DNA from: an uncultured Gammaproteobacteria bacterium | GTDB taxonomy: Bacteria > Pseudomonadota > Gammaproteobacteria > JAADHQ01 | DNA length: 64,000 nt | Reading direction: 5' to 3' | Assembly (NCBI GenBank): GCA_947258755.1 | Contig: CAMYJO010000001.1 | Location: forward strand, 62,001 to 126,000 | Part shown: one piece after another, positions 1 through 64,000 of the stretch | How positions within the stretch are numbered: position 1 is the first letter of the stretch | How the letters are laid out: each line of letters begins with the position of its first letter | Translations under genes and position numbers: made by a program | Notes under the pieces: generated by a model | Seen by the model: only the letters and a program-made list of their open reading frames with translations | Database searches by the model: none | Told to the model about the DNA's origin: nothing

Positions 1-1
1 T

Positions 2-70
2 GACAACATCACGATTTTATTGGTTGCCGCCTCTGACTCGGCACCGGAAAGACTGGTTAGTCTTGCCTGA
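2..70 (+). CDS. 3' end of a possible PPM-type phosphatase (partial)
   Basis: Only the last 22 codons are in the window, ending at TGA 68-70. They read DNITILLVAASDSAPERLVS and two more residues. The DNIT(I/V)LLV string is the typical last beta strand of PP2C/PPM serine-threonine phosphatases, where the Asp-Asn pair helps bind metal. The gene runs in from the left and converges on ccoS, with about 20 bases between their stops. The call rests on one short motif, so it is tentative. Confidence 0.4.
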   Translation, partial: DNITILLVAASDSAPERLVSLA

Positions 71-91
71 GCCCATCCCCGCGCTTAACAT

Positions 92-289
92 TTATTCCTG
101 CTGTTTTTTTTCACGCGCCTTTTTCGCTGCATTCTCCGGGATCATCGGGTCATCATCATCCATCAGAATCCTGTGTGCGGGCCCTTCCAGATCCTCATAT
201 TGACCACTGCGAACGGCCCATATAAACAACCAGATTGCGGCACCAAGAATAATCAGGCCAATCGGAATCAATAAATAAAGAATATTCAT
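92..289 (-). CDS. ccoS: cbb3 oxidase maturation protein CcoS
   Basis: A 65-residue protein needed for cofactor insertion into cbb3 oxidase. It has one N-terminal membrane helix (about residues 3-25) followed by WAVRSGQYEDLEGPAHRIL, the conserved CcoS region (GQYxDLExPAxRIL), and an acidic then lysine-rich tail. The length is normal for the family. It is the last gene of the ccoG-H-I-S group, 25 bases after ccoI. Small size and position match the family exactly, so confidence is high. Confidence 0.93.
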   Translation of the reverse strand: MNILYLLIPIGLIILGAAIWLFIWAVRSGQYEDLEGPAHRILMDDDDPMIPENAAKKAREKKQQE

Positions 290-314
290 ATCAATTTTTG
301 CTCTATTGCCTTCC

Positions 315-2717
315 CTAACGGGTCAACCTTAATGCATTCAGGACCACGACCAGCGAACTGGCGGACATGCCGATAGCAGCCATCCACGGTGCGATCATAC
401 CCATGGCGGCCAGCGGTAATGCCAGCAAATTATAACCCAATGCCCAGATCAGGTTCTGTCTAATAACGGCCAGACTGCGGCGTGCCATAACCACGCCATC
501 GACAATATGCGGCAACTGTTCAGATAACAGCACCAGGTCGGCACTGGCGTGTGCTATCTGTGAGCCCCCACCCATGGCGACCGAGACCTGCGCGGCTGCC
601 AGCACCGGTGCATCATTGACGCCATCGCCTATCATGACAACGACGTCTCCGCTCTGCTGCATCGCCTGTATGTGTGCCAGTTTCTGATCAGGTAGTAGTC
701 CGGCATGCGCATCCTCGATCCCCAGCTGCTCGGCAACATGACTGACTACAGGCCCCTGATCTCCGCTTAATAAAGTAATGTTCAGACCCAGGTCACGCAA
801 TGCCTGCAGCGTGTCATATGCATCTTCGCGTACCACATCGGCCAGCACAAACAAGGCCAGCAGGTGTTGTTCATCGGCCAGCGCAACCACGGTTTTCTGT
901 TGCCGAAAGGCTTCATGCTGGCCGATGTCAGCACCCAACTCGGCGACAAAGTCGGGTTTCCCCAGCCTGTATAGCCTACCATCTATGTAGCCTTGCATGC
1001 CGCGCCCGGTTATCGCGCTAATATCTGTCGCCGTTAATTGCTCTTTATCGGCAGCCTCTATGATTGCTTTTGCCAACGGGTGTTCCGACGCACTCTCCAG
1101 GGCAGCGGCAATTTTCAATACTTGCTGACGGGGTTGATCTTGCAGCGTTATCACATCCTCTAGTTGTAATCGCCCATGCGTTAACGTACCGGTTTTATCA
1201 AACACTACATGCGTGGCCCTGGCCAACGTCTCCAGGGCATGCCCACGTGTCGTCAGTAAACCCATGCGTGTCAATTGGCCGGTGGCTGCCACCAGTGCTG
1301 CCGGGGTCGCCAGTGACAAAGCACAGGGGCAAGTGACCACCAACACAGACAAACTGATCCAGAAGGCATTGGCCGGATCATGTTGCCACCAGTACCAGCC
1401 AATGGCTGTAGCCAGCAGCAAGATAACAGCAACAAACCAGCCGGCCACGCGGTCCGCTAACTGTGCCAGCCGGGGCTTTTCCGTTTGCGCCCTGTCTAAC
1501 AGGCGCACAATTGAGGACAAGATGGTATCTTCACCGATCTTATCGATGCGCATCAGAATAGGGCTTTCGATATTGATACTGCCGCCGATAATCTCGCTGC
1601 CTTCGCTCCTTGAAACCGGCACACTCTCTCCGGTCAATAAGGATTCATCAATCGAACTCTTGCCTTCAACGATGACACCATCGGCAGGCACGGTTTCCCC
1701 CGGTTTAATCCTGACCAGGTCGGCAAGCTGTAACTCACTGGCGCTAACCACCTGTTCTTCACCTTCGCTGACCCGGGTCGCGGTAACCGGTAGCAACCTG
1801 ATCAACTCCTCCGAGGCCTGGCCGGCGCGATGACGCGCCATCATTTCCAGGTAACGCCCGGTCAATAGAAAGAAAGTAAACATCGTCACCGAATCGAAAT
1901 AGACCTCACCCTGATTTAGCAGGGTTGCCCAACAGCTGGCAATGAAGGCAATGCCGATCGCCAGCGAGACCGGCACGTCCATACCAAGTTGACGGTATTT
2001 CAGATCACGCCATGCAGATTTAAAAAAGGGACTGGCGGCATACAGAACCACCGGAATAGTGATCAACAGGCTGATCCAACGCATGAAGTGACGCAAGCCC
2101 GCATCCATGCCCTGACTCTCGCCGGCATACATAGCCACCGCTAGCATCATCACTTGCATGGCACCAAGACCGGACACTGCCAGGCCTCGCATGGCGCGCG
2201 AGCGTTCGCTTTTGTGTAATTTTTCCTGCCGTCCGGCATCGAAAGGGTGGGCCACATAACCTATCGTGGTGATCGCCTTAAGGATATCACTCAGATGGAT
2301 CTTATCATCGTCCCACTTGACGGTGGCACGGCGACTGGAGTAATTAATACGGAACTCGCTGACGCCCGGCAAGGCCATAACATGTCTTTCATTCAACCAG
2401 ACACAGGCGGCGCAGACGATACCCTCCAGAATCAACGAAGCCTGACGCAGACTACCCGCTTCCTGTTTGACAAAGTCCTTTTGCAGCTCGGGCTTGTCAT
2501 AAAGAGACAGTGTCTCATACAGCTCATCCATGGACTGCTGCGGGTTTTGTGATTTCTCAGTACGGTACTTGTAAAAATCGGTCAGCCCATTAGCGACAAT
2601 CGCATTGGCCACCGCCTGACAGCCGGGGCAACACATTTCCCGGGCCTCACCATCAATTTCGACCGAATAATGCGCGCCAGGTGGGACAGGTAGATCGCAA
2701 TGATAGCAATGGGTCAT
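315..2717 (-). CDS. ccoI: Copper-translocating P-type ATPase CcoI
   Basis: This 800-residue P1B-type ATPase exports Cu(I) to the periplasm for delivery to the CuB site of cbb3 oxidase. In order it has a Cys-rich N-terminus (CYHC, CCPGC), a heavy-metal domain with CAAC at about 102-105, eight predicted membrane helices, the CPC transport motif at about 461-463, the phosphorylated Asp in DKTGTLTHG at about 506 and the hinge GDGVNDAP near 700. All catalytic motifs are intact. The Cys-rich extension and location between ccoH and ccoS mark it as CcoI/FixI rather than a CopA detoxification pump. An unusual heptamer-repeat spacer separates it from ccoH. Confidence 0.95.
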   Translation of the reverse strand: MTHCYHCDLPVPPGAHYSVEIDGEAREMCCPGCQAVANAIVANGLTDFYKYRTEKSQNPQQSMDELYETLSLYDKPELQKDFVKQEAGSLRQASLILEGIVCAACVWLNERHVMALPGVSEFRINYSSRRATVKWDDDKIHLSDILKAITTIGYVAHPFDAGRQEKLHKSERSRAMRGLAVSGLGAMQVMMLAVAMYAGESQGMDAGLRHFMRWISLLITIPVVLYAASPFFKSAWRDLKYRQLGMDVPVSLAIGIAFIASCWATLLNQGEVYFDSVTMFTFFLLTGRYLEMMARHRAGQASEELIRLLPVTATRVSEGEEQVVSASELQLADLVRIKPGETVPADGVIVEGKSSIDESLLTGESVPVSRSEGSEIIGGSINIESPILMRIDKIGEDTILSSIVRLLDRAQTEKPRLAQLADRVAGWFVAVILLLATAIGWYWWQHDPANAFWISLSVLVVTCPCALSLATPAALVAATGQLTRMGLLTTRGHALETLARATHVVFDKTGTLTHGRLQLEDVITLQDQPRQQVLKIAAALESASEHPLAKAIIEAADKEQLTATDISAITGRGMQGYIDGRLYRLGKPDFVAELGADIGQHEAFRQQKTVVALADEQHLLALFVLADVVREDAYDTLQALRDLGLNITLLSGDQGPVVSHVAEQLGIEDAHAGLLPDQKLAHIQAMQQSGDVVVMIGDGVNDAPVLAAAQVSVAMGGGSQIAHASADLVLLSEQLPHIVDGVVMARRSLAVIRQNLIWALGYNLLALPLAAMGMIAPWMAAIGMSASSLVVVLNALRLTR

Positions 2718-2718
2718 A

Positions 2719-2854
2719 GATTCAGATACAAGATTAAAATTAAAGAGTAAAGATTAAAGATTAAAGATACAAGTTAGAAGATACAAGATACAAGATACAA
2801 GGGTGAAGCGCAGTGATTTCTTTTACTTTTATCTTGTATCTTTAACCTTTAATC
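2719..2854. repeat. Heptamer repeat with inverted arms between ccoH and ccoI
   Basis: The spacer is made of variants of a 7-base unit (on the coding strand TTGTATC, TTTAATC, TTCTAAC, TTTACTC) repeated about a dozen times. One block, 2752-2773, is the inverse complement of 2833-2854 with 21 of 22 positions matching, leaving a 59-base loop. The right arm covers the ccoH stop codon (2849-2851). The ccoHI transcript could therefore fold into a long AU-rich stem across the intercistronic junction. A related heptamer tract lies upstream of bioD. Confidence 0.75.
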
Positions 2855-3682
2855 TGCCTTTGGAATATTAGTAGAGGCATGAATTTCAAATGCTTCGCCC
2901 GCATGCGTGAAATTGATATTCACTTGCCACAGACCAGGGTCTGGCAGACGTAGTTCGGCCTGATAAATGCCGGTTGTAGTCTCATGCATACTAAACACCT
3001 TGTCTTGACGACTATCGGCCGCACGCATGAATAGACCACCAGCTTCCAGGCCACTGATCGGGACGCCTGCCGCATCTTTAATGACTAGCTGAAAAACCCC
3101 AACCTCATTAGCTGTCGGTGTTTTGTGCAACCAGCCTTTATGTACCTGCCAACCACGCTGTTCGAGCAAATCAAGTTGGCGCAAGTACTGGTTATATTTC
3201 GCTTCCTTCTTGTGATAGTTATTATGCACCACACCCGGGAAGCGGGTCTCAACCTGATTAGATTGCATGCGTTCAGGCAAGATCAAGTCCTGCAAACCAC
3301 CCGGCAAACCTTCCTTTGACAGCGTTACAAAGACGGCATCGACGATCAGGATGACGACAAAAAAACTGACAATAATCGCAGGAGCCCAGTGAAACCACTT
3401 GCCCTGCAACTCAGGATCATCCTGCTTTTTTAGCCTTTCCCGATGCGAAAATAACATACCGAGCAAATAGGCCACCATGAAAAACACGGTAATATTCATT
3501 GCCAGCACATCTGCACCTGGCCAGAAAAGTAATGCCAACGGCAAATAAATAGCCAGGGCCAACAGACTGATAACAAAACCGGACTGTTTGGCATTCAAGG
3601 GCGTAAAGCGATAGAAAATTAAATACAGGGCAAACAACAGCAATACGCCTGCCGGAATGGTCAATGCCATCGAGGTCATCAT
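2849..3682 (-). CDS. ccoH: FixH/CcoH-type cbb3 assembly protein, long form
   Basis: This 277-residue membrane protein acts in cbb3 oxidase assembly. It has two to three N-terminal hydrophobic helices (about 8-90), a short cytoplasmic charged segment (HRERLKKQDD), another helix (about 107-130), then a periplasmic beta-rich FixH domain with the LPDPGLWQVNI strand near the end. Classical CcoH proteins have about 150-170 residues, so the N-terminal helices are an extension seen in some gammaproteobacteria. Its ATG overlaps the ccoG stop (ATGA, 3679-3682), which indicates translational coupling. The family call rests on the C-terminal half and the context. Confidence 0.82.
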   Translation of the reverse strand: MMTSMALTIPAGVLLLFALYLIFYRFTPLNAKQSGFVISLLALAIYLPLALLFWPGADVLAMNITVFFMVAYLLGMLFSHRERLKKQDDPELQGKWFHWAPAIIVSFFVVILIVDAVFVTLSKEGLPGGLQDLILPERMQSNQVETRFPGVVHNNYHKKEAKYNQYLRQLDLLEQRGWQVHKGWLHKTPTANEVGVFQLVIKDAAGVPISGLEAGGLFMRAADSRQDKVFSMHETTTGIYQAELRLPDPGLWQVNINFTHAGEAFEIHASTNIPKAD

Positions 3683-5103
3683 TTTCGATCACCGCGCATA
3701 GTAAACAAGGCCTTCTTGCTCTCCGTTACCGTCTCGTCGCCAATATCAGTTTCGACCACAAAGCGGAACGGAATCTGCCCTGACTTGCCCTGAAGCGGTT
3801 TAGATTTAACCCGCACAAAAACATTCACAGAAGACAGCGGCCCAATTTTGATCGATTTGATCTTACCCATATCCATGACCGCACCGGGCAGCCCCTCTAG
3901 TCGCATTTGCATGACGACCGTTTTTTCTGACTTGTTATTCAGCTTGATGTCATAACTGTTTTGCAATTGGCCGTCAGACAACATGACATATAACGGGTTC
4001 CTGACCTGGGTAACCGCCATCGACAACTGACTCTTGGTAGCAACGCTCCAGACCAGGCCGGCGATAGCCGCGATCAGGACCAGGCCATAGCCAATGTTCT
4101 TTAATTTTAATAAATGCGTCTCGCCGCCTTCGAGTTCGTTCTCCGAGGCATAACGAATCAGTCCGCGCTGCCAACCCAACTTATCCATAATGGTATCGCA
4201 GGCATCGACACATAATGCGCAGGAGATGCAGGACATTTGCAGACCATCACGAATATCGATACCGGTCGGACAGACCTGCACACAAAATCCACAATCGATA
4301 CAATCGCCCACATTACTTGCATGCCTTTCATCCTGGGTTTTCAGGTCCTTACCAAGTTTGGCCCTACCGGCCTCAGCCTCGCCACGCTTTTCATCATAGG
4401 CGACAATCAGCGTATCCTTGTCAAACATAATGCTCTGAAAACGGGCATATGGACACATATAGGTACAGACCTGCTCACGCGCAAGTCCAGCCATTACATA
4501 AGTCGATAGCGACAGGAACAAGGTGGTTGCATAGGCAGGAAATGGTGCCGTGCCACTGAAAAACTGGCCGAACAGCTCATAGGCATCACCCCAGTAGAGC
4601 GTGAAGGTCAGTCCGGTGGCAAAAGCAACCAGCAACCACAACAGGTGCGTAACTGCTTTTTTCAGTATCCATTCGGTGCTCCATGCGGATTTAGCCAGAC
4701 GTATTCTCGCCGGTCGCTCGCCTTGCACCAGGTGCTCGACTAAGATGTACACATCGGTCCACAAAGTCTGAAAACAGAAATAACCGCAAAATGCACGTCC
4801 GGCGATACCGGTAACAAAGAACAATAAAAATGCAGCAATCATCAGGACTGCCGCCAACCAGAATATATCCTGCGGATTAACGATCACGGAAAACAGATAA
4901 AAGATGCGGTCCTGAATATCGAACATCACCGCCTGATCAACGGCAGACTCTCGCTGCCAACGCACCCAGGGGAGAATAAAGTAGACGCTATAGGCAAATA
5001 GCAGGATCGACCATTTTATTGTACGGAAACGCCCTTGCACCGATCGCGGATAGATCGGAACACGCCCCTCAAATAAAATCAGTTCCTCTGCATTCTTTGC
5101 CAT
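3679..5103 (-). CDS. ccoG: Cytochrome c oxidase accessory protein CcoG (RdxA/FixG)
   Basis: This 474-residue membrane iron-sulfur protein is thought to reduce Cu(II) to Cu(I) during cbb3 assembly. It has about five membrane helices and CGYFCFQ (about 107) and CTYMCPYARFQ (about 214) motifs. Two 4Fe-4S ferredoxin motifs follow, CIDCGFCVQVCPTG and CISCALCVDACD (about 268-310), then a C-terminal immunoglobulin-like periplasmic domain. All Cys motifs are intact and the length is normal. It is the first gene after the ccoP terminator, so ccoGHIS probably has its own promoter or depends on readthrough. Confidence 0.95.
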   Translation of the reverse strand: MAKNAEELILFEGRVPIYPRSVQGRFRTIKWSILLFAYSVYFILPWVRWQRESAVDQAVMFDIQDRIFYLFSVIVNPQDIFWLAAVLMIAAFLLFFVTGIAGRAFCGYFCFQTLWTDVYILVEHLVQGERPARIRLAKSAWSTEWILKKAVTHLLWLLVAFATGLTFTLYWGDAYELFGQFFSGTAPFPAYATTLFLSLSTYVMAGLAREQVCTYMCPYARFQSIMFDKDTLIVAYDEKRGEAEAGRAKLGKDLKTQDERHASNVGDCIDCGFCVQVCPTGIDIRDGLQMSCISCALCVDACDTIMDKLGWQRGLIRYASENELEGGETHLLKLKNIGYGLVLIAAIAGLVWSVATKSQLSMAVTQVRNPLYVMLSDGQLQNSYDIKLNNKSEKTVVMQMRLEGLPGAVMDMGKIKSIKIGPLSSVNVFVRVKSKPLQGKSGQIPFRFVVETDIGDETVTESKKALFTMRGDRK

Positions 5104-5123
5104 AGCTTGTCGAAAGACCTCAA

Positions 5124-5159
5124 TAAAAACAAAGCGGGTCCAGGACAGCCTGAACCCGC
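5124..5159 (-). terminator. Rho-independent terminator after ccoP
   Basis: On the minus strand, GCGGGTTCAGG, a CTGT loop and CCTGGACCCGC form an 11-bp stem with one G-T wobble, followed at once by TTTGTTTTTATT. It lies 25 bases past the ccoP stop and 20 bases before the ccoG start, so it separates structural genes from assembly genes. Confidence 0.85.
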
Positions 5160-5183
5160 CGCCATCAATGCACCAACGTCAGC

Positions 5184-6116
5184 TTATTTACCGCCACCAA
5201 GCTCATGCACGTAAACAGTCAGGATCTTGATTTCTGCAGAGCTCAGGCGTTGACTCCATGCCGGCATCTGACGTTTAACGCCGTTCTTGATGATAGCGCG
5301 GACGGCCTCACGCTTAGCCTCTATGTTTGTTTGCCCGGCAACATCGGCGAGCGTCCAGATACCGTCAGTCAGGTTTGCGGAACCAACGGATTTCATGCCG
5401 ACGGCTTCCTTGGTATGACAGTAATAACAACCGCCTCCTTCACCATTAAATAATGCCGCACCTCGCATCGATTTTTCCTTGTCGACATCATGCCCGGAAA
5501 GGTTCAAGACATATTCAACGACGTCATCCATTTGCTGCTCATTAAAGGTTTTCCTAAACGCCGGCATATAGCCATTACGGCCCTTCTCCAAGGTCGTCTG
5601 GATTTCTTCAACCTTACCGCCCCATAACCAGTCATCATCAACCAGGTTAGGGAACAGACCGATAACACCCGCGCCACCCATGCCGTGACAGGCTGCACAA
5701 TTATCAGTGAACAAGATTTTGCCCACGGAGCGACTGAACTGCATCATGCTTGAGTCAGAGAGGATTTTTTCATAACTACTATCAACAACTTTCTGCATGT
5801 ACTGGCGCTGTTTGACTGACTCTTCACCTTCTTGCAGATCCTTCATCAAACGCGCACGTGTATTCCAGTGCGTAGTCACTTCCTTATCGCCAACCTTGTA
5901 GGTAATGCTGTTCAAGCCACCCTTGGTATAGCTCTGACCGACAGGCCATGCTGGATAGAAAAACCAGTAAACCACAGCAAAGACTACGGTTGCATAGAAG
6001 GCCCATAGCCACCAACGTGGCAGGGGGTTATTAAACTCCTGGATATCACCGTCCCAGGCATGACCGGTGGTTTGTACTGAACCGGACTGAGCCTTATCTT
6101 GTTTCTGTTCACTCAT
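5184..6116 (-). CDS. ccoP: cbb3 oxidase dihaem subunit CcoP
   Basis: This 310-residue membrane-anchored cytochrome c passes electrons to the CcoNO core. After an N-terminal cytoplasmic part it has one membrane helix (about 34-55, LPRWWLWAFYATVVFA), then two haem c sites, CAACHG (about 141) and CYYCHT (about 228), with downstream Met residues in NGYMPAF and RQMPAW as sixth ligands. The WDGDIQEFNNPLPRWW signature is standard for FixP/CcoP. The start overlaps the ccoQ end by 8 bases. Confidence 0.96.
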   Translation of the reverse strand: MSEQKQDKAQSGSVQTTGHAWDGDIQEFNNPLPRWWLWAFYATVVFAVVYWFFYPAWPVGQSYTKGGLNSITYKVGDKEVTTHWNTRARLMKDLQEGEESVKQRQYMQKVVDSSYEKILSDSSMMQFSRSVGKILFTDNCAACHGMGGAGVIGLFPNLVDDDWLWGGKVEEIQTTLEKGRNGYMPAFRKTFNEQQMDDVVEYVLNLSGHDVDKEKSMRGAALFNGEGGGCYYCHTKEAVGMKSVGSANLTDGIWTLADVAGQTNIEAKREAVRAIIKNGVKRQMPAWSQRLSSAEIKILTVYVHELGGGK

Positions 6117-6321
6117 CTTTACTTACCTTATCATCAGAGCCTGTATACTCTTCGTGCTCTTCATCCTCAAACGGGATATTTTTGTACGATTCCAGCCGCT
6201 CGGATCTTTTTTTACTGGAAAATAAATAAATTAGTATTGCGCAGAACAATGTAAAGAACAGCACCAATGCAAAAACCTTGCTGTTCTCCAGGTGGGTAAA
6301 CCACTGCAAGAAATCACTCAT
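6109..6321 (-). CDS. ccoQ: cbb3 oxidase small subunit CcoQ
   Basis: This 70-residue protein has one membrane helix (about 14-35), then a basic SSKKRSERLESYKNIPFEDEE segment and an acidic tail. It stabilises the cbb3 complex. Position between ccoO and ccoP and the YKNIPFEDE motif fit CcoQ. It overlaps ccoP and starts about 28 bases after ccoO. Confidence 0.92.
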   Translation of the reverse strand: MSDFLQWFTHLENSKVFALVLFFTLFCAILIYLFSSKKRSERLESYKNIPFEDEEHEEYTGSDDKVSKDE

Positions 6322-6349
6322 CGTCTACGCGCTCATTCTCACCCAGCCC

Positions 6350-7108
6350 CTATCGGAACTCGGAGAAATGACCTTCCTGATAACTCTTGAAATCAACCAT
6401 TGTGCCGAGCACCTGCAAGTAGGCCACCAGGGCATCCATCTCGGTCACGCGTGACTTGTCACCATCATAGTTGCCATTCTCTGCTTGCCGGAGCAGGTTT
6501 TCTTCTGCATAGACAATATCCAGATCCCTGGCGATTTCGGCACCGAAACGTTTTACATTCGCTTCATATTCTTCATCGGTTTCTGAATACGGAACACCGA
6601 CCATTTTCTGCGCCTTCATACGCGCCTTGATATCCGAATAATCAAGTGCGTTCTCCAGCAACCAGGGATAATTCGGCATGATCGAATCAGGCATGACCGA
6701 CTTCGGCTTTAACAAATGTTGTGTATGCCACTCATTCGAATATTTCTTACCTACGCGCGCCAGGTCAGGCCCTGTTCGTTTCGATCCCCACTGAAACGGA
6801 TGATCATATTGAGACTCGGCAGCCAGTGAATAATGTCCATAACGCAGATGCTCATCACGAAACGGGCGAATCATTTGAGAATGGCACAGGAAACAGCCTT
6901 CACGTACATAGATATCACGGCCGCGACTTTCCAGTGGCGTATACGGATGCACGGCATCACGGCCGTCTGCTTTCTTGACCTGCTCAACAGTCTCATTGAT
7001 AAAAAACAATGGCACGATCTCGACCAGTCCGCCGATACTGACAACAACCAATGTCAGCGCTATCAGCAGGCCGGCATTGATTTCTATACTTTCATGTTTG
7101 AACTTCAT
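6350..7108 (-). CDS. ccoO: cbb3 oxidase monohaem subunit CcoO
   Basis: This 252-residue membrane-anchored monohaem cytochrome c is the first electron acceptor within the cbb3 core dimer. It has an N-terminal helix (about 11-35), then [20 protein letters not shown] with the haem motif CFLCH (about 71). The family segments [18 protein letters not shown], Met-rich [12 protein letters not shown] and a C-terminal VAYLQVLGT follow. The length is normal. It lies 24 bases after ccoN. Confidence 0.96.
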
Positions 7109-7132
7109 TACTTATAGCTCCTATAGTCTTGA

Positions 7133-8584
7133 TCAGGCGCTAGCCATTTTTGCAGCGATCTTGGCTTCAAGCTCAGCCGCTTCACGTTTGGCTCTGGAAA
7201 TAGTACGTATAACGTTGTAGGCCATCACCATGACACCGGCAACGAAGAACATACCTCCGATCGCACGCCAGACATAGGGCTGGTGCAGGAACGCAACTGT
7301 TTCGATAAAGCTGTACTTGAGATTACCGTAGTCATCGAAGGCGCGCAGGAACAGGCCCTGACCAATACCGGCGATCCACATCGAGGTGATATACAGTACG
7401 ATACCGATTGTTGCCAACCAGAAATGCGTGTAGATCAGTTTCAGGCTGAAAATTTTGGTGCCGTACAGGCGTGGAATCAGGTGATACATGGAGCCAAATG
7501 AAATCATCGCCACCCAGCCTAAGGCACCGGAATGAACATGGCCAATGGTCCAGTCGGTGTAATGTGATAATGCATTCACGCTCTTCAGTGACATCAGCGG
7601 ACCCTCAAAGGTCGACATACCATAGAACGACAAGGATGCGATCATAAACAACATGATTGGATCTGAACGCAGCTTGTCCCAGGCACCGGATAGGGTCATG
7701 ATGCCATTGATCATGCCACCCCAGGAAGGCAATAACAGCATGATAGAGAATGTCGCCGCCAGCGTTGAGGTCCAGTCAGGCAACGCGGTCCAGTGCAGAT
7801 GATGCGCGCCTGCCCACATATACAGGAATACCAGGGCCCAGAAATGGATAATTGACAGGCGATACGAATACACCGGGCGGCCGGCCTGCTTCGGTACAAA
7901 ATAGTACATCATGCCGAGGAACGCAGCCGTCAGGAAGAAGCCAACCGCATTATGCCCATACCACCACTGGGTCATCGCGTCCTGCACACCGGAAAAGGCA
8001 CTATAGGATTTCAAGGTGAACAGACCGACCGGCATGGCCAGGTTGTTAAAGATATGCAGGATCGCGGTGACCATGATGAAGGCCAGAAAAAACCAGTTGG
8101 CAACATAGATATGCGGCTGCGTACGTTGGCGAATCGCCTGTACAAATAGCGCCAGATAGGCGACCCAGACCACGGCAATAAGGATATCAATAGGCCACTC
8201 AAACTCGGCGTATTCGCGGCCCTGCGAGTAACCCAGCATATAACTTAAGGCACCGCTCAGGATAATGATTTGCCAACCCCAGAAAGTAAACGTCGCCAGG
8301 CCATTACTGAACAGGCGCGCCTGGCAGGTCCTCTGCACTATATAATAGGAAGTCGCGAACAAGGCGCTACCGCCAAAACCGAATATCACCAGCGTGGTAT
8401 GCACGGGTCGCAAACGACCAAAAGTTATTTCTGGGATATCAAAGTTCAGTGCCGGAAATGCCAGCTCCAGGGCGATATATACACCGACCGACATACCCAA
8501 TAGCCCCCAAACCAGGGACATAATCGCAAATTTACGAATTACCTCGTAATTGTATTGCTCGACAGGAGCATTTGCGTGTGCCAT
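7133..8584 (-). CDS. ccoN: cbb3 oxidase catalytic subunit CcoN
   Basis: This 483-residue, twelve-helix haem-copper oxidase subunit carries haem b and the b3-CuB centre and reduces O2 at low oxygen levels. The family motifs [41 protein letters not shown] and [14 protein letters not shown] supply the haem and CuB His ligands. The ATG follows GAGGCAAAGGT. It is the first gene of ccoNOQP, and a sigma70-type promoter is seen upstream. I looked for a full FNR/ANR box (TTGAT-N4-ATCAA) and found only a half site. Confidence 0.97.
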
Positions 8585-8666
8585 ACCTTTGCCTCATTCT
8601 TAATGTTCTTTAAAAATACCTATAAATCAATAATTTAATAAAAATACAGGCGATAAAATGTTGCAT

Positions 8667-8696
8667 ATTATAATATACTTATATATAGGCTTTCAA
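8667..8696 (-). promoter_or_regulatory. Probable ccoNOQP promoter
   Basis: On the minus strand TTGAAA (8696-8691) and TATAAT (8672-8667) are 18 bases apart. This would place transcription start near 8660 and leave a leader of about 75 bases before ccoN. The -10 is a perfect consensus in an AT-rich tract. No experimental support is available. Confidence 0.5.
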
Positions 8697-8699
8697 GGG

Positions 8700-8929
8700 G
8701 GAATTGCCTATACACCTATTAATCTCGTATATACCCGGTGGACGGGTGGCCGCAAATTTGGCTCGCGATAGCATGAAATTGTAGACGCTCTATGACATTT
8801 TGCACTGCAGCCTTTACATGCAGCATTGAGCGCATCGGCCTACAAAGCATAACCCCAGCTCACGAAGTGTTTAACTCCGGGTGTACTCAGCCAGGTTAAG
8901 GCAACAAGACAACAGTCGCCTGATCAAGC
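8700..8929. other. Intergenic region between ctaB and the ccoN promoter
   Basis: This holds the end of the ctaB transcript and the upstream part of the ccoN control region. I see no gene, no clear terminator and no full FNR palindrome. Only one FNR half site (ATTGATTTAT on the minus strand, downstream of the -10) is seen. Confidence 0.4.
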
Positions 8930-9829
8930 TTAGGACAGCATAGATTGCAGCAGGGGGATATAATGGTCAATCAGCAGGAAGGCAAAGATGCCCATCAGAT
9001 ATAAAATAGAGAAACCGAAGGTCTTCATGGCCACATTACTACCCTCCTCCGCCTTCATCAGCATAATTGCGTAATACAGGAACACCAGCCCCAGCGCCAG
9101 GGCGCCACCGAGGTAAAAAACACCGCTCATGCGTGTCAGGAAAGGCAAAATACTGACCACCAACAGCAGGATGGTATATAACAGGACATGCAAACGGGTG
9201 AAGGCAAGACCATGCGTGACGGGCAACATCGGAATTTCCACTTTTGCATATTCATCGCGTCGATGGATGGCCAATGCCCAGAAGTGCGGTGGCGTCCACA
9301 CAAAAATAATCAGGAAAAGTAGTAGGGAGTTGGGATCGACACTATTGGTGACTGCGGTCCAGCCCAGCACCGGTGGTGCGGCACCGGCAGCGCCACCGAT
9401 AACGATATTTTGTGGCGTCGCCCGTTTCAGGTACATCGTATAGATCACCGCATAGCCAATCAGCGATGCAAAGGTCAGCCATGCCGTCAGGGAATTGACC
9501 AGGAACCACAGAATACCGAGACCAAGCACGCCTATAACCGCTGCAAAAATAATCGCATTACGCAATGGCATATTACCCTGCGGCAAAGGCCTGTTCTTGG
9601 TTCTGGACATGACCTCATCGACCTTCTGGTCAACGACATGATTAATCGCTGCTGCCGATGCAGATGCCAAAGCTATACCGATAGAGCCGAACACCAGCGG
9701 CTGCCAGGGCACCATGCCTGGGACGGCCAGAAACATGCCGACAATGGCAGTAAATACCAGCAGCATTACGACCTTTGGTTTGCACAGCTCGTAATAGTCA
9801 GCCCATTTTACTTTCGTCGTGCTCATCAT
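8930..9829 (-). CDS. ctaB: Protoheme IX farnesyltransferase (heme O synthase)
   Basis: This 299-residue, nine-helix UbiA-superfamily prenyltransferase converts haem B to haem O, the first step toward haem A for the neighbouring aa3 oxidase. The prenyl-diphosphate/Mg motif NHVVDQKVDEVMSRTKNRPL and the second Asp-rich loop (HRRDEYAKVEIPMLPV) are intact. It follows the Sco-like gene by 19 bases. In related clusters a heme A synthase gene usually precedes it, and here there is no room for one. The gene could equally be called cyoE. Confidence 0.95.
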   Translation of the reverse strand: MMSTTKVKWADYYELCKPKVVMLLVFTAIVGMFLAVPGMVPWQPLVFGSIGIALASASAAAINHVVDQKVDEVMSRTKNRPLPQGNMPLRNAIIFAAVIGVLGLGILWFLVNSLTAWLTFASLIGYAVIYTMYLKRATPQNIVIGGAAGAAPPVLGWTAVTNSVDPNSLLLFLIIFVWTPPHFWALAIHRRDEYAKVEIPMLPVTHGLAFTRLHVLLYTILLLVVSILPFLTRMSGVFYLGGALALGLVFLYYAIMLMKAEEGSNVAMKTFGFSILYLMGIFAFLLIDHYIPLLQSMLS

Positions 9830-9848
9830 TTTCTCTTACTTGTCATTA

Positions 9849-10526
9849 TTATTTACGCAGCTTACTATTCTTCATCAGCTTGGCCATATCTCCCTGCATA
9901 CCCTTCGCCAATTTCAGGATCGCCTTTTCGCCCAAGCCTTGCTGCGCTTGCTGTACTTGCTTTTCCTGCTTGTAATACATCATTGCCTTGGCGTCCGGGT
10001 CTACGACATAGATAGCACCCGAGTTTAACGGGTCGGGGTCACCTGTTGTCTCCAGGGCTGCGCGCAGTTGATTACGTTGCGCTTCGCTATTCAGCACCAC
10101 TGTACGCAGTGCCGGGAATTGCGCCAGGGTTTGCTGTAAACTGGCATCGACTGTACCCGCAGTGACTACAAACAGGCGTTTCATCCTGGAAATCTCTTTA
10201 CCCTGGCTCAGACGCACATTCTTCATCAGCATCAAATGATCGAAACAGGCTCGATCACACTCACCGGAATTAAAATAAACATAGGTCCATTTTTTGTCCA
10301 GGATATCGCCAGCGATGGGATTACCTTCAATATCAGACAGTCCGTTTATCGGTAATTTAACCGGGGGATTGATTAATGTACCGTAATTTGACGATCCCAG
10401 TTTTCTTACCGTGTCAGGAAAATAATGATAGACCACCCAGGCTGCCAGCATAGGTGCAACAAAAATCATTAACATCAAGATTATCGACATGCGCGACTTG
10501 CGGCCGGCATTGTTCACTTCATTCAC
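9849..10526 (-). CDS. Sco-like cytochrome oxidase-associated membrane protein
   Basis: This 225-residue protein has one N-terminal membrane helix (about residues 16-33) and a thioredoxin-like periplasmic domain. The CxxxC pair in NSGECDRACFDHL (about 85-95) resembles the copper-binding motif of Sco1/SenC proteins. Such a protein normally sits between SURF1 and ctaA/ctaB in gammaproteobacterial cox clusters. I chose GTG at 10526 because AGGAG lies 9 bases upstream. An in-frame ATG at 10490 is possible. Reading further upstream would overlap SURF1. A copper-chaperone or thiol-redox role for CuA assembly is inferred. Confidence 0.75.
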   Translation of the reverse strand: MNEVNNAGRKSRMSIILMLMIFVAPMLAAWVVYHYFPDTVRKLGSSNYGTLINPPVKLPINGLSDIEGNPIAGDILDKKWTYVYFNSGECDRACFDHLMLMKNVRLSQGKEISRMKRLFVVTAGTVDASLQQTLAQFPALRTVVLNSEAQRNQLRAALETTGDPDPLNSGAIYVVDPDAKAMMYYKQEKQVQQAQQGLGEKAILKLAKGMQGDMAKLMKNSKLRK

Positions 10527-10530
10527 CGCT

Positions 10531-11292
10531 CTACACTCCTGATCCGGAACTGCTTCCGGTCTTTCTGAAAGACAAAATAATATACATAACCAGTACCAGT
10601 ACGACCAGTGAGTACCACTGTATCGCATAGCCCCTATGCTTCTGCGGTGTCATTCTCGGACCCGCCTGAAACACGCTACGCCAATCTCGGCTCAGGCCGA
10701 AGTCCTGCCCGTCGGTCTGGTATACGACATATGGCAGTAGATTATAACCGCTCTCCTCAGCAAGCCAAGGCAGGTCAAGATAAATGACCCGTTTCGGCCA
10801 CAACCTGCCTGACTCACCCGGCTCACCAACCTTGATACCAACACTGGGGACATTCTCAACCCGCCCCTGGATACTGACACGGGCCGCAGGCCCGGGCAGG
10901 GCGGGCAAAATACGACGGTCATCGCCTTGTCTGACCCAGCCGCGATTGACCATCACATAGGTGTCACTGCCTTCAATCCGCGCGGGCGTAAATACATGGT
11001 AGCCCGGGGTGCCATTGTGCTTCTGGTTGTCCAGCAATACCTGATGTTCGAGATCGAACGCGCCATGCAGCGTCACCCAGCGATACAACATACTCGCCTT
11101 GTCGCTGTCGCCGGACCGCAGGACAACCGGGGTCGAGGCCGTATTCGCCTTACGTAGGTCGATTTCTGCCTGCTTTTGCTCGGCCCGGTCCATTTGCCAA
11201 TTACCCAGGAACAGCCCTAAAGGCAATAATATCAACAATATTACCGTTAGACCCCATTTATGCCTGAATTCATATTTACCAATCTGGATCAA
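10531..11292 (-). CDS. SURF1 family cytochrome oxidase biogenesis protein
   Basis: This 253-residue protein has N- and C-terminal membrane helices with a periplasmic domain between them, as in SURF1, which helps insert haem a into subunit I. Visible motifs are GNWQMDRAEQKQ after helix 1, VLLDNQKHNGTPGYHVFTP, VNRGWV and the C-terminal HRGYAIQWYSL before helix 2. The start appears to be TTG at 11292. No ATG or GTG is available before the first helix. It lies 4 bases upstream of the Sco-like gene and diverges from the DUF2909 gene. Confidence 0.9.
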   Translation of the reverse strand: MIQIGKYEFRHKWGLTVILLILLPLGLFLGNWQMDRAEQKQAEIDLRKANTASTPVVLRSGDSDKASMLYRWVTLHGAFDLEHQVLLDNQKHNGTPGYHVFTPARIEGSDTYVMVNRGWVRQGDDRRILPALPGPAARVSIQGRVENVPSVGIKVGEPGESGRLWPKRVIYLDLPWLAEESGYNLLPYVVYQTDGQDFGLSRDWRSVFQAGPRMTPQKHRGYAIQWYSLVVLVLVMYIILSFRKTGSSSGSGV

Positions 11293-11343
11293 TTAATCGC
11301 TACTCTTGTAGGCCCGCAGATACAAAATGCCTGCGAGCATTGC

Positions 11344-11349
11344 TATAAT
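11344..11349 (+). promoter_or_regulatory. Possible -10 box for the DUF2909 gene
   Basis: A perfect TATAAT would place transcription start near 11356, about 29 bases before the start codon. The -35 region is poor (TACAAA-like at about 17 bases), so this is tentative. It lies in the 92-base gap shared with the divergent SURF1 gene. Confidence 0.35.
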
Positions 11350-11384
11350 TTGTACTTTATCACTGAAATCATTATCTGACGCTT

Positions 11385-11597
11385 ATGCTACTATCCAAGA
11401 TACTCATTGTACTATCATTCCTGCTCATCGTGTCTGCCCTGTTCTCGGGCCTGTATTATATGATGAAAGATAAAGGCAAGTCAGACCGTGTCATCAAGGC
11501 CCTGACCTGGCGTATCGGCCTGTCCGTGACCCTGTTCGCGCTGATATTGATTGGTGCGGCAACCGGAGTGATAGAGCCCCATGGGGTGTATGGCTGA
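11385..11597 (+). CDS. DUF2909 family twin-transmembrane protein
   Basis: This 70-residue protein has two hydrophobic helices (about 4-27 and 45-66) joined by a basic loop (MMKDKGKSDRVIKALTWR). The pattern matches the DUF2909 family found in cox clusters next to SURF1. No clear ribosome binding site precedes the ATG. It is on the plus strand, opposite to the rest of the cox genes. A small role in oxidase assembly is inferred from location only. Confidence 0.8.
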   Translation: MLLSKILIVLSFLLIVSALFSGLYYMMKDKGKSDRVIKALTWRIGLSVTLFALILIGAATGVIEPHGVYG

Positions 11598-11669
11598 CTG
11601 CCGTACGGCACCGAGCTGGCGCCTAGCCCTACGGCCTCACCTCAGAAAACAATAAGAGAGTACGGCAAC

Positions 11670-11916
11670 GTCGCTCCGCACTTCCGTTTGCTCTCGCGAC
11701 ATAAGCACATCCTTGTGCAAAGTCGCTCTCGGCCTTCCGGGGCCTTCGCGACCTACTCACTTTCAATTAGTGATACTTTTTGCTTGCGATACTTGCTGTG
11801 AGAGTCGCTCCGCACTTCCGTGTGCTCTCGCGACCTGCTCACTTTCAAATACTTACACTTTTTCCTCTGGATACTTGCTGTGAGAGTCGCTCCGCACGTC
11901 CGTGTGCTCTCGCGAC
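11670..11916. repeat. Three copies of a GTCGC...GCGAC hairpin repeat
   Basis: Near-identical 31-base units lie at 11670-11700, 11804-11834 and 11886-11916. Each opens GTCGCTCCGCAC and closes with TGCTCTCGCGAC, and can fold because GTCGC pairs with GCGAC and GCAC with GTGC. Copies two and three lie in a longer duplicated unit of about 82 bases that also carries CACTTTCAA...TACTTGCTGTGAGA. No convincing ORF is present. The array lies between the ends of coxC and the DUF2909 gene. Confidence 0.8.
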
Positions 11917-11934
11917 ATAAGGCCATCCTTGGCC

Positions 11935-11968
11935 AAAAAAAATGCGCCGCTACTGCTAGCGGCGCATT
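11935..11968 (-). terminator. Rho-independent terminator after coxC
   Basis: On the minus strand AATGCGCCGC, an 8-base loop and GCGGCGCATT form a perfect 10-bp stem followed by eight T residues. It begins 17 bases past the coxC stop. Confidence 0.92.
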
Positions 11969-11985
11969 GTCACGGAAGTGACTAC

Positions 11986-12864
11986 TTATACTAAATACAC
12001 GAAGATAAACAGGCCCAGCCATACGACATCAACAAAATGCCAGTACCAGGCTGCCGCCTCAAAGGCAAAGTGATTTTCTTCAGTGAAATGGCCTTTCATA
12101 CTACGCAGTAACATAATCAAAAGCATGATTGCACCGATGGTCACATGCAGCCCATGGAAGCCGGTCAACATATAGAAGGTACTGCCATAGGCACCCGATG
12201 TCAGTTTCAGGTTCAGATCTGTATAGGCATGGATATACTCATAAGCCTGGAAACCGACGAATATAAAACCTAAAGCAACGGTTGCGAATAAACCCAGTAT
12301 CAACTGGCCCCGCTTTTCCTTTTTCAGACCCCAGTGCGCCCAGGTCACCGTCACGCCTGATGCCAGCAGAATCAGGGTATTTAATGCCGGGATACCCCAT
12401 GCACCCATGGTCTGGAATTCGCCACCGAGATTACCTGGACCATTGGTCGGCCACTGTGATGTGTACTCAGGATAGAGCCATTCGTTTGTACTGAGGTTAT
12501 TACCCGCACCACCCAACCACGGATCAGAGAATATACGAATATAATAAAGGGCACCGAAGAAGGCGGCGAAGAACATGACCTCGGAGAAAATAAACCAGGT
12601 CATGCCCATGCGGAAGGATCGGTCTACCTGGGCATTGTACAGTCCATTTTCACTTTCCCTGATGACGGTACCGAACCAGCCGAACAGCATCACGGCGATG
12701 ACAGCAAAACCGGCATACATGACACCCAGGCTGCCCATTGGGTCACCTGCCTTGTCCGGTAACGCCATTGCAAAACCACCCGTTGCCAAAAACAGCCCAA
12801 TAGAACCGACTATCGGCCAGTGACTGGGTTCTGGGACGTAATATCCACCATGTGTACTAGACAT
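11986..12864 (-). CDS. coxC: Cytochrome c oxidase subunit III
   Basis: This 292-residue, seven-helix subunit III stabilises the aa3-type oxidase and its proton uptake. Motifs include HWPIVGSIGLF, FGWFGTVIRES, MGMTWFIFSEVMFFAAFFGALYY (a run split by the conserved Glu), TGFHGLHVTIG and the C-terminal FEAAAWYWHFVDVVWLGLFI. The ATG follows GAGGGG. It is the last gene of the coxB-A-ctaG-C unit before a strong terminator. Confidence 0.96.
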   Translation of the reverse strand: MSSTHGGYYVPEPSHWPIVGSIGLFLATGGFAMALPDKAGDPMGSLGVMYAGFAVIAVMLFGWFGTVIRESENGLYNAQVDRSFRMGMTWFIFSEVMFFAAFFGALYYIRIFSDPWLGGAGNNLSTNEWLYPEYTSQWPTNGPGNLGGEFQTMGAWGIPALNTLILLASGVTVTWAHWGLKKEKRGQLILGLFATVALGFIFVGFQAYEYIHAYTDLNLKLTSGAYGSTFYMLTGFHGLHVTIGAIMLLIMLLRSMKGHFTEENHFAFEAAAWYWHFVDVVWLGLFIFVYLV

Positions 12865-12929
12865 AGTTACCCCTCTCTTTATTTATATTATATGTTAGAT
12901 TCAAAATATTTTATTTAATACTTAAACTA

Positions 12930-13484
12930 TTACTTACTAGCGTATTTGTCTGCCCTGAAGAAAGTATAAGACAGCGTCACTGTTCTAATATTCTCGGGCA
13001 AATCCGGTTCCAGCATAAAAAGTACCGGCATATTCTTACTTTCACCGGACTTCAAGGTTTGCCGGGTATAACAAAAACATTCAGTCTTTTTGAAATACCG
13101 GGCTGCCTCCACCGGGCTAACGCTGTAAACAGCCTGACCAACAACATCTGAGCCTGAGAGGTTTTTGGCGATATAACTGACCTTTTTCAACTCACCAGGA
13201 TGCAGCTGAATCTCTTTTTCGACCGGACTGAAGCCCCAGGGCAACTTGGTATTAACATTCGAACTGAATGTTACTGTCACCAATCTACTTTTATCGATCT
13301 CTATATTGCTAACCGCCGCATTGTTGACCTGCTCTGCCTGACCATTCAAACCGAAAGAGTCACAGATCAGGTTATACAACATCGGCAGTCCGACAAAACC
13401 GAAAACAAACATAGCCACAACGATCAGCAGACCTTTCTTAACGACGCGCGCGTTGGCTGCCTGCAGCTGATGTTGATCAGTCAT
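12930..13484 (-). CDS. ctaG: CuB assembly protein CtaG (Cox11)
   Basis: This 184-residue Cox11-type protein inserts copper at CuB of subunit I. It has one N-terminal helix (about 16-38), then a periplasmic immunoglobulin-like domain with the Cu-binding ECFCYTRQTLKSGE motif (about 136-140) and the final PENIRTVTLSYTFF strands. Its ATG overlaps the preceding 37-codon gene by one base (TAATG). Confidence 0.95.
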   Translation of the reverse strand: MTDQHQLQAANARVVKKGLLIVVAMFVFGFVGLPMLYNLICDSFGLNGQAEQVNNAAVSNIEIDKSRLVTVTFSSNVNTKLPWGFSPVEKEIQLHPGELKKVSYIAKNLSGSDVVGQAVYSVSPVEAARYFKKTECFCYTRQTLKSGESKNMPVLFMLEPDLPENIRTVTLSYTFFRADKYASK

Positions 13485-13597
13485 TAACGTGTAGCCTGCA
13501 AATAAAAGAAGCCAAGGTAGATTATTGCAACTACTGCAATTAATACCGCAACTGTCTTTTTAGCTTTACGCTTTTGCTCAATCGTTACTTCAGTCAT
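13484..13597 (-). CDS. Cytochrome oxidase small assembly protein (37 aa)
   Basis: A short gene between coxA and ctaG. The protein starts MTEVTIEQKRKAKKTVAVLI, followed by a hydrophobic segment and the end FFYLQATR. That gives a charged N-terminal stretch and one membrane helix (about 15-33). Its TAA overlaps the ctaG ATG by one base, so the two are coupled. Short proteins of the form EQKR...(K/R) plus one helix occupy this position in many beta- and gammaproteobacterial cox operons, annotated as small assembly proteins. It is easily missed because of its size. Confidence 0.8.
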   Translation of the reverse strand: MTEVTIEQKRKAKKTVAVLIAVVAIIYLGFFYLQATR

Positions 13598-13608
13598 GAT
13601 TCAAAACA

Positions 13609-13629
13609 CCCACCCCCTATTGGGGTGGG
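13609..13629 (-). terminator. GC-rich hairpin between coxA and the small assembly gene
   Basis: CCCACCCC and GGGGTGGG form an 8-bp stem with a 5-base loop directly after the coxA stop. No T-run follows (TGTTTTG), so it more likely stabilises coxA mRNA or partly terminates transcription, which would raise subunit I relative to downstream genes. Confidence 0.5.
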
Positions 13630-13637
13630 CATACTCC

Positions 13638-15224
13638 TTATTTGATTTCAGGCGCGGTATTAAAGCTGTGATAAGGAGCCGGAGAAGGCAGGGTCCATTC
13701 CAGACCGTGTGAACCTTCCCAAACTTCATCAGTCGCTTTCTGACCACCCTTGATGCACTTGATGATCAGGTACAACATGATCAACTGCGAGAAGCCAAAG
13801 ATAAAGGCGCCAATAGTTGAGATCTGGTTAAACTCCGCAAACTGCAACGGATAATCAGAATAGCGACGAGGCATACCTGCCAGACCAGTAAAGTGCATCG
13901 GGAAGAACGTCAGGTTCATACCGATCATGGTCAGCCAGAAATGCAGCTTACCCAGACCCTCGCTATACATATTACCGGTCCACTTCGGCAGCCAGTACAT
14001 AACACCAGCGATAATACCGAACAATGCGCCGGACACCAGTACGTAATGGAAATGCGCAACCACGAAATAGGTATCGTGATACTGGAAGTCGGCCGGAGCA
14101 ACACCCAGCATCAAACCGGTAAAGCCACCAATCGTAAACAGGAATACTGTTCCGACCGCCCATAACATCGGCGTTTCAAAGGTCAGTGAGCCGCGCCACA
14201 TCGTCGTCGCCCAGTTGAATACCTTAACCGCTGTCGGTACCGCGATCATGACCGTGGCATACATAAAGTACAGCTCACCAGCCACCGGCATACCTACGGT
14301 AAACATGTGATGCGCCCAAACGATGAATGACAGAAAGGCAATCGAAGCTACCGCATAAACCATGGATGCATAACCAAACAGTTTCTTACGTGAAAAGGTC
14401 GGAATGATCTCGGAGATAACACCGAAAGCCGGCAGGATCATGATATAGACTTCAGGATGACCGAAGAACCAGAACACATGCTGGAACAATACCGGATCAC
14501 CACCACCGGCCGCATCAAAGAAGCTGGTACCGAAGTACTTGTCGGTCAGCATCATGGTCACCGCGCCAGCCAGAACCGGCATAACCGCAATCAGCAGGAA
14601 GGCCGTGATCAGCCAGGTCCAGACGAACATCGGCATTTTCATCAGCGTCATACCAGGTGCACGCATGTTCAGGATCGTGGCAATGATATTGATCGAACCC
14701 ATGATGGAGGAGAAACCCAATAAATGGATCGCAAATACGAAGAAGGCCAGTTTGTCATATTGACCTGACAATGGTTCGTAGAACGTCCATCCAAACGCGG
14801 GACCCTGACCGGACATGAAGTTGTCGCCGATGAACATCGGTGCAACCAACAGGGTGGCTGCAAACGGCAGGATCCAGAAGCTCCAGTTATTCATGCGTGG
14901 CAAGGCCATGTCAGGCGCACCGATCATCATAGGCACCTGCCAGTTGGCCAGGCCGACAAAGGCCGGCATGATCGCACCGAACACCATGATCAGGCCATGC
15001 AGGGTAGTCATCATATTAAAGAAATTCGGATCTACAATCTGCATGCCGGGCTGGAATAATTCAGCGCGAATAACCAGCGCCATGATGCCGCCCAGCATAA
15101 ACATGGTAAAACTGAACCACAGGTACAGGGTACCGATGTCTTTATGATTCGTGGTAAACAACCAGCGCTTGATACCGCTAGGGTGTTCGTCGTGATGTGC
15201 ATCGTGTGTCATTGTTTCACTCAT
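13638..15224 (-). CDS. coxA: Cytochrome c oxidase subunit I
   Basis: This 528-residue, twelve-helix haem-copper oxidase core carries haem a and the a3-CuB centre. It starts MSETMTHDAHHDEHPSGIKR. I chose ATG 15224 because GGGAG lies 9 bases before it, and an ATG six codons upstream has no site. Type-A oxidase motifs are intact: WVFFGHPEVYI-like (VFWFFGHPEVYIMILP), YATVMIAVPTAVKVFNW, and HDTYFVVAHFHYVL with the haem His ligands. It follows coxB by 23 bases. Confidence 0.97.
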   Translation of the reverse strand: MSETMTHDAHHDEHPSGIKRWLFTTNHKDIGTLYLWFSFTMFMLGGIMALVIRAELFQPGMQIVDPNFFNMMTTLHGLIMVFGAIMPAFVGLANWQVPMMIGAPDMALPRMNNWSFWILPFAATLLVAPMFIGDNFMSGQGPAFGWTFYEPLSGQYDKLAFFVFAIHLLGFSSIMGSINIIATILNMRAPGMTLMKMPMFVWTWLITAFLLIAVMPVLAGAVTMMLTDKYFGTSFFDAAGGGDPVLFQHVFWFFGHPEVYIMILPAFGVISEIIPTFSRKKLFGYASMVYAVASIAFLSFIVWAHHMFTVGMPVAGELYFMYATVMIAVPTAVKVFNWATTMWRGSLTFETPMLWAVGTVFLFTIGGFTGLMLGVAPADFQYHDTYFVVAHFHYVLVSGALFGIIAGVMYWLPKWTGNMYSEGLGKLHFWLTMIGMNLTFFPMHFTGLAGMPRRYSDYPLQFAEFNQISTIGAFIFGFSQLIMLYLIIKCIKGGQKATDEVWEGSHGLEWTLPSPAPYHSFNTAPEIK

Positions 15225-15247
15225 TTTATTTATCTCCCACACTCGCC

Positions 15248-16396
15248 TTAACGGGCAGCCTTAACATCGGCTGGTTGTACGATAGAGGCATTGTTACCCC
15301 AGGCATTTCGTTCATAGGTGATGACGGCCGCCAGCTCCAGATCATTCAGCTGATTGCCATATGCTGCCATGGCCGAGCCAGGCACACCATCGACGACAAC
15401 ACTGATATGAGCTTCAGCCGCGCCAAGCGCAATCGCGCTACCCGCCAGCTTCGGAAAGACTGCAACGCCTTCACCGTTGGCACCGTGACAACCGAAACAG
15501 CCGCCCTTGCCTTTATAGATGGCTTCACCACGGGCCATTAGGTCCGCCTTGCTCCAGACTTTATCGGCAGCAGCTTCAGCTGCTGCGGCAGCGGCCGCGG
15601 TTTTCTGTTTTGCCAACCAGGTATTGTAATCGCCCTCACTGACAGCGCGCACAACGATGGGCATAAAGGCGTGGTCTTTACCGCATAACTCGGCACACTG
15701 GCCGCGATAAACGCCTTCTTTATCAACGGTTGTCCAGGTCTCATTTACATAGCCGGGGATGGCATCTTTTTTCATCGCAAACTGCGGTACCCAGAAGGAA
15801 TGGATAACATCATCAGCAGTGACCAGGAAACGGATTTTCTTGTTGATTGGAACGACCAGCTCGTTGTCTACCTCAAGCAGGTAATTGTCGATCTTGGTCA
15901 CATCAATACCGGAATTAAGCTGGCGCGCCTTATTATGATCCGGATGAATCGAGCTGATAAAATTCACGCCATCGCCATAGTCATATTGCCATTTCCATTG
16001 CAGCCCCGTCACCTTGATAGTCAGATCGGCATCTGAGGTATCTTCGAGTTTAAGTAGCGTCGATGTAGCGGGAATAGCCACGGCGATCAGGATGATGAAA
16101 GGGACAATCGTCCAGACGACTTCGACTTTAGCGCTTTCATGAAAGTCTGAAGAAACTGAGCCCTTGGATTTGCGGTGCATGATGATCGAGTAAATCATCA
16201 TACCAAAGACGCCTATGCCGATGACAACGCAGATCCAGAAGACCAGCATATGAAGGTCATAGATCTCTCTGCCAAGAGCGTTCACCGGTTCCTGGAAATT
16301 GAGGTTGTATTCCGCCAGCGACTGCCCTGCAGCCCCCAACCACAAACCCAAGAGAACCAGGCCTTTTGTCATTATATTATTATGCTTAAACGACAT
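15248..16396 (-). CDS. coxB: Cytochrome c oxidase subunit II with fused cytochrome c
   Basis: This 382-residue protein has a signal peptide (ends near AGQSLAEYNL), two helices and a CuA cupredoxin domain with YRGQCAELCGKDHAFMPI (about 231-248). A C-terminal cytochrome c domain carries CFGCHG (about 298-302) and a Met in PGSAMAAYGN. The fused haem domain makes this a caa3-type oxidase. An Ala-rich linker (about 263-280) joins the two parts. GAGGAG lies upstream of the ATG. It is the first structural gene of the cox operon. Confidence 0.97.
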   Translation of the reverse strand: MSFKHNNIMTKGLVLLGLWLGAAGQSLAEYNLNFQEPVNALGREIYDLHMLVFWICVVIGIGVFGMMIYSIIMHRKSKGSVSSDFHESAKVEVVWTIVPFIILIAVAIPATSTLLKLEDTSDADLTIKVTGLQWKWQYDYGDGVNFISSIHPDHNKARQLNSGIDVTKIDNYLLEVDNELVVPINKKIRFLVTADDVIHSFWVPQFAMKKDAIPGYVNETWTTVDKEGVYRGQCAELCGKDHAFMPIVVRAVSEGDYNTWLAKQKTAAAAAAAEAAADKVWSKADLMARGEAIYKGKGGCFGCHGANGEGVAVFPKLAGSAIALGAAEAHISVVVDGVPGSAMAAYGNQLNDLELAAVITYERNAWGNNASIVQPADVKAAR

Positions 16397-16446
16397 GCCG
16401 TTCCAACTCCTCAGTTTAAATGTTTTAGTTATAAATCTTTAAAAAT

Positions 16447-16923
16447 TCAATTCGTAATCTTTTGTCGTAATTCACTGGCCAAGCTTATGCGCTCAGCTTC
16501 TAATAGAGCGGAGCCGATCTCGACCTCTCTACCCATCGAACATATTGTCAGTCGACTGGGATACCCAGGCAATTGACCTTTGGCGAGCCTTATCTGCACC
16601 CAGTGGCGTTGAAACTCAACGCAGTGGCGCACTTTATTCCTGCCTTTTTCTATCTTCACCGAGTCCTGGTCGATGTGTATTACTTCCTGTTCGTTATTTT
16701 TGCGTGCACATATATAAAGGCATGCAGCTAATGCGATCAGTTCTAGTCCGGCAAAGGGTAAAATCATCCAGGCCCCTTGTGCGGCAAACATCAGCGCTAC
16801 TGTTAATGTGACCGTGGCCGCCGCGGCAAAAAATACCAGGACCCCATGCCAACTCAGTGAGCGATTTGGGCGGATAACATAGTGACTCCGCAGCCGATTT
16901 CCCGGGCACTGTGCAGCAATCAT
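16447..16923 (-). CDS. DUF2244 family membrane protein
   Basis: This 158-residue protein has the DUF2244 pattern: an N-terminal HYVIRPNRSLSWHG segment, two adjacent helices (about 28-72), then a cytoplasmic domain with V(R)HCVEFQRHWVQIRL and a C-terminal FGxxLxxxER-like part (IGSALLEAERISLASELR). GGAG lies 9 bases before ATG 16923. It lies 50 bases upstream of coxB and could be the first gene of that operon. Function is unknown. Confidence 0.85.
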   Translation of the reverse strand: MIAAQCPGNRLRSHYVIRPNRSLSWHGVLVFFAAAATVTLTVALMFAAQGAWMILPFAGLELIALAACLYICARKNNEQEVIHIDQDSVKIEKGRNKVRHCVEFQRHWVQIRLAKGQLPGYPSRLTICSMGREVEIGSALLEAERISLASELRQKITN

Positions 16924-17575
16924 CACGAAATGCTCCTGCCACTGACCTATTATTCAATAAATGACTTTTTGCAATTGCCGGTGATGCTAACCTATGCGAC
17001 ATCATGCCGCAATTAAATTTGGACTTTTACGTCATAATTAGATTTTATGTTAGTTTATTAATGTTTTATTAAATATTAATAATTTAGTCAGGTATAATTA
17101 AATTTAATTAATAGTAAATACAGCATCTTGTCATATTGTAAAATCCCTAGAAATTTACTTAGGTATAAAATTTCTTCATAGTAAATGACCCTGGATATCA
17201 CTAAAAAACTAGGCAAATAGGCAACTATCAGCGCAATTCCTGTGCCCGCCCGGGTAAAATCACAATTATTTATTATATTAGATATTTATTAATTACTTAT
17301 GTATTCAGTTCGTCGATGCTAGCGAGATTGTCACTGAGGCCGGGTTCGGGCTGCAGCTTTGCTTGATCAAAACCCCAGGATAAATACTCGTCCATAGGCC
17401 GGAATGTTAACAAGTATTTTATTTTATCGCGATGTGATTATCTCGATGACGAATTTAAGCATAATCCGCCTGTGCATACCGGAACATATTTCCTGATTAC
17501 GGTAAAGGTTCTCAGTTTTCTGCCGCTTAAGTACTATACACTCGTTTTTTTAGCATGTTTTCAGAGGAATCATTC
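16924..17575. other. AT-rich divergent intergenic region
   Basis: About 650 bases separate the DUF2244/cox genes (minus) and the LRR lipoprotein gene (plus). The stretch 17030-17160 is very AT-rich (runs such as TTAATTAATAG). It probably holds both promoters, but I found no convincing -35/-10 pair or operator. No gene is seen. Confidence 0.4.
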
Positions 17576-20089
17576 ATGAAGTTATTTCACAAGCTGTCCA
17601 ATAAACCCCAACACCTCGCATTTATCACTGCGATATTGACTCTCAGTGCATGTGGTGGCGGGGGTGGTGGCGGCACCGTCTCGAACAACATAGCGCCAAC
17701 GGCAGCCCCGCAAAGTTTGAGCACCAGTGAAGACACACCGACCCTGATCAACCTCGGCAGTGATGACGATGGCGACACCCTGACCTACGTGGCCACGGTA
17801 GCGCCCATGAATGGAACCTTGAGTGGCAGCGCACCTAACATTATTTATACCCCGGCACAGGATTATTCCGGCGCTGACAGCTTTACCTACCATTTGAATG
17901 ATGGCACCACGAACAGTACCGATGCCGTGGTCAACATCACTGTCACTGCAGTCAATGATCCACCGGCGGCGAGCGATGACAGCATCGACACCACGCTGGC
18001 CAAAACCCCGGTAACAGGCACTTTGACAGCCACCGATATTGAAAACAATGCTTTCTCATTCAAGATCCTTACCCAACCCAGCAAGGGAACGGTGGTGATT
18101 AACAATGCCGCCACCGGTGACTTTACCTATACACCAAATACACTTGGCGCAGACAGCTTTACCTTTAACGCGACTGATAATGCCAGTAGTGACCCACGCG
18201 CATCCAATGTCGCAACCATTACCGTGAATGCCCCTGCTGCGACTGCGGCACCGGCCACGCCTACGACTACAGTAGCCACTGCCGGTGACCAGCGAGTGAC
18301 TGTCAGCTGGGACGCAGTCGACTTTGCCGATAGCTACAATGTGTACTCATCGACCACCAGTGGAAACACCCTGACATCAACACCCGTTAATGTTACAGGT
18401 ACGAGTTATTATCATGACGTATCAGCGAATGGCACGACTTATTACTACAGAGTCGCCGCCGTCAATGCGGTAGGTGATGGAACTGCCGCTAGCGAGATTT
18501 CTGCCCTGCCGGTTGATATCGATATCACCACACAAGTATTGCCTGCAATAAGCAACACCGCCTTGCGCAACTGTATTGATGCCTTACCAGCGACACTGGT
18601 GCATGAGCTGACGATACTGAATTGTAACAGCAGGGGAATCACCGATATTACCGGCATCGGTGCATTGACCAGCCTAACCACCCTGAATCTGTTCACCAAT
18701 AACATCAGCGATATTACGCCGTTGACCACGCTGACCCGTGTAACTAAATTAGGCCTGGGCAGTAACTCGATCGGTGATATAAACGCATTGACCACAATGT
18801 CCGGCCTCAGTGACTTGCAGCTATACAACAACAATGTCACCGACCTTAACCCATTGAGTGGCCTGAGCAATCTGAATAACCTTGATCTAAGCATCAATGA
18901 AATCAGTGATGTCAATGCACTGACCGGCTTAACAAATTTGACTCAATTGAATTTGGGTAGAAACAATATCAGCAATGTTAGCCCACTGACGACACTGACA
19001 GACCTGACCAGGCTTGTCCTGATCAACAATGGCATTAGTGACATCAGCTCATTGAGCACGCTGACTAATCTGACAACACTGACCTTGAATAATAATAATA
19101 TCAATGACGCCAGTCCATTATCGACTCTGACCTCCTTGAATAAACTGGAATTGAATCAGAACAGCATCAGCAACATCGATCCGCTGAAAAATCTGTCTTC
19201 CCTGACCAGTTTGAGCCTGACTCGAAACAATCTCAGTGACCTGACTCCACTGTCAAGCTCAGGCTTGTCGGCGTTGACCAGTCTTAAACTGAACAGTAAT
19301 GCGATCAGCGATATTAGTGCACTGAGTGGCTTATCTACGTTCCTGACCAGCCTGGATTTGAGCATCAACGACATTACTGACATCGATGTACTGTCCACGC
19401 TCAACAGTCTGGATACGCTTATCCTGAACAACAATAGCATTATTGATACCAGCCCACTGGCCAGCTTAACTGACTTGCTCGTGCTCGAATTAGGCAGTAA
19501 CAATATCAGTGACATCAGCTCACTGAATCAACTGACCAAACTGACAACACTGATTCTTAACCGTAATAGCATCAGCGCCATATCCGCCCTTAGCGGTATG
19601 ACCAACCTGAGCTATCTGGAACTGGACAGAAACAGCGTTAGCAACCTCAGCCCCCTCTCAGGCCTCGGCAACCTAACTACTCTGGGACTGGGCAGGAACA
19701 ATGTCAGCGACCTGAGTCCACTCGGTGGATTGAGCGGCTTGAATAACCTGAACCTGTTCAACAACAGAATCATCAACGTCAACCCGCTGTCCGGATTGAC
19801 CGGCCTGACGACACTGGAACTGGATGGCAACAGCATATCGCGCGTGGATTCTTTGGCGTCGCTGACAAACCTGACCCGACTGTACCTGAATGACAACAAT
19901 ATCGGTGGTGCAGGTGTTGGTAATGTTGACAGCCTGGATGCGTTGACCAATGCCTCAACGATCAACCTGGTCGGCAATCTAAACATGTCTTGCGCTGAAT
20001 TGGGCGCGTTGATTAGCGCATTAAACGGTAGTGCGAATGTCGTCAATCCTGGAACGGCCGTCGACGGGAGCAATTGCTCAGCCCCGTAA
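17576..20089 (+). CDS. Internalin-like lipoprotein with cadherin/Ig, FN3 and LRR domains
   Basis: This 837-residue predicted lipoprotein starts at ATG 17576 with AGAGGA seven bases upstream. The lipobox LSAC puts the acylated Cys at residue 26, followed by a Gly run. Two cadherin-like/VCBS modules follow (about 40-130, with SEDTPTLINLGSDDDGDTLT, and 130-218), then an FN3 domain (about 228-312). After these come about 20 leucine-rich repeats of 22 residues (about 355-803) of the internalin type, LxxLxLxxNxISDIxPLxxL. A short Cys-containing cap closes the protein. Surface adhesion or protein binding is inferred. It stands alone with its own terminator. Confidence 0.85.
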   Translation: MKLFHKLSNKPQHLAFITAILTLSACGGGGGGGTVSNNIAPTAAPQSLSTSEDTPTLINLGSDDDGDTLTYVATVAPMNGTLSGSAPNIIYTPAQDYSGADSFTYHLNDGTTNSTDAVVNITVTAVNDPPAASDDSIDTTLAKTPVTGTLTATDIENNAFSFKILTQPSKGTVVINNAATGDFTYTPNTLGADSFTFNATDNASSDPRASNVATITVNAPAATAAPATPTTTVATAGDQRVTVSWDAVDFADSYNVYSSTTSGNTLTSTPVNVTGTSYYHDVSANGTTYYYRVAAVNAVGDGTAASEISALPVDIDITTQVLPAISNTALRNCIDALPATLVHELTILNCNSRGITDITGIGALTSLTTLNLFTNNISDITPLTTLTRVTKLGLGSNSIGDINALTTMSGLSDLQLYNNNVTDLNPLSGLSNLNNLDLSINEISDVNALTGLTNLTQLNLGRNNISNVSPLTTLTDLTRLVLINNGISDISSLSTLTNLTTLTLNNNNINDASPLSTLTSLNKLELNQNSISNIDPLKNLSSLTSLSLTRNNLSDLTPLSSSGLSALTSLKLNSNAISDISALSGLSTFLTSLDLSINDITDIDVLSTLNSLDTLILNNNSIIDTSPLASLTDLLVLELGSNNISDISSLNQLTKLTTLILNRNSISAISALSGMTNLSYLELDRNSVSNLSPLSGLGNLTTLGLGRNNVSDLSPLGGLSGLNNLNLFNNRIINVNPLSGLTGLTTLELDGNSISRVDSLASLTNLTRLYLNDNNIGGAGVGNVDSLDALTNASTINLVGNLNMSCAELGALISALNGSANVVNPGTAVDGSNCSAP
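18640..19985 (+). repeat. In-gene array of about 20 LRR-coding units
   Basis: The DNA repeats with a 66-base period, each unit coding one 22-residue leucine-rich repeat ending N-x-I-S-D-I. Two units near 19255 and 19330 are one residue or so longer. Such arrays can change copy number by slippage or recombination. Confidence 0.85.
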
Positions 20090-20115
20090 ATATTTTTTAC
20101 TAGATGTGACATGAT

Positions 20116-20145
20116 AACGAGGCCCTTAGTGGGCCTCGTTTTTTT
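20116..20145 (+). terminator. Rho-independent terminator of the LRR lipoprotein gene
   Basis: AACGAGGCCC (20116-20125), a 5-base loop and GGGCCTCGTT (20131-20140) form a perfect 10-bp stem followed by a T run to 20145. It lies 27 bases past the stop. The convergent bioD ends just beyond, but its side has no T-run. Confidence 0.93.
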
Positions 20146-20178
20146 ATGCCTATAAGTACAAACGCGAAACTGCCCTGC

Positions 20179-20844
20179 TCACCAGGAATCCAGAAAAGTG
20201 CTAACATGCTCGACAGTAACTGCCTCTGCATAGGGGATTGTGGCCAGTAGGGGAACGTCCAAATAACGCCGAATAGTACTGATATTTTCATCGAACCGCG
20301 GCATCCCGTCTTCTATCTGATTCGCGACCCAGCCAACACAACTCAAGCCGGAATCAAGAATGGCCTGATAACTCAGCAAGGCATGATTGATACAACCCAG
20401 ACGCATACCGACCACCAGAACAACAGGTAAATCCAGATAGATCGCCAGATCAGCGACGGTCTGCGTGGCATTTAAAGGCACCATCCAGCCACCCACACCT
20501 TCAACCAGGGTGCAATCACTTTGCGCCGCTATGCGTAGAAAGTTGCGTCGAATCAATTCAAAATCGATGGTCTCACCTTGTTCCTCTGCCAACAAATGCG
20601 GAGCAACGGCATCGTGATAGGCATAGGGATTGACCGTGGCGTAGTCCAGCTCAAGACTGCTGTGACGAATCAACATTTCCGCATCCTCATTACGCAAGCC
20701 CTCAGGCGTTTGCCGGCAGCCGGAAGCGACCGGCTTCATGCCTTGCACGCGCAGGCCTTGCTGTCTCAGCTTCGATAACATCGCACAAGTCACCAGGGTT
20801 TTGCCAACGCCGGTATCTGTGCCTGTGATAAATAAGTTTTGCAT
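20179..20844 (-). CDS. bioD: Dethiobiotin synthetase
   Basis: This 221-residue ATP-dependent carboxylase closes the ureido ring to make dethiobiotin. The P-loop GTDTGVGKTLVTCAML is at residues 7-22, with MKPVASGC (Lys36 region), VEGVGGWMVPL and the LGCINHALLSYQAI segment. Length is normal. It is the last biotin gene, separated from bioC by a 277-base spacer filled with repeats, unlike the tight overlaps of the other bio genes. Confidence 0.96.
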   Translation of the reverse strand: MQNLFITGTDTGVGKTLVTCAMLSKLRQQGLRVQGMKPVASGCRQTPEGLRNEDAEMLIRHSSLELDYATVNPYAYHDAVAPHLLAEEQGETIDFELIRRNFLRIAAQSDCTLVEGVGGWMVPLNATQTVADLAIYLDLPVVLVVGMRLGCINHALLSYQAILDSGLSCVGWVANQIEDGMPRFDENISTIRRYLDVPLLATIPYAEAVTVEHVSTFLDSW

Positions 20845-20848
20845 AAAT

Positions 20849-20925
20849 TCTGGTTAAAGATAAAAGATACAAGTTAAAGTCAGGGTAAAGGTACAAGATT
20901 AAAAATTAAATATTAAAGTTAACAT
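20849..20925. repeat. Heptamer tract upstream of bioD
   Basis: Variants of a 7-base unit (GATACAAG/GTTAAAGATA-like on the plus strand) run for about 75 bases in the bioC-bioD spacer. The units match those between ccoH and ccoI. No inverted partner was found here. Confidence 0.6.
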
Positions 20926-20976
20926 CAAAACAGATTAATCACTTTCATTAAAACAGACCTGGCGAGTTCATTTAAT

Positions 20977-21040
20977 TCGCGGTCAAGGACCGCTCCCACG
21001 CTTGTAACTCTTATTGTAGGAGCGGCCATTGGCCGCGATC
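20977..21040. repeat. Inverted pair of REP palindromes
   Basis: 20977-20999 holds an inverted, and 21016-21040 a direct, copy of a REP-type element that reads GTAGGAGCGGCC followed by NTTGGCCGCGAT. Each copy folds on itself (GCGGCC/GGCCGC), and the two can pair with each other. The same element recurs at 47073, 47628 and 47753. Confidence 0.8.
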
Positions 21041-21086
21041 TTCGAAGGCCACATTGCAAATAAAAATAAACTCTGCCATAGATTTT

Positions 21087-21120
21087 CCCTCGCCACTAGC
21101 CACTAGCTACTCACCACTGC
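21087..21120. repeat. ACTAGC/CTACTC degenerate repeat
   Basis: A run of imperfect 7-base units (CGCCACTAG, CCACTAG, CTACTCA) touches the bioC stop. Similar runs lie next to REP copies at 47156, 47659 and 47717. Confidence 0.6.
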
Positions 21121-21121
21121 C

Positions 21122-21985
21122 CTACAAGACCGGGATATCTATCTGCGGCTGCCTACTCTCATGACGACCCTGTCCCTTCCAAGCATGCCCGTAAACAACC
21201 TCGTAACTGGCCGGTAGACTGCCATCAACTCGCAGGGACTCATAGGCCTGCACCATGGCCTGGTAGGCCTGCTTGCCGGTCAGACCGCGCGCGCGTTGCT
21301 GTAAGGCATTGGTAGCACCGATATCTTTCAGGTCCTTGAGCAGTGATGGCACATTCGTATAAGTCAATGCGAAATGCTCAACATCCATTACCGGTTCAGC
21401 CATACCGGCTGCCAGCAAGGCATCACCAACATCATGCATATCCAGGAAGGAGCTGACATGCCCTTGTTGATCAACACTGGCCCAGCTTTGCCGTAACTCC
21501 TGCAAAGTATCGGGACCGAAGGTGGTAAACATCAATAAGCCACCCGGCTTGAGCACACGATTGAATTCGGCAAAGGTCTGACGCAGATCATTGCACCACT
21601 GGATCGTCAAGCCGGACACCAGCAAATCAACGCTTGCCGTTGCCAGTGGCAATTGTTCTGCATCACCGCAGATCATTCTTTTTTTACTAAAAGGTTTACG
21701 ATACCAAGGTATTTTTTTAAGCCCCTGTAACAACATATTGACCGACAAGTCCATTTCAACAATGCACGCCTTTTTATATCTCGCCGCCAAGCCTTGCGCG
21801 ATGTAGCCGGTGCCGGCACCAACATCCAGCACCATTCCAGGCTCTATCAACACATAATCCAGCCTGTCCAGCAAACGCCCCGCCACTTCACGTTGCAATA
21901 CTGCGGCCTGGTCATAACGCTCAGCAGCACGATCAAAGTTTTGCCGTATATGCTGCTTATTAAATAAAGCCTGTGATTTATCCAT
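21122..21985 (-). CDS. bioC: Malonyl-ACP O-methyltransferase BioC
   Basis: This 287-residue SAM-dependent methyltransferase masks the malonyl carboxyl so that fatty acid synthase can build pimeloyl-ACP methyl ester. It starts [20 protein letters not shown]. Motif I is VLDVGAGTGYIAQGLA, followed by DLSVNMLLQ and VSGLTIQWCNDLRQTF, as in BioC. I chose ATG 21985, which fits the family N-terminus and overlaps bioH by 8 bases. A longer upstream reading would overlap bioH further and lacks homology. Confidence 0.95.
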   Translation of the reverse strand: MDKSQALFNKQHIRQNFDRAAERYDQAAVLQREVAGRLLDRLDYVLIEPGMVLDVGAGTGYIAQGLAARYKKACIVEMDLSVNMLLQGLKKIPWYRKPFSKKRMICGDAEQLPLATASVDLLVSGLTIQWCNDLRQTFAEFNRVLKPGGLLMFTTFGPDTLQELRQSWASVDQQGHVSSFLDMHDVGDALLAAGMAEPVMDVEHFALTYTNVPSLLKDLKDIGATNALQQRARGLTGKQAYQAMVQAYESLRVDGSLPASYEVVYGHAWKGQGRHESRQPQIDIPVL

Positions 21986-22796
21986 TGACTGCCTTACCTG
22001 CCTGGGTACTAATAAAATGCAAACACCGTTCTGCTGTTCGCTGAGGATGCGACAGGAACGGCGCATGACCGGCTCCCTTGATGGTTTCAATTTGCGCGCG
22101 ACAGGAAAGGGTCTGATAAAATGCACTAACCGACACCGGCACCAGTTGATCCCGCTCACCCAACACTACCAGGCTCGGACATTCATTCGCCTGCAACTCT
22201 GCACGCAGATCGGCATGCATTAATATATCCAGACCCTGCATGAGCGTATCGATATCCGGTTCTCCCGCCGCAAACAACTGTTCGCGCAACTGCTTTAACG
22301 ATGCCTTACCGTCGTCACTACCCAAAGTCTGCAGTGCAATAAACTGCCTCAGGGTCTTTTCGTAGTTTTGCTGCAAGTCGACAGCGAAAGTAGAAAAAAT
22401 ATTTGCTTCAATGCCATGCCGCCAATCATCCTTAGCTACAAAACAGGGGTTGGCTGCCATCAGGATCATCGATTTAACCTGTGCGGGCGCCTTGGCCGCC
22501 AGACGCATAAGCACACTCGCACCCAATGACCATCCAACCCAGTGACAGGCGCCTGTCACCTGCGCCAGGATTTGCTCACTGACCGCACTTAGTGTTAACG
22601 GGCACGCCGCCGGACTGTAACCATGGCCGGGTAGATCGATGCATACCACACGGTAATGCCCTGCCAGGGTCGTCACCAACTCAGCCCAAATTCCAGAATG
22701 CATGCCCCAGCCATGCAGCAGGACGACCGTATCACCTTGACCCTGAATATCCATATGTAATACGTCCGCGTCCGTTTTCATCGGCATCCTGCTCAC
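21978..22796 (-). CDS. bioH: Pimeloyl-ACP methyl ester carboxylesterase BioH
   Basis: This 272-residue alpha/beta hydrolase removes the methyl mask from pimeloyl-ACP methyl ester. It has [14 protein letters not shown] (oxyanion loop), the nucleophile elbow GWSLGAS (Ser at about 95), Asp in LGERDQLVP and His in [11 protein letters not shown]. The start overlaps the bioF stop (ATGA). Position in the operon supports BioH over other esterases. Confidence 0.95.
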
Positions 22797-23941
22797 ACGA
22801 TTGCGTCCAGTACGTCCAACAATTGTTCGACATGCCTGGGTTCATGGTCTGCATTAAAACTGATCCTCAGGCGCGCGCTGCCCTCCGGCACAGTCGGCGG
22901 ACGTATGGCCGGTATATAGATGCCCTTAGCTAACAATGCCTCGCTACAATTTAGCGCGCGCTGACTGTCACCGATCATCAGTGGCTGAATCGGTGTGGGT
23001 GACGGCATCAATTCAAGGCCAAGTGCTGCGGCGCCCTGTCTGAACTGGGCAATCAACTCCTGCAATTTCTCCCGCCGCCAGGATTCCTGTTTCAATAACT
23101 GCAGACTGACAAGTGTCGCCGCGGCCACTGCCGGTGGTGGTGCGGTCGTATAGATATAACTGCGTGCCTGATTGATCAAGGTCTCAATCAAGTCTTCACT
23201 ACCGGCGATGAATGCACCAAAGGTACCCAGGGCCTTGCCCAGGGTCCCCATCAGGATAGGCACATCGTCCATGTTCAAACCGAAATGCTCAAGCGTGCCG
23301 CGGCCGTGCTGGCCGAGCACGCCAATACCATGCGCATCATCGACCATCAGACTTGCCTCTTCCTGCTTACAAACCTGTGCCAGCTCATTCAGCGGTGCCA
23401 GATCACCGTCCATACTGAATACACCATCGGTGGCGACCAGTCGCGTACCAGGCTTACTTGCTTGCAGCTTTTGCTGAAGATTGTCTGCATGCGCATGGGC
23501 ATAACGACTGAGGCGCGCGCCACTGAGCAGGCCAGCATCGATCAAGGAGGCATGATTGAGGCGGTCCTCAAAGACATGGTCACCGCGTTGCAGAAGTGCT
23601 GACATCACACCGAGGTTGGCCATATAACCGGTGGAAAACAACAACGCACGCGGCCGCCCGCTAAACTCCGCCAATGCTTCTTCAAGGGCATGATGTGCCC
23701 GGCTATGACCATTGATCAAATGCGCCGCACCGCTACCGGCACCGTACTGTTCCGCGCCCTGCTGCAAGGCCTTGATGACTTTCGGGTGGTGGGACAGACC
23801 CAGGTAATCATTGCTACAAAATGCCAGGCAAGTCTTGCCGTCAAGCACCACCTCGGCCCCTTGCATGCCGTCTTGTACCTTTCTACTTCGATACAGACCA
23901 GCTTGCCTGCGCTGCTGCAATTGCTTGCCAAGCTCACGCAT
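22793..23941 (-). CDS. bioF: 8-amino-7-oxononanoate synthase BioF
   Basis: This 382-residue PLP enzyme condenses pimeloyl-ACP with alanine. It starts [20 protein letters not shown]. Motifs include [35 protein letters not shown] and the PLP Lys in [12 protein letters not shown] (about 235-245). ATG 23941 is preferred because AGG lies 8 bases upstream. An ATG two codons earlier (23947) sits too close to that site. bioH follows by overlap. Confidence 0.96.
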
Positions 23942-23956
23942 TACCATGGCCTGACA

Positions 23957-24904
23957 TTATTGTAAGGTATGAATACCCAGGCGCTCGAACAATCGGCGAT
24001 CATGATCGGCATCGGGGTTATCGGTAGTCAACAGACGCTCGCCATAGAAAATAGAATTGGCCCCGGCGAGAAAACACAATGCCTGCAGCTCATCATTCAT
24101 GTCGGTGCGTCCAGCAGACAGGCGCACCATAGACTGCGGCATCAGAATGCGGGCAACGGCTATCGTCCGTACGAATTCCAGCGGGTCGAGGTCTTCAACA
24201 TCAGACAACGGCGTGCCTTCCACTTTGACCAGCATATTGACCGGCACACTCTCCGGATGCATTGACAGGTTTGCCAGCTGTTGCAACAGCGAGGCACGGT
24301 CCGCGCGTGATTCACCCATGCCAACGATGCCACCGCTGCATACATTCATGCCGGCCTGTCGCACACGCTCGAGCGTGTCCAGACGGTCCTGATAGGTACG
24401 CGTACTGATAACCTCGCCATAGTATTCGGGCGAGGTATCCAGGTTGTGATTATAGTAATCGAGACCGGCCTGCTGTAGACGTTGCACTTGATCATCATCG
24501 AGCATGCCGAGGGTCATACAGGTTTCCATGCCCAGTTTGCGCACTTCATCAACCATTTGCAAAACATGCACGAAGTCCTTTTCCTTCGGACTGCGCCAGG
24601 CCGCACCCATACAAAATCGACTGGCACCCTTACTCTTGGCAGCTTGCGCTTGTTGCACGACCTCGTCGATCGGCAGCAGGCGTTCTCGCTCCAGACCGGT
24701 CTTGTTACGTGCGCTTTGCGAACAGTAACCACAGTCTTCCGAGCAGCCTCCGGTCTTGATACTCAACAGCGTACTGACCTGTACCGCGTTGGCATCGAAA
24801 TGTTGTCGATGAATATTCTGTGCCTGGAACATCAGGTCACTAAAGGGAAGCTCCATCAAGGCCATGATTTCTTCATGGCCCCAGTCATATCTCAGATCAG
24901 TCAT
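23957..24904 (-). CDS. bioB: Biotin synthase BioB
   Basis: This 315-residue radical-SAM enzyme inserts sulfur into dethiobiotin. The radical-SAM motif [16 protein letters not shown] (CxxxCxxC) is at about 52-65. [24 protein letters not shown] and [11 protein letters not shown] follow, with the late Arg in RLSAGR that marks the 2Fe-2S site. Its start overlaps the end of the preceding membrane-protein gene by 8 bases, so the operon probably begins with that gene. Confidence 0.97.
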
Positions 24905-25322
24905 GGTCTCTCGCTGCTATTTCTACGTCCATATCGCACCAGTCATCTCTGCGAATCCGCAATAGATCACGAATGGACAGTGGCACTATAATAAGAATAC
25001 TGAGCACCCAGATGCCCAGGTAATAATACAAACCGTTTTTGGGGATAAACATCGCTGCGGCCACGATCAGGCCAGTGACCCCGTAGATGCGATAGGCCGC
25101 CTGTTGAGTGTAGTGGCCAACCCGTTCATTCGGATGATGGCGGTTCATGGCATAAATGACCATCGACGCCGCCAGCCATAACAAGCCCAGCGGCAGTGGC
25201 ACCAACACCGCAATCATATTGCCGTAATTGAACAAAGAGGCCGCAAAACGACAGGATTTTGCCGACAAGGTCTGTGTTTGTGTGTTTGCCGCACTGGCTG
25301 GGTCTTCGGCAGTCTTTGTCAT
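24897..25322 (-). CDS. Small membrane protein of unknown function before bioB
   Basis: This 141-residue protein has three to four hydrophobic helices (about 30-62, 82-105 and 107-130) and charged ends. The middle segment [22 protein letters not shown] carries several His residues. I do not recognise the family. ATG 25322 is preferred. An upstream ATG at 25370 would lie inside the likely promoter. Its stop overlaps bioB, so it is probably co-transcribed with the biotin genes. A link with biotin or precursor transport is possible but not shown. Confidence 0.6.
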
Positions 25323-25353
25323 GATATTGCTCGCGACAGGGCCTATAATAGTA

Positions 25354-25396
25354 TGCTTGGATGCGGGCATATTAACGTCAGCGCACTATATGTCAA
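25354..25396. promoter_or_regulatory. Divergent comF/bio promoter region
   Basis: On the plus strand a perfect TATAAT (25354-25359) would give a comF leader of about 47 bases, though its -35 is weak (TCGCGA). On the minus strand TTGACA (25396-25391), a 17-base spacer and AATATG (25373-25368) could start the bio operon. These opposed elements overlap in about 45 bases. No BirA-like operator was recognised. Confidence 0.4.
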
Positions 25397-25412
25397 CCAG
25401 AAAGGATGCACG

Positions 25413-26120
25413 ATGGTTTACAAGTGGCTAAATAATGTACAGAATTGGCTGTTACCGCACACCTGCGCACTCTGTGGCCAGCCCGGACAGGATAAGCTGT
25501 CACTGTGCATTGATTGTCATAATGATCTGATTTTCATCGATAATTACTGTAAACAATGCGCGATACCTCTGCCAGAAACGGCCACAGGTGAAATATGCGG
25601 CCAATGCTTGCGCCATCCACCGGCCTTTGACACCACTATCAGCCTGTTTGCTTACCAACCACCGATCAGCCGGCTATTACAGGCACTGAAATTCCACGAC
25701 AAACTCGGCCATGCACGCCTGTTGGGCACCCTGCTGGCGACAGCACTGAGTGATCGCATGGCACAACGACCAGATTGCATTCTGCCGGTACCGCTATCAC
25801 GCAAGCGCCTGCGTGAACGCGGCTTTAACCAATCACTGGAACTGGCCCGACCGCTCAGTCGCCGCCTTGATATCCCTATCATGGCCAACCTGTTAAAGCG
25901 TGTACGCCATACAGCGCCACAGATACAACTCAAGTATCAACAACGGCGCAGTAATATTCGTAATGCATTTGAATTGGGCACAGATCCGCTACCCGCGCAT
26001 ATAGCCATCATCGATGATGTCATGACCACGGGCTCGACCTGCAATGAGATGGCGCTTGTGTTGAAAGCAGCTGGGGTTGAACGCGTCGATATCTGGACGA
26101 TCGCGCGTGCCTTCAAGTAA
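25413..26120 (+). CDS. comF: ComF family phosphoribosyltransferase-like protein
   Basis: This 235-residue protein starts MVYKWLNNVQNWLLPHTCAL. It has an N-terminal zinc-ribbon type Cys set (CALC, CIDC, CKQC, CGQC) and a C-terminal PRTase fold with the PRPP loop IIDDVMTTGSTCNEM (about 205-219). ComF homologues aid uptake or processing of transforming DNA. The pair comF/bioB in divergent orientation is common in gammaproteobacteria. The start was chosen by AAAGGA about 10 bases upstream of ATG 25413. Confidence 0.92.
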   Translation: MVYKWLNNVQNWLLPHTCALCGQPGQDKLSLCIDCHNDLIFIDNYCKQCAIPLPETATGEICGQCLRHPPAFDTTISLFAYQPPISRLLQALKFHDKLGHARLLGTLLATALSDRMAQRPDCILPVPLSRKRLRERGFNQSLELARPLSRRLDIPIMANLLKRVRHTAPQIQLKYQQRRSNIRNAFELGTDPLPAHIAIIDDVMTTGSTCNEMALVLKAAGVERVDIWTIARAFK

Positions 26121-26144
26121 CACAAGTTTGCCCGGTACATCGTC

Positions 26145-26879
26145 TCAATCGACAAAGGGTCCATGCTGATGGATTGGCTCTGCATGCGGTTTACCGAAAC
26201 ACAACATGGCGACACAACCGTTTACTGATGTCACCGTTAACTCCCCACCATGCTCTGCAAACAACGCATCACCTGCCTGCAACGTCTGCCCCATCACTTC
26301 GCCCTGACCCTCAACCATATAAATGAAACCGCGAAAACCTTCATTCATCGCTTCGACATACTCAGCGCCTGCATCGAGTTGTAGGTGCTGGTAGCTTACC
26401 GGCGTTTTCAGCTCTAACGGCGAGTCGCCACCAATAATCGTGCGAATGCTTCCACCAGTGAATGCCGTCAAAGGAAAATCACCCTGCTCAACCTGTTGGT
26501 AGCCAGGCTCGCTACCCTTCAATGATCGCGGCAGATTAACCCACAACTGGATACCTTCATTGTCACCCTGGGTACCAGGCATTTCCGAATGCACAATGCC
26601 ACTACCTGCGGTAAATCGTTGTGCACCGCCGACGCCAACACGTGACTGATTGCCAAGATTGTCTTTGTGCTCCATGCTGCCGCTGAACATATAGGTAATA
26701 CCTTCAAAACCTCGATGCGGGTGATCGGGAAAGCCAGAGCCTGCTTTTACATTAAAATGATCCCACAACACAAACGGATCAAAATTCATATAAGAAGGAA
26801 TCGGAAACAGGCGTTTAACATCTACCGATGCCCCTTCACTGGTTTCCTCTGCCTTACGAATAAAATATGTATTTTTCAT
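26145..26879 (-). CDS. Pirin family protein
   Basis: This 244-residue bicupin starts MKNTYFIRKAEETSEGASVD at ATG 26879, with AAGGAGAG four bases upstream. Metal-binding motifs are intact: HPHRGFEGITY (His pair) and HSEMPG (His, Glu). Pirins of this type can act as quercetin dioxygenases or redox sensors. It is the last gene of a doxX, glutathionyl-hydroquinone reductase, pirin operon, which suggests a role in quinone or aromatic stress. Confidence 0.93.
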   Translation of the reverse strand: MKNTYFIRKAEETSEGASVDVKRLFPIPSYMNFDPFVLWDHFNVKAGSGFPDHPHRGFEGITYMFSGSMEHKDNLGNQSRVGVGGAQRFTAGSGIVHSEMPGTQGDNEGIQLWVNLPRSLKGSEPGYQQVEQGDFPLTAFTGGSIRTIIGGDSPLELKTPVSYQHLQLDAGAEYVEAMNEGFRGFIYMVEGQGEVMGQTLQAGDALFAEHGGELTVTSVNGCVAMLCFGKPHAEPIHQHGPFVD

Positions 26880-26923
26880 AGTCTCTCCTTCACATGCAAC
26901 AAGTGATACAGTTGATCGCACTG

Positions 26924-27910
26924 TTATTTATAGGCTCTATCTGCTCGATCATGAGCAGCGGTAAAATCCAGCTTCGGCCCTTGCGGTACAATCCGTGTTG
27001 GGTTGATCGATTCATGACTATAGTAATAGTGTTGCTTGATCTGATTCATGTCGACGGTGGCAGCGATGCCTGGCCATTGATAAAGCTCGCGTAAATAATT
27101 CGACAGGTTTGGATAATCATCAATCCGTCTTATATTGCATTTGAAGTGACCGTAATAGACAGCATCAAACCTGACCAGACTGGTAAACAGACGCCAGTCT
27201 GCCTCGGTTATACTTTCCCCGAGCAAATAACGATTTACATGCAGCCTGTGCTCTAACTGATCGAGCATGGTAAACAGCTGTTCACAAGCGCGTTCATAGG
27301 CGCGTTGCGTGCTGGCAAAGCCGGCTCTGTATACACCATTGTTGACCGCATCATAGATCTGCGCATTGATTTCGTCGATACCGGCGCGTAAATCAACAGG
27401 ATAAAAATCATCTCTGGATCCGGTCAAGCCATCAAAGGCGGAATTAAACATACGTATGATCTCGGACGATTCATTATTCACAATCGTGTTTTGTTTTTTA
27501 TCCCACAGTACCGGCACGGTAACAATTCCGGTGTAATCCGCTTGTGCCTGCATGTAAGCCTGATGCATGTAATCAAATCCGTTAACAGTATCCGCACTGG
27601 AACCGGGAAAGTCTCCAAAGTGCCAACCTGCGTCACCCATATGCGGATGCACGACAGAAACCGTGATCATATCCTGCAATCCTTTTAGTTGACGAAAGAT
27701 CAACGTACGGTGCGCCCATGGACAGGCATGACTGACATATAAATGATATCTGTCCGGCTGCGCCTTGAAACCACCATCACCCGTCGGCCCCGGCTCACCA
27801 TCGGCGGTAATCCAGTGACGGAATTGCGAATCTTTACGAATGAATTCTCCGTTAGTTGTTTCGTCTTCCAGCCAACCGTCTGTTAACAGACCATTGATCA
27901 TCAAACTCAT
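26924..27910 (-). CDS. Glutathionyl-hydroquinone reductase (YqjG/Xi-class GST)
   Basis: This 328-residue Xi-class glutathione transferase reduces glutathionyl-hydroquinones to hydroquinones. The catalytic Cys is in SHACPWAHRTL (about 63), with VVHPHMGDAGW, TVPVLWDKKQNTIVNNESSEII and the C-terminal TEADWRLFTSLVRFDAVYYGHFKCN motifs of the family. Length matches. GGGAGAGGG precedes the ATG. It lies 11 bases after doxX. Confidence 0.93.
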   Translation of the reverse strand: MSLMINGLLTDGWLEDETTNGEFIRKDSQFRHWITADGEPGPTGDGGFKAQPDRYHLYVSHACPWAHRTLIFRQLKGLQDMITVSVVHPHMGDAGWHFGDFPGSSADTVNGFDYMHQAYMQAQADYTGIVTVPVLWDKKQNTIVNNESSEIIRMFNSAFDGLTGSRDDFYPVDLRAGIDEINAQIYDAVNNGVYRAGFASTQRAYERACEQLFTMLDQLEHRLHVNRYLLGESITEADWRLFTSLVRFDAVYYGHFKCNIRRIDDYPNLSNYLRELYQWPGIAATVDMNQIKQHYYYSHESINPTRIVPQGPKLDFTAAHDRADRAYK

Positions 27911-27921
27911 CAGCCCTCTCC

Positions 27922-28299
27922 CTATGCTCGACGTTTTGCGTCCAGACTAAATTGACCCGGACCACTTGCAGATAACAGCAACAGACCACCGGTAATAGCA
28001 ATATTCTTCATAAACAGAATCATCTGCATCTGTTCGGCTACATTAGAATGAAACAGAAAGGCGGCGATCACGGTAAACACGGCCAGTGCATAGGCGGACC
28101 AACGCGTCTGCCAACCAATAATGATCAGTAACGCAGCCCCAATCTCCAGGGCAATCACGGCCGGCAACAGCATCCCACTGACTCCCATCGACTCCATATA
28201 GGCCTGGGTGCCGGCATAGGCATTCAGCTTGTTGATGCCGGCCAGCAAGAAAATATGGGCCAATAACACTCTTCCGATCAGTAATATGATGTTGTTCAT
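27922..28299 (-). CDS. DoxX family membrane protein
   Basis: This 125-residue protein has four membrane helices, with the family start LLIGRVLLAHIFLLAGINKL, then GVSGMLLPAVIALEIGAALL and MILFMKNIAITGGLLLL. DoxX-like proteins are linked to redox or quinone homeostasis. AAGGAG precedes the ATG. It is the first gene of the operon and faces the LysR gene. Confidence 0.9.
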   Translation of the reverse strand: MNNIILLIGRVLLAHIFLLAGINKLNAYAGTQAYMESMGVSGMLLPAVIALEIGAALLIIIGWQTRWSAYALAVFTVIAAFLFHSNVAEQMQMILFMKNIAITGGLLLLSASGPGQFSLDAKRRA

Positions 28300-28362
28300 T
28301 GGATTCTCCTTCAGCTTGTTTTGGTAAAAAATAGTATGAACTTATATTTTAGATTAAAAAGC

Positions 28363-28402
28363 GCAAATATTTGCTTATATTTATCGAAATATTAGATATA
28401 AT
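28363..28402. promoter_or_regulatory. Palindromes and -10 box in the doxX-lysR gap
   Basis: GCAAATATTTGC (28363-28374) is a perfect 12-base palindrome, and ATATTT-ATCG-AAATAT (28377-28392) is a second with 6-base arms. Both contain the T-N-A dyads typical of LysR sites. TATAAT (28397-28402) is followed by only six bases before the LysR ATG, so transcription would start at or near the start codon. Autoregulation and control of doxX by the LysR product is inferred. Confidence 0.5.
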
Positions 28403-28408
28403 AGACCT

Positions 28409-29314
28409 ATGCCCAAACCCAAAGTCACCCTGGACCAGTGGCGCGCCCTGCAGGCCGTCGTCGACCTGGGCGGCTATGCACAAGCGGCCGATCATCTACA
28501 TCGCAGCCAGTCATCGGTCAGCTATGCGATCAGACGCCTGGAACAACAACTCGACCTTGAGGTGCTGCAGGTACAGGGACGCAGAGCCGTGTTGACGGAC
28601 ACGGGCAAGCTGGTCTTGCAGCGCGCACGGCGCCTGATCCGCGAGGCGGGTGAACTGGAACAGCTGGCACAACAGGCCAGCAGTGGTTGGGAGGCACGCC
28701 TGCGCCTGGTGGTTGACGCCGCCTTTCCGACACTGCAACTGATGCAGGCGCTGCAACAGTTCGCAGACCAGAGTCGTGGTACCGTCGTTGAACTGAATGA
28801 AGTCATCATGTCAGGCGCCGAGGCCATGGTCGCGGCAGGACAGGCAGACATCGTCATCGGTCATCAGTTGCCTGCCGACCGTCTTGGCAATGCGATCATC
28901 GAAGTACCGTTTATTGCCGTAGCACATCACCAACATCCTTTGAATAACAGCGGTCATCCTGTAAGCGAGAATGACCTGCGTCAGTATCGGCAGATCATTG
29001 TGCGCGATTCAGGACCGCAGCATCGCGACAGTGGCTGGCTGGATGCAGAGCAGCGCTGGACCGTTTCCAGCCTGGATTCATCATTGACCCTGATCGCTAA
29101 CAATATGGGTTATGCCTGGCTGCCCTATCACAAAATCGAGGACAGCCTTAAGCAAGGCATTATTCGCCCCATACCACTACAACAGGGACAGATCTACCAG
29201 GCAGCCTTGTACCTATACTTTGGCCAACAGACTTATGCCGGGCCGGCAGCCAGGCTATTATCGTCACTGCTCGAACAGAGTGTCGAACAATACAGGTCTA
29301 ACAATGCATACTGA
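28409..29314 (+). CDS. LysR-type transcriptional regulator
   Basis: This 301-residue regulator has an N-terminal winged helix (LDQWRALQAVVDLGGYAQAA, HRSQSSVSYAIRRLE, about 7-55) and a C-terminal substrate-binding domain (about 90-290). The start MPKPKVTLDQ fits the family with no spare residues, yet no Shine-Dalgarno sequence precedes it and a perfect TATAAT ends six bases upstream, so the mRNA is probably leaderless. It probably controls the divergent doxX redox operon. Confidence 0.93.
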   Translation: MPKPKVTLDQWRALQAVVDLGGYAQAADHLHRSQSSVSYAIRRLEQQLDLEVLQVQGRRAVLTDTGKLVLQRARRLIREAGELEQLAQQASSGWEARLRLVVDAAFPTLQLMQALQQFADQSRGTVVELNEVIMSGAEAMVAAGQADIVIGHQLPADRLGNAIIEVPFIAVAHHQHPLNNSGHPVSENDLRQYRQIIVRDSGPQHRDSGWLDAEQRWTVSSLDSSLTLIANNMGYAWLPYHKIEDSLKQGIIRPIPLQQGQIYQAALYLYFGQQTYAGPAARLLSSLLEQSVEQYRSNNAY

Positions 29315-29801
29315 ATTGAATTGGCATGATCCCGAAACATCCCGATAAGATCAGCTCAGTTAGACCATTGCAGCCATAGTGGAGCCTGTATCTGCGTATA
29401 CTCGATGGCCTGAGTCAGGAACCAGCAGTCATGGTCGAACAAAAATCTGCCCCGCGAACTTAAGGACAGTGACCTGGAGCACACCACCCATCAGGCCCGG
29501 CTTTTATTGTAGGGTTCCTACCGGGATTTGATAAAAACACCATAAAACCATTAAGTTAGCATCACAACCGACCCCATGCTCTAGAATATAAGCATGTACT
29601 GCTATTGACTAACAGTGATTAAATAATATTACCAACGCCCTGCAAAAATCTGTTTTTTGGCATATCATTAAAACATGTCGAGGGAAAACATGGGCCTTCT
29701 CCAAGGCCCCTATTAGCGGGCAGACCAGTAGCCTAAACAGCACATGATATTAACGAATGCTGTCTACTGCTTGTACACACAGACTTGTGAAGGGAATTCC
29801 A
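29315..29801. other. Intergenic region with one hairpin
   Basis: No gene seen. GGGCCTT-CTCC-AAGGCCC near 29692 can form a 7-bp hairpin without a T run. The end of the LysR transcript and the promoter of the next gene should lie here, but neither is clear. Confidence 0.4.
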
Positions 29802-30191
29802 ATGAAACGCTTAATTTTATATTTATTATTTATTTCTCCACTGGCGCTGCATGCTGCCGAAGAGATCAGTAGCAACAAGGTCGACCTGGGCTCAGGCTTC
29901 CATGAAGTCAGGGGGATCGATGGCGATAAGCAAGTACGCTTCCTGTTCTATGGTAAAACCAAACTGGGTAAAATTATTAATTATTCTCTGTCGCCAAGCA
30001 AACGCTACGCCGCCTTACAGGATTCAAATGCTGGTAATATCTACCTGTTCAGGGCCGATGATCAAGACCTGGAAAAATTGACAAACAAATTTATCGGCTC
30101 GGCCAAAAAATATTCCTGGAATGAGAACATGGAAATACTTGAGGTTATGTTCGATGGTAATAAAGAAGCGCAAAGCTATGCACTTGAGTAA
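29802..30191 (+). CDS. Secreted protein of unknown function
   Basis: This 129-residue protein starts at ATG 29802 with GAAGGGAA upstream. It has a clear signal peptide (MKRLILYLLFISPLALHAAE, cleavage after AHA or nearby). The mature part reads like beta strands with repeated aromatic residues (VRFLFYGKTKLGKIINYSLS, YAALQDSNAGNIYLFRADDQ). The pattern hints at a small beta-propeller-like or periplasmic fold, but I do not recognise a family. It is 2 bases upstream of the next gene. Confidence 0.7.
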   Translation: MKRLILYLLFISPLALHAAEEISSNKVDLGSGFHEVRGIDGDKQVRFLFYGKTKLGKIINYSLSPSKRYAALQDSNAGNIYLFRADDQDLEKLTNKFIGSAKKYSWNENMEILEVMFDGNKEAQSYALE

Positions 30192-30193
30192 TA

Positions 30194-30799
30194 ATGCAAA
30201 AAGGTAGTGTCGTGAAAGCAGTAGATAAAAGACAAACCCTGTTGTTGAACATACAAGTATTATATGACAGGATCGGCAATATGTTACTGCGCAAGCGCCT
30301 GCAAAGCTATCACTCACAGTCTGGCAAGGATAATAACAATAAGCTGCATAGTACTTTGTCGAACTACCTGGATAAACTACATGCATCTCACATGATCAAT
30401 CAACAAAGCGAGGATCTACACAGCACTTACATCACAGCGACTATCGCCACAAGAAAAAATACCGAGAGTCATCAAGGCACAGAGGAACCAACATCCAGAC
30501 TGGCACGTTACTTCAAGGAAAAAAGCACACCTTCTTCACTACACCCCTATATCAGTGAAAAACTCAAGGCCAGCATACTCGAGAACATCCATACTTCAAT
30601 TCGACTTGCACGCCAGGGTCAACGCGAGAACGCAGACTTGCATTCAGCGATAGTCCGCCAGGCACTGGACGAACTTAGATACTTTCTGACAATAGAAGAA
30701 TATATTATTTTCACTAACGAAGTAGATGATGCTATTAGTTGCTGCAGGACTCTTTTCGATACCCGCTTGCAAACAGATTTAAAAACCAATAAACACTGA
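30194..30799 (+). CDS. Hypothetical soluble helical protein
   Basis: This 201-residue protein has no signal peptide or membrane helix. It looks largely alpha-helical, with polar Ser/His/Gln-rich segments in the middle and a C-terminal helical part (RQALDELRYFLTIEEYIIFTNEVDDAISCC). I do not recognise a family. It follows the secreted protein gene by 2 bases and precedes the ychJ-type gene by 7, suggesting one transcript. A GTG at 30212 with AAGG upstream is an alternative start. Confidence 0.6.
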   Translation: MQKGSVVKAVDKRQTLLLNIQVLYDRIGNMLLRKRLQSYHSQSGKDNNNKLHSTLSNYLDKLHASHMINQQSEDLHSTYITATIATRKNTESHQGTEEPTSRLARYFKEKSTPSSLHPYISEKLKASILENIHTSIRLARQGQRENADLHSAIVRQALDELRYFLTIEEYIIFTNEVDDAISCCRTLFDTRLQTDLKTNKH

Positions 30800-30806
30800 T
30801 CAAGGC

Positions 30807-31193
30807 ATGGGCAAACGCAAGGAAGTCAATCAGTCATGTCCATGTGGCTCCGGGCGGTCATTCGCAGACTGCTGTGAACCCTACATCAATGGCGATCAGG
30901 CCGCACCCTCGGCAGAGGCATTAATGCGCTCGAGGTATACAGCCTATGCCCAGGGTAATGAGGCCTACATCCTGTCAACCTGGCACCCATCAACGCGTCC
31001 GCAATCAATTTCGATGCAAACCGAGCCCGCACAAAAATGGCTCAGCCTTAAAATCATCAACAGCGACAAAGACAGTGTCGAATTTGTCGCCCGCTACAAA
31101 ATCCAGGGCAAGGCATACAAGCTTCATGAAAAAAGCCGCTTCAGATGTGAGCACATGCATTGGTACTACGTGGACGGCGACTTAGCTTCTTAA
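30807..31193 (+). CDS. YchJ family SEC-C domain protein
   Basis: This 128-residue protein has an N-terminal SEC-C zinc motif CPCGSG...DCC (residues 11-23), then SAEALMRSRYTAYAQGNEAYILSTWHPSTRP, the conserved YchJ core. It is followed by an NTF2-like fold segment (VEFVARYKIQGKAYKLHEKSRF) and a Trp-Tyr end. Length is slightly shorter than usual for YchJ because the second C-terminal zinc motif is absent. It converges on purT with 17 bases between stops. The biochemical role is unknown. Confidence 0.88.
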   Translation: MGKRKEVNQSCPCGSGRSFADCCEPYINGDQAAPSAEALMRSRYTAYAQGNEAYILSTWHPSTRPQSISMQTEPAQKWLSLKIINSDKDSVEFVARYKIQGKAYKLHEKSRFRCEHMHWYYVDGDLAS

Positions 31194-31210
31194 GGCTAAA
31201 TGAATAAAGT

Positions 31211-32416
31211 CTATTCTGAGCCAGACACCGGCCGAACCTTGGAAGCGGAATCCTTGGCACGTTGTCGACATTCATTGGCGTCATCGCCATAGGCCAGGGC
31301 CACACCCATGCGCCGACGTTGGAAAGACTCCGGTTTGCCAAACAGGCGGATATCGGTCTGCGCCACAGTCAGGGCCTGGTCGATATCGGCGAAGGCAATG
31401 GCTTTTTCATCCCGCCCACCATAAATAACCGCGCTGGCACCAGCAGACAATAGGCTTGTATCCACAGGCAATCCAAGTATCGCGCGTGCATGCAGTTCAA
31501 ATTCATTTTGACGTTGACTGATCATGGTCACCATACCGGTATCATGTGGACGTGGACTGACTTCACTAAACCAGACCTCGTCACCCTTGATGAATAACTC
31601 GACACCGAAAATTCCACGGCCACCCAGGTTTTCTGTTACCGTGGCGGCAATGTGCTGCGCATTCTTCAGCGCCTTCAGTGTCATTACCTGCGGCTGCCAA
31701 CTTTCCACATAATCACCTTGCTCCTGCACATGACCGATAGGCTCACAGAAGCTTGTCTGTATTTCACCCTGTGCATCCAGCGCCCTGACTGTCAACAAAG
31801 TAATCTCGTAATCGAAGTCCACCAGCTCTTCCACGATCACCTTACCTTGATTGACCCGTGCAGCCGACATCGCATAATCCCAGGCGCCTTGGACGTCCTC
31901 CGGTCGTTGGATAGTCGACTGGCCTTTACCCGACGAGGACATGACCGGTTTGACGATGCAGGGGTAACCCACGCCGGAGTCGATGATATGCTGCAATTCA
32001 TTCAGGCTCTGCGCAAAACCATACCGTGATGTACGCAGGCCCAGCTCTTCGGCAACCAGTCGACGAATACCCTCGCGGTTCATGGTCAGCTGGGTGGCGC
32101 GTGCCTTCGGGATGACCTCGACGACTGCCTCTGCCTCCAACTCAACCAGGGTGTCCGTGGCGATCGCCTCGATCTCCGGCACGACAATGTCCGGTTTTTC
32201 TGTTTCGATCAGCTTGCGTAATGCTTGACCATCGGCCATGTCGATGACATGAGCGCGATGAGCAACCTGGTGCCCGGGAGCATTGGCATAGCGGTCCACA
32301 GCGATGACTTCAACTCCCAGGCGCTGCAGTGCAATGATCACTTCCTTGCCTAACTCACCACAGCCCAACAACATCACCCGCGTGGCGCTGCTACTTAAAG
32401 GCGTACCAATTTTCAT
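31211..32416 (-). CDS. purT: Formate-dependent GAR transformylase PurT
   Basis: This 401-residue ATP-grasp enzyme uses formate and ATP to formylate glycinamide ribonucleotide in purine synthesis. It has [52 protein letters not shown] (ATP-grasp loop), [16 protein letters not shown] and [17 protein letters not shown] (Mg-binding Glu). All are intact and the length is typical. It appears monocistronic. Confidence 0.97.
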
Positions 32417-32506
32417 AGTATTATCCCAATGGTTGGCTGGAGAACAATACTAATAATGACAAACCTGTAGTCGGTGTCAATCGCTTAGTCTTCGATGGAT
32501 AGAATG

Positions 32507-34606
32507 TCAGGCAGAGGCTAACTGGTTTTGTTCACGCGCCGCGTCAAGTTTATCGAGAAAAAAGTCGGGATCAGAAAGGACTTCCAGCAAGGCCCTTTCT
32601 GTCAGCGGCTTACTGAAAAAATAACCCTGTATATAGCTGCAACTCAATGCGCTGAGAAAATTCAGCTCCTCAAGCTGCTCCACGCCTTCGGCAATAATGT
32701 TCAAGCGGAGACTGTGTGCCAGCGAGACAATAGCGGTGACAATAGCGGCACTGTCACTGCTTTTATGTACATCCATCACAAATGAGCGATCTATCTTCAG
32801 GGTATCGATGGGCAACTTTTTCAGATAACTCAACGATGAGTAACCGGTACCGAAATCATCCGCGGCAATAGATACGCCCAATGCACGAATAGACTCCATT
32901 TTCTTCACACTGGCGTCACTCTGGTCCATCAGCACACTCTCGGTGATTTCCAGCTTCAGATATTTGGGATCAAGGCCGCTTTCTTGCAACGCGGCCTTTA
33001 CACTATCGATAAACTTCAGGCTGCGATACTGAATGATGGACACATTAACAGACATCAGGATCGGCTCAAAACCCATTCGTTGCCATTCGACGGCCTTGTG
33101 ACAGGCAGTCTTTAACACCCAGGCACCAACCATATTGATATAACCACTTTCTTCGAGAATGGGAATAAACTTAAGTGGTGATACAATACCGTATTCTTCA
33201 TTCTGCCAGCGCAACAGGGCCTCGACACCCATCATTTTTCCAGTACGTAAATTAATGATCGGTTGATACTGCAACAGGTATTCATTTTCTTCCAGGGCCA
33301 CGCGCAAGCGGTGCTCCATATCCAGCTTGACGCCATCATTCAAACTCATATCCGCTGTGTAAAACATGTAGCGATTACGCCCGGATTCTTTGGCTGCATA
33401 CATGGCCTTATCCGCATTTTTCAATACCAAATCAATATCTCTTTCGTCCAACGGGTAAATCGTAATGCCAATACTGATAGAGGAGGAAAACTCATGCCCA
33501 CTGATATTGAACGGCTCACGTAACGAGGACAAGATACGTTTCGCTACTTCTTCGACTTCATCGACATGTGTTATCCCATCGAGGACTATCGTAAACTCAT
33601 CTCCCCCCTGCCTGGCCACCGTGTCTGTCAGGCGCATGCAGCTCAATAGCCGTTTAGCAATCTCTTTGAGTAACTGATCACCGGTATTATGACCAAGACT
33701 ATCGTTGATATTCTTGAATCGATCCAGGTCCAGAAACATGACGGCCAGCAGTTGATCATTACGTTCTGCACGCGCCATGGCCGCCTGTAGACGTTGCCTG
33801 AACATATCACGATTGGGCAGGCCGGTCAGCGAATCGTGATAGGCAATATGGTGTATGTGATCCTGCTCTTGCTGTTTATTACGTAAATGCGTGTTACTAA
33901 TCAGGTCGGCCCTGCGCACGAACACAAACAACATAGCAAAAAAGAACAACATTGCCATCGCCAACATCAACAGCATCTTATCTCTAGTATTAACAGCTTG
34001 CTTGTATAGCATGGACATGTCTGAATATATCTCAATGACACCACTGGTGACTGAGCCTTGGACATTGGGCCGATGCTGCAACGGAATATAACTTGATAAC
34101 ACATTTCTGTGTCTAAGCAATTTCTGATTGGCATAGACGCGATCAAGAAATACCAGCTTTGATACCACCTTACCCGCCAGCGCGCCTTGGATAATCGGGC
34201 TATCTGTTTTCGTCTCACCTAACTGAGCCAGGTCGGTAGAAAATAGCACCCGACCGCCTGCATCGTATATAACGACTTTGATAATCGATACGCTGTCTAT
34301 ATGTCTATTGACGTCACTGAGCAGGTGTTTATATGCTGGCAGTTCTTTGAGGATGTGTGCAGGGTGGTGCTTGCTGTTTTCGAGCACCTTGACATAGGGC
34401 CGCCAGACATCATTCGACAACATCCGGGCCAGGGCGATATTTTTATTTTCACCTACCTGACTAAGGTTATCGATCATGGCACGATGGATAAACACACCCA
34501 GTCCGCTGACCAGGACGATAATCGCAATCAGGCCGGTGAGCACAAAATTGCGCAGCAACGGAAAGCGTGTGACCACGGTCTGATTTTCAGCTGCTTCTGC
34601 TGGCAT
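32507..34606 (-). CDS. Membrane GGDEF-EAL cyclic-di-GMP protein
   Basis: This 699-residue signalling protein has an N-terminal helix (about 17-38), a periplasmic sensor region (about 40-190), a second helix (about 200-222), then GGDEF and EAL domains. GGDEF is intact (RQGGDEFTIVL). EAL is also intact (VEALLRW, ITESVLM, DDFGTGYSSL, KIDRSFV, AEGVEQ), so both synthesis and hydrolysis of c-di-GMP are possible. The frame stays open to a TTG at 34648, but ribosome-site spacing is impossible there, so ATG 34606 is used with moderate confidence. Confidence 0.93.
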   Translation of the reverse strand: MPAEAAENQTVVTRFPLLRNFVLTGLIAIIVLVSGLGVFIHRAMIDNLSQVGENKNIALARMLSNDVWRPYVKVLENSKHHPAHILKELPAYKHLLSDVNRHIDSVSIIKVVIYDAGGRVLFSTDLAQLGETKTDSPIIQGALAGKVVSKLVFLDRVYANQKLLRHRNVLSSYIPLQHRPNVQGSVTSGVIEIYSDMSMLYKQAVNTRDKMLLMLAMAMLFFFAMLFVFVRRADLISNTHLRNKQQEQDHIHHIAYHDSLTGLPNRDMFRQRLQAAMARAERNDQLLAVMFLDLDRFKNINDSLGHNTGDQLLKEIAKRLLSCMRLTDTVARQGGDEFTIVLDGITHVDEVEEVAKRILSSLREPFNISGHEFSSSISIGITIYPLDERDIDLVLKNADKAMYAAKESGRNRYMFYTADMSLNDGVKLDMEHRLRVALEENEYLLQYQPIINLRTGKMMGVEALLRWQNEEYGIVSPLKFIPILEESGYINMVGAWVLKTACHKAVEWQRMGFEPILMSVNVSIIQYRSLKFIDSVKAALQESGLDPKYLKLEITESVLMDQSDASVKKMESIRALGVSIAADDFGTGYSSLSYLKKLPIDTLKIDRSFVMDVHKSSDSAAIVTAIVSLAHSLRLNIIAEGVEQLEELNFLSALSCSYIQGYFFSKPLTERALLEVLSDPDFFLDKLDAAREQNQLASA

Positions 34607-34798
34607 AGGCTCTACTGGATATAGGTTGATTTTGGCATCGGCACCCAACTCCTGTCAGGATACCAATCTCTACCTATATTAACGGCTGCTCACGGACAAT
34701 CTTGACTGTCAAATTTTGTCGTCACCTGGACATATTCAGCGTAAATAACGCATACAAGCAACTGGAATTGACCCCTGCACCCGGTCAGGCAAGCTGCG

Positions 34799-35572
34799 CT
34801 AACTGCGCAGACCTCGACCTTTGTTCAACAGGTGCAGACTGGCTTGGAACAAAACAATAATGAAGCCAACAATAATAAGATAGGACGTCGAAAGCGGAAT
34901 ATCGCTAACGCCGAGGAAGCCATAACGGAAGGCACTAACCATATATAAAATTGGGTTAAGCAGCGAGGCATTCTGCCAGAATGACGACAGCATATCGATC
35001 GAATAGAATACGCCGCCTAGATAGGTTAATGGCGTTAACACGAATGTCGGTATGATCGAAATATCATCGAAACTTTTTGCATACACGCCATTAATCAAGC
35101 CAGTTATCGAAAATAGAATGGCGGTCAATAGCACCGTCGAGATAATGACCAACACATGCGTGAACGACAGATCACTGAAAAACCACGCCACCGCGGTCAC
35201 GGCGATGCCTACCGACAGGCCACGGCACACTCCACCAGTGATGTAACCGAGCAGGATAATGTAATTCGGCGTTGGCGAGATCAGCATCTCCTCGATGTTA
35301 TGCTGAAATTTGGCACCATAAAATGACGACACCACATTGGCATAGGAGTTGGTGATCACAGCCATCATGATCAGACCAGGGACTATGTAATCGATATAAT
35401 TGTAACCCTGCACCTGCCCTATCTGCGGGCCTATGAGTTTGCCGAAAATAATAAAATACAAGGCTGTAGTAATCACCGGCGGCAGTATCGTCTGTAACCA
35501 AATGCGTGAGAAACGCAGGATTTCCTTGATGACTATGGTTTTAAAGGCGATGTATTGCTCACTCAAGGTCAT
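34799..35572 (-). CDS. ABC-2 type permease (YadH-like)
   Basis: This 257-residue, six-helix permease pairs with the overlapping ATPase gene. Family segments are FKTIVIKEILRFSRIWLQT, YIDYIVPGLIMMAVITNSYANVVSSFYG, LISPTPNYIILLGYITGGVCRG and PLTYLGGVFYSIDML. Length and order match E. coli YadH, whose substrate is unknown. Export of a cell-envelope compound is a guess. The ATG overlaps the ATPase stop by four bases. Confidence 0.92.
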   Translation of the reverse strand: MTLSEQYIAFKTIVIKEILRFSRIWLQTILPPVITTALYFIIFGKLIGPQIGQVQGYNYIDYIVPGLIMMAVITNSYANVVSSFYGAKFQHNIEEMLISPTPNYIILLGYITGGVCRGLSVGIAVTAVAWFFSDLSFTHVLVIISTVLLTAILFSITGLINGVYAKSFDDISIIPTFVLTPLTYLGGVFYSIDMLSSFWQNASLLNPILYMVSAFRYGFLGVSDIPLSTSYLIIVGFIIVLFQASLHLLNKGRGLRS

Positions 35573-36504
35573 GCCTGTGCCTCCACGGCCCGACCGGACT
35601 CGACAATATTGACAAACAATTGCTCCAGGCGATTGGTCTTGCTGCGCAGGCTATTAACGCGGATACCATGGCCATCGAGAACGGAAAACAAATCATTCAC
35701 CTGGCTACCGCGCTCAATGTCCACCTCTAGTGTATGACTGTCCAATAGACGGCAGACAAAACCGGGTAAATCCGGGGCCGCATCTAGCTGGCCCACCAGG
35801 TCGAGCACAAAGGTTTCGGTATGCAACTGCGTCAACAACTGTTTCATACTGGTATTCTCGATCAATTCACCGCCATCGATAATGGCAATATTGGGACACA
35901 GATTTTCTGCCTCTTCGAGATAATGAGTAGTCAGGATAATGGTCGTACCGGCGGCGTTAATCTTGCGCAGGAAAGCCCACATCGAGCGTCTGATCTCGAT
36001 ATCGACACCCGCAGTAGGTTCATCCAGGATCAAAATCTGCGGCTCATGTACCAGTGCCCGCGCGATCATCAGCCGTCGCTTCATGCCACCTGACAGGTTT
36101 CTGGCCATCTCATGACGTTTTTCCCACAGACCCAATTCGCGTAAATATTTTTCCGCGCGGACAAATGCCGTCTTTCTGTTGATGCCATAATAACCGGCCT
36201 GGTTGACGACTATTTCAACGACAGGCTCAAAGACATTAAAATTGAATTCTTGCGGTACCAGGCCGAGAAATTTTTTTGCCGCAGAAAAGTTAACGTCAAT
36301 GTCCTGACCCATAATGCTGACCTGACCGGTGGTTTTACGCACCAGCGAGCTGAGTATGCCGATAGTGGTGGACTTTCCGGCGCCATTGGGGCCCAATAAG
36401 GCGAAGAAATCGCCTACCTCAACCTCCAAATCAATACCCTTTAATGCAGTAAAACCATTATCATAGGTCTTTCCGAGATTCTTTATATGCAGTGCCTTTT
36501 CCAT
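35569..36504 (-). CDS. ABC transporter ATPase (YadG-like)
   Basis: This 311-residue ABC ATPase has Walker A GPNGAGKST, the signature LSGGMKRR, Walker B ILILDEPTAGVD and the His switch in LTTHYLEEAE, all intact. It has the DUF4162-like C-terminal extension typical of YadG/CcmA-type exporters. ATG 36504 is chosen because AGG lies six bases upstream. An ATG two codons earlier is too close. It is coupled to the permease gene (ATGA). Confidence 0.94.
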   Translation of the reverse strand: MEKALHIKNLGKTYDNGFTALKGIDLEVEVGDFFALLGPNGAGKSTTIGILSSLVRKTTGQVSIMGQDIDVNFSAAKKFLGLVPQEFNFNVFEPVVEIVVNQAGYYGINRKTAFVRAEKYLRELGLWEKRHEMARNLSGGMKRRLMIARALVHEPQILILDEPTAGVDIEIRRSMWAFLRKINAAGTTIILTTHYLEEAENLCPNIAIIDGGELIENTSMKQLLTQLHTETFVLDLVGQLDAAPDLPGFVCRLLDSHTLEVDIERGSQVNDLFSVLDGHGIRVNSLRSKTNRLEQLFVNIVESGRAVEAQA

Positions 36505-36634
36505 TACCATCCTGATCAGTCGTGGTTGATATCAAGCGCCTAAGGTCATAGGCCTTATCATTATATAACCCCGACAGCACATTAGGTACCTTTTCAGAAA
36601 TGCCCTTAACTTTCTAACAATTATTACTCAGGCC

Positions 36635-36663
36635 TATACAGCGGCACCTGTTCTCCCTATAAT
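36635..36663 (+). promoter_or_regulatory. Probable promoter of the RRM protein gene
   Basis: TATACA (36635-36640), a 17-base spacer and TATAAT (36658-36663) give a good sigma70 promoter. The start would be near 36670, with a leader of about 70 bases that includes CGGG...CCCG pairing. Confidence 0.5.
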
Positions 36664-36738
36664 CTTGCCAGCCGGATCGGGTTAATATCTATCCCGTGTC
36701 GAACTTTAAAGTGTCAATTCATGTATTGGAAATAAACT

Positions 36739-37209
36739 ATGTCTGCAAATATTATCAAACTCATATTTCTCTGTATTATCCTCACAGTTTTACTGGCCAT
36801 TGCCGCTCAACCACTATTTGGACTGTTCAATCTCGAAGCTAAGAGCAGCAGTCAACAATTTGCCTGGGGTATGGGCGCAGGTGCATTGATCGCTTCCCTG
36901 CTGACGGGAATCATTTTATTGATCAAGCCTTATAAGCTAGCCATCAAAAAACAAACCTTGTTTATTGGCAATCTTGCCTTTAAATCAACAGATCGCGACT
37001 TACGTAAACTATTCAGTCAGTGCGGTGAAGTATTTTCTATACGCCTGATGACCGACAGGGTCACACGTAAACCACGCGGCTACGGCTTCATTGAAATGGA
37101 TAGTGTTGGTGCCAAGAAGGCCATGTCTACATTGAATGAGCAGGAATTCATGGGTCGCGAACTGCGCGTTAGCCTGGCCAATGAGCCATCCAAACAGGCT
37201 GATGAGTAA
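36739..37209 (+). CDS. Membrane-anchored RRM RNA-binding protein
   Basis: This 156-residue protein has two N-terminal membrane helices (about 5-28 and 45-66) followed by a complete RNA recognition motif (about 73-148). RNP2 is LFIGNL and RNP1 is KPRGYGFIEM, with the aromatic residues needed for RNA stacking. The C-terminus is acidic and short. Bacterial RRM proteins are normally small and soluble, so the helices would tether RNA binding to the inner membrane. It appears monocistronic, with its own promoter. The RNA target is unknown. Confidence 0.88.
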   Translation: MSANIIKLIFLCIILTVLLAIAAQPLFGLFNLEAKSSSQQFAWGMGAGALIASLLTGIILLIKPYKLAIKKQTLFIGNLAFKSTDRDLRKLFSQCGEVFSIRLMTDRVTRKPRGYGFIEMDSVGAKKAMSTLNEQEFMGRELRVSLANEPSKQADE

Positions 37210-37283
37210 GACCCGGTAACTCTTGCTATCAATACAGCTAAGCCAAGCTGTCTTCGCTGTATCTAAGGAACCTCTAATTATTG

Positions 37284-37370
37284 TGTCATTGCGAGGATGC
37301 CTCGACCCGGAGGGTGAGGTCCCCATAATGAAACCCGAAGGGGTTCTATGGGCTGTACGATGAAGCAAAC
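37284..37370. repeat. TGTCATTGCGAG-type dispersed repeat with hairpin
   Basis: TGTCATTGCGAG (37284-37295) and TGAAGCAAAC (37361-37370) are the ends of a common dispersed bacterial repeat. Between them CCCATA...AACCC-GAAG-GGGTT...TATGGG (37322-37352) can form a strong hairpin. A fragment of the same repeat family, inverted, lies at 62200-62225. No gene is seen in the 270-base stretch after the RRM gene. Confidence 0.5.
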
Positions 37371-37481
37371 CAAAGAGCCATTCACAAGGTGATTTATAGT
37401 CGGTCAGTAACTACGTGATCCTAAGTAGCAGACCGTCTAATTATGCTTTGGATGGGTGGCCCTTTGGATTGTCGCGCTGCG

Positions 37482-38045
37482 TCAGATCAAGCCGTTCCGG
37501 ACCTTTTCCTTCAGGCGAATAAAATCAGCATGCGGCACATAGATCAGATCCGCGACCTTCCTGATCACATGTTCCTCGTACATATCCAGCTGGCCGTCGG
37601 CATAGGCCACCTGCCACATGAATTCAACAATATCCAATTTATGCGGCAAATCATAGCCACGGTTAATCAATGATGTAAATTGATGATAGTCCGTCGAATC
37701 ATGTAACTCAGCACTGGCCAGTTGTAGTAATTCGTCTGCTTCCTGATGTTCGATACCAAACTTGCTCATCGATGCCTGTATGATTGCGTCGACCTCTTGC
37801 TCGGACTTATGATCATCCACACGCATGACTTCGACCATCAGAGCCGTGGCGGCAAGGCGTAACTTATGTTCATCCTGAACAGGATCTTCAGCTTGCGGTT
37901 GTATTAAGCGGTTATAGAATGCCTGTATTTTATCGAGCATACTTAAGAGTCCAGTAGCGGCTCGAGCCATTGATGCACGGCCCCATTCAATGGGTAACTG
38001 GCTCGTATCGCAGTCAGTGTTATTGAGCCTGACATTTTCATTCAT
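37482..38045 (-). CDS. TerB-like protein
   Basis: This 187-residue protein has the TerB-like helical fold: LRLAATALMVEVMRVDDHKSEQE (a metal-binding Asp/Glu set), a mid-protein ELLQLASAELHDSTD, then HKLDIVEFMWQVAYADGQLDMYEEHVIRKVADLI, the second conserved acidic motif. TerB-like proteins are linked to stress and membrane signalling. The first 35 residues lack homology, so the true start may be ATG 37940 (MLDKIQAFYNRL). It diverges from the response-regulator gene. Confidence 0.82.
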   Translation of the reverse strand: MNENVRLNNTDCDTSQLPIEWGRASMARAATGLLSMLDKIQAFYNRLIQPQAEDPVQDEHKLRLAATALMVEVMRVDDHKSEQEVDAIIQASMSKFGIEHQEADELLQLASAELHDSTDYHQFTSLINRGYDLPHKLDIVEFMWQVAYADGQLDMYEEHVIRKVADLIYVPHADFIRLKEKVRNGLI

Positions 38046-38249
38046 GCTTCCAATTTAAATCCAGATGGGATTATGCCATATTCGCCAGCAAGGCACTCAC
38101 CCAAATATGTGATGTAATACTAGAAAAATAACTTGCGAAACAGCACCGGTATCGACTAATCTAGAATAAAGTATGGTTACTAATGTTATACAATATCAGC
38201 ACGTTCTTTTAACGAATACCATTAACGACAGCAATGATGTGAGGGTGTG

Positions 38250-38714
38250 ATGCAAAAATTTAAATTTAGTTCGCTTTTTAGCAGAAAATCCACACAACGC
38301 GAACGACGTGCAAGACCGCGACGCGACATCCCGCAAGGGGCTTCCATTCTCATCGTTGACGACTCCAGAACCATTCAATTCACACTGAAAAAAATGCTCG
38401 AACAGGGTGGCTATACGATATTGCTGGCCGACGACGGCACGCAGGCCATCGACATGGCAAAACAGCATGACCCCGACCTGATTTTGATGGATGTGATCAT
38501 GCCCGGCATCAATGGTTTTCGCGCCACGCGTCTGCTGAATAATGATGAGCAGACAGCGGGGATCCCCATCATCATGATGAGTTCGGACGAACAGGCCATG
38601 CAGGAATTCTGGGTTAACAAGATTGGCGCCAAAGATTTTCTCAATAAACCTTTTGTGCGTGCTCAGCTGTTTCAGAAAATAGAAAAATTTCTGCGTGTAA
38701 AGATGGTCGCCTAA
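38250..38714 (+). CDS. Single-domain response regulator (PilG/PilH type)
   Basis: This 154-residue protein has a basic N-terminal tail (residues 1-32, rich in Arg/Lys) and a receiver domain: ILIVDDSRTIQ (acidic pair), the phosphorylated Asp in LILMDVIMPG (about 83), MMSSD (switch Ser) and NKPFVRAQL (Lys). It has no output domain. The pattern fits PilG/PilH or CheY-like proteins in twitching motility. No pil genes lie nearby. A GTG three bases upstream is an alternative start. Confidence 0.9.
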   Translation: MQKFKFSSLFSRKSTQRERRARPRRDIPQGASILIVDDSRTIQFTLKKMLEQGGYTILLADDGTQAIDMAKQHDPDLILMDVIMPGINGFRATRLLNNDEQTAGIPIIMMSSDEQAMQEFWVNKIGAKDFLNKPFVRAQLFQKIEKFLRVKMVA

Positions 38715-38763
38715 AGGGTAAAAACTCCTACAATAACAGGCAAATTCAGCAAAAAGCTGCCGA

Positions 38764-39351
38764 TTATTGCTCCAGCATTTTCTCCAGTTTTTCTATTTTC
38801 TTTTTCATCTCAACCGAAATCTTGGCCATCTCCTGGCGCAGGTAAATGCTTTCGATGTTCATTTGCAACTGATAAGCCATCCGCTCAAGCAAGGCCTTGT
38901 CTTCATTGGTATATTCACCTTGGCCACGCTTGTTGAGCACCTGTATGGCACCGGTCACGGTGCCAGTACTAACACCCAATACCGGTACGCATAAAGTATT
39001 TCGAGCGATGAATCCGGTTTTCATCGAGACCACGTCGTGTTCACCAACAGACTCTTCCATATTCATATCCATCCATGGCTTTGCGGATGAGATGACCTGG
39101 CCAACAATGGATCCTGCAGTCGGCACGCTGACCTGCTTTTCCTCAAGCCCGGTACCACACTGCAGCCATACCTTGTCTTCCTCAGGGTCGAGGACAAAAA
39201 TACTGCAGCGTTCAACATCCAGAACCTTAGGCATAATATCGATAAAAAATTGCAGCAATTCCTTGTTACCGGTCTTCTTCCAGGCACGATCCAGCTTCTC
39301 CTGTTTAGCCCTGATTTTTTCGAGTTTTTTCTCCAGCGTTAGCTTATCCAT
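38764..39351 (-). CDS. GAF domain protein with flanking coiled coils
   Basis: This 195-residue soluble protein has a charged coiled-coil N-terminus (MDKLTLEKKLEKIRAKQEKL), a GAF domain (about 30-165; CSIFVLDPEEDKVWLQCGTG, LCVPVLG, GAIQVLNKRG) and a C-terminal coiled coil (EMAKISVEMKKKIEKLEKML). No output domain is present, so it probably works through a partner. It converges on the receiver gene with about 50 bases between them. Ligand unknown. Confidence 0.85.
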   Translation of the reverse strand: MDKLTLEKKLEKIRAKQEKLDRAWKKTGNKELLQFFIDIMPKVLDVERCSIFVLDPEEDKVWLQCGTGLEEKQVSVPTAGSIVGQVISSAKPWMDMNMEESVGEHDVVSMKTGFIARNTLCVPVLGVSTGTVTGAIQVLNKRGQGEYTNEDKALLERMAYQLQMNIESIYLRQEMAKISVEMKKKIEKLEKMLEQ

Positions 39352-39455
39352 ACCTGATCCCAGAAAACGATGTTACGTCCCTATGTTATCGGTCAGGTAT
39401 TGACGAGCTTAAGCGCAAATCCCTATCTTAAGTGGCCGTGAACCGGGCCAATCGC

Positions 39456-40589
39456 TCATTTTGTGGCCTGCTGCACCGCTTGTACGCGGTCAAGGTAACT
39501 TGAGTACAGCCGCATCACCCGAATCTGCCGAAGTCTTTGCGTTGCCTGGCGCCCCGCCGGGCTGTTGTCCTGGCCAAGACGTTCAAACAAAGCGACGATT
39601 TTCTGCACATTATCATCCAGCCGACCGAAACGATCGCGCTTGGGTCGAAATTTCGGTGCGATCATGGTCAGCAACCCGGCCAGCATATCGGCACTGACAT
39701 CCAGGTCGAGCTGGTCTGCATCCCTGATAGCGGCATCGACAAAATTCAACAATAATAGTGCTTTTTCACGCGTGCGCCCGAGATAATTACTCAGGCTGCC
39801 CTCGTACTCTGCAGGCGCCAGCAGGTAGGCCGTTGACAACCAGTGCACATGATCAGCAAGGCGCATACTCTCTACATCCTTCAGTTGTGCCCGACATGTT
39901 TGCAACAACGCTGCATGGGGCACATGCCGTAAGGCCAACAACAATAATAAGGGCAATTGCTTTTTTTTGATCTCGCGAATAGATTGCAGCACCGGCAATA
40001 GCAGTTGCTGCAACACCGGCGCATCAGCGTTTTTCAACAGCACCTCCCTGAAACCGGGGTAACGTTCGGCACCACTGTCCTGAATGGTTTTCCAGAAGCG
40101 CAGCATGGCATCAGTGAACAATGCCGTCTTATGTACCGTCACATAGTCCATCCAGCGGTTTTCCAGTTCGTTTCTATCGACATAATGAAAACAAACCAGC
40201 GCTTCGACGACATCATCCGCCAACTCGATACTGTCTAGCGCACCTGCCCGGTGACGGATCTGTCGGTCGATGGCGGCCAGTGCGATATAGCCTTCGGCCA
40301 GTCGCTTGCCCTGCGCATAGGTGGCGGCAATGGCTTCGGGGCCAGGCAGAGATTGACTGTTGAGCACCGCATCGAAACCACTCCAGATACTGTCGAGAAT
40401 ATCGTCATCGGCCAGTAAAGCGACACGTTCATCCGGCAGCAATGCCTTGTCCAGATCGAGGTACATACCCAGGTAGGCCTTGGCAAAGGACTCAAGGGAT
40501 TTAATATCCTGACCCCGGGCGAGTTCGGCCAGTCTGTCCACCAGTTTTTCATGTGTGGAAAAACGCGCTTGCTCAAAATCCAGTGACAT
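39456..40589 (-). CDS. Hypothetical helical protein, 377 aa
   Basis: This soluble protein looks almost wholly alpha-helical, with no signal peptide. Leu/Ala-rich helices run throughout (for example LLLLLALRHVPHAALLQTC), with a basic patch KFRPKRDRFGRLDDNVQKIVAL near 320. I do not recognise a family. The ATG follows a weak site. It is flanked by a GAF gene upstream on the map and a DUF2059 gene on the other side, all on the minus strand. Codon use resembles the neighbours. Confidence 0.65.
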   Translation of the reverse strand: MSLDFEQARFSTHEKLVDRLAELARGQDIKSLESFAKAYLGMYLDLDKALLPDERVALLADDDILDSIWSGFDAVLNSQSLPGPEAIAATYAQGKRLAEGYIALAAIDRQIRHRAGALDSIELADDVVEALVCFHYVDRNELENRWMDYVTVHKTALFTDAMLRFWKTIQDSGAERYPGFREVLLKNADAPVLQQLLLPVLQSIREIKKKQLPLLLLLALRHVPHAALLQTCRAQLKDVESMRLADHVHWLSTAYLLAPAEYEGSLSNYLGRTREKALLLLNFVDAAIRDADQLDLDVSADMLAGLLTMIAPKFRPKRDRFGRLDDNVQKIVALFERLGQDNSPAGRQATQRLRQIRVMRLYSSYLDRVQAVQQATK

Positions 40590-40672
40590 AGTGTTTCGCG
40601 CTCATGACATTGATTACTAATACTATAGCGCTGACCGGGCTATACGGGAATGGCTTGCGTGCACTTGTATAA

Positions 40673-40701
40673 CCGTCGGCGGGCCTGGCCATCGCCGACG
40701 G
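40673..40701 (-). terminator. Hairpin after the DUF2059 gene
   Basis: CCGTCGGCG and CGCCGACGG form a perfect 9-bp stem with an 11-base loop, 14 bases beyond the DUF2059 stop. There is no T run, so this may be a weak terminator or a mRNA end structure. Confidence 0.45.
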
Positions 40702-40714
40702 GCGTGTATAATGG

Positions 40715-41197
40715 TTATTTTCCGGGGTTGGCGGCCTTTTTCTGTGCGTCGATCTTTTTGGCCTCGGCTTCGAGCATGACGCGCAGTTCATCCTGATGAT
40801 CTCTGACCCTGGATGCACCGATCTGTGCGCCTTTTTGCATCAGTACCGGCAAGCGGTTGATGGTCTTCTGGCCGGTCGGGGTTTTATAGAAGGCGATGAT
40901 CTGGCGCAGTTCACGTTCGCTGAATTCATCGGTATAGATCTTGATAAAATCGGGTTTTATCGCACTATAAGCCAGGTATTTATTCAGGAATTGCAACATC
41001 ACATGGCGGAAGGGCTGCATCGCCGGCTGTTGCTGTATTTGCACTTCCAGCATATTGGCAACCATACGCTCCATGTTGACATCCATCTTCATGACTTCAA
41101 GCAGTTGTTCGGCAGCCTTGTGATGCGTGGCAGAAGGAGCGGCAAATGCCAACGAACTGAAGCCGAGTAACAAGGCACTGATAATCATCTTTGTCAT
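40715..41197 (-). CDS. DUF2059 family secreted protein
   Basis: This 160-residue exported protein starts at ATG 41197, with AGGAG nine bases upstream. The signal peptide is MTKMIISALLLGFSSLAFAA. The DUF2059 domain follows: HKAAEQLLEVMKMDVNMERM and IKIYTDEFSERELRQIIAFYKTPTGQKTINRLP, the conserved TPTGQK core. The fold is helical and the function unknown. It stands 78 bases after metH on the same strand. Confidence 0.9.
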   Translation of the reverse strand: MTKMIISALLLGFSSLAFAAPSATHHKAAEQLLEVMKMDVNMERMVANMLEVQIQQQPAMQPFRHVMLQFLNKYLAYSAIKPDFIKIYTDEFSERELRQIIAFYKTPTGQKTINRLPVLMQKGAQIGASRVRDHQDELRVMLEAEAKKIDAQKKAANPGK

Positions 41198-41274
41198 ACT
41201 GACTCTCCTGAATTCGGCTTGAATGAGCAAACCGTAAATAAATAATCACCGACGTGAGTCAGCAGTTGGATAAA

Positions 41275-44200
41275 CTAGTCCGGGTCATAACCCAGGTTTG
41301 GCGCCAGCCAGCGTTCGACTTCCGCTACCGACCTGTCGGTGCGCTGCGCATAGTCTTCGACCTGGTCGCGATTGATTTTGCCGACAGCAAAATAACGCGA
41401 CTCGGGATGGGCGTAATAGATACCACTAACCGAGGCCGCCGGCACCATGGCCATCGATTCGGTCAACCACATGCCGGTGTTTTCCTTGGCTTCCATCAAG
41501 GCCCAGATCAATTCCTTTTCCGTGTGGTCCGGGCTGGCGGGATAACCCGCGGCCGGACGCACGCCTTTATAGGTTTCCTTGATCAGCTCATCGTTGCTGA
41601 GTGTCTCATCTGCAGCGTAGCCCCAGAACTCCTTACGCACCCGTTCGTGCATACGTTCGGCGAAGGCCTCGGCAAGACGGTCTGCCAGTGCCTTAAGCAT
41701 GATCGCATTATAATCATCATGATCCTGCTCAAATTCAGCGACCTTCTCATCAACACCAATGCCGGTAGTCACGGCAAAGGTGCCAATATAATCCTGAATA
41801 CCAGTCTCTTTCGGGGCAACGAAATCACTCAGACAGGCATTCGCCTTGCCGGGTGGCTTCTGTTGTTGCTGACGCAGGTTATGCAGAGTCGTCAACACGG
41901 TCTCACGGCTGTCATCTGCATAAACCTCGATGTCATCATCATTGATAGCGTTGGCCGGAAACAGACCGATTACAGCGCGCGCCGTCAGCCATTTCTCACT
42001 GATCAAGGTATCGAGCATGTGCTCGGCATCCTTGAACAGCTTGCGCGCCTCTTCGCCCTTGTCCGCATCATCGAGTATCTTCGGGTAACGCCCTTTCAGC
42101 TCCCAGGCGAAAAAGAACGGCGTCCAGTCGATATACTCGCGCAACTCCTCGAGCGAATAATCTTCAAACACCGTGATTCCTGGGGTTTTCGGAGCAACAG
42201 GTGTAGCCGCCTGCCAGTCGATCGGGGTCTTGTTGCTACGCGCCTGTTCCAGGCTCAACCAGTTTATTTTCTGTCGCCGCCCGGCATGCTGGGTACGCAC
42301 CGTCTCATAATCCTGCCTTAATTTATCGACGAAGGACTGGCGCTGGTCTTCACTGATCAGGTTCTGTGCCACACCGACGGCGCGCGAGGCATCTTTGACC
42401 CAAACAGTGGGGCCATTGCTGTAACCCGGCTCGATCTTAACGGCGGTATGCGCCTTGGACGTAGTCGCACCCCCAAGCATCAACGGCTTATTCATACCGA
42501 GGCGCTGCATCTCTTTACCGATGTGCACCATCTCGTCCAGTGATGGGGTAATCAGACCACTAAGACCGATGATGTCGACGTTTTCTTTTTCTGCCGTTTC
42601 CAAAATCTGGTTAGCCGGTACCATGACACCAAGGTCGATGACCTCGAAGTTATTACACTGCAACACCACACCGACAATGTTCTTACCAATATCGTGCACA
42701 TCGCCTTTGACCGTGGCCATCAATATCTTGCCATTACTGCTGCTACCTTCCTGCTTTTCCGCTTCAATATAAGGTATCAGGTGCGCGACCGCCTTTTTCA
42801 TCACGCGCGCGCTCTTGACCACTTGTGGCAGGAACATCTTACCGGCGCCGAACAGATCACCGACGACATTCATGCCATCCATCAACGGCCCTTCGATAAC
42901 ATGGATAGGGCGCTCAGCCGCAAGGCGTGCCTCTTCGGTATCTTCGGTCACGTAGGTATCCTGACCTTTAACCAGCGCGTGTTCCAGGCGCTTGTTGACC
43001 GGTAGCTTACGCCATTCCAGATCTTCCTCTTTTTTACCAGCACTGCCGTCGCCACGGAATTGCTCGGCTATGTCCAACAGGCGCTCGGTGGCCTCCGGGT
43101 TGCGGTTGAGCACCACATCCTCGACGCGTTCGCGCAGCTCCGCTGGCAATTCGTCATACACAGCCAGCTGCCCGGCATTGACGATACCCATATCCATACC
43201 GGCGCTTATGGCGTGATACAGGAACACCGAATGAATAGCCTCACGCACCGGGTTATTACCGCGGAACGAGAACGACACATTCGACACCCCACCGCTGATC
43301 ATCGCATGCGGTAGGCTGTTTTTGATCTCACGCGTGGCCTCGATAAAGTCGACGCCATAGTTGTTGTGCTCTTCGATACCGGTGGCGATGGCGAAAATAT
43401 TCGGATCGAAAATAATGTCTTCCGGCGGGAAGCCCAGCTTCTCTGTCAGCAGCTTATAAGCACGCGTACAAATTTCGACCTTGCGCTGTTGCGTATCGGC
43501 CTGCCCGGTCTCATCAAAGGCCATGACAATAATCGCCGCACCATAACGACGACAGAGTTTCGCCTGACCCAGAAAACTTTCCTCACCTTCTTTCAGCGAG
43601 ATCGAATTGACGATGCCCTTGCCCTGTATGCATTTCAGACCGGCCTCGATAATCGGCCACTTGGACGAGTCGATCATCACCGGTACGCGCGCGATATCCG
43701 GTTCGCTGGCAATCAGGTTCAGGAACTCGACCATCGCCTGCTCACCATCGAGCATGCCTTCATCCATATTGATGTCGATAACCTGCGCACCGTTCTCGAC
43801 CTGTTCGCGCGCGACATCCAGCGCTTCGTCGAACTGCTGTTCCAGGATCAAACGCTTGAAGCGTGCCGAGCCAGTGACATTGGTACGCTCACCGACATTG
43901 ACGAACAGCGACTCCTTATTAATATTAAACGGTTCAAGACCACTGAGTCGGCAGGCCACCTCGGTCTGCGGGACTTTACGTGGCGGGTATTTGCTGACCG
44001 CCTCGGCCACGGCCTTGATATGTGCCGGTCCAGTGCCACAACAACCGCCGACGATATTCAGGAAACCATTCTTGGCCCAATCACCGATCTCTTCGGCCAG
44101 CATCTCCGGTGTTTCATCGAAGCCACCAAACGCATTCGGCAGGCCGGCATTCGGATGTACATTGACATAACAATCTGCGAGCCCAGAAATCTCTTCCACA

Positions 44201-44952
44201 TGCGGGCGCAACTCTTTCGCACCCAGCGCGCAGTTAAAACCGAAACTGAGCGGCTTGATATGGCGCAGGGAATTCCAGAACGCCTCGGGGGTCTGTCCGG
44301 TCAGGATACGGCCACTGGCATCGGTAATGGTACCGGAGATCATCACCGGCAAGCGCTTGCCCAAGCTTTCAAAATATTCGTCGATCGCAAACAGCGCGGC
44401 CTTGGCGTTCAGCGTATCGAACACGGTCTCGACCAGGATGATATCGATACCACCCTCGACCAGACCATCCAACGCGATCGCATAGGCCTCGCGTAACTGA
44501 TCGAAATTAACATCGCGCGCGCCGGGTTTGTTGACGTCCTTGGACATCGACGCGGTCACCGGCATCGGCCCCAACACACCGGCAACAAAACGCGGCTTGT
44601 CATCCGTACTGTATTCATCACAGGCCGCACGCGCGATCTGTGCCGCGGCCACATTCAGCTCATGCACCAACTCCTGCATGCCATAGTCGGCCATACCATA
44701 ATAATTGGAGTTGAAGGTGTTGGTCTCGATGATATCGGCACCGGCATCGAGATAGGCCTTGTGGATATCACCGATAATCTTCGGCTGGGTCAGCACCAGC
44801 AAGTCGTTGTTGCCCTTCAGGTCAGATGCCCAGTCCTGGAAACGCTGGCCACGGTAGTCCCCTTCCTCCAGCTCATATGACTGGATCATGGTCCCCATCG
44901 CGCCATCGAGGATAAGGATGCGTTCCTGCAGTGCCTGTTCTAACTTGCTCAT
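41275..44952 (-). CDS. metH: Cobalamin-dependent methionine synthase
   Basis: This 1225-residue enzyme transfers a methyl group from methyl-tetrahydrofolate to homocysteine. In order it has the homocysteine domain (zinc Cys in [12 protein letters not shown]), the pterin domain ([14 protein letters not shown]), the B12 domain with [11 protein letters not shown] (cobalt His) and the AdoMet reactivation domain with [12 protein letters not shown]. The length matches E. coli MetH. ATG 44952 fits the family N-terminus ([20 protein letters not shown]). No cobalamin riboswitch is seen in the 93-base gap upstream. The opposite strand is widely open here but not coding. Confidence 0.97.
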
Positions 44953-45045
44953 ATGCTTAAAATTTCTAGATCGCCCAAAGAGCATGGATTCTATCATGGT
45001 TCGATTGCAGGCGAAAATCGCCGTCATTACAGGTACAATCGTCGC

Positions 45046-45813
45046 ATGCACAAGGAACAGGACAAACCGCAAAAACACGCACGCTACGCAATGCCGGACA
45101 AAAAACTGCTGCGCACGGTCGGCAATGCCATCGCCGATTTCGATATGATCCGCGCCGGTGACCGCGTATTACTGGGCCTGTCCGGTGGCAAGGACTCGCT
45201 GTCGCTGCTGCATATACTGCTGCATTTACAGGCCGTCGCGCCGATTCGCTTCGAGCTCGGTGTGGTCACGGTCGACCCGATGTCGGACAGCTTCGACCCG
45301 TCACCACTGAAGGACTATGTCCCTGCGCTCGGCCTGGACTATTTTTTTGAGAGCCAGCCGATCATGGAACTCGGCAAGGAACACATGCAGGGCGACTCCT
45401 ACTGCTCCTGGTGCGCACGCATGAAGCGCGGCATCATGTACACTACGGCCCGCCGCGAGGGTTATAACGTCCTGGCGCTGGCGCAACACCTGGATGACCT
45501 TGCCGAGAGCTTCCTGATGTCGGCCTTCAATACCGGCCAACTGCGCTCGATGAAGGCCCACTACACCATCGCCGAAGGCGATATCCGCGTGATCCGGCCG
45601 CTGGTGTATACACGCGAACCGATGACAGCAGCCTTCGCACAAGAGGCCGGCCTGCCGGTGATCGCCGAAAACTGCCCGGCCTGCTTCTCGATGCCGACCC
45701 AGCGTCAGCATATCAAAGAGCTGCTACGGGCCGAGGAACAACATAATACAGGGCTTTACAGCAGCATATTGACAGCTATTAAGCCATTAATCTCTGAAAA
45801 TGGGCCAAAATAG
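45046..45813 (+). CDS. TtcA-like PP-loop ATPase (short form)
   Basis: This 255-residue protein starts [20 protein letters not shown] at ATG 45046. It has the N-type ATP-pyrophosphatase loop [14 protein letters not shown] (about 43-55), [13 protein letters not shown] (CxxC, about 122), [13 protein letters not shown] and ENCPACF (about 208), which could supply the third iron-sulfur ligand of TtcA/TtuA enzymes. It is shorter than E. coli TtcA (311) and its motifs are diverged, so it may be a related tRNA thiolase. It diverges from metH. Confidence 0.8.
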
Positions 45814-45927
45814 ATAAATATTCTCCACTTTTATTATAAATAAGCATATTTAAGAGAATAATCGATAAAAGTGATCAATAATATAAATAAGTGGTTAAAA
45901 TAAACCTAAAAAAAGCCAATATATGAT

Positions 45928-46164
45928 ATGAAAGTGGTAAATGTAGCGACATTCGACACAATAATCGATGCCAATATCAGCATGGGCCGCCTGCAGGCCG
46001 AAGGAATCCCCTGCTGGCTCGCCGATGAACATATCGTGCAGACAGACATGCTCTACAGCCCGGCCATCGGCGGCATCAAGCTGCAGGTCAGCGAGGAATG
46101 GGCCGACAAGGCACGCGCGGCCCTGGCCGTCGATTATTCCGATTACGACCTGCCGTCGTCATAG
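45928..46164 (+). CDS. DUF2007 family protein
   Basis: This 78-residue protein has the DUF2007 (signal-transducing) pattern: VNVATFDTIIDANISMGRLQAEGIPCWLADEHIV, then GGIKLQVSEEWADKARAAL. The fold is thought to be ferredoxin-like, related to PII-type proteins, with unknown ligand. The AT-rich 110-base gap upstream may hold its promoter. The next gene starts 12 bases later. Confidence 0.88.
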   Translation: MKVVNVATFDTIIDANISMGRLQAEGIPCWLADEHIVQTDMLYSPAIGGIKLQVSEEWADKARAALAVDYSDYDLPSS

Positions 46165-46175
46165 GCAGCACCGGC

Positions 46176-47063
46176 ATGCGCGTACCGCTTATTCGTTTCA
46201 GCTTGCGGGCCCTGGCCATGCTACCGCTGCCGCTGAACCATGCGCTCGGTTACCTGATCGGCATGGCCTTTTACCTGATCCCAAATAACACCCGACGCAT
46301 TTGCCAGATCAATATCGACCTGTGCCTGCCCGACTACGATGCCCGACAACGTCGGCAACTACTGAGAAAATCCCTGACCGAAACCGGCAAGTCCCTGACC
46401 GAGATCGGTGCGCTATGGCTGTGGAAACCCGAAAAGCTGATGCGCAAGATCAAAAGCATCGACCATGAACAGGTGTTGCAGCAGGCGCAGGCCAAAGACA
46501 AAGGCATCATTATCCTGACCCCGCACCTGGGTAGTTGGGAACTGACCAGCCTGTACATTGCTCGGCAATGGCCGATCACCTGCCTGTATCGGCCACCGCG
46601 CATGCAAGCACTCGAGGACCTGATCAAAAACGCGCGCGAAAGAACCGGCGCGCGCCTGGTGCCGACCAACACCCGCGGCGTCAAGGCATTGTACACTGCG
46701 CTGGCCGACAAACAGTCCATCGGCATCCTGCCCGACCAGGACCCGGGTCAGGGCGGCAGTGTGTTCGCACCGTTCTTCGGCGTACCGGCCAGCACCATCA
46801 AACTGGTCTCGCGCCTGACACAGAAAACCGGCGCGCCGGTGATCCTGACCACCGCGCGTCGACTACCCCGTGGTCGCGGCTATCAAATAGATTACCTGCA
46901 AGCGGACGATGACATCTATTCGCCCGATGCCGCAACTTCAGCGGCGGCCATGAACCGCGCCGTCGAAAAGTTTGTTCGCCAAAACATCGTCCAATATCAA
47001 TGGTCCTACAAACGCTTCAAAACCCAACCCGACGACAAAACCTCACCCTACAACCTCCCCTAA
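46176..47063 (+). CDS. LpxL/HtrB-like lipid A acyltransferase
   Basis: This 295-residue acyltransferase has an N-terminal helix and the HxxxxE catalytic motif in TPHLGSWEL (about 117-122), then YRPPRMQALEDLI, NTRGVKALYTAL, ILPDQDPGQGGSVFAPFFG and TARRLPRGRGY, typical of late lipid A acyltransferases. It probably adds a secondary acyl chain at the inner membrane. The start is ATG 46176, 12 bases after the DUF2007 gene. The REP element follows 10 bases after its stop. Confidence 0.9.
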   Translation: MRVPLIRFSLRALAMLPLPLNHALGYLIGMAFYLIPNNTRRICQINIDLCLPDYDARQRRQLLRKSLTETGKSLTEIGALWLWKPEKLMRKIKSIDHEQVLQQAQAKDKGIIILTPHLGSWELTSLYIARQWPITCLYRPPRMQALEDLIKNARERTGARLVPTNTRGVKALYTALADKQSIGILPDQDPGQGGSVFAPFFGVPASTIKLVSRLTQKTGAPVILTTARRLPRGRGYQIDYLQADDDIYSPDAATSAAAMNRAVEKFVRQNIVQYQWSYKRFKTQPDDKTSPYNLP

Positions 47064-47072
47064 AAACCATCT

Positions 47073-47188
47073 GTAGGAGCGGCCCTTGGCCGCGATTAAA
47101 CAGCGGCGGGTAACTAGTAACTTATTGCGGTGAAAAATCCAGATGACAGTCTTTTCCTAGCCACTCGCTACTAGCCCCTAGCTACTTT
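47073..47188. repeat. REP palindrome and ACTAG-type run
   Basis: A direct REP copy (GTAGGAGCGGCC...GCGAT) lies at 47073-47096, and a degenerate run of CTAGCCACT/CGCTACTAG units at 47156-47188. The REP may act as the 3' hairpin of the acyltransferase transcript. No gene is seen between 47064 and 47308. Confidence 0.75.
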
Positions 47189-47308
47189 CTTGAACTAATA
47201 GTGCACAGTTCACATTAATACACGGTTTATTCACTAAACAACCCGCCACAACAGCCGATAATATTAATACAGGGTAAGTTCTGCCATTCTGCAAACGGGA
47301 GGTCGACA

Positions 47309-47539
47309 ATGACATTCAAAGGTCTGGTGAAAATGAAGTGTTGTGTTGTCGTCTTTTCCACGTTGATAACTGCTTCACTCATATACACCAACAGCGTCAT
47401 CAACGCCGGCATATCTGGCACCGTCGCGCTGATTTATGGCATTGCCCTGACCATGCTACTCAGCATTGGCATCTATGATCGACACGTTAACAAAGAGTAT
47501 ATTGAGGAACTGAGTGCAGAAGAGCTTGAGAATTTATAG
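47309..47539 (+). CDS. Small membrane protein, 76 aa
   Basis: This 76-residue protein has two hydrophobic helices (about 10-27 and 33-55) and a charged C-terminus (DRHVNKEYIEELSAEELENL). GGGAGG lies 7 bases before ATG 47309. It lies between two REP clusters. I do not recognise a family. The ribosome site and an even composition favour a real gene. Confidence 0.6.
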   Translation: MTFKGLVKMKCCVVVFSTLITASLIYTNSVINAGISGTVALIYGIALTMLLSIGIYDRHVNKEYIEELSAEELENL

Positions 47540-47627
47540 CCTGCCTCTACCGATACCTGGCTATCATTCAGCCTCTGATCAGCAATCGAAATCTTCATAA
47601 AGCTAACAAAAAACCGATCTCTCTACT

Positions 47628-47776
47628 GTGGGAGCGGCCCTTGGCCGCGATAAAAACAGTAGCGAGTGGCTAGTGGCGAGTAGCGAGATAAAACAGAGCC
47701 TAAATCTTGGTCTTTTTCTAGCTACTAGCTACTCGTCCCTAGCTACTCGAATATCGCGACCAAGGGCCGCTCCTAC
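47628..47776. repeat. Nested REP/ACTAG inverted repeat
   Basis: A direct REP (47628-47651, GTGGGAGCGGCC variant) and an inverted REP (47753-47776) flank two facing ACTAG-type runs (47659-47687 and 47717-47749). The 149-base unit is thus two inverted repeats, one inside the other, able to form a long cruciform. No gene is present. Confidence 0.85.
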
Positions 47777-47874
47777 AGTAGACAAGCAACCGATAAAAAA
47801 ATATTAGGAAACCGAATTTAGCTATAACAGAGTGATTATCCTCAACAACTATCTATTTCAATCGCGCAATCAGC

Positions 47875-48252
47875 TCAGTTTAAATCAGCGGCGAATTCTT
47901 TTAGTAAATCCATCGGCACAATCTCGAGTGCACGCTGATGCGTGCGCGCCAGATACACCCGCGGCGCCATACTGTCCTGGTAGGCTTGCAACCAGCGCGC
48001 CGCACACAAACACCAACTATCGCCCGGCTTCAACCCGGCAAACCCATGCTCCGGCATCGGCGTCGACAGATCATTACCCTTGAAACGTGAATACTCCAGA
48101 AAGGCCTGCGACACCTCGACACAAACCGTATGCGAACCCACATCCTCGGCACAGGTATTACAGTGACCATCCCGAAAAAAACCGGTCTCCGGCTCATCGC
48201 CACACAACTCCAACGGCTCACCCAACACACTAACCGACTCATCCAGTTCCAT
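47875..48252 (-). CDS. DUF2237 family protein
   Basis: This 125-residue protein has the DUF2237 signature almost in full: VLGEPLELCGDEPETGFFRDGHC, AEDVGSHTVCVEV, FSKxRGNDLSTPxPEHGF (here SRFKGNDLSTPMPEHGF), GLKPGDSWCLCAARW and HQRALEIVPMDLL. Four conserved Cys may bind metal. Function unknown. It stands alone between repeat clusters. Confidence 0.92.
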   Translation of the reverse strand: MELDESVSVLGEPLELCGDEPETGFFRDGHCNTCAEDVGSHTVCVEVSQAFLEYSRFKGNDLSTPMPEHGFAGLKPGDSWCLCAARWLQAYQDSMAPRVYLARTHQRALEIVPMDLLKEFAADLN

Positions 48253-48576
48253 ACTACCTGCCTCAAATCTAATGCCTGATATTCAAGTTAATGTAACATA
48301 AACAGGGGGCTGGGGTGTGTTCACTATTCACTGATAGAAGCCAGGTGACGACCCAGTACCGTGTGTTAGATGAAGCTAATATAGTTCTGGAGTTGAACAG
48401 CGGACCCCTTTCAATATCCGTATTTCTTGTGGCACAATGTAATAAGGACTGAAAACAAATAACAATAATATGTCGCTTTATCCACTGAATTGGGTGTTAT
48501 ACGGTATGGCGTGTAACAAGGTAATTATGGACTGTCGTGTAACATACTGTTAGACATATAAACTCAAAGGAAATCT
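48253..48576. other. Intergenic region before the accessory zone
   Basis: I see no gene, hairpin or element of note in these 324 bases beyond a possible ribosome site (AAAGGAAA) for the gene fragment at 48577. Confidence 0.4.
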
Positions 48577-48650
48577 ATGGATAAAGCAGCCATTAAAGAA
48601 TTCAGCCGATATATATCAAAAGAGATCGAGCCAGCCATCAAAGATTTAGA
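48577..48650 (+). pseudogene. 5' fragment of an unidentified gene
   Basis: After AAAGGAAATCT an ATG opens MDKAAIKEFSRYISKEIEPA and four or five more plausible residues. At 48648 the frame runs into three perfect 20-base repeats and then a GGGTCAGA hairpin, after which the translation is repeat-derived. This suggests a gene cut off by element insertion. The gene's identity is unknown. Confidence 0.55.
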
Positions 48651-48707
48651 TCAATGGGGTCAGACTCAGATCAATGGGGTCAGACTCAGATCAATGGGGT
48701 CAGACTC
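48648..48707 (+). repeat. Three perfect 20-base tandem repeats
   Basis: AGATCAATGGGGTCAGACTC occurs three times without mismatch (48648, 48668, 48688), followed by GATTGAAATGACG. The GGGGTCAGA core is shared with the other elements in this zone. Confidence 0.95.
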
Positions 48708-48726
48708 GATTGAAATGACGAATCAC

Positions 48727-48834
48727 AAAAACCGGGTCAGAGAACAATTGTTGCCAAAAACCGGGTCAGAGAACAATTGTTGCTAATATTAGAGAATATT
48801 GTTCTCTGACCCGGTTTTTCCCTGACCCGGTTTT
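48727..48834. repeat. GGGTCAGA hairpin element, copy A
   Basis: Two tandem 29-base units begin at 48727 and 48756. The second pairs as a perfect 22-base inverted repeat (arms 48756-48777 and 48798-48819, core GGGTCAGAGAACAAT), with a 20-base centre. A further partial CTGACCCGG copy follows. It is nearly identical over about 58 bases to copy B at 52321. Confidence 0.92.
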
Positions 48835-48896
48835 TCCGGTTTTTCGTTTTTCCAACGTATACATTGGACCGATTCATTACATAGGAGAACAGGGTC

Positions 48897-49340
48897 ATGA
48901 GTACAAAACCATTCATCGTCAATCCAGGTGATCGTAGCACCACATTAAGTGTCGTTGGGACGAATGTCACCGTCCTTGTATCGGACGCGGATTCGAAGGA
49001 CCAGCAGATCACATTGCAATCTGGCGACGAGGGAGCGGGTCCGCCACCACATAGCCACGACTGGGACGAGTCGTTTTACGTAACCAGGGGTCAGGTTCAA
49101 TTCACATGCAATGGCCAGACTACGATGTGCCCGGCAGGAACACTTGTACATGTCGCTGCCGGTACGATTCACGCATTCAGCTATGGCCCCGGTGGCGGCG
49201 AGATGCTTGAAGTAACAGGAAAAGGAAGCAAGGCAGTCCAAATGTTTTCAGCCTTGGATCGCGAGATTCCGCCTGGCCCGCCGGACGTCGAGAAAATTGT
49301 TCGAGTGGCAGGCGAATACGGCGTCAGATTTGACATATGA
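48897..49340 (+). CDS. Cupin domain protein
   Basis: This 147-residue single-domain cupin has motif 1 PPPHSHDWDESFYVTRG (His, His, Glu ligands, about 50-66) and motif 2 AGTLVHVAAGTIHAFSYG (His, about 82-99). AGGAG lies upstream of the ATG. Length is normal. The substrate is unknown. It is the first gene inside the bracket formed by the two GGGTCAGA hairpins, and may be part of an acquired segment. Confidence 0.9.
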   Translation: MSTKPFIVNPGDRSTTLSVVGTNVTVLVSDADSKDQQITLQSGDEGAGPPPHSHDWDESFYVTRGQVQFTCNGQTTMCPAGTLVHVAAGTIHAFSYGPGGGEMLEVTGKGSKAVQMFSALDREIPPGPPDVEKIVRVAGEYGVRFDI

Positions 49341-49461
49341 TACTTGACTAGAGATTAAAAAATTAAAGGGTCAGAGTAAAAATTCCTACAACAAAGCCTG
49401 GACTTTGTTTTTACACAAATCCAAAATCATCAAATAAAATATTTTTTTTCCATGAGGAAAC

Positions 49462-50058
49462 ATGCGGCAGGAACGTTATAATTCAGAAAGGGATTCAACT
49501 CGCTTCATAATAATTGCTAGCGTACTTGTTCTGTTAAGCCTAACCGCTTGCTCGCTGCCAAAAAACATTGATTTAAGACAACCCGAATCCCGTGATTACC
49601 AGTTTGAGAAAGCGGATAAATATGCCTTATTACTGGTCAGTGTCCATGTCAAAGGTAAAGAAAATTGCCCTGAAGCCAAGGCAGTAGTCTTTAACCATTC
49701 CGTATACACTTTAGATAGTGTCATTGCTTCTTTTGAAAGACCACAGCAGATAGACGGTCTTCCAAACGATACCTGGCTTCATTTCAAGGAAATTCGCCCA
49801 CGCCTGATTACATTACACAAGGTACTTCTGGATAGAACAGGTAATGATAGATACCGCGCCCTGCTGAGTGACACCATACAGGCAAAACCTGGAAAGATTT
49901 ATTACATCGGGGAGTTACACGCCAATATTATTGACTGTAAACACATGAGCACTACCAGCAAAGATGAATATGATCGTGATGTACAGTTGCTGCATAAGCT
50001 TGTGCCGAGTATGCGAGGTAGGACAATAGAGAAAAAAATCCTTAGAGATCGCCTGTAA
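49462..50058 (+). CDS. Predicted lipoprotein, 198 aa
   Basis: This protein has a basic N-terminus, a hydrophobic stretch and the lipobox LTAC (Cys30), with GAGGAAAC before the ATG. The mature part has no family I recognise. It contains VSVHVKGKENCPEAKAVVFN, Trp/His pairs and KIYYIGELHANIIDC. The N-terminal extension before the hydrophobic region (residues 1-13) is longer than usual. A GGGTCAGAGTAAAAATTCC element lies just upstream (49371). Confidence 0.72.
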   Translation: MRQERYNSERDSTRFIIIASVLVLLSLTACSLPKNIDLRQPESRDYQFEKADKYALLLVSVHVKGKENCPEAKAVVFNHSVYTLDSVIASFERPQQIDGLPNDTWLHFKEIRPRLITLHKVLLDRTGNDRYRALLSDTIQAKPGKIYYIGELHANIIDCKHMSTTSKDEYDRDVQLLHKLVPSMRGRTIEKKILRDRL

Positions 50059-50096
50059 GTTAAGGGGTGGGTGGACTAATGTGCATCTCGAATTTT

Positions 50097-50125
50097 AGGG
50101 GTCAAATTTAAGGGGTCAGAGCCCT
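50097..50125 (+). repeat. GGGGTCAAA/GGGGTCAGA element
   Basis: GGGGTCAAATTTAAGGGGTC followed by AGAGCCC carries two GGGGTC cores, directly before the 3' end of the PagL-like gene. Confidence 0.6.
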
Positions 50126-50130
50126 TTTAT

Positions 50131-50655
50131 TCAATAACGCTGCAATATTTCAATCAGAAAAAGATTCAGCCCCGGATTTGAATCTTCTAATCCAACATTG
50201 GACATATGTTGCAGTCGAAAGCCCAGCTCCCATTGCTTATTCATCTCAAACTTTACGCCGATATGACTGGTAAAATGTAAGTTGCCGCCCATATCGATTG
50301 CATTGTAGCGTGATTTTTCTATATAAGTTGGCGCGATACCCAGATTCCAGGACACTCTCGAAGTAGGTCTTATTAGTTCAATTTGCGGCCCGACTGCGAT
50401 CACGATACTTTGATTGCCTGGACCATTTAGATGATTAAGATCAACATTCAAGGCGGTCTGAATAATGTCACCATTTTTCCTTGTCCGTTTCCAAGGCAAT
50501 GCATAGGTAGCAAATATACCGACTTGCCAGAAATCCTGATCGATACTACCCAGTACACCACTGCCACCTCTCAGACCAAAGGCATGCCAATCATCGGCAA
50601 AAACTGTCGCTGGCGTTAAAATTAGCAATGTGAGTACGCTGATGCATTTCTTCAT
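50131..50655 (-). CDS. PagL-like lipid A 3-O-deacylase
   Basis: This 174-residue outer-membrane beta-barrel protein starts at ATG 50655 with GGAG seven bases upstream. Signal peptide: MKKCISVLTLLILTPATVFA. The barrel ends with LGFRLQHMSNVGLEDSNPGL, matching the PagL active-site His-x-Ser-Asn-x-Gly region (His and Ser near 152-154), and a C-terminal aromatic residue. PagL removes the 3-O acyl chain of lipid A. The lpxL-like gene lies 3 kb away. Confidence 0.8.
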   Translation of the reverse strand: MKKCISVLTLLILTPATVFADDWHAFGLRGGSGVLGSIDQDFWQVGIFATYALPWKRTRKNGDIIQTALNVDLNHLNGPGNQSIVIAVGPQIELIRPTSRVSWNLGIAPTYIEKSRYNAIDMGGNLHFTSHIGVKFEMNKQWELGFRLQHMSNVGLEDSNPGLNLFLIEILQRY

Positions 50656-50904
50656 ACAAAGACTCCAATGTTGTGGCGCTTTGTCTGCGCCATACAGGAA
50701 GGAAAAAAAAACGGGGCGGGCCAAGCTTTCATGATGAAAGTACTAAATAATTATCAATAAAATATCTATTTTTTATCATTTAAACCATCCATTTAGACCT
50801 TAATGAGGGCTATAGACCATCAGGGTATTTTACATCCAATTGTATTCGCCTACTAACTTATTTTCGTTATTGAGGAAATGAAGTGAAAAAAGGGGGAGAG
50901 ATAA

Positions 50905-50961
50905 GGGTCGGTCTTGCAATAACATACAGTATAGCAATAATTGCATTGCAAGACCTGACCC
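50905..50961. repeat. GGGTC-GGTCTTGCAAT hairpin
   Basis: GGGTCGGTCTTGCAAT (50905-50920) and ATTGCAAGACCTGACCC (50945-50961) form an inverted repeat with one bulged base and a 24-base centre. The right arm abuts the broken end of the transposase remnant. Confidence 0.8.
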
Positions 50962-51132
50962 CGCTACATTCTAAAACTAGCAGCTTGTCCTCAATCCATT
51001 GCCGACGGTGCTCATAGTCCTGACCGCTCGCATGATCTACACCACAGAGAAAAACACATCGGTCACAACGAGAGATACAGTGATAATAGGGGGTGGGCTC
51101 AAGCGAGACCTGACTGCAGCGAGGCTGAGCAT
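50962..51132 (-). pseudogene. Remnant of a REP-associated tyrosine transposase
   Basis: Translating the minus strand gives QVSLEPTPYYHCISRCDRCV, then FLCGVDHASGQDYEHRRQWI and EDKLLVLE, the N-terminal part of the Y1/IS200-like transposase family (typically SLxxTPYYHCxSRCxRRxFLCG...YEHRRQWI). AAGGAGTTAACC precedes an ATG at 51132, but that ATG is out of frame by one base, consistent with a single-base deletion after it. The frame ends at a GGGGTCAGGTC hairpin (50961), so about three quarters of the gene, including the HUH and Tyr residues, is missing. It cannot be active. Confidence 0.78.
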
Positions 51133-51195
51133 GGTTAACTCCTTATAAGCATTGATAATCATCCTTATTAAAGTGGATTATTGAGCCGCAACATA

Positions 51196-51804
51196 TCATT
51201 CAATATTCCTGTAGACTTGCTCCATTACCTGTAAAGGAATGTGACTTCGGTATGTTTTGGAAAAATAGTCGATGGCAGCCTGCACATCGACAGGTTTTGG
51301 GTCCATTTTTTCTACGAAACCCTGCACATCTTCGACGATAGCCCATGGATAGGTTATCCAGCGCCACTTAATGATCTTCTGTGCATAATAATCAGGTTCT
51401 ACCGATGAAACCTGTTTATGGTGCAATACCGCCAGTTTGATTTGAGCCGGATTAAAGTACTTGATGTGGTCGAGCGCCAGTTGCAACGTATCGCCACTAT
51501 CGTCTATATCATCCACAAGCAGGATATTCATCCCTGCAATATCAAGGTTAAGCGGAATCAATAATTTTGCCGCTTCAATTTTATTTGCCCCGCCAAGATA
51601 ATGAGTAATACGGATACTGGTGAGATTATAGATGTCGAGATAATCACAGAGCAGCCTGGCAGGTACATATCCACCACGGGCAATGGTAATGACAAGATCG
51701 GGGCGATAATTATCTGCGGCAATTTTATTTGCCAGCAGAGATGATAATTGCATGACTTTATTCCAGCTGACAAACTCGATTTTTAATGGGCTTTGCATCG
51801 TCAT
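51196..51804 (-). CDS. Purine-type phosphoribosyltransferase
   Basis: This 202-residue enzyme has the PRPP-binding loop ILLVDDIDDSGDTLQLA (about 94-110), an N-terminal VITIARGGYVPARLLCDYL segment and the hood region YAQKIIKWRWITYPW. The pattern fits hypoxanthine/xanthine-type phosphoribosyltransferases. The exact base is unclear. It starts 12 bases downstream of the truncated rtcA, suggesting a former rtcA-PRTase operon now lacking its first part. Confidence 0.85.
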   Translation of the reverse strand: MTMQSPLKIEFVSWNKVMQLSSLLANKIAADNYRPDLVITIARGGYVPARLLCDYLDIYNLTSIRITHYLGGANKIEAAKLLIPLNLDIAGMNILLVDDIDDSGDTLQLALDHIKYFNPAQIKLAVLHHKQVSSVEPDYYAQKIIKWRWITYPWAIVEDVQGFVEKMDPKPVDVQAAIDYFSKTYRSHIPLQVMEQVYRNIE

Positions 51805-51816
51805 CTTTTCTTATAA

Positions 51817-52326
51817 TTAATTTAAATTAATCCGCCAGGCATCTGGACCTATCTCTGTAGTCGTAAACGAAACAAGCATAAATTTTGAGATAACAGACAT
51901 ATTGGTTGTAGTATGCATGCTTGGCTTGAGAGTGACAAACTCACCACAGCCAGCTAGCGCTACTGGGATCAATAGCTGATCGGCCAGATGGAGGCCGACC
52001 GGTACTTCAGCATTAATATAACGTTGTACTTGTATAACGACTTCGTCGCCTACTCGTTCAGCGGGCGTCCCGCGTCGACCAAAAGCTGAAAAACATTCTG
52101 TGACCTGTTCACTTTTAATGATCACCGAAACAACATTACCAGGCCCCATGGCCTTAGTGTTCATCTGTAAATGTAGATGATCGCCAGGATAGGCAAGACG
52201 TTTGTGAATTACGGCCAGTTCCCGCTCTGCGATATGTCTGGGTAAGTTGGCGATAAGTGCTTCGGCATATTGCTGCAGGATAACGCCACGATCAGTCAAT
52301 GCAATAGGCAGTAGTCGTGCAAAAAC
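51817..52326 (-). pseudogene. rtcA: 5'-truncated RNA 3'-phosphate cyclase (rtcA)
   Basis: About 168 C-terminal residues of RtcA remain: LIANLPRHIAEREL, MGPGNVVSVII, and VGLHLADQLLIPVALAGCGE followed by FVTLKPSMHTTTNMSVISKF. A complete RtcA has about 340 residues. Upstream the frame enters copy B of the GGGTCAGA hairpin, which supplies the residues FSDPVFA. No part of the N-terminal half occurs further upstream. The fragment probably has no activity. The full protein makes cyclic 2',3'-phosphate RNA ends. Confidence 0.82.
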
Positions 52327-52437
52327 CGGGTCAGAGAACAATTGTTGCTAATATTAGAGAATATTGTTCTCTGACCCGATTTTTGGAATATTGTTCTCTG
52401 ACCCGATTTTTGCGATTTTTGCTGACCCGGTTTTTCC
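52321..52437. repeat. GGGTCAGA hairpin element, copy B
   Basis: The segment 52321-52378 matches copy A (48756-48813) almost base for base, including the GGGTCAGAGAACAAT arm and the central TAATATTAG. The right arm carries one change (CCCGA for CCCGG), and two more partial copies (TTGTTCTCTGACCCGA and CTGACCCGG) follow. It truncates rtcA. Confidence 0.92.
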
Positions 52438-52500
52438 AAATCATCTTCGAATACAGAAACAACTTGGTCTTTTATATAATATGATCAAATAGGAAAGCGA

Positions 52501-52593
52501 ATGAGACTGAATATGTCTATCAGAATATATTGTCGCAGAACTCCAGTCACAATATTGGAAGACAGAATAAAATCTGGCATGAAAAGTCCGTGA
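52501..52593 (+). CDS. Possible 30-codon ORF
   Basis: ATG 52501, with AGGAAAGCG just upstream, opens 30 codons (MRLNMSIRIYCRRTPVTILE, then 10 more) and ends at TGA. It is basic and has no known family. Expression is not supported by more than the ribosome site. Chance is likely. Confidence 0.2.
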   Translation: MRLNMSIRIYCRRTPVTILEDRIKSGMKSP

Positions 52594-52668
52594 GCTGAAC
52601 TTGAACTAGCCGTCACCTACGCAAAAAATGGTAATTGCCAGGTCAGCACTGAACTGCTGCAGATCAAG

Positions 52669-55473
52669 CTACATTTCTATAGGCGTTGAATCTATTTCAT
52701 ACGGCCATCCTTTTATTCCTCCGCTCATAGACAGGGCATTGAAATTTCGCTCTCGTAACAGGAATGCCCCAGCCTTACTACGACGACCACTACGACAATA
52801 CACAATATATGTTTGATCCGGATCCAAAGTATGAACATCCCAACGTAGCCTATCCAATGGGATCAGGGGTGCTCCCGGGATCCTGGATTCTTCATATTCC
52901 ATATCATACCGGCAATCGAGCCATTTGGCTTCGCCACTATTTACCATTTCTGCGGCTTGTTCTGGTGTTACCTCTTCAACCAACCCTGGCGTAAGCAGTT
53001 CATCAAAATCCTTTTTATCCAACACTAATAGCTTGCCAGGCGTGGTCATGGTAATCGTGGCATTTCGATATGCGTTTTGTAGTAATGCCTCCTCACCAAA
53101 GGCATCACCAGGCCCAAGTTTTGATACACAACTGGTTTCTCCTGTGAATGGGTCGGTACGCATTACTTCAGCCTCGCCACTATCCACCAGGTAATAACAG
53201 TCACCTTCTTCACCTTCAGTAATTACCGTTTCACCTGCCTGCACATCTTTTGGATACATGCGTTCGAATGCAGTTTTAACGTTTTCCAGAGGTACTTCAT
53301 GAAAAATACTGACTTGTTTAACTAGTGACATACGGTGCTTTAATTCAGGGTCTTTTTCAATGTCATCAGAAAATTGCTGGCTCCACCCGAGTAGCTCATC
53401 AATACTGTTCGCATTGATGCTCACATATTTGATATCGCTAATAGCTCTTGCACGTATGCGATTCGCTGCCCCCATAAATGCAAAACCACCGTCTACATCA
53501 GCAGGTTTTAAATTCCATGTATAACTTTTGTCATTTTTCCCCGGTACCGACCAGGTGCGCTGCGCTTCCAGTTCACCTTCAACTAATATTAGATGATCAT
53601 GCATTTCTTCTGTTTCTTGTATAATAATATCACCTGCTTGAGCAGTACTTACCCCTTTTTGCTCGAGTAAGCTTAACAACTGATCTTTTGATAATGGGCC
53701 AAGTAGCCGTGTGGATCTTAATCGTTTAGCAAGTGCTTCCATAATTTTATCCTCTCCAGCTTTAAATGAGTATTTCTTTTTCATGCTATCAGTCTCTGCC
53801 ATTCGCGCCGGGTATAGCAGTTCTTTCATGGGGTGATCAAGATCTTGACGAATAATATGCTCTTCACCAAATTCATCAAGACAGCCTGATTTTTCCAGTA
53901 CATCCATAACATTGCTACGAGTGACGTAGATAAAGACTTCGTCATCCTTTTCCTGCCTTTTCTTTACCTCGGCTGAAATCAGGGCTACGCCGGGCACGTC
54001 AATATAGGTAATATGATCCGTTCTTAATAATAATATATTGGAATCATCTTCTTCTCCCAGTTTCGCCATGGCTCGTTCTACATGGCGTACTGACCCAAAA
54101 AAAAGATTGCCGTCTATTGTAAATACTGTAACTGGCCTGCCATCACGGGCTGTATGTTTTTCAATGACCATATTTGGTGTCGAGGCATACCAAAGATACA
54201 CCAGCAGAGAAAGCAGTAAGCCTGTAAACACACCCGAATTGAGACCCAATGCCAAAGCAATTATTAATGTACACAAAAAAATCAGTTTCTCTTGCCTTGT
54301 CCTGAGAATTTTCCTGACACCAGATAGATCTATCAGCCCATATCCTACGAGAATCAACGTTCCTGCTACGGCTGCCATCGGTATATAGGCGATAAGCCTG
54401 GATCCGGAAAATACAATCAGGGCAAGAAAAATAGATGCGTACAACGCAGCCATAGGTGTGCGGGCACCTGCATCATAATGGGCTGCGCTCCGATTAAACG
54501 AACCCGAACCGGCAAAGCTTGAGAGAAAGGACGCAACCATATTGGACAGACCCTGGCTTATAATTTCCTGGTTTGTATTTATAATCTGCCCTGACTTCTC
54601 AGCAAGCGAACGTGAAATAACCACGGTCTGCATGAGGCCCAGAAAAGCGATAGCAAAAGCGCTAACAAGTAATTCCTTAATAACATACAACGACTCAAGG
54701 TCAAAAGTAGGTACGGATAAAGGCAAAAGTGATATTGAAAGATAACCGATTAGTTCAATTTGTGTTGTCGCCGGCCCATAGACCATGTTCAGCAATTGGG
54801 CGACGAGCAATCCTGCCAGAACTGCAATCACAAGTGAGTAACGCTTGAAATATTTGCGCGCGACAAGACCGGTCAATACAGTCATACCACCCGTTATCAC
54901 GGCATAGATATTTGCACGTGGAATATCATGCACAAGTTGATATAACTTGATAAAAAATGGTTCGTCCAGATTTGACAAAACCCCTAGAAAGGCACTTCCA
55001 GCCGACACTATAATAATGAGTGCAACAGCAAGCACAATGGCCGAAATCACTGTATGTGAAATGAAGTCCAGAACGGCGCCTAATTTCAGCAGGCCCAGCA
55101 CGAACTGGATTACCCCCACCATCAGTGTAAGAGCGAGCACAAAGCCAATGTAATACTCATTACCAATACTTGCAAAAGGCGCTACAGAGTAAGCTATAAG
55201 AACGCATACTGCAGTATTCGGCCCAGATAGCGTATGCCATGATGAGCCCCATAAAGACGCAATAATCACAGGAAAAATACTCGCGTAAATACCATACTCC
55301 GGTGGCATGCCCGCAAGCGTTGCCAGCGCAATTGCCTGGGGAAGAATCAGAATGGCGCCAATCACTCCAGCTTCCATATCCGGTCGAAAACTATTCTTTT
55401 TTACCGCAGGCAACCATTGTAAAAACGGCAATAAACGATAAAGCGTCATCGTTTTTGTAGACTGATTATTCAT
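52669..55473 (-). CDS. SulP transporter fused to STAS, two cNMP-binding domains and rhodanese
   Basis: This 934-residue protein is a five-part fusion. First comes a SulP anion permease (about 20-430, with GAILILPQAIALATLAGMPP, SGPNTAVCVL, and QGLSNMVASFLSSFAGSGSF) and a STAS domain (about 445-560). Two cyclic-nucleotide-binding domains follow, at about 581-700 and 714-825. The second has a phosphate-cassette-like FGEEALLQNAYRNATITM with Glu and Arg. A rhodanese domain ends the protein (about 838-930, active-loop YCRSGRRSKAG with Cys near 893). The start overlaps the tsdA-like stop (TGATG). Sulfate or another oxyanion is the likely substrate, inferred from SulP and tsdA. The CNB-CNB-rhodanese part occurs separately in other proteobacteria. 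Confidence 0.9.
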   Translation of the reverse strand: MNNQSTKTMTLYRLLPFLQWLPAVKKNSFRPDMEAGVIGAILILPQAIALATLAGMPPEYGIYASIFPVIIASLWGSSWHTLSGPNTAVCVLIAYSVAPFASIGNEYYIGFVLALTLMVGVIQFVLGLLKLGAVLDFISHTVISAIVLAVALIIIVSAGSAFLGVLSNLDEPFFIKLYQLVHDIPRANIYAVITGGMTVLTGLVARKYFKRYSLVIAVLAGLLVAQLLNMVYGPATTQIELIGYLSISLLPLSVPTFDLESLYVIKELLVSAFAIAFLGLMQTVVISRSLAEKSGQIINTNQEIISQGLSNMVASFLSSFAGSGSFNRSAAHYDAGARTPMAALYASIFLALIVFSGSRLIAYIPMAAVAGTLILVGYGLIDLSGVRKILRTRQEKLIFLCTLIIALALGLNSGVFTGLLLSLLVYLWYASTPNMVIEKHTARDGRPVTVFTIDGNLFFGSVRHVERAMAKLGEEDDSNILLLRTDHITYIDVPGVALISAEVKKRQEKDDEVFIYVTRSNVMDVLEKSGCLDEFGEEHIIRQDLDHPMKELLYPARMAETDSMKKKYSFKAGEDKIMEALAKRLRSTRLLGPLSKDQLLSLLEQKGVSTAQAGDIIIQETEEMHDHLILVEGELEAQRTWSVPGKNDKSYTWNLKPADVDGGFAFMGAANRIRARAISDIKYVSINANSIDELLGWSQQFSDDIEKDPELKHRMSLVKQVSIFHEVPLENVKTAFERMYPKDVQAGETVITEGEEGDCYYLVDSGEAEVMRTDPFTGETSCVSKLGPGDAFGEEALLQNAYRNATITMTTPGKLLVLDKKDFDELLTPGLVEEVTPEQAAEMVNSGEAKWLDCRYDMEYEESRIPGAPLIPLDRLRWDVHTLDPDQTYIVYCRSGRRSKAGAFLLRERNFNALSMSGGIKGWPYEIDSTPIEM

Positions 55474-56324
55474 CAGTCAAAAAGACCTTCCAGAATACCT
55501 TTTCTTGGATCCCAGGGACGAATCTGTAAATTAATAAAAGTGGCAAGATCAAGCGCCTCCTGGTCAGTTAAAGACCAGTCCTGACCCAGAGGCATATTAG
55601 CCTTGAGGAAACCGGCGAGAAGATTATTGCGTGCCAGTCCAGCACCCTTGTTGTATGAATCCATTCCCCACACTGGAGGGAAAATATATCCACCGCCTTT
55701 TTTCTTCTGACCTTGCCCGCCAGCGCCATGACAACTTGCGCACTTGGTTTTATATATATCTCCTCCCCGGGTTGGATTTGCATCGTAACCGGTTTTAACC
55801 ACTTGCGGATAACCTCTGCCAGGCAATTCCACCCCAATAGGTACGCCCCTGGATAGAAAGTGAATATAGGAGACCAGGGCCCGCATCTCCGGTGCATCCA
55901 ACGCGGGTGAAAAACCGTTCATACTGAAACGGAAACATTGCTGAATACGTTCCTCCAGTGTATTGCTGCGATCATTCTTGGCCAGGTATGCCGGATACAT
56001 TCCAAAGGCACCCCATAATGGTGCCGAGTTTGCTTTTCGTCCTGAGTCCATGTGGCAATTGGAGCAGGCAAGATTATTGCCCGAATATCTGCGAGCATAT
56101 ATATAGGTCTCAGTGAATATTTTTTTGCCCAGGCGGACATCATCACCGTACTTGTCATTGGGAATTTCGTCATCACTCGGTGGCGTATGATAGCTTGAAT
56201 TACCTTTTAAATGGTCTGACAGTGCACGAGTGTTTTCTGCCGCTAAACAGGTAAATGCAAATGGTATGGATATAAGAATATGTAAAATCGAAGTTACACA
56301 GGAACTTGTTAGAAATCGGGTCAA
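55473..56324 (-). CDS. tsdA: TsdA-like dihaem cytochrome c (thiosulfate dehydrogenase)
   Basis: This 283-residue exported dihaem cytochrome has a signal peptide (cleaved near CLAAEN), haem motifs CSNCH (87-91) and CASCH (195-199), a conserved Cys130 in ERIQQCFRFSMNG, YIFPPVWGMDSYNKGAGL and KANMPLGQDWSLTDQEALDL. This pattern fits TsdA, which oxidises thiosulfate to tetrathionate and has a His/Cys-ligated haem. Cys130 may be that ligand. The start is TTG 56324 with GGGAGG five bases upstream. It is coupled to the SulP fusion. A SoxA-like or other cytochrome role is not excluded. Confidence 0.75.
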   Translation of the reverse strand: MTRFLTSSCVTSILHILISIPFAFTCLAAENTRALSDHLKGNSSYHTPPSDDEIPNDKYGDDVRLGKKIFTETYIYARRYSGNNLACSNCHMDSGRKANSAPLWGAFGMYPAYLAKNDRSNTLEERIQQCFRFSMNGFSPALDAPEMRALVSYIHFLSRGVPIGVELPGRGYPQVVKTGYDANPTRGGDIYKTKCASCHGAGGQGQKKKGGGYIFPPVWGMDSYNKGAGLARNNLLAGFLKANMPLGQDWSLTDQEALDLATFINLQIRPWDPRKGILEGLFD

Positions 56325-57134
56325 TACTGCCTCCCCACTGATAGCATGAGCACATCATATACCAATCGATTTTCGATTATTGTTACAGGTTTTGCCTGTT
56401 TTATTTAAAGGTATGTTCTTTATATTTTTAAAGCAAAGATACTACTGGTTAATTAATTTGGCAAGATATTATTCAGAGCCTCCTCCAATCTGCAAGCAAG
56501 CCTGATCAATTAACGGCATATAAAAACAGGGTCGAACCAAGCTAACAACATGAATGCATAACAAAAAAGCCGAAATTTAGCCATTATTCTTATTTAAACG
56601 CACCTTTCTAATATTAAAATGATTACTTTAAAATCTAAGTCATATTCAAATCTTGACTGGCCCAATTCAAATCCAATTAAGGACAATTGGCTTTTACATT
56701 ACAAGACTCAGTATTGAACACTATGCAAATTACAATGTGTCATATCATAGACCTGGTTGCTCTCTATGTCGGCATTAAAGCTATTAATACAAGTATCGGA
56801 TTGGGCGCTGAATTCGGAAGCGGTAGTGGTTCAAATGATTTTGATGATTAGGGTAAACCGCGAAGTTATTTATGGTATGACAATTTAAGGAATAAGGGCT
56901 CTTTAGATATTACAAAACAACGCTGGCCTCACTTCCCCTTTCCTCATCATTATCCCTTCTCGTTTCCAAATAACAATTTAGGTATTTGTTCACGATTACA
57001 TAGTTAAATAGTTACTGTGAATGAAATACGACTATTAAATACACTAACCCTGTAATAACCGATGACACTTAAGGGAGTATACCCAGGGCATATTGACGAT
57101 AACGGCATTATTCGGAACAACGTAGAGGGAACTT
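56325..57134. other. AT-rich intergenic region
   Basis: About 800 bases with few features. It holds one possible 42-codon frame at 56723-56851 (listed separately), runs of A/T and no clear hairpin or promoter pair. The promoter of the tsdA-like operon (minus) and of the lipoprotein gene (plus) must lie here. Confidence 0.4.
56723..56851 (+). CDS. Possible 42-residue small membrane protein
   Basis: ATG 56723 opens a 42-codon frame with a hydrophobic first part (MQITMCHIIDLVALYVGIKA) and the end GSGSGSNDFDD before TAG. No clear ribosome site precedes it. The amphipathic helix plus Gly/Ser and acidic tail is not what random AT-rich DNA usually gives, but evidence is thin. Confidence 0.25.
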   Translation: MQITMCHIIDLVALYVGIKAINTSIGLGAEFGSGSGSNDFDD

Positions 57135-58010
57135 ATGAAATACTCAAATACAAACATACGTTACTTAGCGCTTTTTTCATCTGCTTTAATCCTTTGCGCA
57201 TGCAGTAACTCAGCGATTAAAGATACAGCAGAGGCCATTGACCCACTGATACCTAAAATCGTTGATCTTCAAAGCCCTGCCTCGACGGTTACATCAACGC
57301 CTGTAACATTAAAGGCAACCTATATGCCTGGCATCTGGCTAGATGACAACCCACAACCGTCGAAAACGCTGGTTTGGTCGAAAAGTGCGCCCAATCAATC
57401 AACCGGAGTGTGGGATGATCGTAAATTCATTACACCCGAATGTGAACCACTCAGTACGCCACAAAATGGCGCTGAGCGTTGTACAGCGAAAATATACGCA
57501 AACACTGATGGTAAATATTACTTCCGCTGGTATTTCGAATCTCCAAGCAGCAACGATGCGCCGATTTCAGCACCAGAACCCGTCGGTTCATATTCTCTGA
57601 ATATACCCCCTCCTCCGCCACCCGAAAGCGGCGACCCCGTCATTTCATCGTTTAACGTCAGCGAACCTATCTGCGCTGATTCGGGAGCGACTCAGGCACA
57701 AGTGAGCTATACATTCGACAAGAAAAACTATAATACCAACAGCGCGGCTGACGTCTGTGTGTTCTTATGGGTTAATGGCAATGTTTATGGCGGTAAGGCG
57801 CTGGCGTGTTGGGGCAATGATGGTTCTGGTGACTATACGTGGAATGAACCTACGTCAGGATCAAAATTTATCGAGCTTAATCAACACTTCGGTGGCTTCG
57901 AAAACCTTCCCGCCACACTCAACTTTGAGTTGGTTCTGAAAAACCCGATATCTCTCGGGCAGTTTGATTCGGAGCAACTCAGTAGAAATCTTACGCTGTG
58001 TGGAAGCTAG
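57135..58010 (+). CDS. Predicted lipoprotein with Pro-rich linker, 291 aa
   Basis: The signal peptide ends at lipobox LCAC (Cys23). An N-terminal Ig-like beta domain (about 40-155) is joined by a Pro-rich run (IPPPPPPESG, about 157-166) to a second beta domain (about 168-290) with Cys residues in PICADSG, ADVCVFLWV and NLTLCGS. It resembles surface lipoproteins of unknown function. GAGGGAAC precedes the ATG. It stands alone. Confidence 0.75.
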   Translation: MKYSNTNIRYLALFSSALILCACSNSAIKDTAEAIDPLIPKIVDLQSPASTVTSTPVTLKATYMPGIWLDDNPQPSKTLVWSKSAPNQSTGVWDDRKFITPECEPLSTPQNGAERCTAKIYANTDGKYYFRWYFESPSSNDAPISAPEPVGSYSLNIPPPPPPESGDPVISSFNVSEPICADSGATQAQVSYTFDKKNYNTNSAADVCVFLWVNGNVYGGKALACWGNDGSGDYTWNEPTSGSKFIELNQHFGGFENLPATLNFELVLKNPISLGQFDSEQLSRNLTLCGS

Positions 58011-58173
58011 GACGCCATGCAAATAAATTTAATGAATCAGGGGCCACTATGGAATTAACGCCGGATTAAATAAGTGTGGCCAGGGCCATATTAATATTTG
58101 AGGCTAGTGGGTATTGTTCGATCATTTTTTAGGCAATTCAAACACCATTGAGCATATATCACCACCCCTCAAT

Positions 58174-58192
58174 CCCCTCCTGGTAGGAGGGG
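58174..58192. repeat. CCCCTCC/GGAGGGG hairpin between convergent genes
   Basis: CCCCTCCT and AGGAGGGG pair with a 3-base loop between two convergent genes. It may be a weak bidirectional terminator or part of a dispersed repeat. There is no T run. Confidence 0.4.
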
Positions 58193-58228
58193 AGGTCCTA
58201 TAGTGCCTATCTGATTTGGCTTTTCACT

Positions 58229-59110
58229 CTAGTCATCGCTGAACAACCTGCGTTTCAACCGAAATAGCGACGAGATGTCTTCCTCGGCATAGCCTTCATC
58301 CATCAAGCGTTGATAATGCAACAGCGTCATTTCCACGATCGGCAGGGCCTTGTCACCGTCGGCCAGTGACTCCATCATAGCCTTGCACAGACCGAGGTCT
58401 TTGTGATGTAAGGCTACCTTGAAACCGGGGTCGAACTGCTGCTGCGTCATAGTAGCACCGCGATGTTGCAGGAACCAGTTAGCGGCCGCACCTCCGCCTA
58501 CCACTTCGATGACCTTTTCCATATCCAGGTCGGCGGCCTCGGCAAAGGCCAGCGCCTCACTGACGGCCTGGTTGATACCGGCCGCCATAATCTGGTTGAC
58601 GGCCTTGGTGGACTGACCGGAACCGGAAGGACCCATATAAACGACACGGGCACTGATGTGTTGCAGTGTCGGGCGGATCTTGTCGAGCACGTCCTCGCTC
58701 CCTCCGACCATCATCGACAGGCTGCCATTGATCGCGCCTTCAACGCCGCCGGAGACCGGTGCATCGAGGAAATGAACACCGATGTCAGAGAGTGTAGCGG
58801 CAAGGTCACGGCTGGTCGTTGCACTGACGGTTGAGGTATCAATAATAATAGTGCCTTTCTGCAGCGTCGGCAGCATGACCTCGATCACCTCACACAAGTC
58901 GTCATCTGCGGACACGCAGGTAAAGATAAGTTGATTGTGCTGTGCCAGTTCGGCCAGCGAGGGAGCCATAGCGACCGTCGGGTTGGCGGCTACAAAAGCC
59001 GCTGCTTTTTCACTACTACGGTTCCAGACCTGTTGCAGACAACCGGCACCGGCGAGCTTGGCCGCCATGGGCTGACCCATCGCACCCAATCCGATAAAGG
59101 CCGTGTTCAT
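58229..59110 (-). CDS. 3-hydroxyisobutyrate dehydrogenase family oxidoreductase
   Basis: This 293-residue NAD(P)-dependent enzyme has the Rossmann motif FIGLGAMGQPMAAKLA, the substrate loop FLDAPVSGGVEGA, and the catalytic Lys in GSGQSTKAVNQIM (about 169). It acts on a beta-hydroxyacid such as tartronate semialdehyde, 3-hydroxyisobutyrate or succinic semialdehyde. The sequence does not settle which. It follows speA on the same strand with a 46-base gap. Confidence 0.93.
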   Translation of the reverse strand: MNTAFIGLGAMGQPMAAKLAGAGCLQQVWNRSSEKAAAFVAANPTVAMAPSLAELAQHNQLIFTCVSADDDLCEVIEVMLPTLQKGTIIIDTSTVSATTSRDLAATLSDIGVHFLDAPVSGGVEGAINGSLSMMVGGSEDVLDKIRPTLQHISARVVYMGPSGSGQSTKAVNQIMAAGINQAVSEALAFAEAADLDMEKVIEVVGGGAAANWFLQHRGATMTQQQFDPGFKVALHHKDLGLCKAMMESLADGDKALPIVEMTLLHYQRLMDEGYAEEDISSLFRLKRRLFSDD

Positions 59111-59155
59111 AGCGCAACCCCCTCAGTAACGCACGTAATTGTTAGCGGTTCGTAT

Positions 59156-61039
59156 TCAGTCTTCAAGATAGGTATACCCACGCAGTCCGGCCTCGAGCTC
59201 GGCCATAAAAATATTGCGCATATTATCCGCCAGTTGCGCGCCATCTATTTTCTGTTGATAAACTTCCAGCAATTTCTCGGTATCAAAATGCACATAGCGC
59301 AAGACATCCTCGACTGCATCGCCCTGCTCATCTCGCGCCAACTGATAACTACCGTCTTCATTCATACTGACATTGACCGAGTCGGTATCACCGAACAAGT
59401 TATGCATATCGCCAAGGATTTCCTGATAGGCACCAAGCATAAAAAAGCCGATAATATAATCTTCGCCGGCATGTAGCGCATGCAGTGGCAGCGAACTCTC
59501 AATGCCTTCACTGTCGACATAGGCATCGACACGGCCATCGGAATCACAGGTCAGGTCCTGTATCAGGGCACGTCGCTGTGGGCGCTCATCCAGTCGGTGC
59601 AAGGGCATAACCGGAAAGATCTGCTGGATGGCCCAGACATCCGGCATGGACTGAAACAGGGAAAAATTGCAGAAATATTTATCGGCCAGCTTTTCATTCA
59701 GCTCATCCAGTAATTCACGGTGTGCGCGTACTGTCGGTTGTAACAGGTCACGCACCTGTCGGCAGGTCGCATAATAAAGCTGCTCGGCCCGTGCGCGTTG
59801 CTGGATCGATAGCATGCCATGAATGTATTTCTCCTGTGCTTCCTGCAGTGCATTAAAGGCATTGTGATAGGTTTCAAGTACAGAATACTGCTCCAGGTTT
59901 TGTAGGCCCTCGACCAGGTCAAGCAGGATGCTGGACTCATTATCGTCGTCTTTAACCTGTAGTTGCTCTTCCGGCAGTGCTTCGGCATCGATCACATTGG
60001 TAATCAATACCGCATGATGCGCCGTCAACGCGCGTCCGGACTCGGAGATGATGTCCGGTTGCGGCAGGTTTTCCTGCACACAGATATCGCTGACGGTATG
60101 CACAATATTATTAGCATACTCCTGCAGGCTATAATTCATCGAACAGAAACTGCGCGATCGCGTGCCCTCGTAGTCGACGCCAAGGCCGCCGCCGACATCC
60201 AGACAACGAATACCCACCCCCATATCATACAACTCGGCGTAGTAGCGACAGGCCTCACGCATGCCTCGGCGTATGTCCTGGATATTGGAGATTTGTGAGC
60301 CCATATGAAAATGCAATAGTTGCAGGCAATCGAGCATGTCATGTTCCTGCAGCTGTTCGACCATGTCGAGCAACTGCCTGGTCTGCAAACCAAACTTGGA
60401 TTTATCACCGCCGGTGTTCTGCCATTTACCACTGCCCAGCGAGGACAGTCTGACACGTACACCCAGGCTGGGACGAATACCGAGGTCACCGCTCTCGCGA
60501 ATGATGTGCTCGAGCTCGGATAACTTTTCCACGACAATGAATACCCGTAGACCCAACGCCTGACCTATCAGCGCCAGACGAATATATTCACGGTCCTTGT
60601 AACCATTACAGATCACCACCGCGCCGCTATCCGACTCGGCCAGCACCGCCATCAGTTCCGGCTTACTGCCCGCCTCGAGACCAACCACCGATGTGTCCTC
60701 AGACAGGATTGCATCAATGACACTTTTTTGCTGGTTGACCTTGATCGGATAGACGGCCGTGTATTGACCCTGATAATCATAATCCTGCATGGCGTTGTCG
60801 AATGCCGTGCACAGGCTGCTGACGCGATGACGAATGATATCGCTGAAACGGACCAGCACCGGCAGTGACAGGCCAGCCTCGGCAATTTCCCGACTCAGTT
60901 CATGCAGATTAACTTGCGACGATGCATCCGGATCAGTCCTGGCGATTACCTGGCCTTCGTCGTTGATATCAAAATAGCCACCACCCCAGTATTCTATATT
61001 ATAGGTTTTACGTGCCCTATCGCGATCCCAGTCTTGCAT
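59156..61039 (-). CDS. speA: Biosynthetic arginine decarboxylase
   Basis: This 627-residue PLP enzyme makes agmatine from arginine, the first step of a putrescine/spermidine route. PLP Lys is in YPIKVNQQKSV (about 100), with GLEAGSKPEL, HMGSQI, DVGGGLGVDYEGTR and SESGRALTAHHAV. The length is typical. ATG 61039 (MQDWDRDRARKTYNIEYWGG) fits the family start. The frame stays open to a GTG at 61081. It diverges from speE, so the gap 61040-61197 holds both promoters. Confidence 0.96.
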   Translation of the reverse strand: MQDWDRDRARKTYNIEYWGGGYFDINDEGQVIARTDPDASSQVNLHELSREIAEAGLSLPVLVRFSDIIRHRVSSLCTAFDNAMQDYDYQGQYTAVYPIKVNQQKSVIDAILSEDTSVVGLEAGSKPELMAVLAESDSGAVVICNGYKDREYIRLALIGQALGLRVFIVVEKLSELEHIIRESGDLGIRPSLGVRVRLSSLGSGKWQNTGGDKSKFGLQTRQLLDMVEQLQEHDMLDCLQLLHFHMGSQISNIQDIRRGMREACRYYAELYDMGVGIRCLDVGGGLGVDYEGTRSRSFCSMNYSLQEYANNIVHTVSDICVQENLPQPDIISESGRALTAHHAVLITNVIDAEALPEEQLQVKDDDNESSILLDLVEGLQNLEQYSVLETYHNAFNALQEAQEKYIHGMLSIQQRARAEQLYYATCRQVRDLLQPTVRAHRELLDELNEKLADKYFCNFSLFQSMPDVWAIQQIFPVMPLHRLDERPQRRALIQDLTCDSDGRVDAYVDSEGIESSLPLHALHAGEDYIIGFFMLGAYQEILGDMHNLFGDTDSVNVSMNEDGSYQLARDEQGDAVEDVLRYVHFDTEKLLEVYQQKIDGAQLADNMRNIFMAELEAGLRGYTYLED

Positions 61040-61197
61040 ATGTCGGCCTGTGCGCTTCCCGTGTGGTCGATTATCTGCCACAAGCCTAGCACTTTACAAT
61101 CCCCTGTGCGAAGTTATTGGCCTGACATCGATAGTTGCCTACCTGGCTATAGGGCTTTAAAATCGGCCCTCAATCCTACAAATTAGAGATCACTGCA

Positions 61198-62058
61198 ATG
61201 CACCTGAACGAGCAATGGTTTACCGAGATCCTCGACAACAGCGGCACGGCCTTTTCCCTGAAAATCCATAGCCGCCTGCATGTCGAGAAAACTCCATACC
61301 AGCAGATCGAGATCTATGACACTGAACAGTTCGGTAAACTGATGGCCATCGATGGCTGTACGATGCTGACGACGCGCGACAATTTTCTATACCACGAAAT
61401 GATGAGCCATCCGGTACTGTACACCCATCAGCGACCTGCCCATGTCGTCATCATCGGCGGCGGTGATTGCGGCACGCTACAGGCCGTACTACAACACGCG
61501 GAGGTCGAACAGGCCTGGCAGATCGATATCGATGAACGCGTTACACGCCTGTCGGAACAATACTTTCCTGAGTTGTGCACGAGTAATAATGACCCCCGCG
61601 CCGAACTGTTGTTCGCCGATGGCATCCAGTGGATCAAGGATGCCGATGAAAACAGCATCGATGTCATTATCGTCGACAGCACCGACCCGGTCGGCCCGGC
61701 CGAAGGCCTGTTCAGTGAAGCTTTCTACCGCGACTGTCTGCGCGCCCTGAAAGTAGACGGCGTGTTTGTGCAACAAAGTGAATCACCTTTACTGCACATG
61801 GACATCATCAAGCCCATGCACGCTACCATGCGCAAGGCCGGCTTCAATCATACACGCACACTGACCTTCCCGCAGTGCATCTATCCATCAGGCTGGTGGA
61901 GCTGCACGTTGGCGAGCCAGCAAAACACGCTGGATCAAATACGCACTGATGACATCAATGCGCGAGACTTTGAAACACAATACTACAATGCAGAAATACA
62001 TCATGCGGCGATGGCCTTGCCGGAGTTCATGAAAAAACAACTGAGCCAGGAAAAATAA
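61198..62058 (+). CDS. speE: Spermidine synthase
   Basis: This 286-residue aminopropyltransferase makes spermidine from putrescine and decarboxylated SAM. It has VEKTPYQQIEIYDTEQFGKL, the nucleotide motif GGGDCGTLQAVL (with Cys where GGGDGG is usual), IDERV, FADGIQWI and the catalytic Asp in VDSTDPVGPAEGLF. Length normal. Divergent from speA, with which it forms a polyamine module. No ornithine decarboxylase gene or agmatinase is seen in the window. Confidence 0.95.
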   Translation: MHLNEQWFTEILDNSGTAFSLKIHSRLHVEKTPYQQIEIYDTEQFGKLMAIDGCTMLTTRDNFLYHEMMSHPVLYTHQRPAHVVIIGGGDCGTLQAVLQHAEVEQAWQIDIDERVTRLSEQYFPELCTSNNDPRAELLFADGIQWIKDADENSIDVIIVDSTDPVGPAEGLFSEAFYRDCLRALKVDGVFVQQSESPLLHMDIIKPMHATMRKAGFNHTRTLTFPQCIYPSGWWSCTLASQQNTLDQIRTDDINARDFETQYYNAEIHHAAMALPEFMKKQLSQEK

Positions 62059-62199
62059 CCGGATTACATGACAGCCGTCTTCGTGAAGACAAAGGACCAT
62101 TCGTTTGACGAAAAAACAGGCCCTTGTGGCTTACGCGACGTGCGATCACTCGGCCTTCCTATCCAGATCATCAAGCGGGACGTGTGCTTCGATTAACAG

Positions 62200-62225
62200 A
62201 TGGCTTCGCTATGCTCGCAATGACA
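62200..62225. repeat. Fragment of a TGTCATTGCGAG-type repeat
   Basis: GCTTCGCTATGCTCGCAATG followed by ACA is the inverted end of the dispersed repeat also seen at 37284. The rest of 62059-62549 shows no gene. AT-rich sequence near 62400-62480 probably holds the next promoter. Confidence 0.5.
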
Positions 62226-62549
62226 TATCGACCCATACTTTGTTTGCCGGTCTTGCTGATGGCTGACACCGGTGAAAACAGACGTATAGAATTCCATAAT
62301 TTGTCTCTTATCCCATATATTTATCATGGTATACTCTATATTACCACTGTCGATTCTGTCAGTTGAACACCAAGGATATATACTTACTCATTGAAATAAT
62401 TGAATAAATACACTGTTATGTGTCTGTAGAACCATGAGTGCATGTATAAATGTTAAATATAAATAACACTTGATAGTTATTGTTGACTTATCCCTCAAGG
62501 TCTTTTAACCTGAAAAAAAGTTGATAAAAGTGATTCGGGGAGACCTCCA

Positions 62550-62786
62550 ATGTTTAAATTAATCAGGGCCATATCTGTCATTACAGTGTGCTGTCTGAGC
62601 CAGAGCCTTTATGCCGGGGTGTATAAATGCACGGTTAATGGGTTTACCACTTATTCTGACATTCCATGTAAAAGCGAGAACACGACCCAGAACGAAACAA
62701 ATCAGCAGGGTAAAATCAGCATAAGCGCCAATATCAATGCTGATACATTGGTCAAGACTGGCAGCAAACAATTACATCAGAAGTAA
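62550..62786 (+). CDS. DUF4124-like secreted small protein
   Basis: This 78-residue protein has a signal peptide (MFKLIRAISVITVCCLSQSL, cleavage near YAG) and a short DUF4124-like core, GVYKCTVNGFTTYSDIPCKS, with two Cys probably in a disulfide. The C-terminal half is polar. GGGGAG lies upstream of the ATG. Function unknown. Confidence 0.8.
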   Translation: MFKLIRAISVITVCCLSQSLYAGVYKCTVNGFTTYSDIPCKSENTTQNETNQQGKISISANINADTLVKTGSKQLHQK

Positions 62787-63001
62787 ATACCCAGGTTTGT
62801 TTTTCCACTTCCGAGCGAACAGTCAAGCGGCAGGTTAAATTCAGGGCCATGCCAAAGCTTAACAGATCGCCACGGCTCTAAACCCGCTACCGTTTATTTA
62901 TTCTTAATATGAATGGCGCTTTGGCCTCGCGATGACAGGGGTCTTTTTGTCAGGGAAGGTATTTTTCCCTGAGTTTGCGCTATCTTTTCAGCTTGCTGCG
63001 G

Positions 63002-64000
63002 CTATAACAATGGCTTGATTGGCATCATTTGCCAAAATAATACCTTCATGCGTTTTGCCATTGTTGTATGCTTGTCTGGATTGTCGGTTGGCAGCCAGCT
63101 GTTCTCCGGCCGCATGTCCACCGCAATCATCTTTTCAACTGATCTTGCCAGCTCCTCATTTTTCACAATGATGCCGACTTCGGTATTTAGATTTTCCGAA
63201 CGTGGATCAAGGTTATAGGTACCGATATATAATATTTGACTATCAATCACCATGCTCTTCGCATGTATCGCAAAAACGGGTTGCTTGCTTTCAATCTCCG
63301 CATAACGCTCAAGTAATTTCTGCTGTACTGCCGGATGGGGTTTGTATTCATATATATGCAACCCCATTTTCAATAGTTTCCGCCGCTGTTTTTTATACCC
63401 ACTAAAGGCCTGCAAATTATCTGTCGACGCAAGTGAATTAGTGCTTATCAAAACCTTCACACCACGCTTTGATGTTTTGCGGAACAAATCTTCCGCCTCT
63501 TTTGACAGGACAAGGTATGGCGACTGAATAATAACCCTCCTCTCGGCGCTGCTTATTAATGCTGCCAGAGCTGCAGATGATTCCCCACCACCATCAAGTG
63601 CAAAACGGTTCTTGTTCTTACCCGGTATGTCACTAATAAATTGTACGTCTGCCCACACGGTCTTTTTCGCCAGCCTGGCAAACTCAGCCGGAATATTACT
63701 AATAGCATGCCTTACCTCCGGCGCAAAATTTTCCGGCGAATGCGCATATTTATGCAAGTCACTGTATATCTCTTTGATCTCAACATTATCTACCGTCACT
63801 CTTTGCCCAAAAATTCCGATGCCTGCAAAACGCTGCTCAACTGATGCGCTTAATTTACTTTCCCAGAAACGCTCAAAACTTTGCTTTACATCAGCGACAA
63901 CCTTGCCAATAACCAGCACATCCCGATCACGGAAGTTATACTTGTGATCGTAATCAAAATACTCGTCCGCCATATTACGGCCACCCGTTATTGCGACTTT
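63002..64000 (-). CDS. Phospholipase D family protein (5' end outside window)
   Basis: The frame continues to the right edge: upstream of MADEYFDYDHKYNFRDRDVL the codons read KVAITGGRN, which belongs to the first HKD region of ClsC/YmdC-type enzymes (GGRNMADEYFD). The second HKD motif HAKSMVIDSQILYIGTYNLD (His-x-Lys-x4-Asp) is intact near the C-terminus. A cardiolipin-synthase or phospholipase role is likely. The N-terminal part with the first catalytic His lies outside the window. Confidence 0.88.
   Translation of the reverse strand, partial: KVAITGGRNMADEYFDYDHKYNFRDRDVLVIGKVVADVKQSFERFWESKLSASVEQRFAGIGIFGQRVTVDNVEIKEIYSDLHKYAHSPENFAPEVRHAISNIPAEFARLAKKTVWADVQFISDIPGKNKNRFALDGGGESSAALAALISSAERRVIIQSPYLVLSKEAEDLFRKTSKRGVKVLISTNSLASTDNLQAFSGYKKQRRKLLKMGLHIYEYKPHPAVQQKLLERYAEIESKQPVFAIHAKSMVIDSQILYIGTYNLDPRSENLNTEVGIIVKNEELARSVEKMIAVDMRPENSWLPTDNPDKHTTMAKRMKVLFWQMMPIKPLL

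Follow-up and report, generated by a model that had tools for sequence, protein, structure and literature searches.

According to the introduction of one account (PMC10942595), prokaryotes have few proteins with an RNA recognition motif (RRM), and the role of these is often not known. RNA binding has nevertheless been reported for soluble single-RRM proteins, namely AB-Elavl from A. baumannii (PMC9313427, a text in which the word "transmembrane" occurs 0 times), RbpPg1 from P. gingivalis (PMC12119571) and RbpB from B. thetaiotaomicron (PMC11697453). The protein described here is encoded in a 64-kb stretch of DNA (the window) and, like these three, has a single RRM with RNP1 and RNP2. It adds a predicted membrane hairpin, whereas no transmembrane segment was noticed in the accounts of AB-Elavl, RbpPg1 and RbpB. 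The structure of RbpPg1 is presumably that deposited as PDB 7jly.

A functional parallel may come from cyanobacteria, where Rbp2 and Rbp3 bind photosynthetic mRNAs and are implicated in the thylakoid location of these transcripts (PMC11500504; PMC12475003). Rbp2, Rbp3 and RbpG share with the window protein a single RRM, and one report implicates them in locating or stabilising membrane-protein mRNAs at a membrane (PMC11500504). The best NCBIfam match of the window protein is Rbp_regulator (NF058537) at 82.2 bits, which, unlike the score of a member, is under the cut-off of 100; a relative (L199) scored 96.1 bits. We assume that this model covers the cyanobacterial Rbp proteins, which were reportedly studied by Mahbub (2020) and Hemm (2025). 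To our knowledge Rbp2, Rbp3 and RbpG have no membrane anchor and are not membrane proteins, and for this reason the analogy concerns function only. The names "Rbp3-like" and "HuR-like" were not adopted as membership labels for the window protein, and its database annotation is presumably RRM or RNA-binding protein. RNase E and RNase Y are membrane-anchored RNA enzymes. They hold an RNA-acting domain at the inner membrane face, as proposed here for the window protein, but their domains are unrelated to it and the window protein has no nuclease domain. No membrane-anchored bacterial RRM protein was found in the titles and abstract openings of the papers listed by searches of the open-licence literature. 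As far as literature searches show, the RRM domain is known and its combination with two transmembrane helices (TM-TM-RRM) is an unstudied variant.

The gene, its parts and its convergent neighbour are as follows.

36635..36663, plus strand: likely sigma-70-type promoter, TATACA-N17-TATAAT (conserved in four congeners; hexamers read by eye)
36739..37209, plus strand: TM-TM-RRM gene, 156 aa, ATG start, uninterrupted open reading frame
36751..36807, plus strand: predicted transmembrane helix 1, residues 5-23 (model helix 3-29; hydropathy and AlphaFold2)
36868..36924, plus strand: predicted transmembrane helix 2, residues 44-62 (model helix 37-61; hydropathy and AlphaFold2)
36925..36957, plus strand: short basic linker, residues 63-73 (KPYKLAIKKQT), predicted cytoplasmic from the sequence and the family charge pattern
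36958..37167, plus strand: RRM domain, residues 74-143 (Pfam PF00076, pLDDT, PDB RRMs by fold)
36958..36975, plus strand: RNP2, LFIGNL, residues 74-79 (from sequence; position-2 aromatic in 68 of 68 tethered proteins)
37075..37098, plus strand: RNP1, RGYGFIEM, residues 113-120 (from sequence; aromatics at positions 3 and 5 in 68 of 68)
37482..38045, minus strand: gene for a single-domain TerB protein, convergent neighbour (Pfam PF05099, 119 bits; the listed start may precede the true one)

The original prediction, which described intact RNP1 and RNP2 motifs following two membrane helices, was borne out by the reading frame, hydropathy, Pfam and AlphaFold2. Mean Kyte-Doolittle hydropathy is 2.96 for residues 5-23 and 2.17 for residues 44-62. 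Pfam RRM_1 (PF00076) matches at 67.4 bits against a gathering threshold of 20.7 (E 1e-18, profile positions 1-70 of 70), and LapA_dom is absent from the Pfam matches up to E 1. In the AlphaFold2 model, built from 12 sequences, helices 3-29 and 37-61 are predicted with moderate pLDDT (about 70-82) and the full RRM fold with pLDDT of about 97 (mean pLDDT overall 85.5, pTM 0.57); the modeled strands and helices follow the beta-alpha-beta-beta-alpha-beta order. The best Foldseek matches of the model in the PDB are RRMs (E 1.8e-9), the RRM part alone being covered. We take F75, Y115 and F117 to be the RNA-stacking aromatics of the RNP motifs. Their retention in all 68 tethered proteins was counted on rows chosen by a loose RNP pattern, which did not demand an aromatic at 75, 115 or 117. 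The genome has two further RRM genes, with open frames of 84 and 96 codons and no hydrophobic segment. No Rfam element was detected in the 64-kb window.

Whether the helices belong to the protein depends on where translation starts. The reading frame opens only one codon ahead of M1, and an alignment of four congeners shows that the promoter-like block ahead of the gene (36635-36663) is conserved. Among these congeners (six pairs), pN/pS is 0.31-0.44 for residues 2-71, 0.35-0.49 for residues 2-44, ahead of the first internal Met, and 0.14-0.21 for the RRM, all approximate ratios since synonymous sites are near saturation in most pairs. Judged by these values, residues 2-44 are under purifying selection, and this, together with the early opening of the frame and the conserved block, supports translation from the first Met. 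M1 is also invariant in two alignments of 16 and 12 tethered proteins, in both of which the start was picked as the Met just ahead of helix 1. In-frame ATG codons at M45 and M47 could in principle yield an ordinary small soluble RRM protein from within the frame, but a start at either would retain most of helix 2, and selection on residues 2-44, the invariant M1 and the conservation of helix 1 throughout the tethered clade all speak against it, so that we find this reading hardly credible. An internal start past the helices, the objection that the original prediction had raised to itself, is thus unlikely given the selection, the promoter-like block and M1, and was rejected on the pN/pS values of the four congeners. 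A hydrophobic stretch arising by chance was likewise rejected, on conservation, as 68-69 different proteins have two such segments ahead of the RRM.

The distribution of charge in 69 distinct tethered proteins bears on the topology. The mean number of lysines plus arginines is 0.86 ahead of helix 1 and falls to 0.19 in the loop, of which only 12 of 69 hold any; the 15 residues at and past the end of helix 2 have a mean of 1.59. From this pattern both ends and the RRM are predicted to be cytoplasmic, that is, a hairpin of N-in/C-in topology with the RRM facing the cytoplasm.

Proteins of the tethered architecture occur widely in the phylum. With a profile of six tethered proteins, matches that run into the part with the helices were obtained in at least 21 of 369 sampled genomes from the class (G000-G003, G037, G047, G054, G096, G106, G126, G127, G141, G187, G198, G216, G222, G296, G301, G304, G336 and G348). 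All 21, when translated, have hydrophobic segments, with just one above the cut-off in G296 (locus L074). With a profile of 16 proteins, the best match started at profile position 14 or earlier in 83 of 398 phylum genomes, 31 of them from the window's class, 51 from f207 (another class) and one from f240; some of these 83 rows have one stop codon in the aligned stretch, and helices were checked in the fetched loci. No tethered frame of the fetched loci lacks a segment above the 1.6 cut-off, and several (for example, L172, L175 and L189) have one only. Among 80 RRM loci from named organisms, 15 were flagged for a hydrophobic stretch; in four of them (L113, L142, L147 and L163) it falls ahead of the probable start Met, and their removal brings the tethered set to 11. 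The 11 are from Veronia pacifica, two Pseudoalteromonas, Candidatus Oceanisphaera, Aeromonas australiensis, Shewanella saliphila, Colwellia, Idiomarina, Glaciecola, an Aeromonadaceae MAG and Gammaproteobacteria isolate Kmv18. The class, phylum and named-locus searches dismiss the idea of an architecture confined to the genome of the window. The view that bacterial RRM proteins are usually soluble and small agrees with the 65 of 80 named loci that have no hydrophobic segment ahead of the RRM and the four more that have one only in the frame before the likely start; the rarity of tethered forms that the original prediction implied was, however, wrong, given their taxonomic spread.

Are the tethered proteins one lineage or several? 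A tree of the RRM domain alone was built from 68 tethered and 70 of 95 untethered rows over 79 columns, and its resolution is consequently weak. On this tree the tether label changes three times, against a mean of 46.4 when labels are shuffled, and 65 of the 68 tethered RRMs, including that of the window protein, form one clade (SH-aLRT 92) without an untethered row. The three outside it are L014, on a very long branch, L031 and L082; a single clade of all 68 tethered rows was not rejected (AU p 0.777). The tree thus indicates that the tethered clade is of common descent. The conserved hairpin, purifying selection, positive-inside pattern and membership of one clade together give the membrane tethering originally proposed good support at the level of sequence.

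Two of the outlying proteins, L031 (the same gene as L083) and L082 (f45), likewise have two helices plus an RRM. The N-terminus of the former has a weak likeness to LapA_dom (19.7 bits for L083, below the cut-off of 28), and that of L082 resembles it by eye. In this and in their position outside the tethered clade they are unlike the window protein, and they are possibly a separate fusion, an independent membrane tethering of an RRM.

Our preferred interpretation, which we hold to be moderately probable, is that the two N-terminal helices would form an inner-membrane hairpin with both ends cytoplasmic, and that the short linker would keep the one canonical RRM close to the membrane on its cytoplasmic side. 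There the RRM, whose sequence preference is probably modest, would bind single-stranded RNA and, being held at the membrane, could concentrate, protect or regulate a set of transcripts, most plausibly mRNAs under translation into membrane proteins. Placement of mRNA at the membrane is plausible by analogy with cyanobacterial Rbp2, Rbp3 and RbpG. We infer membrane insertion, topology and RNA binding from the features above; the RNA targets and the physiological role as proposed are speculative.

The gene neighborhoods suggest other readings. In all 11 genomes with a full-length protein from family f1, to which the window belongs, and family f52, the tethered RRM gene has TerB no more than about 1.5 kb away, even though each of these genomes has only one or two TerB genes. 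The two genes are convergent in 4 of 4 f1 genomes; in the 7 of 7 f52 genomes carrying the tethered protein, TerB is downstream on the same strand, with no intervening gene in four and one in three, and in L074 (f52) the genes overlap by 4 nt (ATGA). One could therefore envisage a membrane stress module in which, for example, TerB senses envelope or metal stress and the tethered RRM alters translation near the membrane. Yet TerB was not adjacent (elsewhere or missing) in any of the 8 genomes with the tethered protein that were checked in six other families, no other close TerB was seen among the fetched loci examined, and TerB persists in 4 of 6 f52 genomes without a full-length tethered protein. 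The TerB link is real but lineage-bound; with linkage in two families only, TerB was rejected as a partner throughout the family, and the stress module appears quite improbable. A different role for the RRM, as a protein-protein or ribosome-docking module whose tether brings a component of the ribosome or the degradosome to the membrane, would suit the weak specificity that is general for single RRMs. It would also fit the best PDB sequence matches of the profile, among them RRM proteins from the small subunit of the chloroplast ribosome (5x8p, 5mmj), and the position of the gene in several families, head-to-head with a 16S rRNA gene at 470-783 bp in 9 of the 11 loci run against Rfam (L194 and L196-L203; the 11 are part of 20 fetched from genomes of other gammaproteobacterial families). 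In the remaining two, the facing side holds tRNA-Ile only (L195) or nothing (L206). The 5' side of the gene is 294-1564 bp from a contig end in all 11 named tethered loci (within L084-L161), as expected if an rRNA operon adjoins.

The rRNA neighborhood may, however, be inherited gene order and not function. Behind the tethered gene are murI in 7, trmA in 11 and fabR in 10 of the 20 loci (family matches checked for L199 only). In E. coli K-12 the order is fabR-yijD-trmA-btuB-murI-rrsB, with no gene between murI and rrsB; the trmA/murI/rRNA slot of the tethered gene matches this trmA-btuB-murI-rrnB locus, and E. coli is without the gene. Moreover, the three RNA-stacking aromatics present in 68 of 68 members would be needless for a protein-only role, and we consider docking doubtful as the function of the RRM. 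In 4 of 7 loci of f207 the gene has lipA on its upstream side and a gene for an aroG-type DAHP synthase on its downstream side, each on the strand opposite to it (families checked for L208 only). No general operon partner emerged from the loci examined, apart from TerB, the murI/trmA/fabR/rrn order and lipA/aroG. Neighbors differ between lineages, and context therefore fixes no function.

Some further features of the neighborhoods were observed. In the window, a divergent ABC-2 type transporter pair lies upstream of the gene, and a stand-alone response regulator and a GAF-domain protein are encoded beside TerB (38247-39351); response regulator and GAF-domain genes are also kept near the RRM gene in three congeners. 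Parts of the intergenic region behind the RRM gene (37265-37395) recur at five other sites in the genome (31-59 bases, 80-90% identity), and it looks like a short dispersed repeat. In two loci from congeneric genomes the tethered RRM and TerB are separated by a gene for a rhomboid-family membrane protein (L068, 7116-7664; L235, 8175-8720), the Pfam match having been checked in L068 only.

In its widest form, the interpretation of the hairpin and RRM as a membrane-held RNA-binding protein would be that of an ancient, dedicated protein in several lineages of one phylum, keeping at the inner membrane either defined mRNAs (probably for membrane proteins) or ribosomes engaged in translation, divergent from the rRNA operon in several gammaproteobacterial families and working with TerB in other lineages; taken as a whole, this is unlikely. 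A conserved protein made of nothing but a hairpin and an RRM offers a clean handle on the question of how mRNAs come to be placed at the bacterial membrane when there is no dedicated anchor. The family is present in cultured relatives (Shewanella, Pseudoalteromonas, Aeromonas and Veronia) and is thus experimentally accessible. If the proposed role is true, the protein would localise mRNAs in bacteria by means of a membrane anchor of its own.

Follow-up and report, generated by a model that had tools for sequence, protein, structure and literature searches.

TsdA proteins such as those of A. vinosum and C. jejuni, and the TsdBA protein of structure 5lo9, have two CxxCH haems, a catalytic Cys that is an axial ligand of the active-site haem, and a Met ligand to haem 2 that is strictly conserved, next to which C. 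jejuni TsdA has an Asn and A. vinosum TsdA a Lys (PMC5146829). The active-site residues of the A. vinosum enzyme include Arg109, Arg119, Ser127 and Arg224 (PMC4423706). Among SulP transporters, AtSULTR4;1 requires Glu347 for proton-driven sulfate transport, and its E347Q variant keeps ~40% of the activity with nearly all of the response to a pH gradient gone; BicA is also reliant on an acid at this position, which most mammalian exchangers do not have (PMC8298490). Stand-alone proteobacterial proteins of ~355 aa with two CNB domains followed by a rhodanese are common in the class studied here. The entry of sulfur compounds into the cytoplasm of sulfur oxidizers is described as poorly understood in PMC11582611, where SoxT and YeeE-like (TsuA-type) importers, which belong to a protein family unrelated to SulP, are proposed to import sulfur to the cytoplasm for oxidation.

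The window we analyzed is a stretch of 64,000 nucleotides from an uncultured Gammaproteobacteria bacterium (GCA_947258755.1 CAMYJO010000001.1:62001-126000), and it holds a gene pair on the minus strand that combines relatives of these systems. The tsdA-like gene (55473..56324) has a TTG start with GGGGAGG a few bases upstream, and encodes an exported dihaem cytochrome c of 283 aa of the thiosulfate dehydrogenase / tetrathionate reductase type. The final base of its TGA stop codon (55473..55475) is the A of the next gene's start codon, giving the one-base overlap TGATG. That second gene (52669..55473) encodes a fusion protein of 934 aa, consisting of a SulP transmembrane domain (residues 28-398, 54280..55392; Pfam Sulfate_transp, E=2.1e-71), a STAS domain (residues 446-538, 53860..54138; Pfam STAS, E=5.7e-9), a degenerate first CNB domain (about residues 584-706, 53356..53724), a second CNB domain with the phosphate-binding cassette FGEEALLQNAYRNAT (residues 741-826, 52996..53253; Pfam cNMP_binding, E=4e-24), and a rhodanese domain with the active-site loop C893-R-S-G-R-R (residues 835-922, 52708..52971; Pfam Rhodanese, E=1.6e-15). 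Both reading frames and their overlap are thus present in the sequence where an earlier note on this DNA had placed them, and the domain order it gave is recovered by Pfam for all but the first CNB, which is supported by a profile match and an AlphaFold model; its suggestion that the two proteins are made together is backed by the conservation of the overlapping pair described below. The arrangement differs from known TsdA in that the tsdA-like gene overlaps a SulP gene, and from AtSULTR4;1, BicA and SLC26Dg in the C-terminal CNB-CNB-rhodanese extension. It also differs from TsdBA pairs and fusions: the pair in the window has no tsdB-like gene next to it, whereas a gene for a TsdB-like dihaem c4 cytochrome precedes tsdA in four loci where SulP is unfused (L079, L081, L082, L083).

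In the cytochrome, Pfam finds a SoxA-TsdA_cyt-c domain and a C-terminal cytochrome c domain. The best PDB match is TsdBA (5lo9, 201.4 bits), and A. vinosum TsdA scores 176-179 bits (178.8 for 4wqc), with SoxA (1h31) far below at 57.6 bits. The haem motifs are C87-C90-H91 and C195-C198-H199, Cys130 (in RIQQCFRFS) corresponds to the catalytic Cys ligand of the active-site haem, and Met244 is the haem 2 ligand. Across the TsdA-like proteins encoded next to SulP, the active-site Cys is kept in 17/17 sequences that cover the site (L085 stops short of it) and the Met in all 18. By alignment, Arg126, Ser134 and Arg232 occupy the positions of Arg119, Ser127 and Arg224 in A. vinosum TsdA; the differences from that enzyme are Lys116 in place of Arg109 and, next to the haem 2 ligand, Asn243 in place of Lys, which is the C. 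jejuni arrangement. Since the mutants described in PMC5146829 follow no simple rule, the reaction direction of the cytochrome is not predictable from these residues. The sequence match and the active-site residues bear out the TsdA identity that had been proposed, with the grouping itself drawn from bit scores, as the TsdA tree has no SoxA root and carries A. vinosum TsdA on a long branch. The possibility that the protein is a SoxA is ruled out by the bit scores and the haem 2 Met.

The earlier note had named the conservation of this neighborhood in other genomes as a test of its reading, and the neighborhood is conserved. A search of 369 genomes of the class (threshold E<=1e-40) found 42 TsdA-like places in 38 genomes, and when their coordinates were matched with those of a SulP search in the same genomes, 15/42 were directly upstream of a SulP gene, which is fused to a CNB-CNB-rhodanese tail in 8 cases and without the tail in 7. 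More fused pairs were found in genome contigs, including those of a Thiobacillaceae MAG and an Ectothiorhodospiraceae MAG. The stop and start codons overlap in 11/11 fused loci examined, by 1 base in 8 and by 4 bases in 3, while the spacing in unfused loci ranges from -1 to 75 bases. Adjacency is kept across 11 families, and we conclude that the pair is real and conserved. A chance neighborhood is ruled out by the recurrence in many genomes and the conserved overlap. One genome (G125) has a fused SulP (L092) and no TsdA; there, the gene is directly downstream of the pyruvate dehydrogenase aceE and E2 genes.

The linked copies of both genes also group apart from the unlinked ones. The SulP tree gathers the 26 unlinked proteins into a single group (100/100), and the linked proteins fall on the opposite side, joined by L092 as the single fused protein without TsdA. 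In the TsdA tree, linked and unlinked members mix at a single fork, on the long branch leading to A. vinosum TsdA. Linked and unlinked labels change 2 times per tree, compared to shuffled means of 12.3 for TsdA and 14.4 for SulP; the long branches of L080, L092 and A. vinosum TsdA make some placements in these trees unsure.

The linked SulPs differ from their relatives at the site of proton coupling. Like AtSULTR4;1, BicA and SLC26Dg, the window protein has the SulP and STAS fold (Pfam Sulfate_transp and STAS), and it retains the anion-site residues Gln46 and Arg328 (Gln112 and Arg393 of AtSULTR4;1); against the NCBIfam sulP subfamily model it scores 270 bits, under the 380-bit cut-off. At the position of AtSULTR4;1 Glu347, however, the acidic residue is absent and the codon is CAG for Gln282 (54628..54630, minus strand). 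This position is Gln in 17/18 TsdA-linked SulPs and Leu in 1/18, and it is Gln in L092 as well, compared to Glu in 48/49 unlinked SulPs, comprising 26/26 of the closest and 22/23 of the more distant ones, the latter including three other SulPs from the window's own genome that keep Glu. The only examined unlinked SulP with Gln at the coupling site (L118, in G082) also has Lys in place of the anion-site Arg. A second difference from AtSULTR4;1 is at Tyr116, where the window protein has Leu, as do 16/18 linked SulPs, compared to Phe in 26/26 close unlinked ones and in the two remaining linked ones. Since the coupling glutamate is replaced by glutamine, we read the window SulP as a putative anion exchanger instead of a proton symporter, and we infer that the TsdA-linked SulPs are exchangers without proton coupling. 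Because a single branch divides linked from unlinked SulPs, the change may be one inherited event rather than the result of repeated selection, but even if it was inherited once, it still predicts exchange over proton symport. The loss of the coupling glutamate was not part of the earlier note and is new here.

The tail of the fusion protein has the same three-domain order as the stand-alone CNB-CNB-rhodanese proteins, with the difference that the window copy is fused behind STAS. The first CNB was not detected in the Pfam search of the fusion protein, but a profile match to the PKG tandem CNBs (profile positions 17-274) backs it, and the best PDB matches to the AlphaFold model of the tail are tandem-CNB proteins. 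The model is moderate (pLDDT 78, pTM 0.57) and reaches TM-scores of only ~0.3 against whole tandem-CNB structures, so that it speaks for the folds of the individual parts but not for how they are arranged. The FGE..R phosphate-binding motif is lost from the first CNB, whereas all 14 homologues compared share FGE, Arg803 and the Ala-Thr of the second. In the rhodanese, the catalytic Cys893 is retained in the loop CRSGRR, which is of the CRxGx[RT] type expected of an active rhodanese; CRxGxR loops point to thiosulfate as the sulfur donor. In two genomes (G112 and G228; L087/L088), the fused rhodanese has lost the catalytic Cys (YSRNERRS), and a stand-alone CNB-CNB-rhodanese gene with an intact CRSGRR loop is directly downstream of the pair, so that both forms are adjacent. 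Rhodanese activity has apparently shifted to the neighboring gene in these genomes, which argues that the activity matters. We also noted the CNB-rhodanese module within very long open frames (~1300-2000 codons) in many genomes, for example at G000:C1:26528-27292.

The genomes that have the pair are mostly equipped for sulfur oxidation. In the window's genome, SoxB, SoxY and DsrA score above their cut-offs and there is a dsrA-dsrB-dsrE-dsrF-dsrH-dsrC-dsrM run of the oxidative type. DsrA is present in 13/15 genomes with SulP-linked TsdA and 8/23 with unlinked TsdA (Fisher p=0.0025), or in 9/11 and 6/18 when counted by family (p=0.02), which allows for relatedness only in part. SoxB does not separate the two sets of TsdA genomes (14/15 linked and 16/23 unlinked, p=0.11), and one genome with the pair (G039) has none of SoxB, SoxY and DsrA over cut-off. 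A rhodanese facing the cytoplasm beside a carrier makes sense for a cytoplasmic pathway that takes sulfane sulfur.

Genes around the pair are in keeping with this setting. In three unfused loci (L079, L081, L083), the order is TsdB-like c4 cytochrome, TsdA, SulP, a periplasmic DsrE-like protein and a SoxB-like protein; the last scores 195 bits against a 550-bit SoxB cut-off, so it is a paralogue and not SoxB itself. Genes of the DUF6691 or YeeE type accompany the pair on its upstream side in L079, L081 and L082. A DsrE-like gene adjoins the pair in L025 and L093 and is directly downstream of it in a genome of the same genus (G002), while no DsrE-like partner was found near the pair in the window. 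In G228, SoxY and SoxZ follow the pair and the stand-alone CNB-CNB-rhodanese gene. The Sox and Dsr genes, together with the SoxYZ, SoxB-like, DsrE-like and TsdB-like neighbors, agree with the sulfur-oxidation setting that the earlier note had suggested.

Our preferred reading, held tentatively and at somewhat less than even odds, is that the two genes form a sulfur-oxoanion unit in which TsdA chemistry, electroneutral anion exchange, hand-over of sulfur by the rhodanese to Dsr, and gating by the second CNB domain are combined. In the periplasm, the exported TsdA would convert thiosulfate to tetrathionate or the reverse, passing electrons to a c-type cytochrome, a step consistent with its active-site residues. 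The SulP would then act as an electroneutral exchanger, taking in thiosulfate or TsdA-made tetrathionate against sulfate or sulfite, and thiosulfate (or tetrathionate) in for sulfate out appears to be the most likely mode. With its catalytic loop present, the rhodanese tail could take sulfane sulfur from the incoming thiosulfate and pass it to cytoplasmic carriers of the TusA/DsrE type for oxidation by reverse Dsr, and the resulting sulfate would leave through the same exchanger. The second CNB might gate transport on a cyclic nucleotide; this control is the weakest part of the proposal, because the cassette is kept in just one of the two CNBs. Several observations count against the preferred reading: the pair is present in G039, where no Sox or Dsr marker scores over cut-off, the fused SulP of G125 occurs without TsdA, and the rhodanese tail is missing from seven linked SulPs. 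The broader idea that a distinct SulP subfamily evolved with TsdA as a thiosulfate/tetrathionate exchanger that is not proton-coupled, with its own rhodanese tail feeding Dsr and control by cyclic nucleotides, is possible but on the unlikely side.

Other readings differ mainly in what the SulP would carry. It could be a tetrathionate importer acting in series with TsdA, with cytoplasmic thiols and the rhodanese splitting the tetrathionate. The gene overlap suggests such a hand-over of product, Leu in place of the aromatic Tyr116 in most linked SulPs may fit a larger anion, and import of thiosulfate would put the carrier in competition with TsdA for substrate, which makes tetrathionate the better fit in this respect. 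However, the CRxGxR loop indicates a thiosulfate donor, Phe is kept in two linked SulPs, and we found no SulP carrier of tetrathionate in the literature searched; we regard this as unlikely. Somewhat less likely still is a SulP that solely exports the sulfate or sulfite from Sox and Dsr oxidation, leaving the rhodanese tail to detoxification or sensing. Sulfate is the classical SulP substrate, most of the linked genomes belong to Sox and Dsr oxidizers, and either exchange or facilitated export would go well with a missing coupling glutamate. However, sulfate is not a product of the TsdA reaction, and this reading explains neither why the SulP is paired specifically with TsdA nor why the rhodanese loop is of the thiosulfate type.

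The remaining two alternatives both seem improbable to us. If the SulP were a sensor of sulfur anions (a transceptor) instead of a bulk carrier, with the anion and a cyclic nucleotide controlling the rhodanese or a partner, this would agree with the stand-alone CNB-CNB-rhodanese frames of ~355 residues and with the FGE and Arg that all 14 homologues keep in their second CNB. However, the anion site retains Gln46 and Arg328, as a carrier would be expected to, and linked SulPs of the unfused kind lack this tail. Carriage of bicarbonate or another non-sulfur anion, with the place beside tsdA incidental, draws on the diversity of SulP substrates, which are hard to predict and not readable from sequence, and on a match of the BicA model to the transmembrane domain, although this match has 130 bits where the cut-off is 880. 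Against it, adjacency is kept across the 11 families with linked copies of both genes grouping apart, and the acidic residue of BicA at the coupling site (PMC8298490) is absent here.

As judged from sequence, all of the parts are of known kinds; the earlier note knew of no described system with this layout, and we found no description of the TsdA-SulP arrangement, the linked SulP group or the coupling-site change in the open-access papers searched. The pair, in which a well-studied periplasmic enzyme is connected to a sulfur transferase and a defined membrane carrier, offers a good candidate for how sulfur compounds cross the membrane. If the broader idea of a SulP subfamily evolved with TsdA is true, the TsdA-linked SulPs would supply an import route that is missing for Sox/Dsr sulfur oxidizers. 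The replacement of one residue at the coupling site makes the transport mode of the carrier sharply and cheaply testable.

The window has other features as well. Six exact copies of GGGTCAGAGAACAAT occur in both orientations in two small clusters (48734-48812 and 52328-52404), compared to 0.1 expected by chance, and they look like mobile palindromic repeats. On the minus strand, we noted a PagL-type lipid A 3-O-deacylase (50131-50724; Pfam E=1.6e-18) and an RNA 3'-phosphate cyclase of which only the C-terminal part is present (51817-52341; 174 aa, Pfam RTC insert and the end of RTC). The 5' end of the cyclase frame is at a repeat cluster, and this frame is probably a truncated gene.
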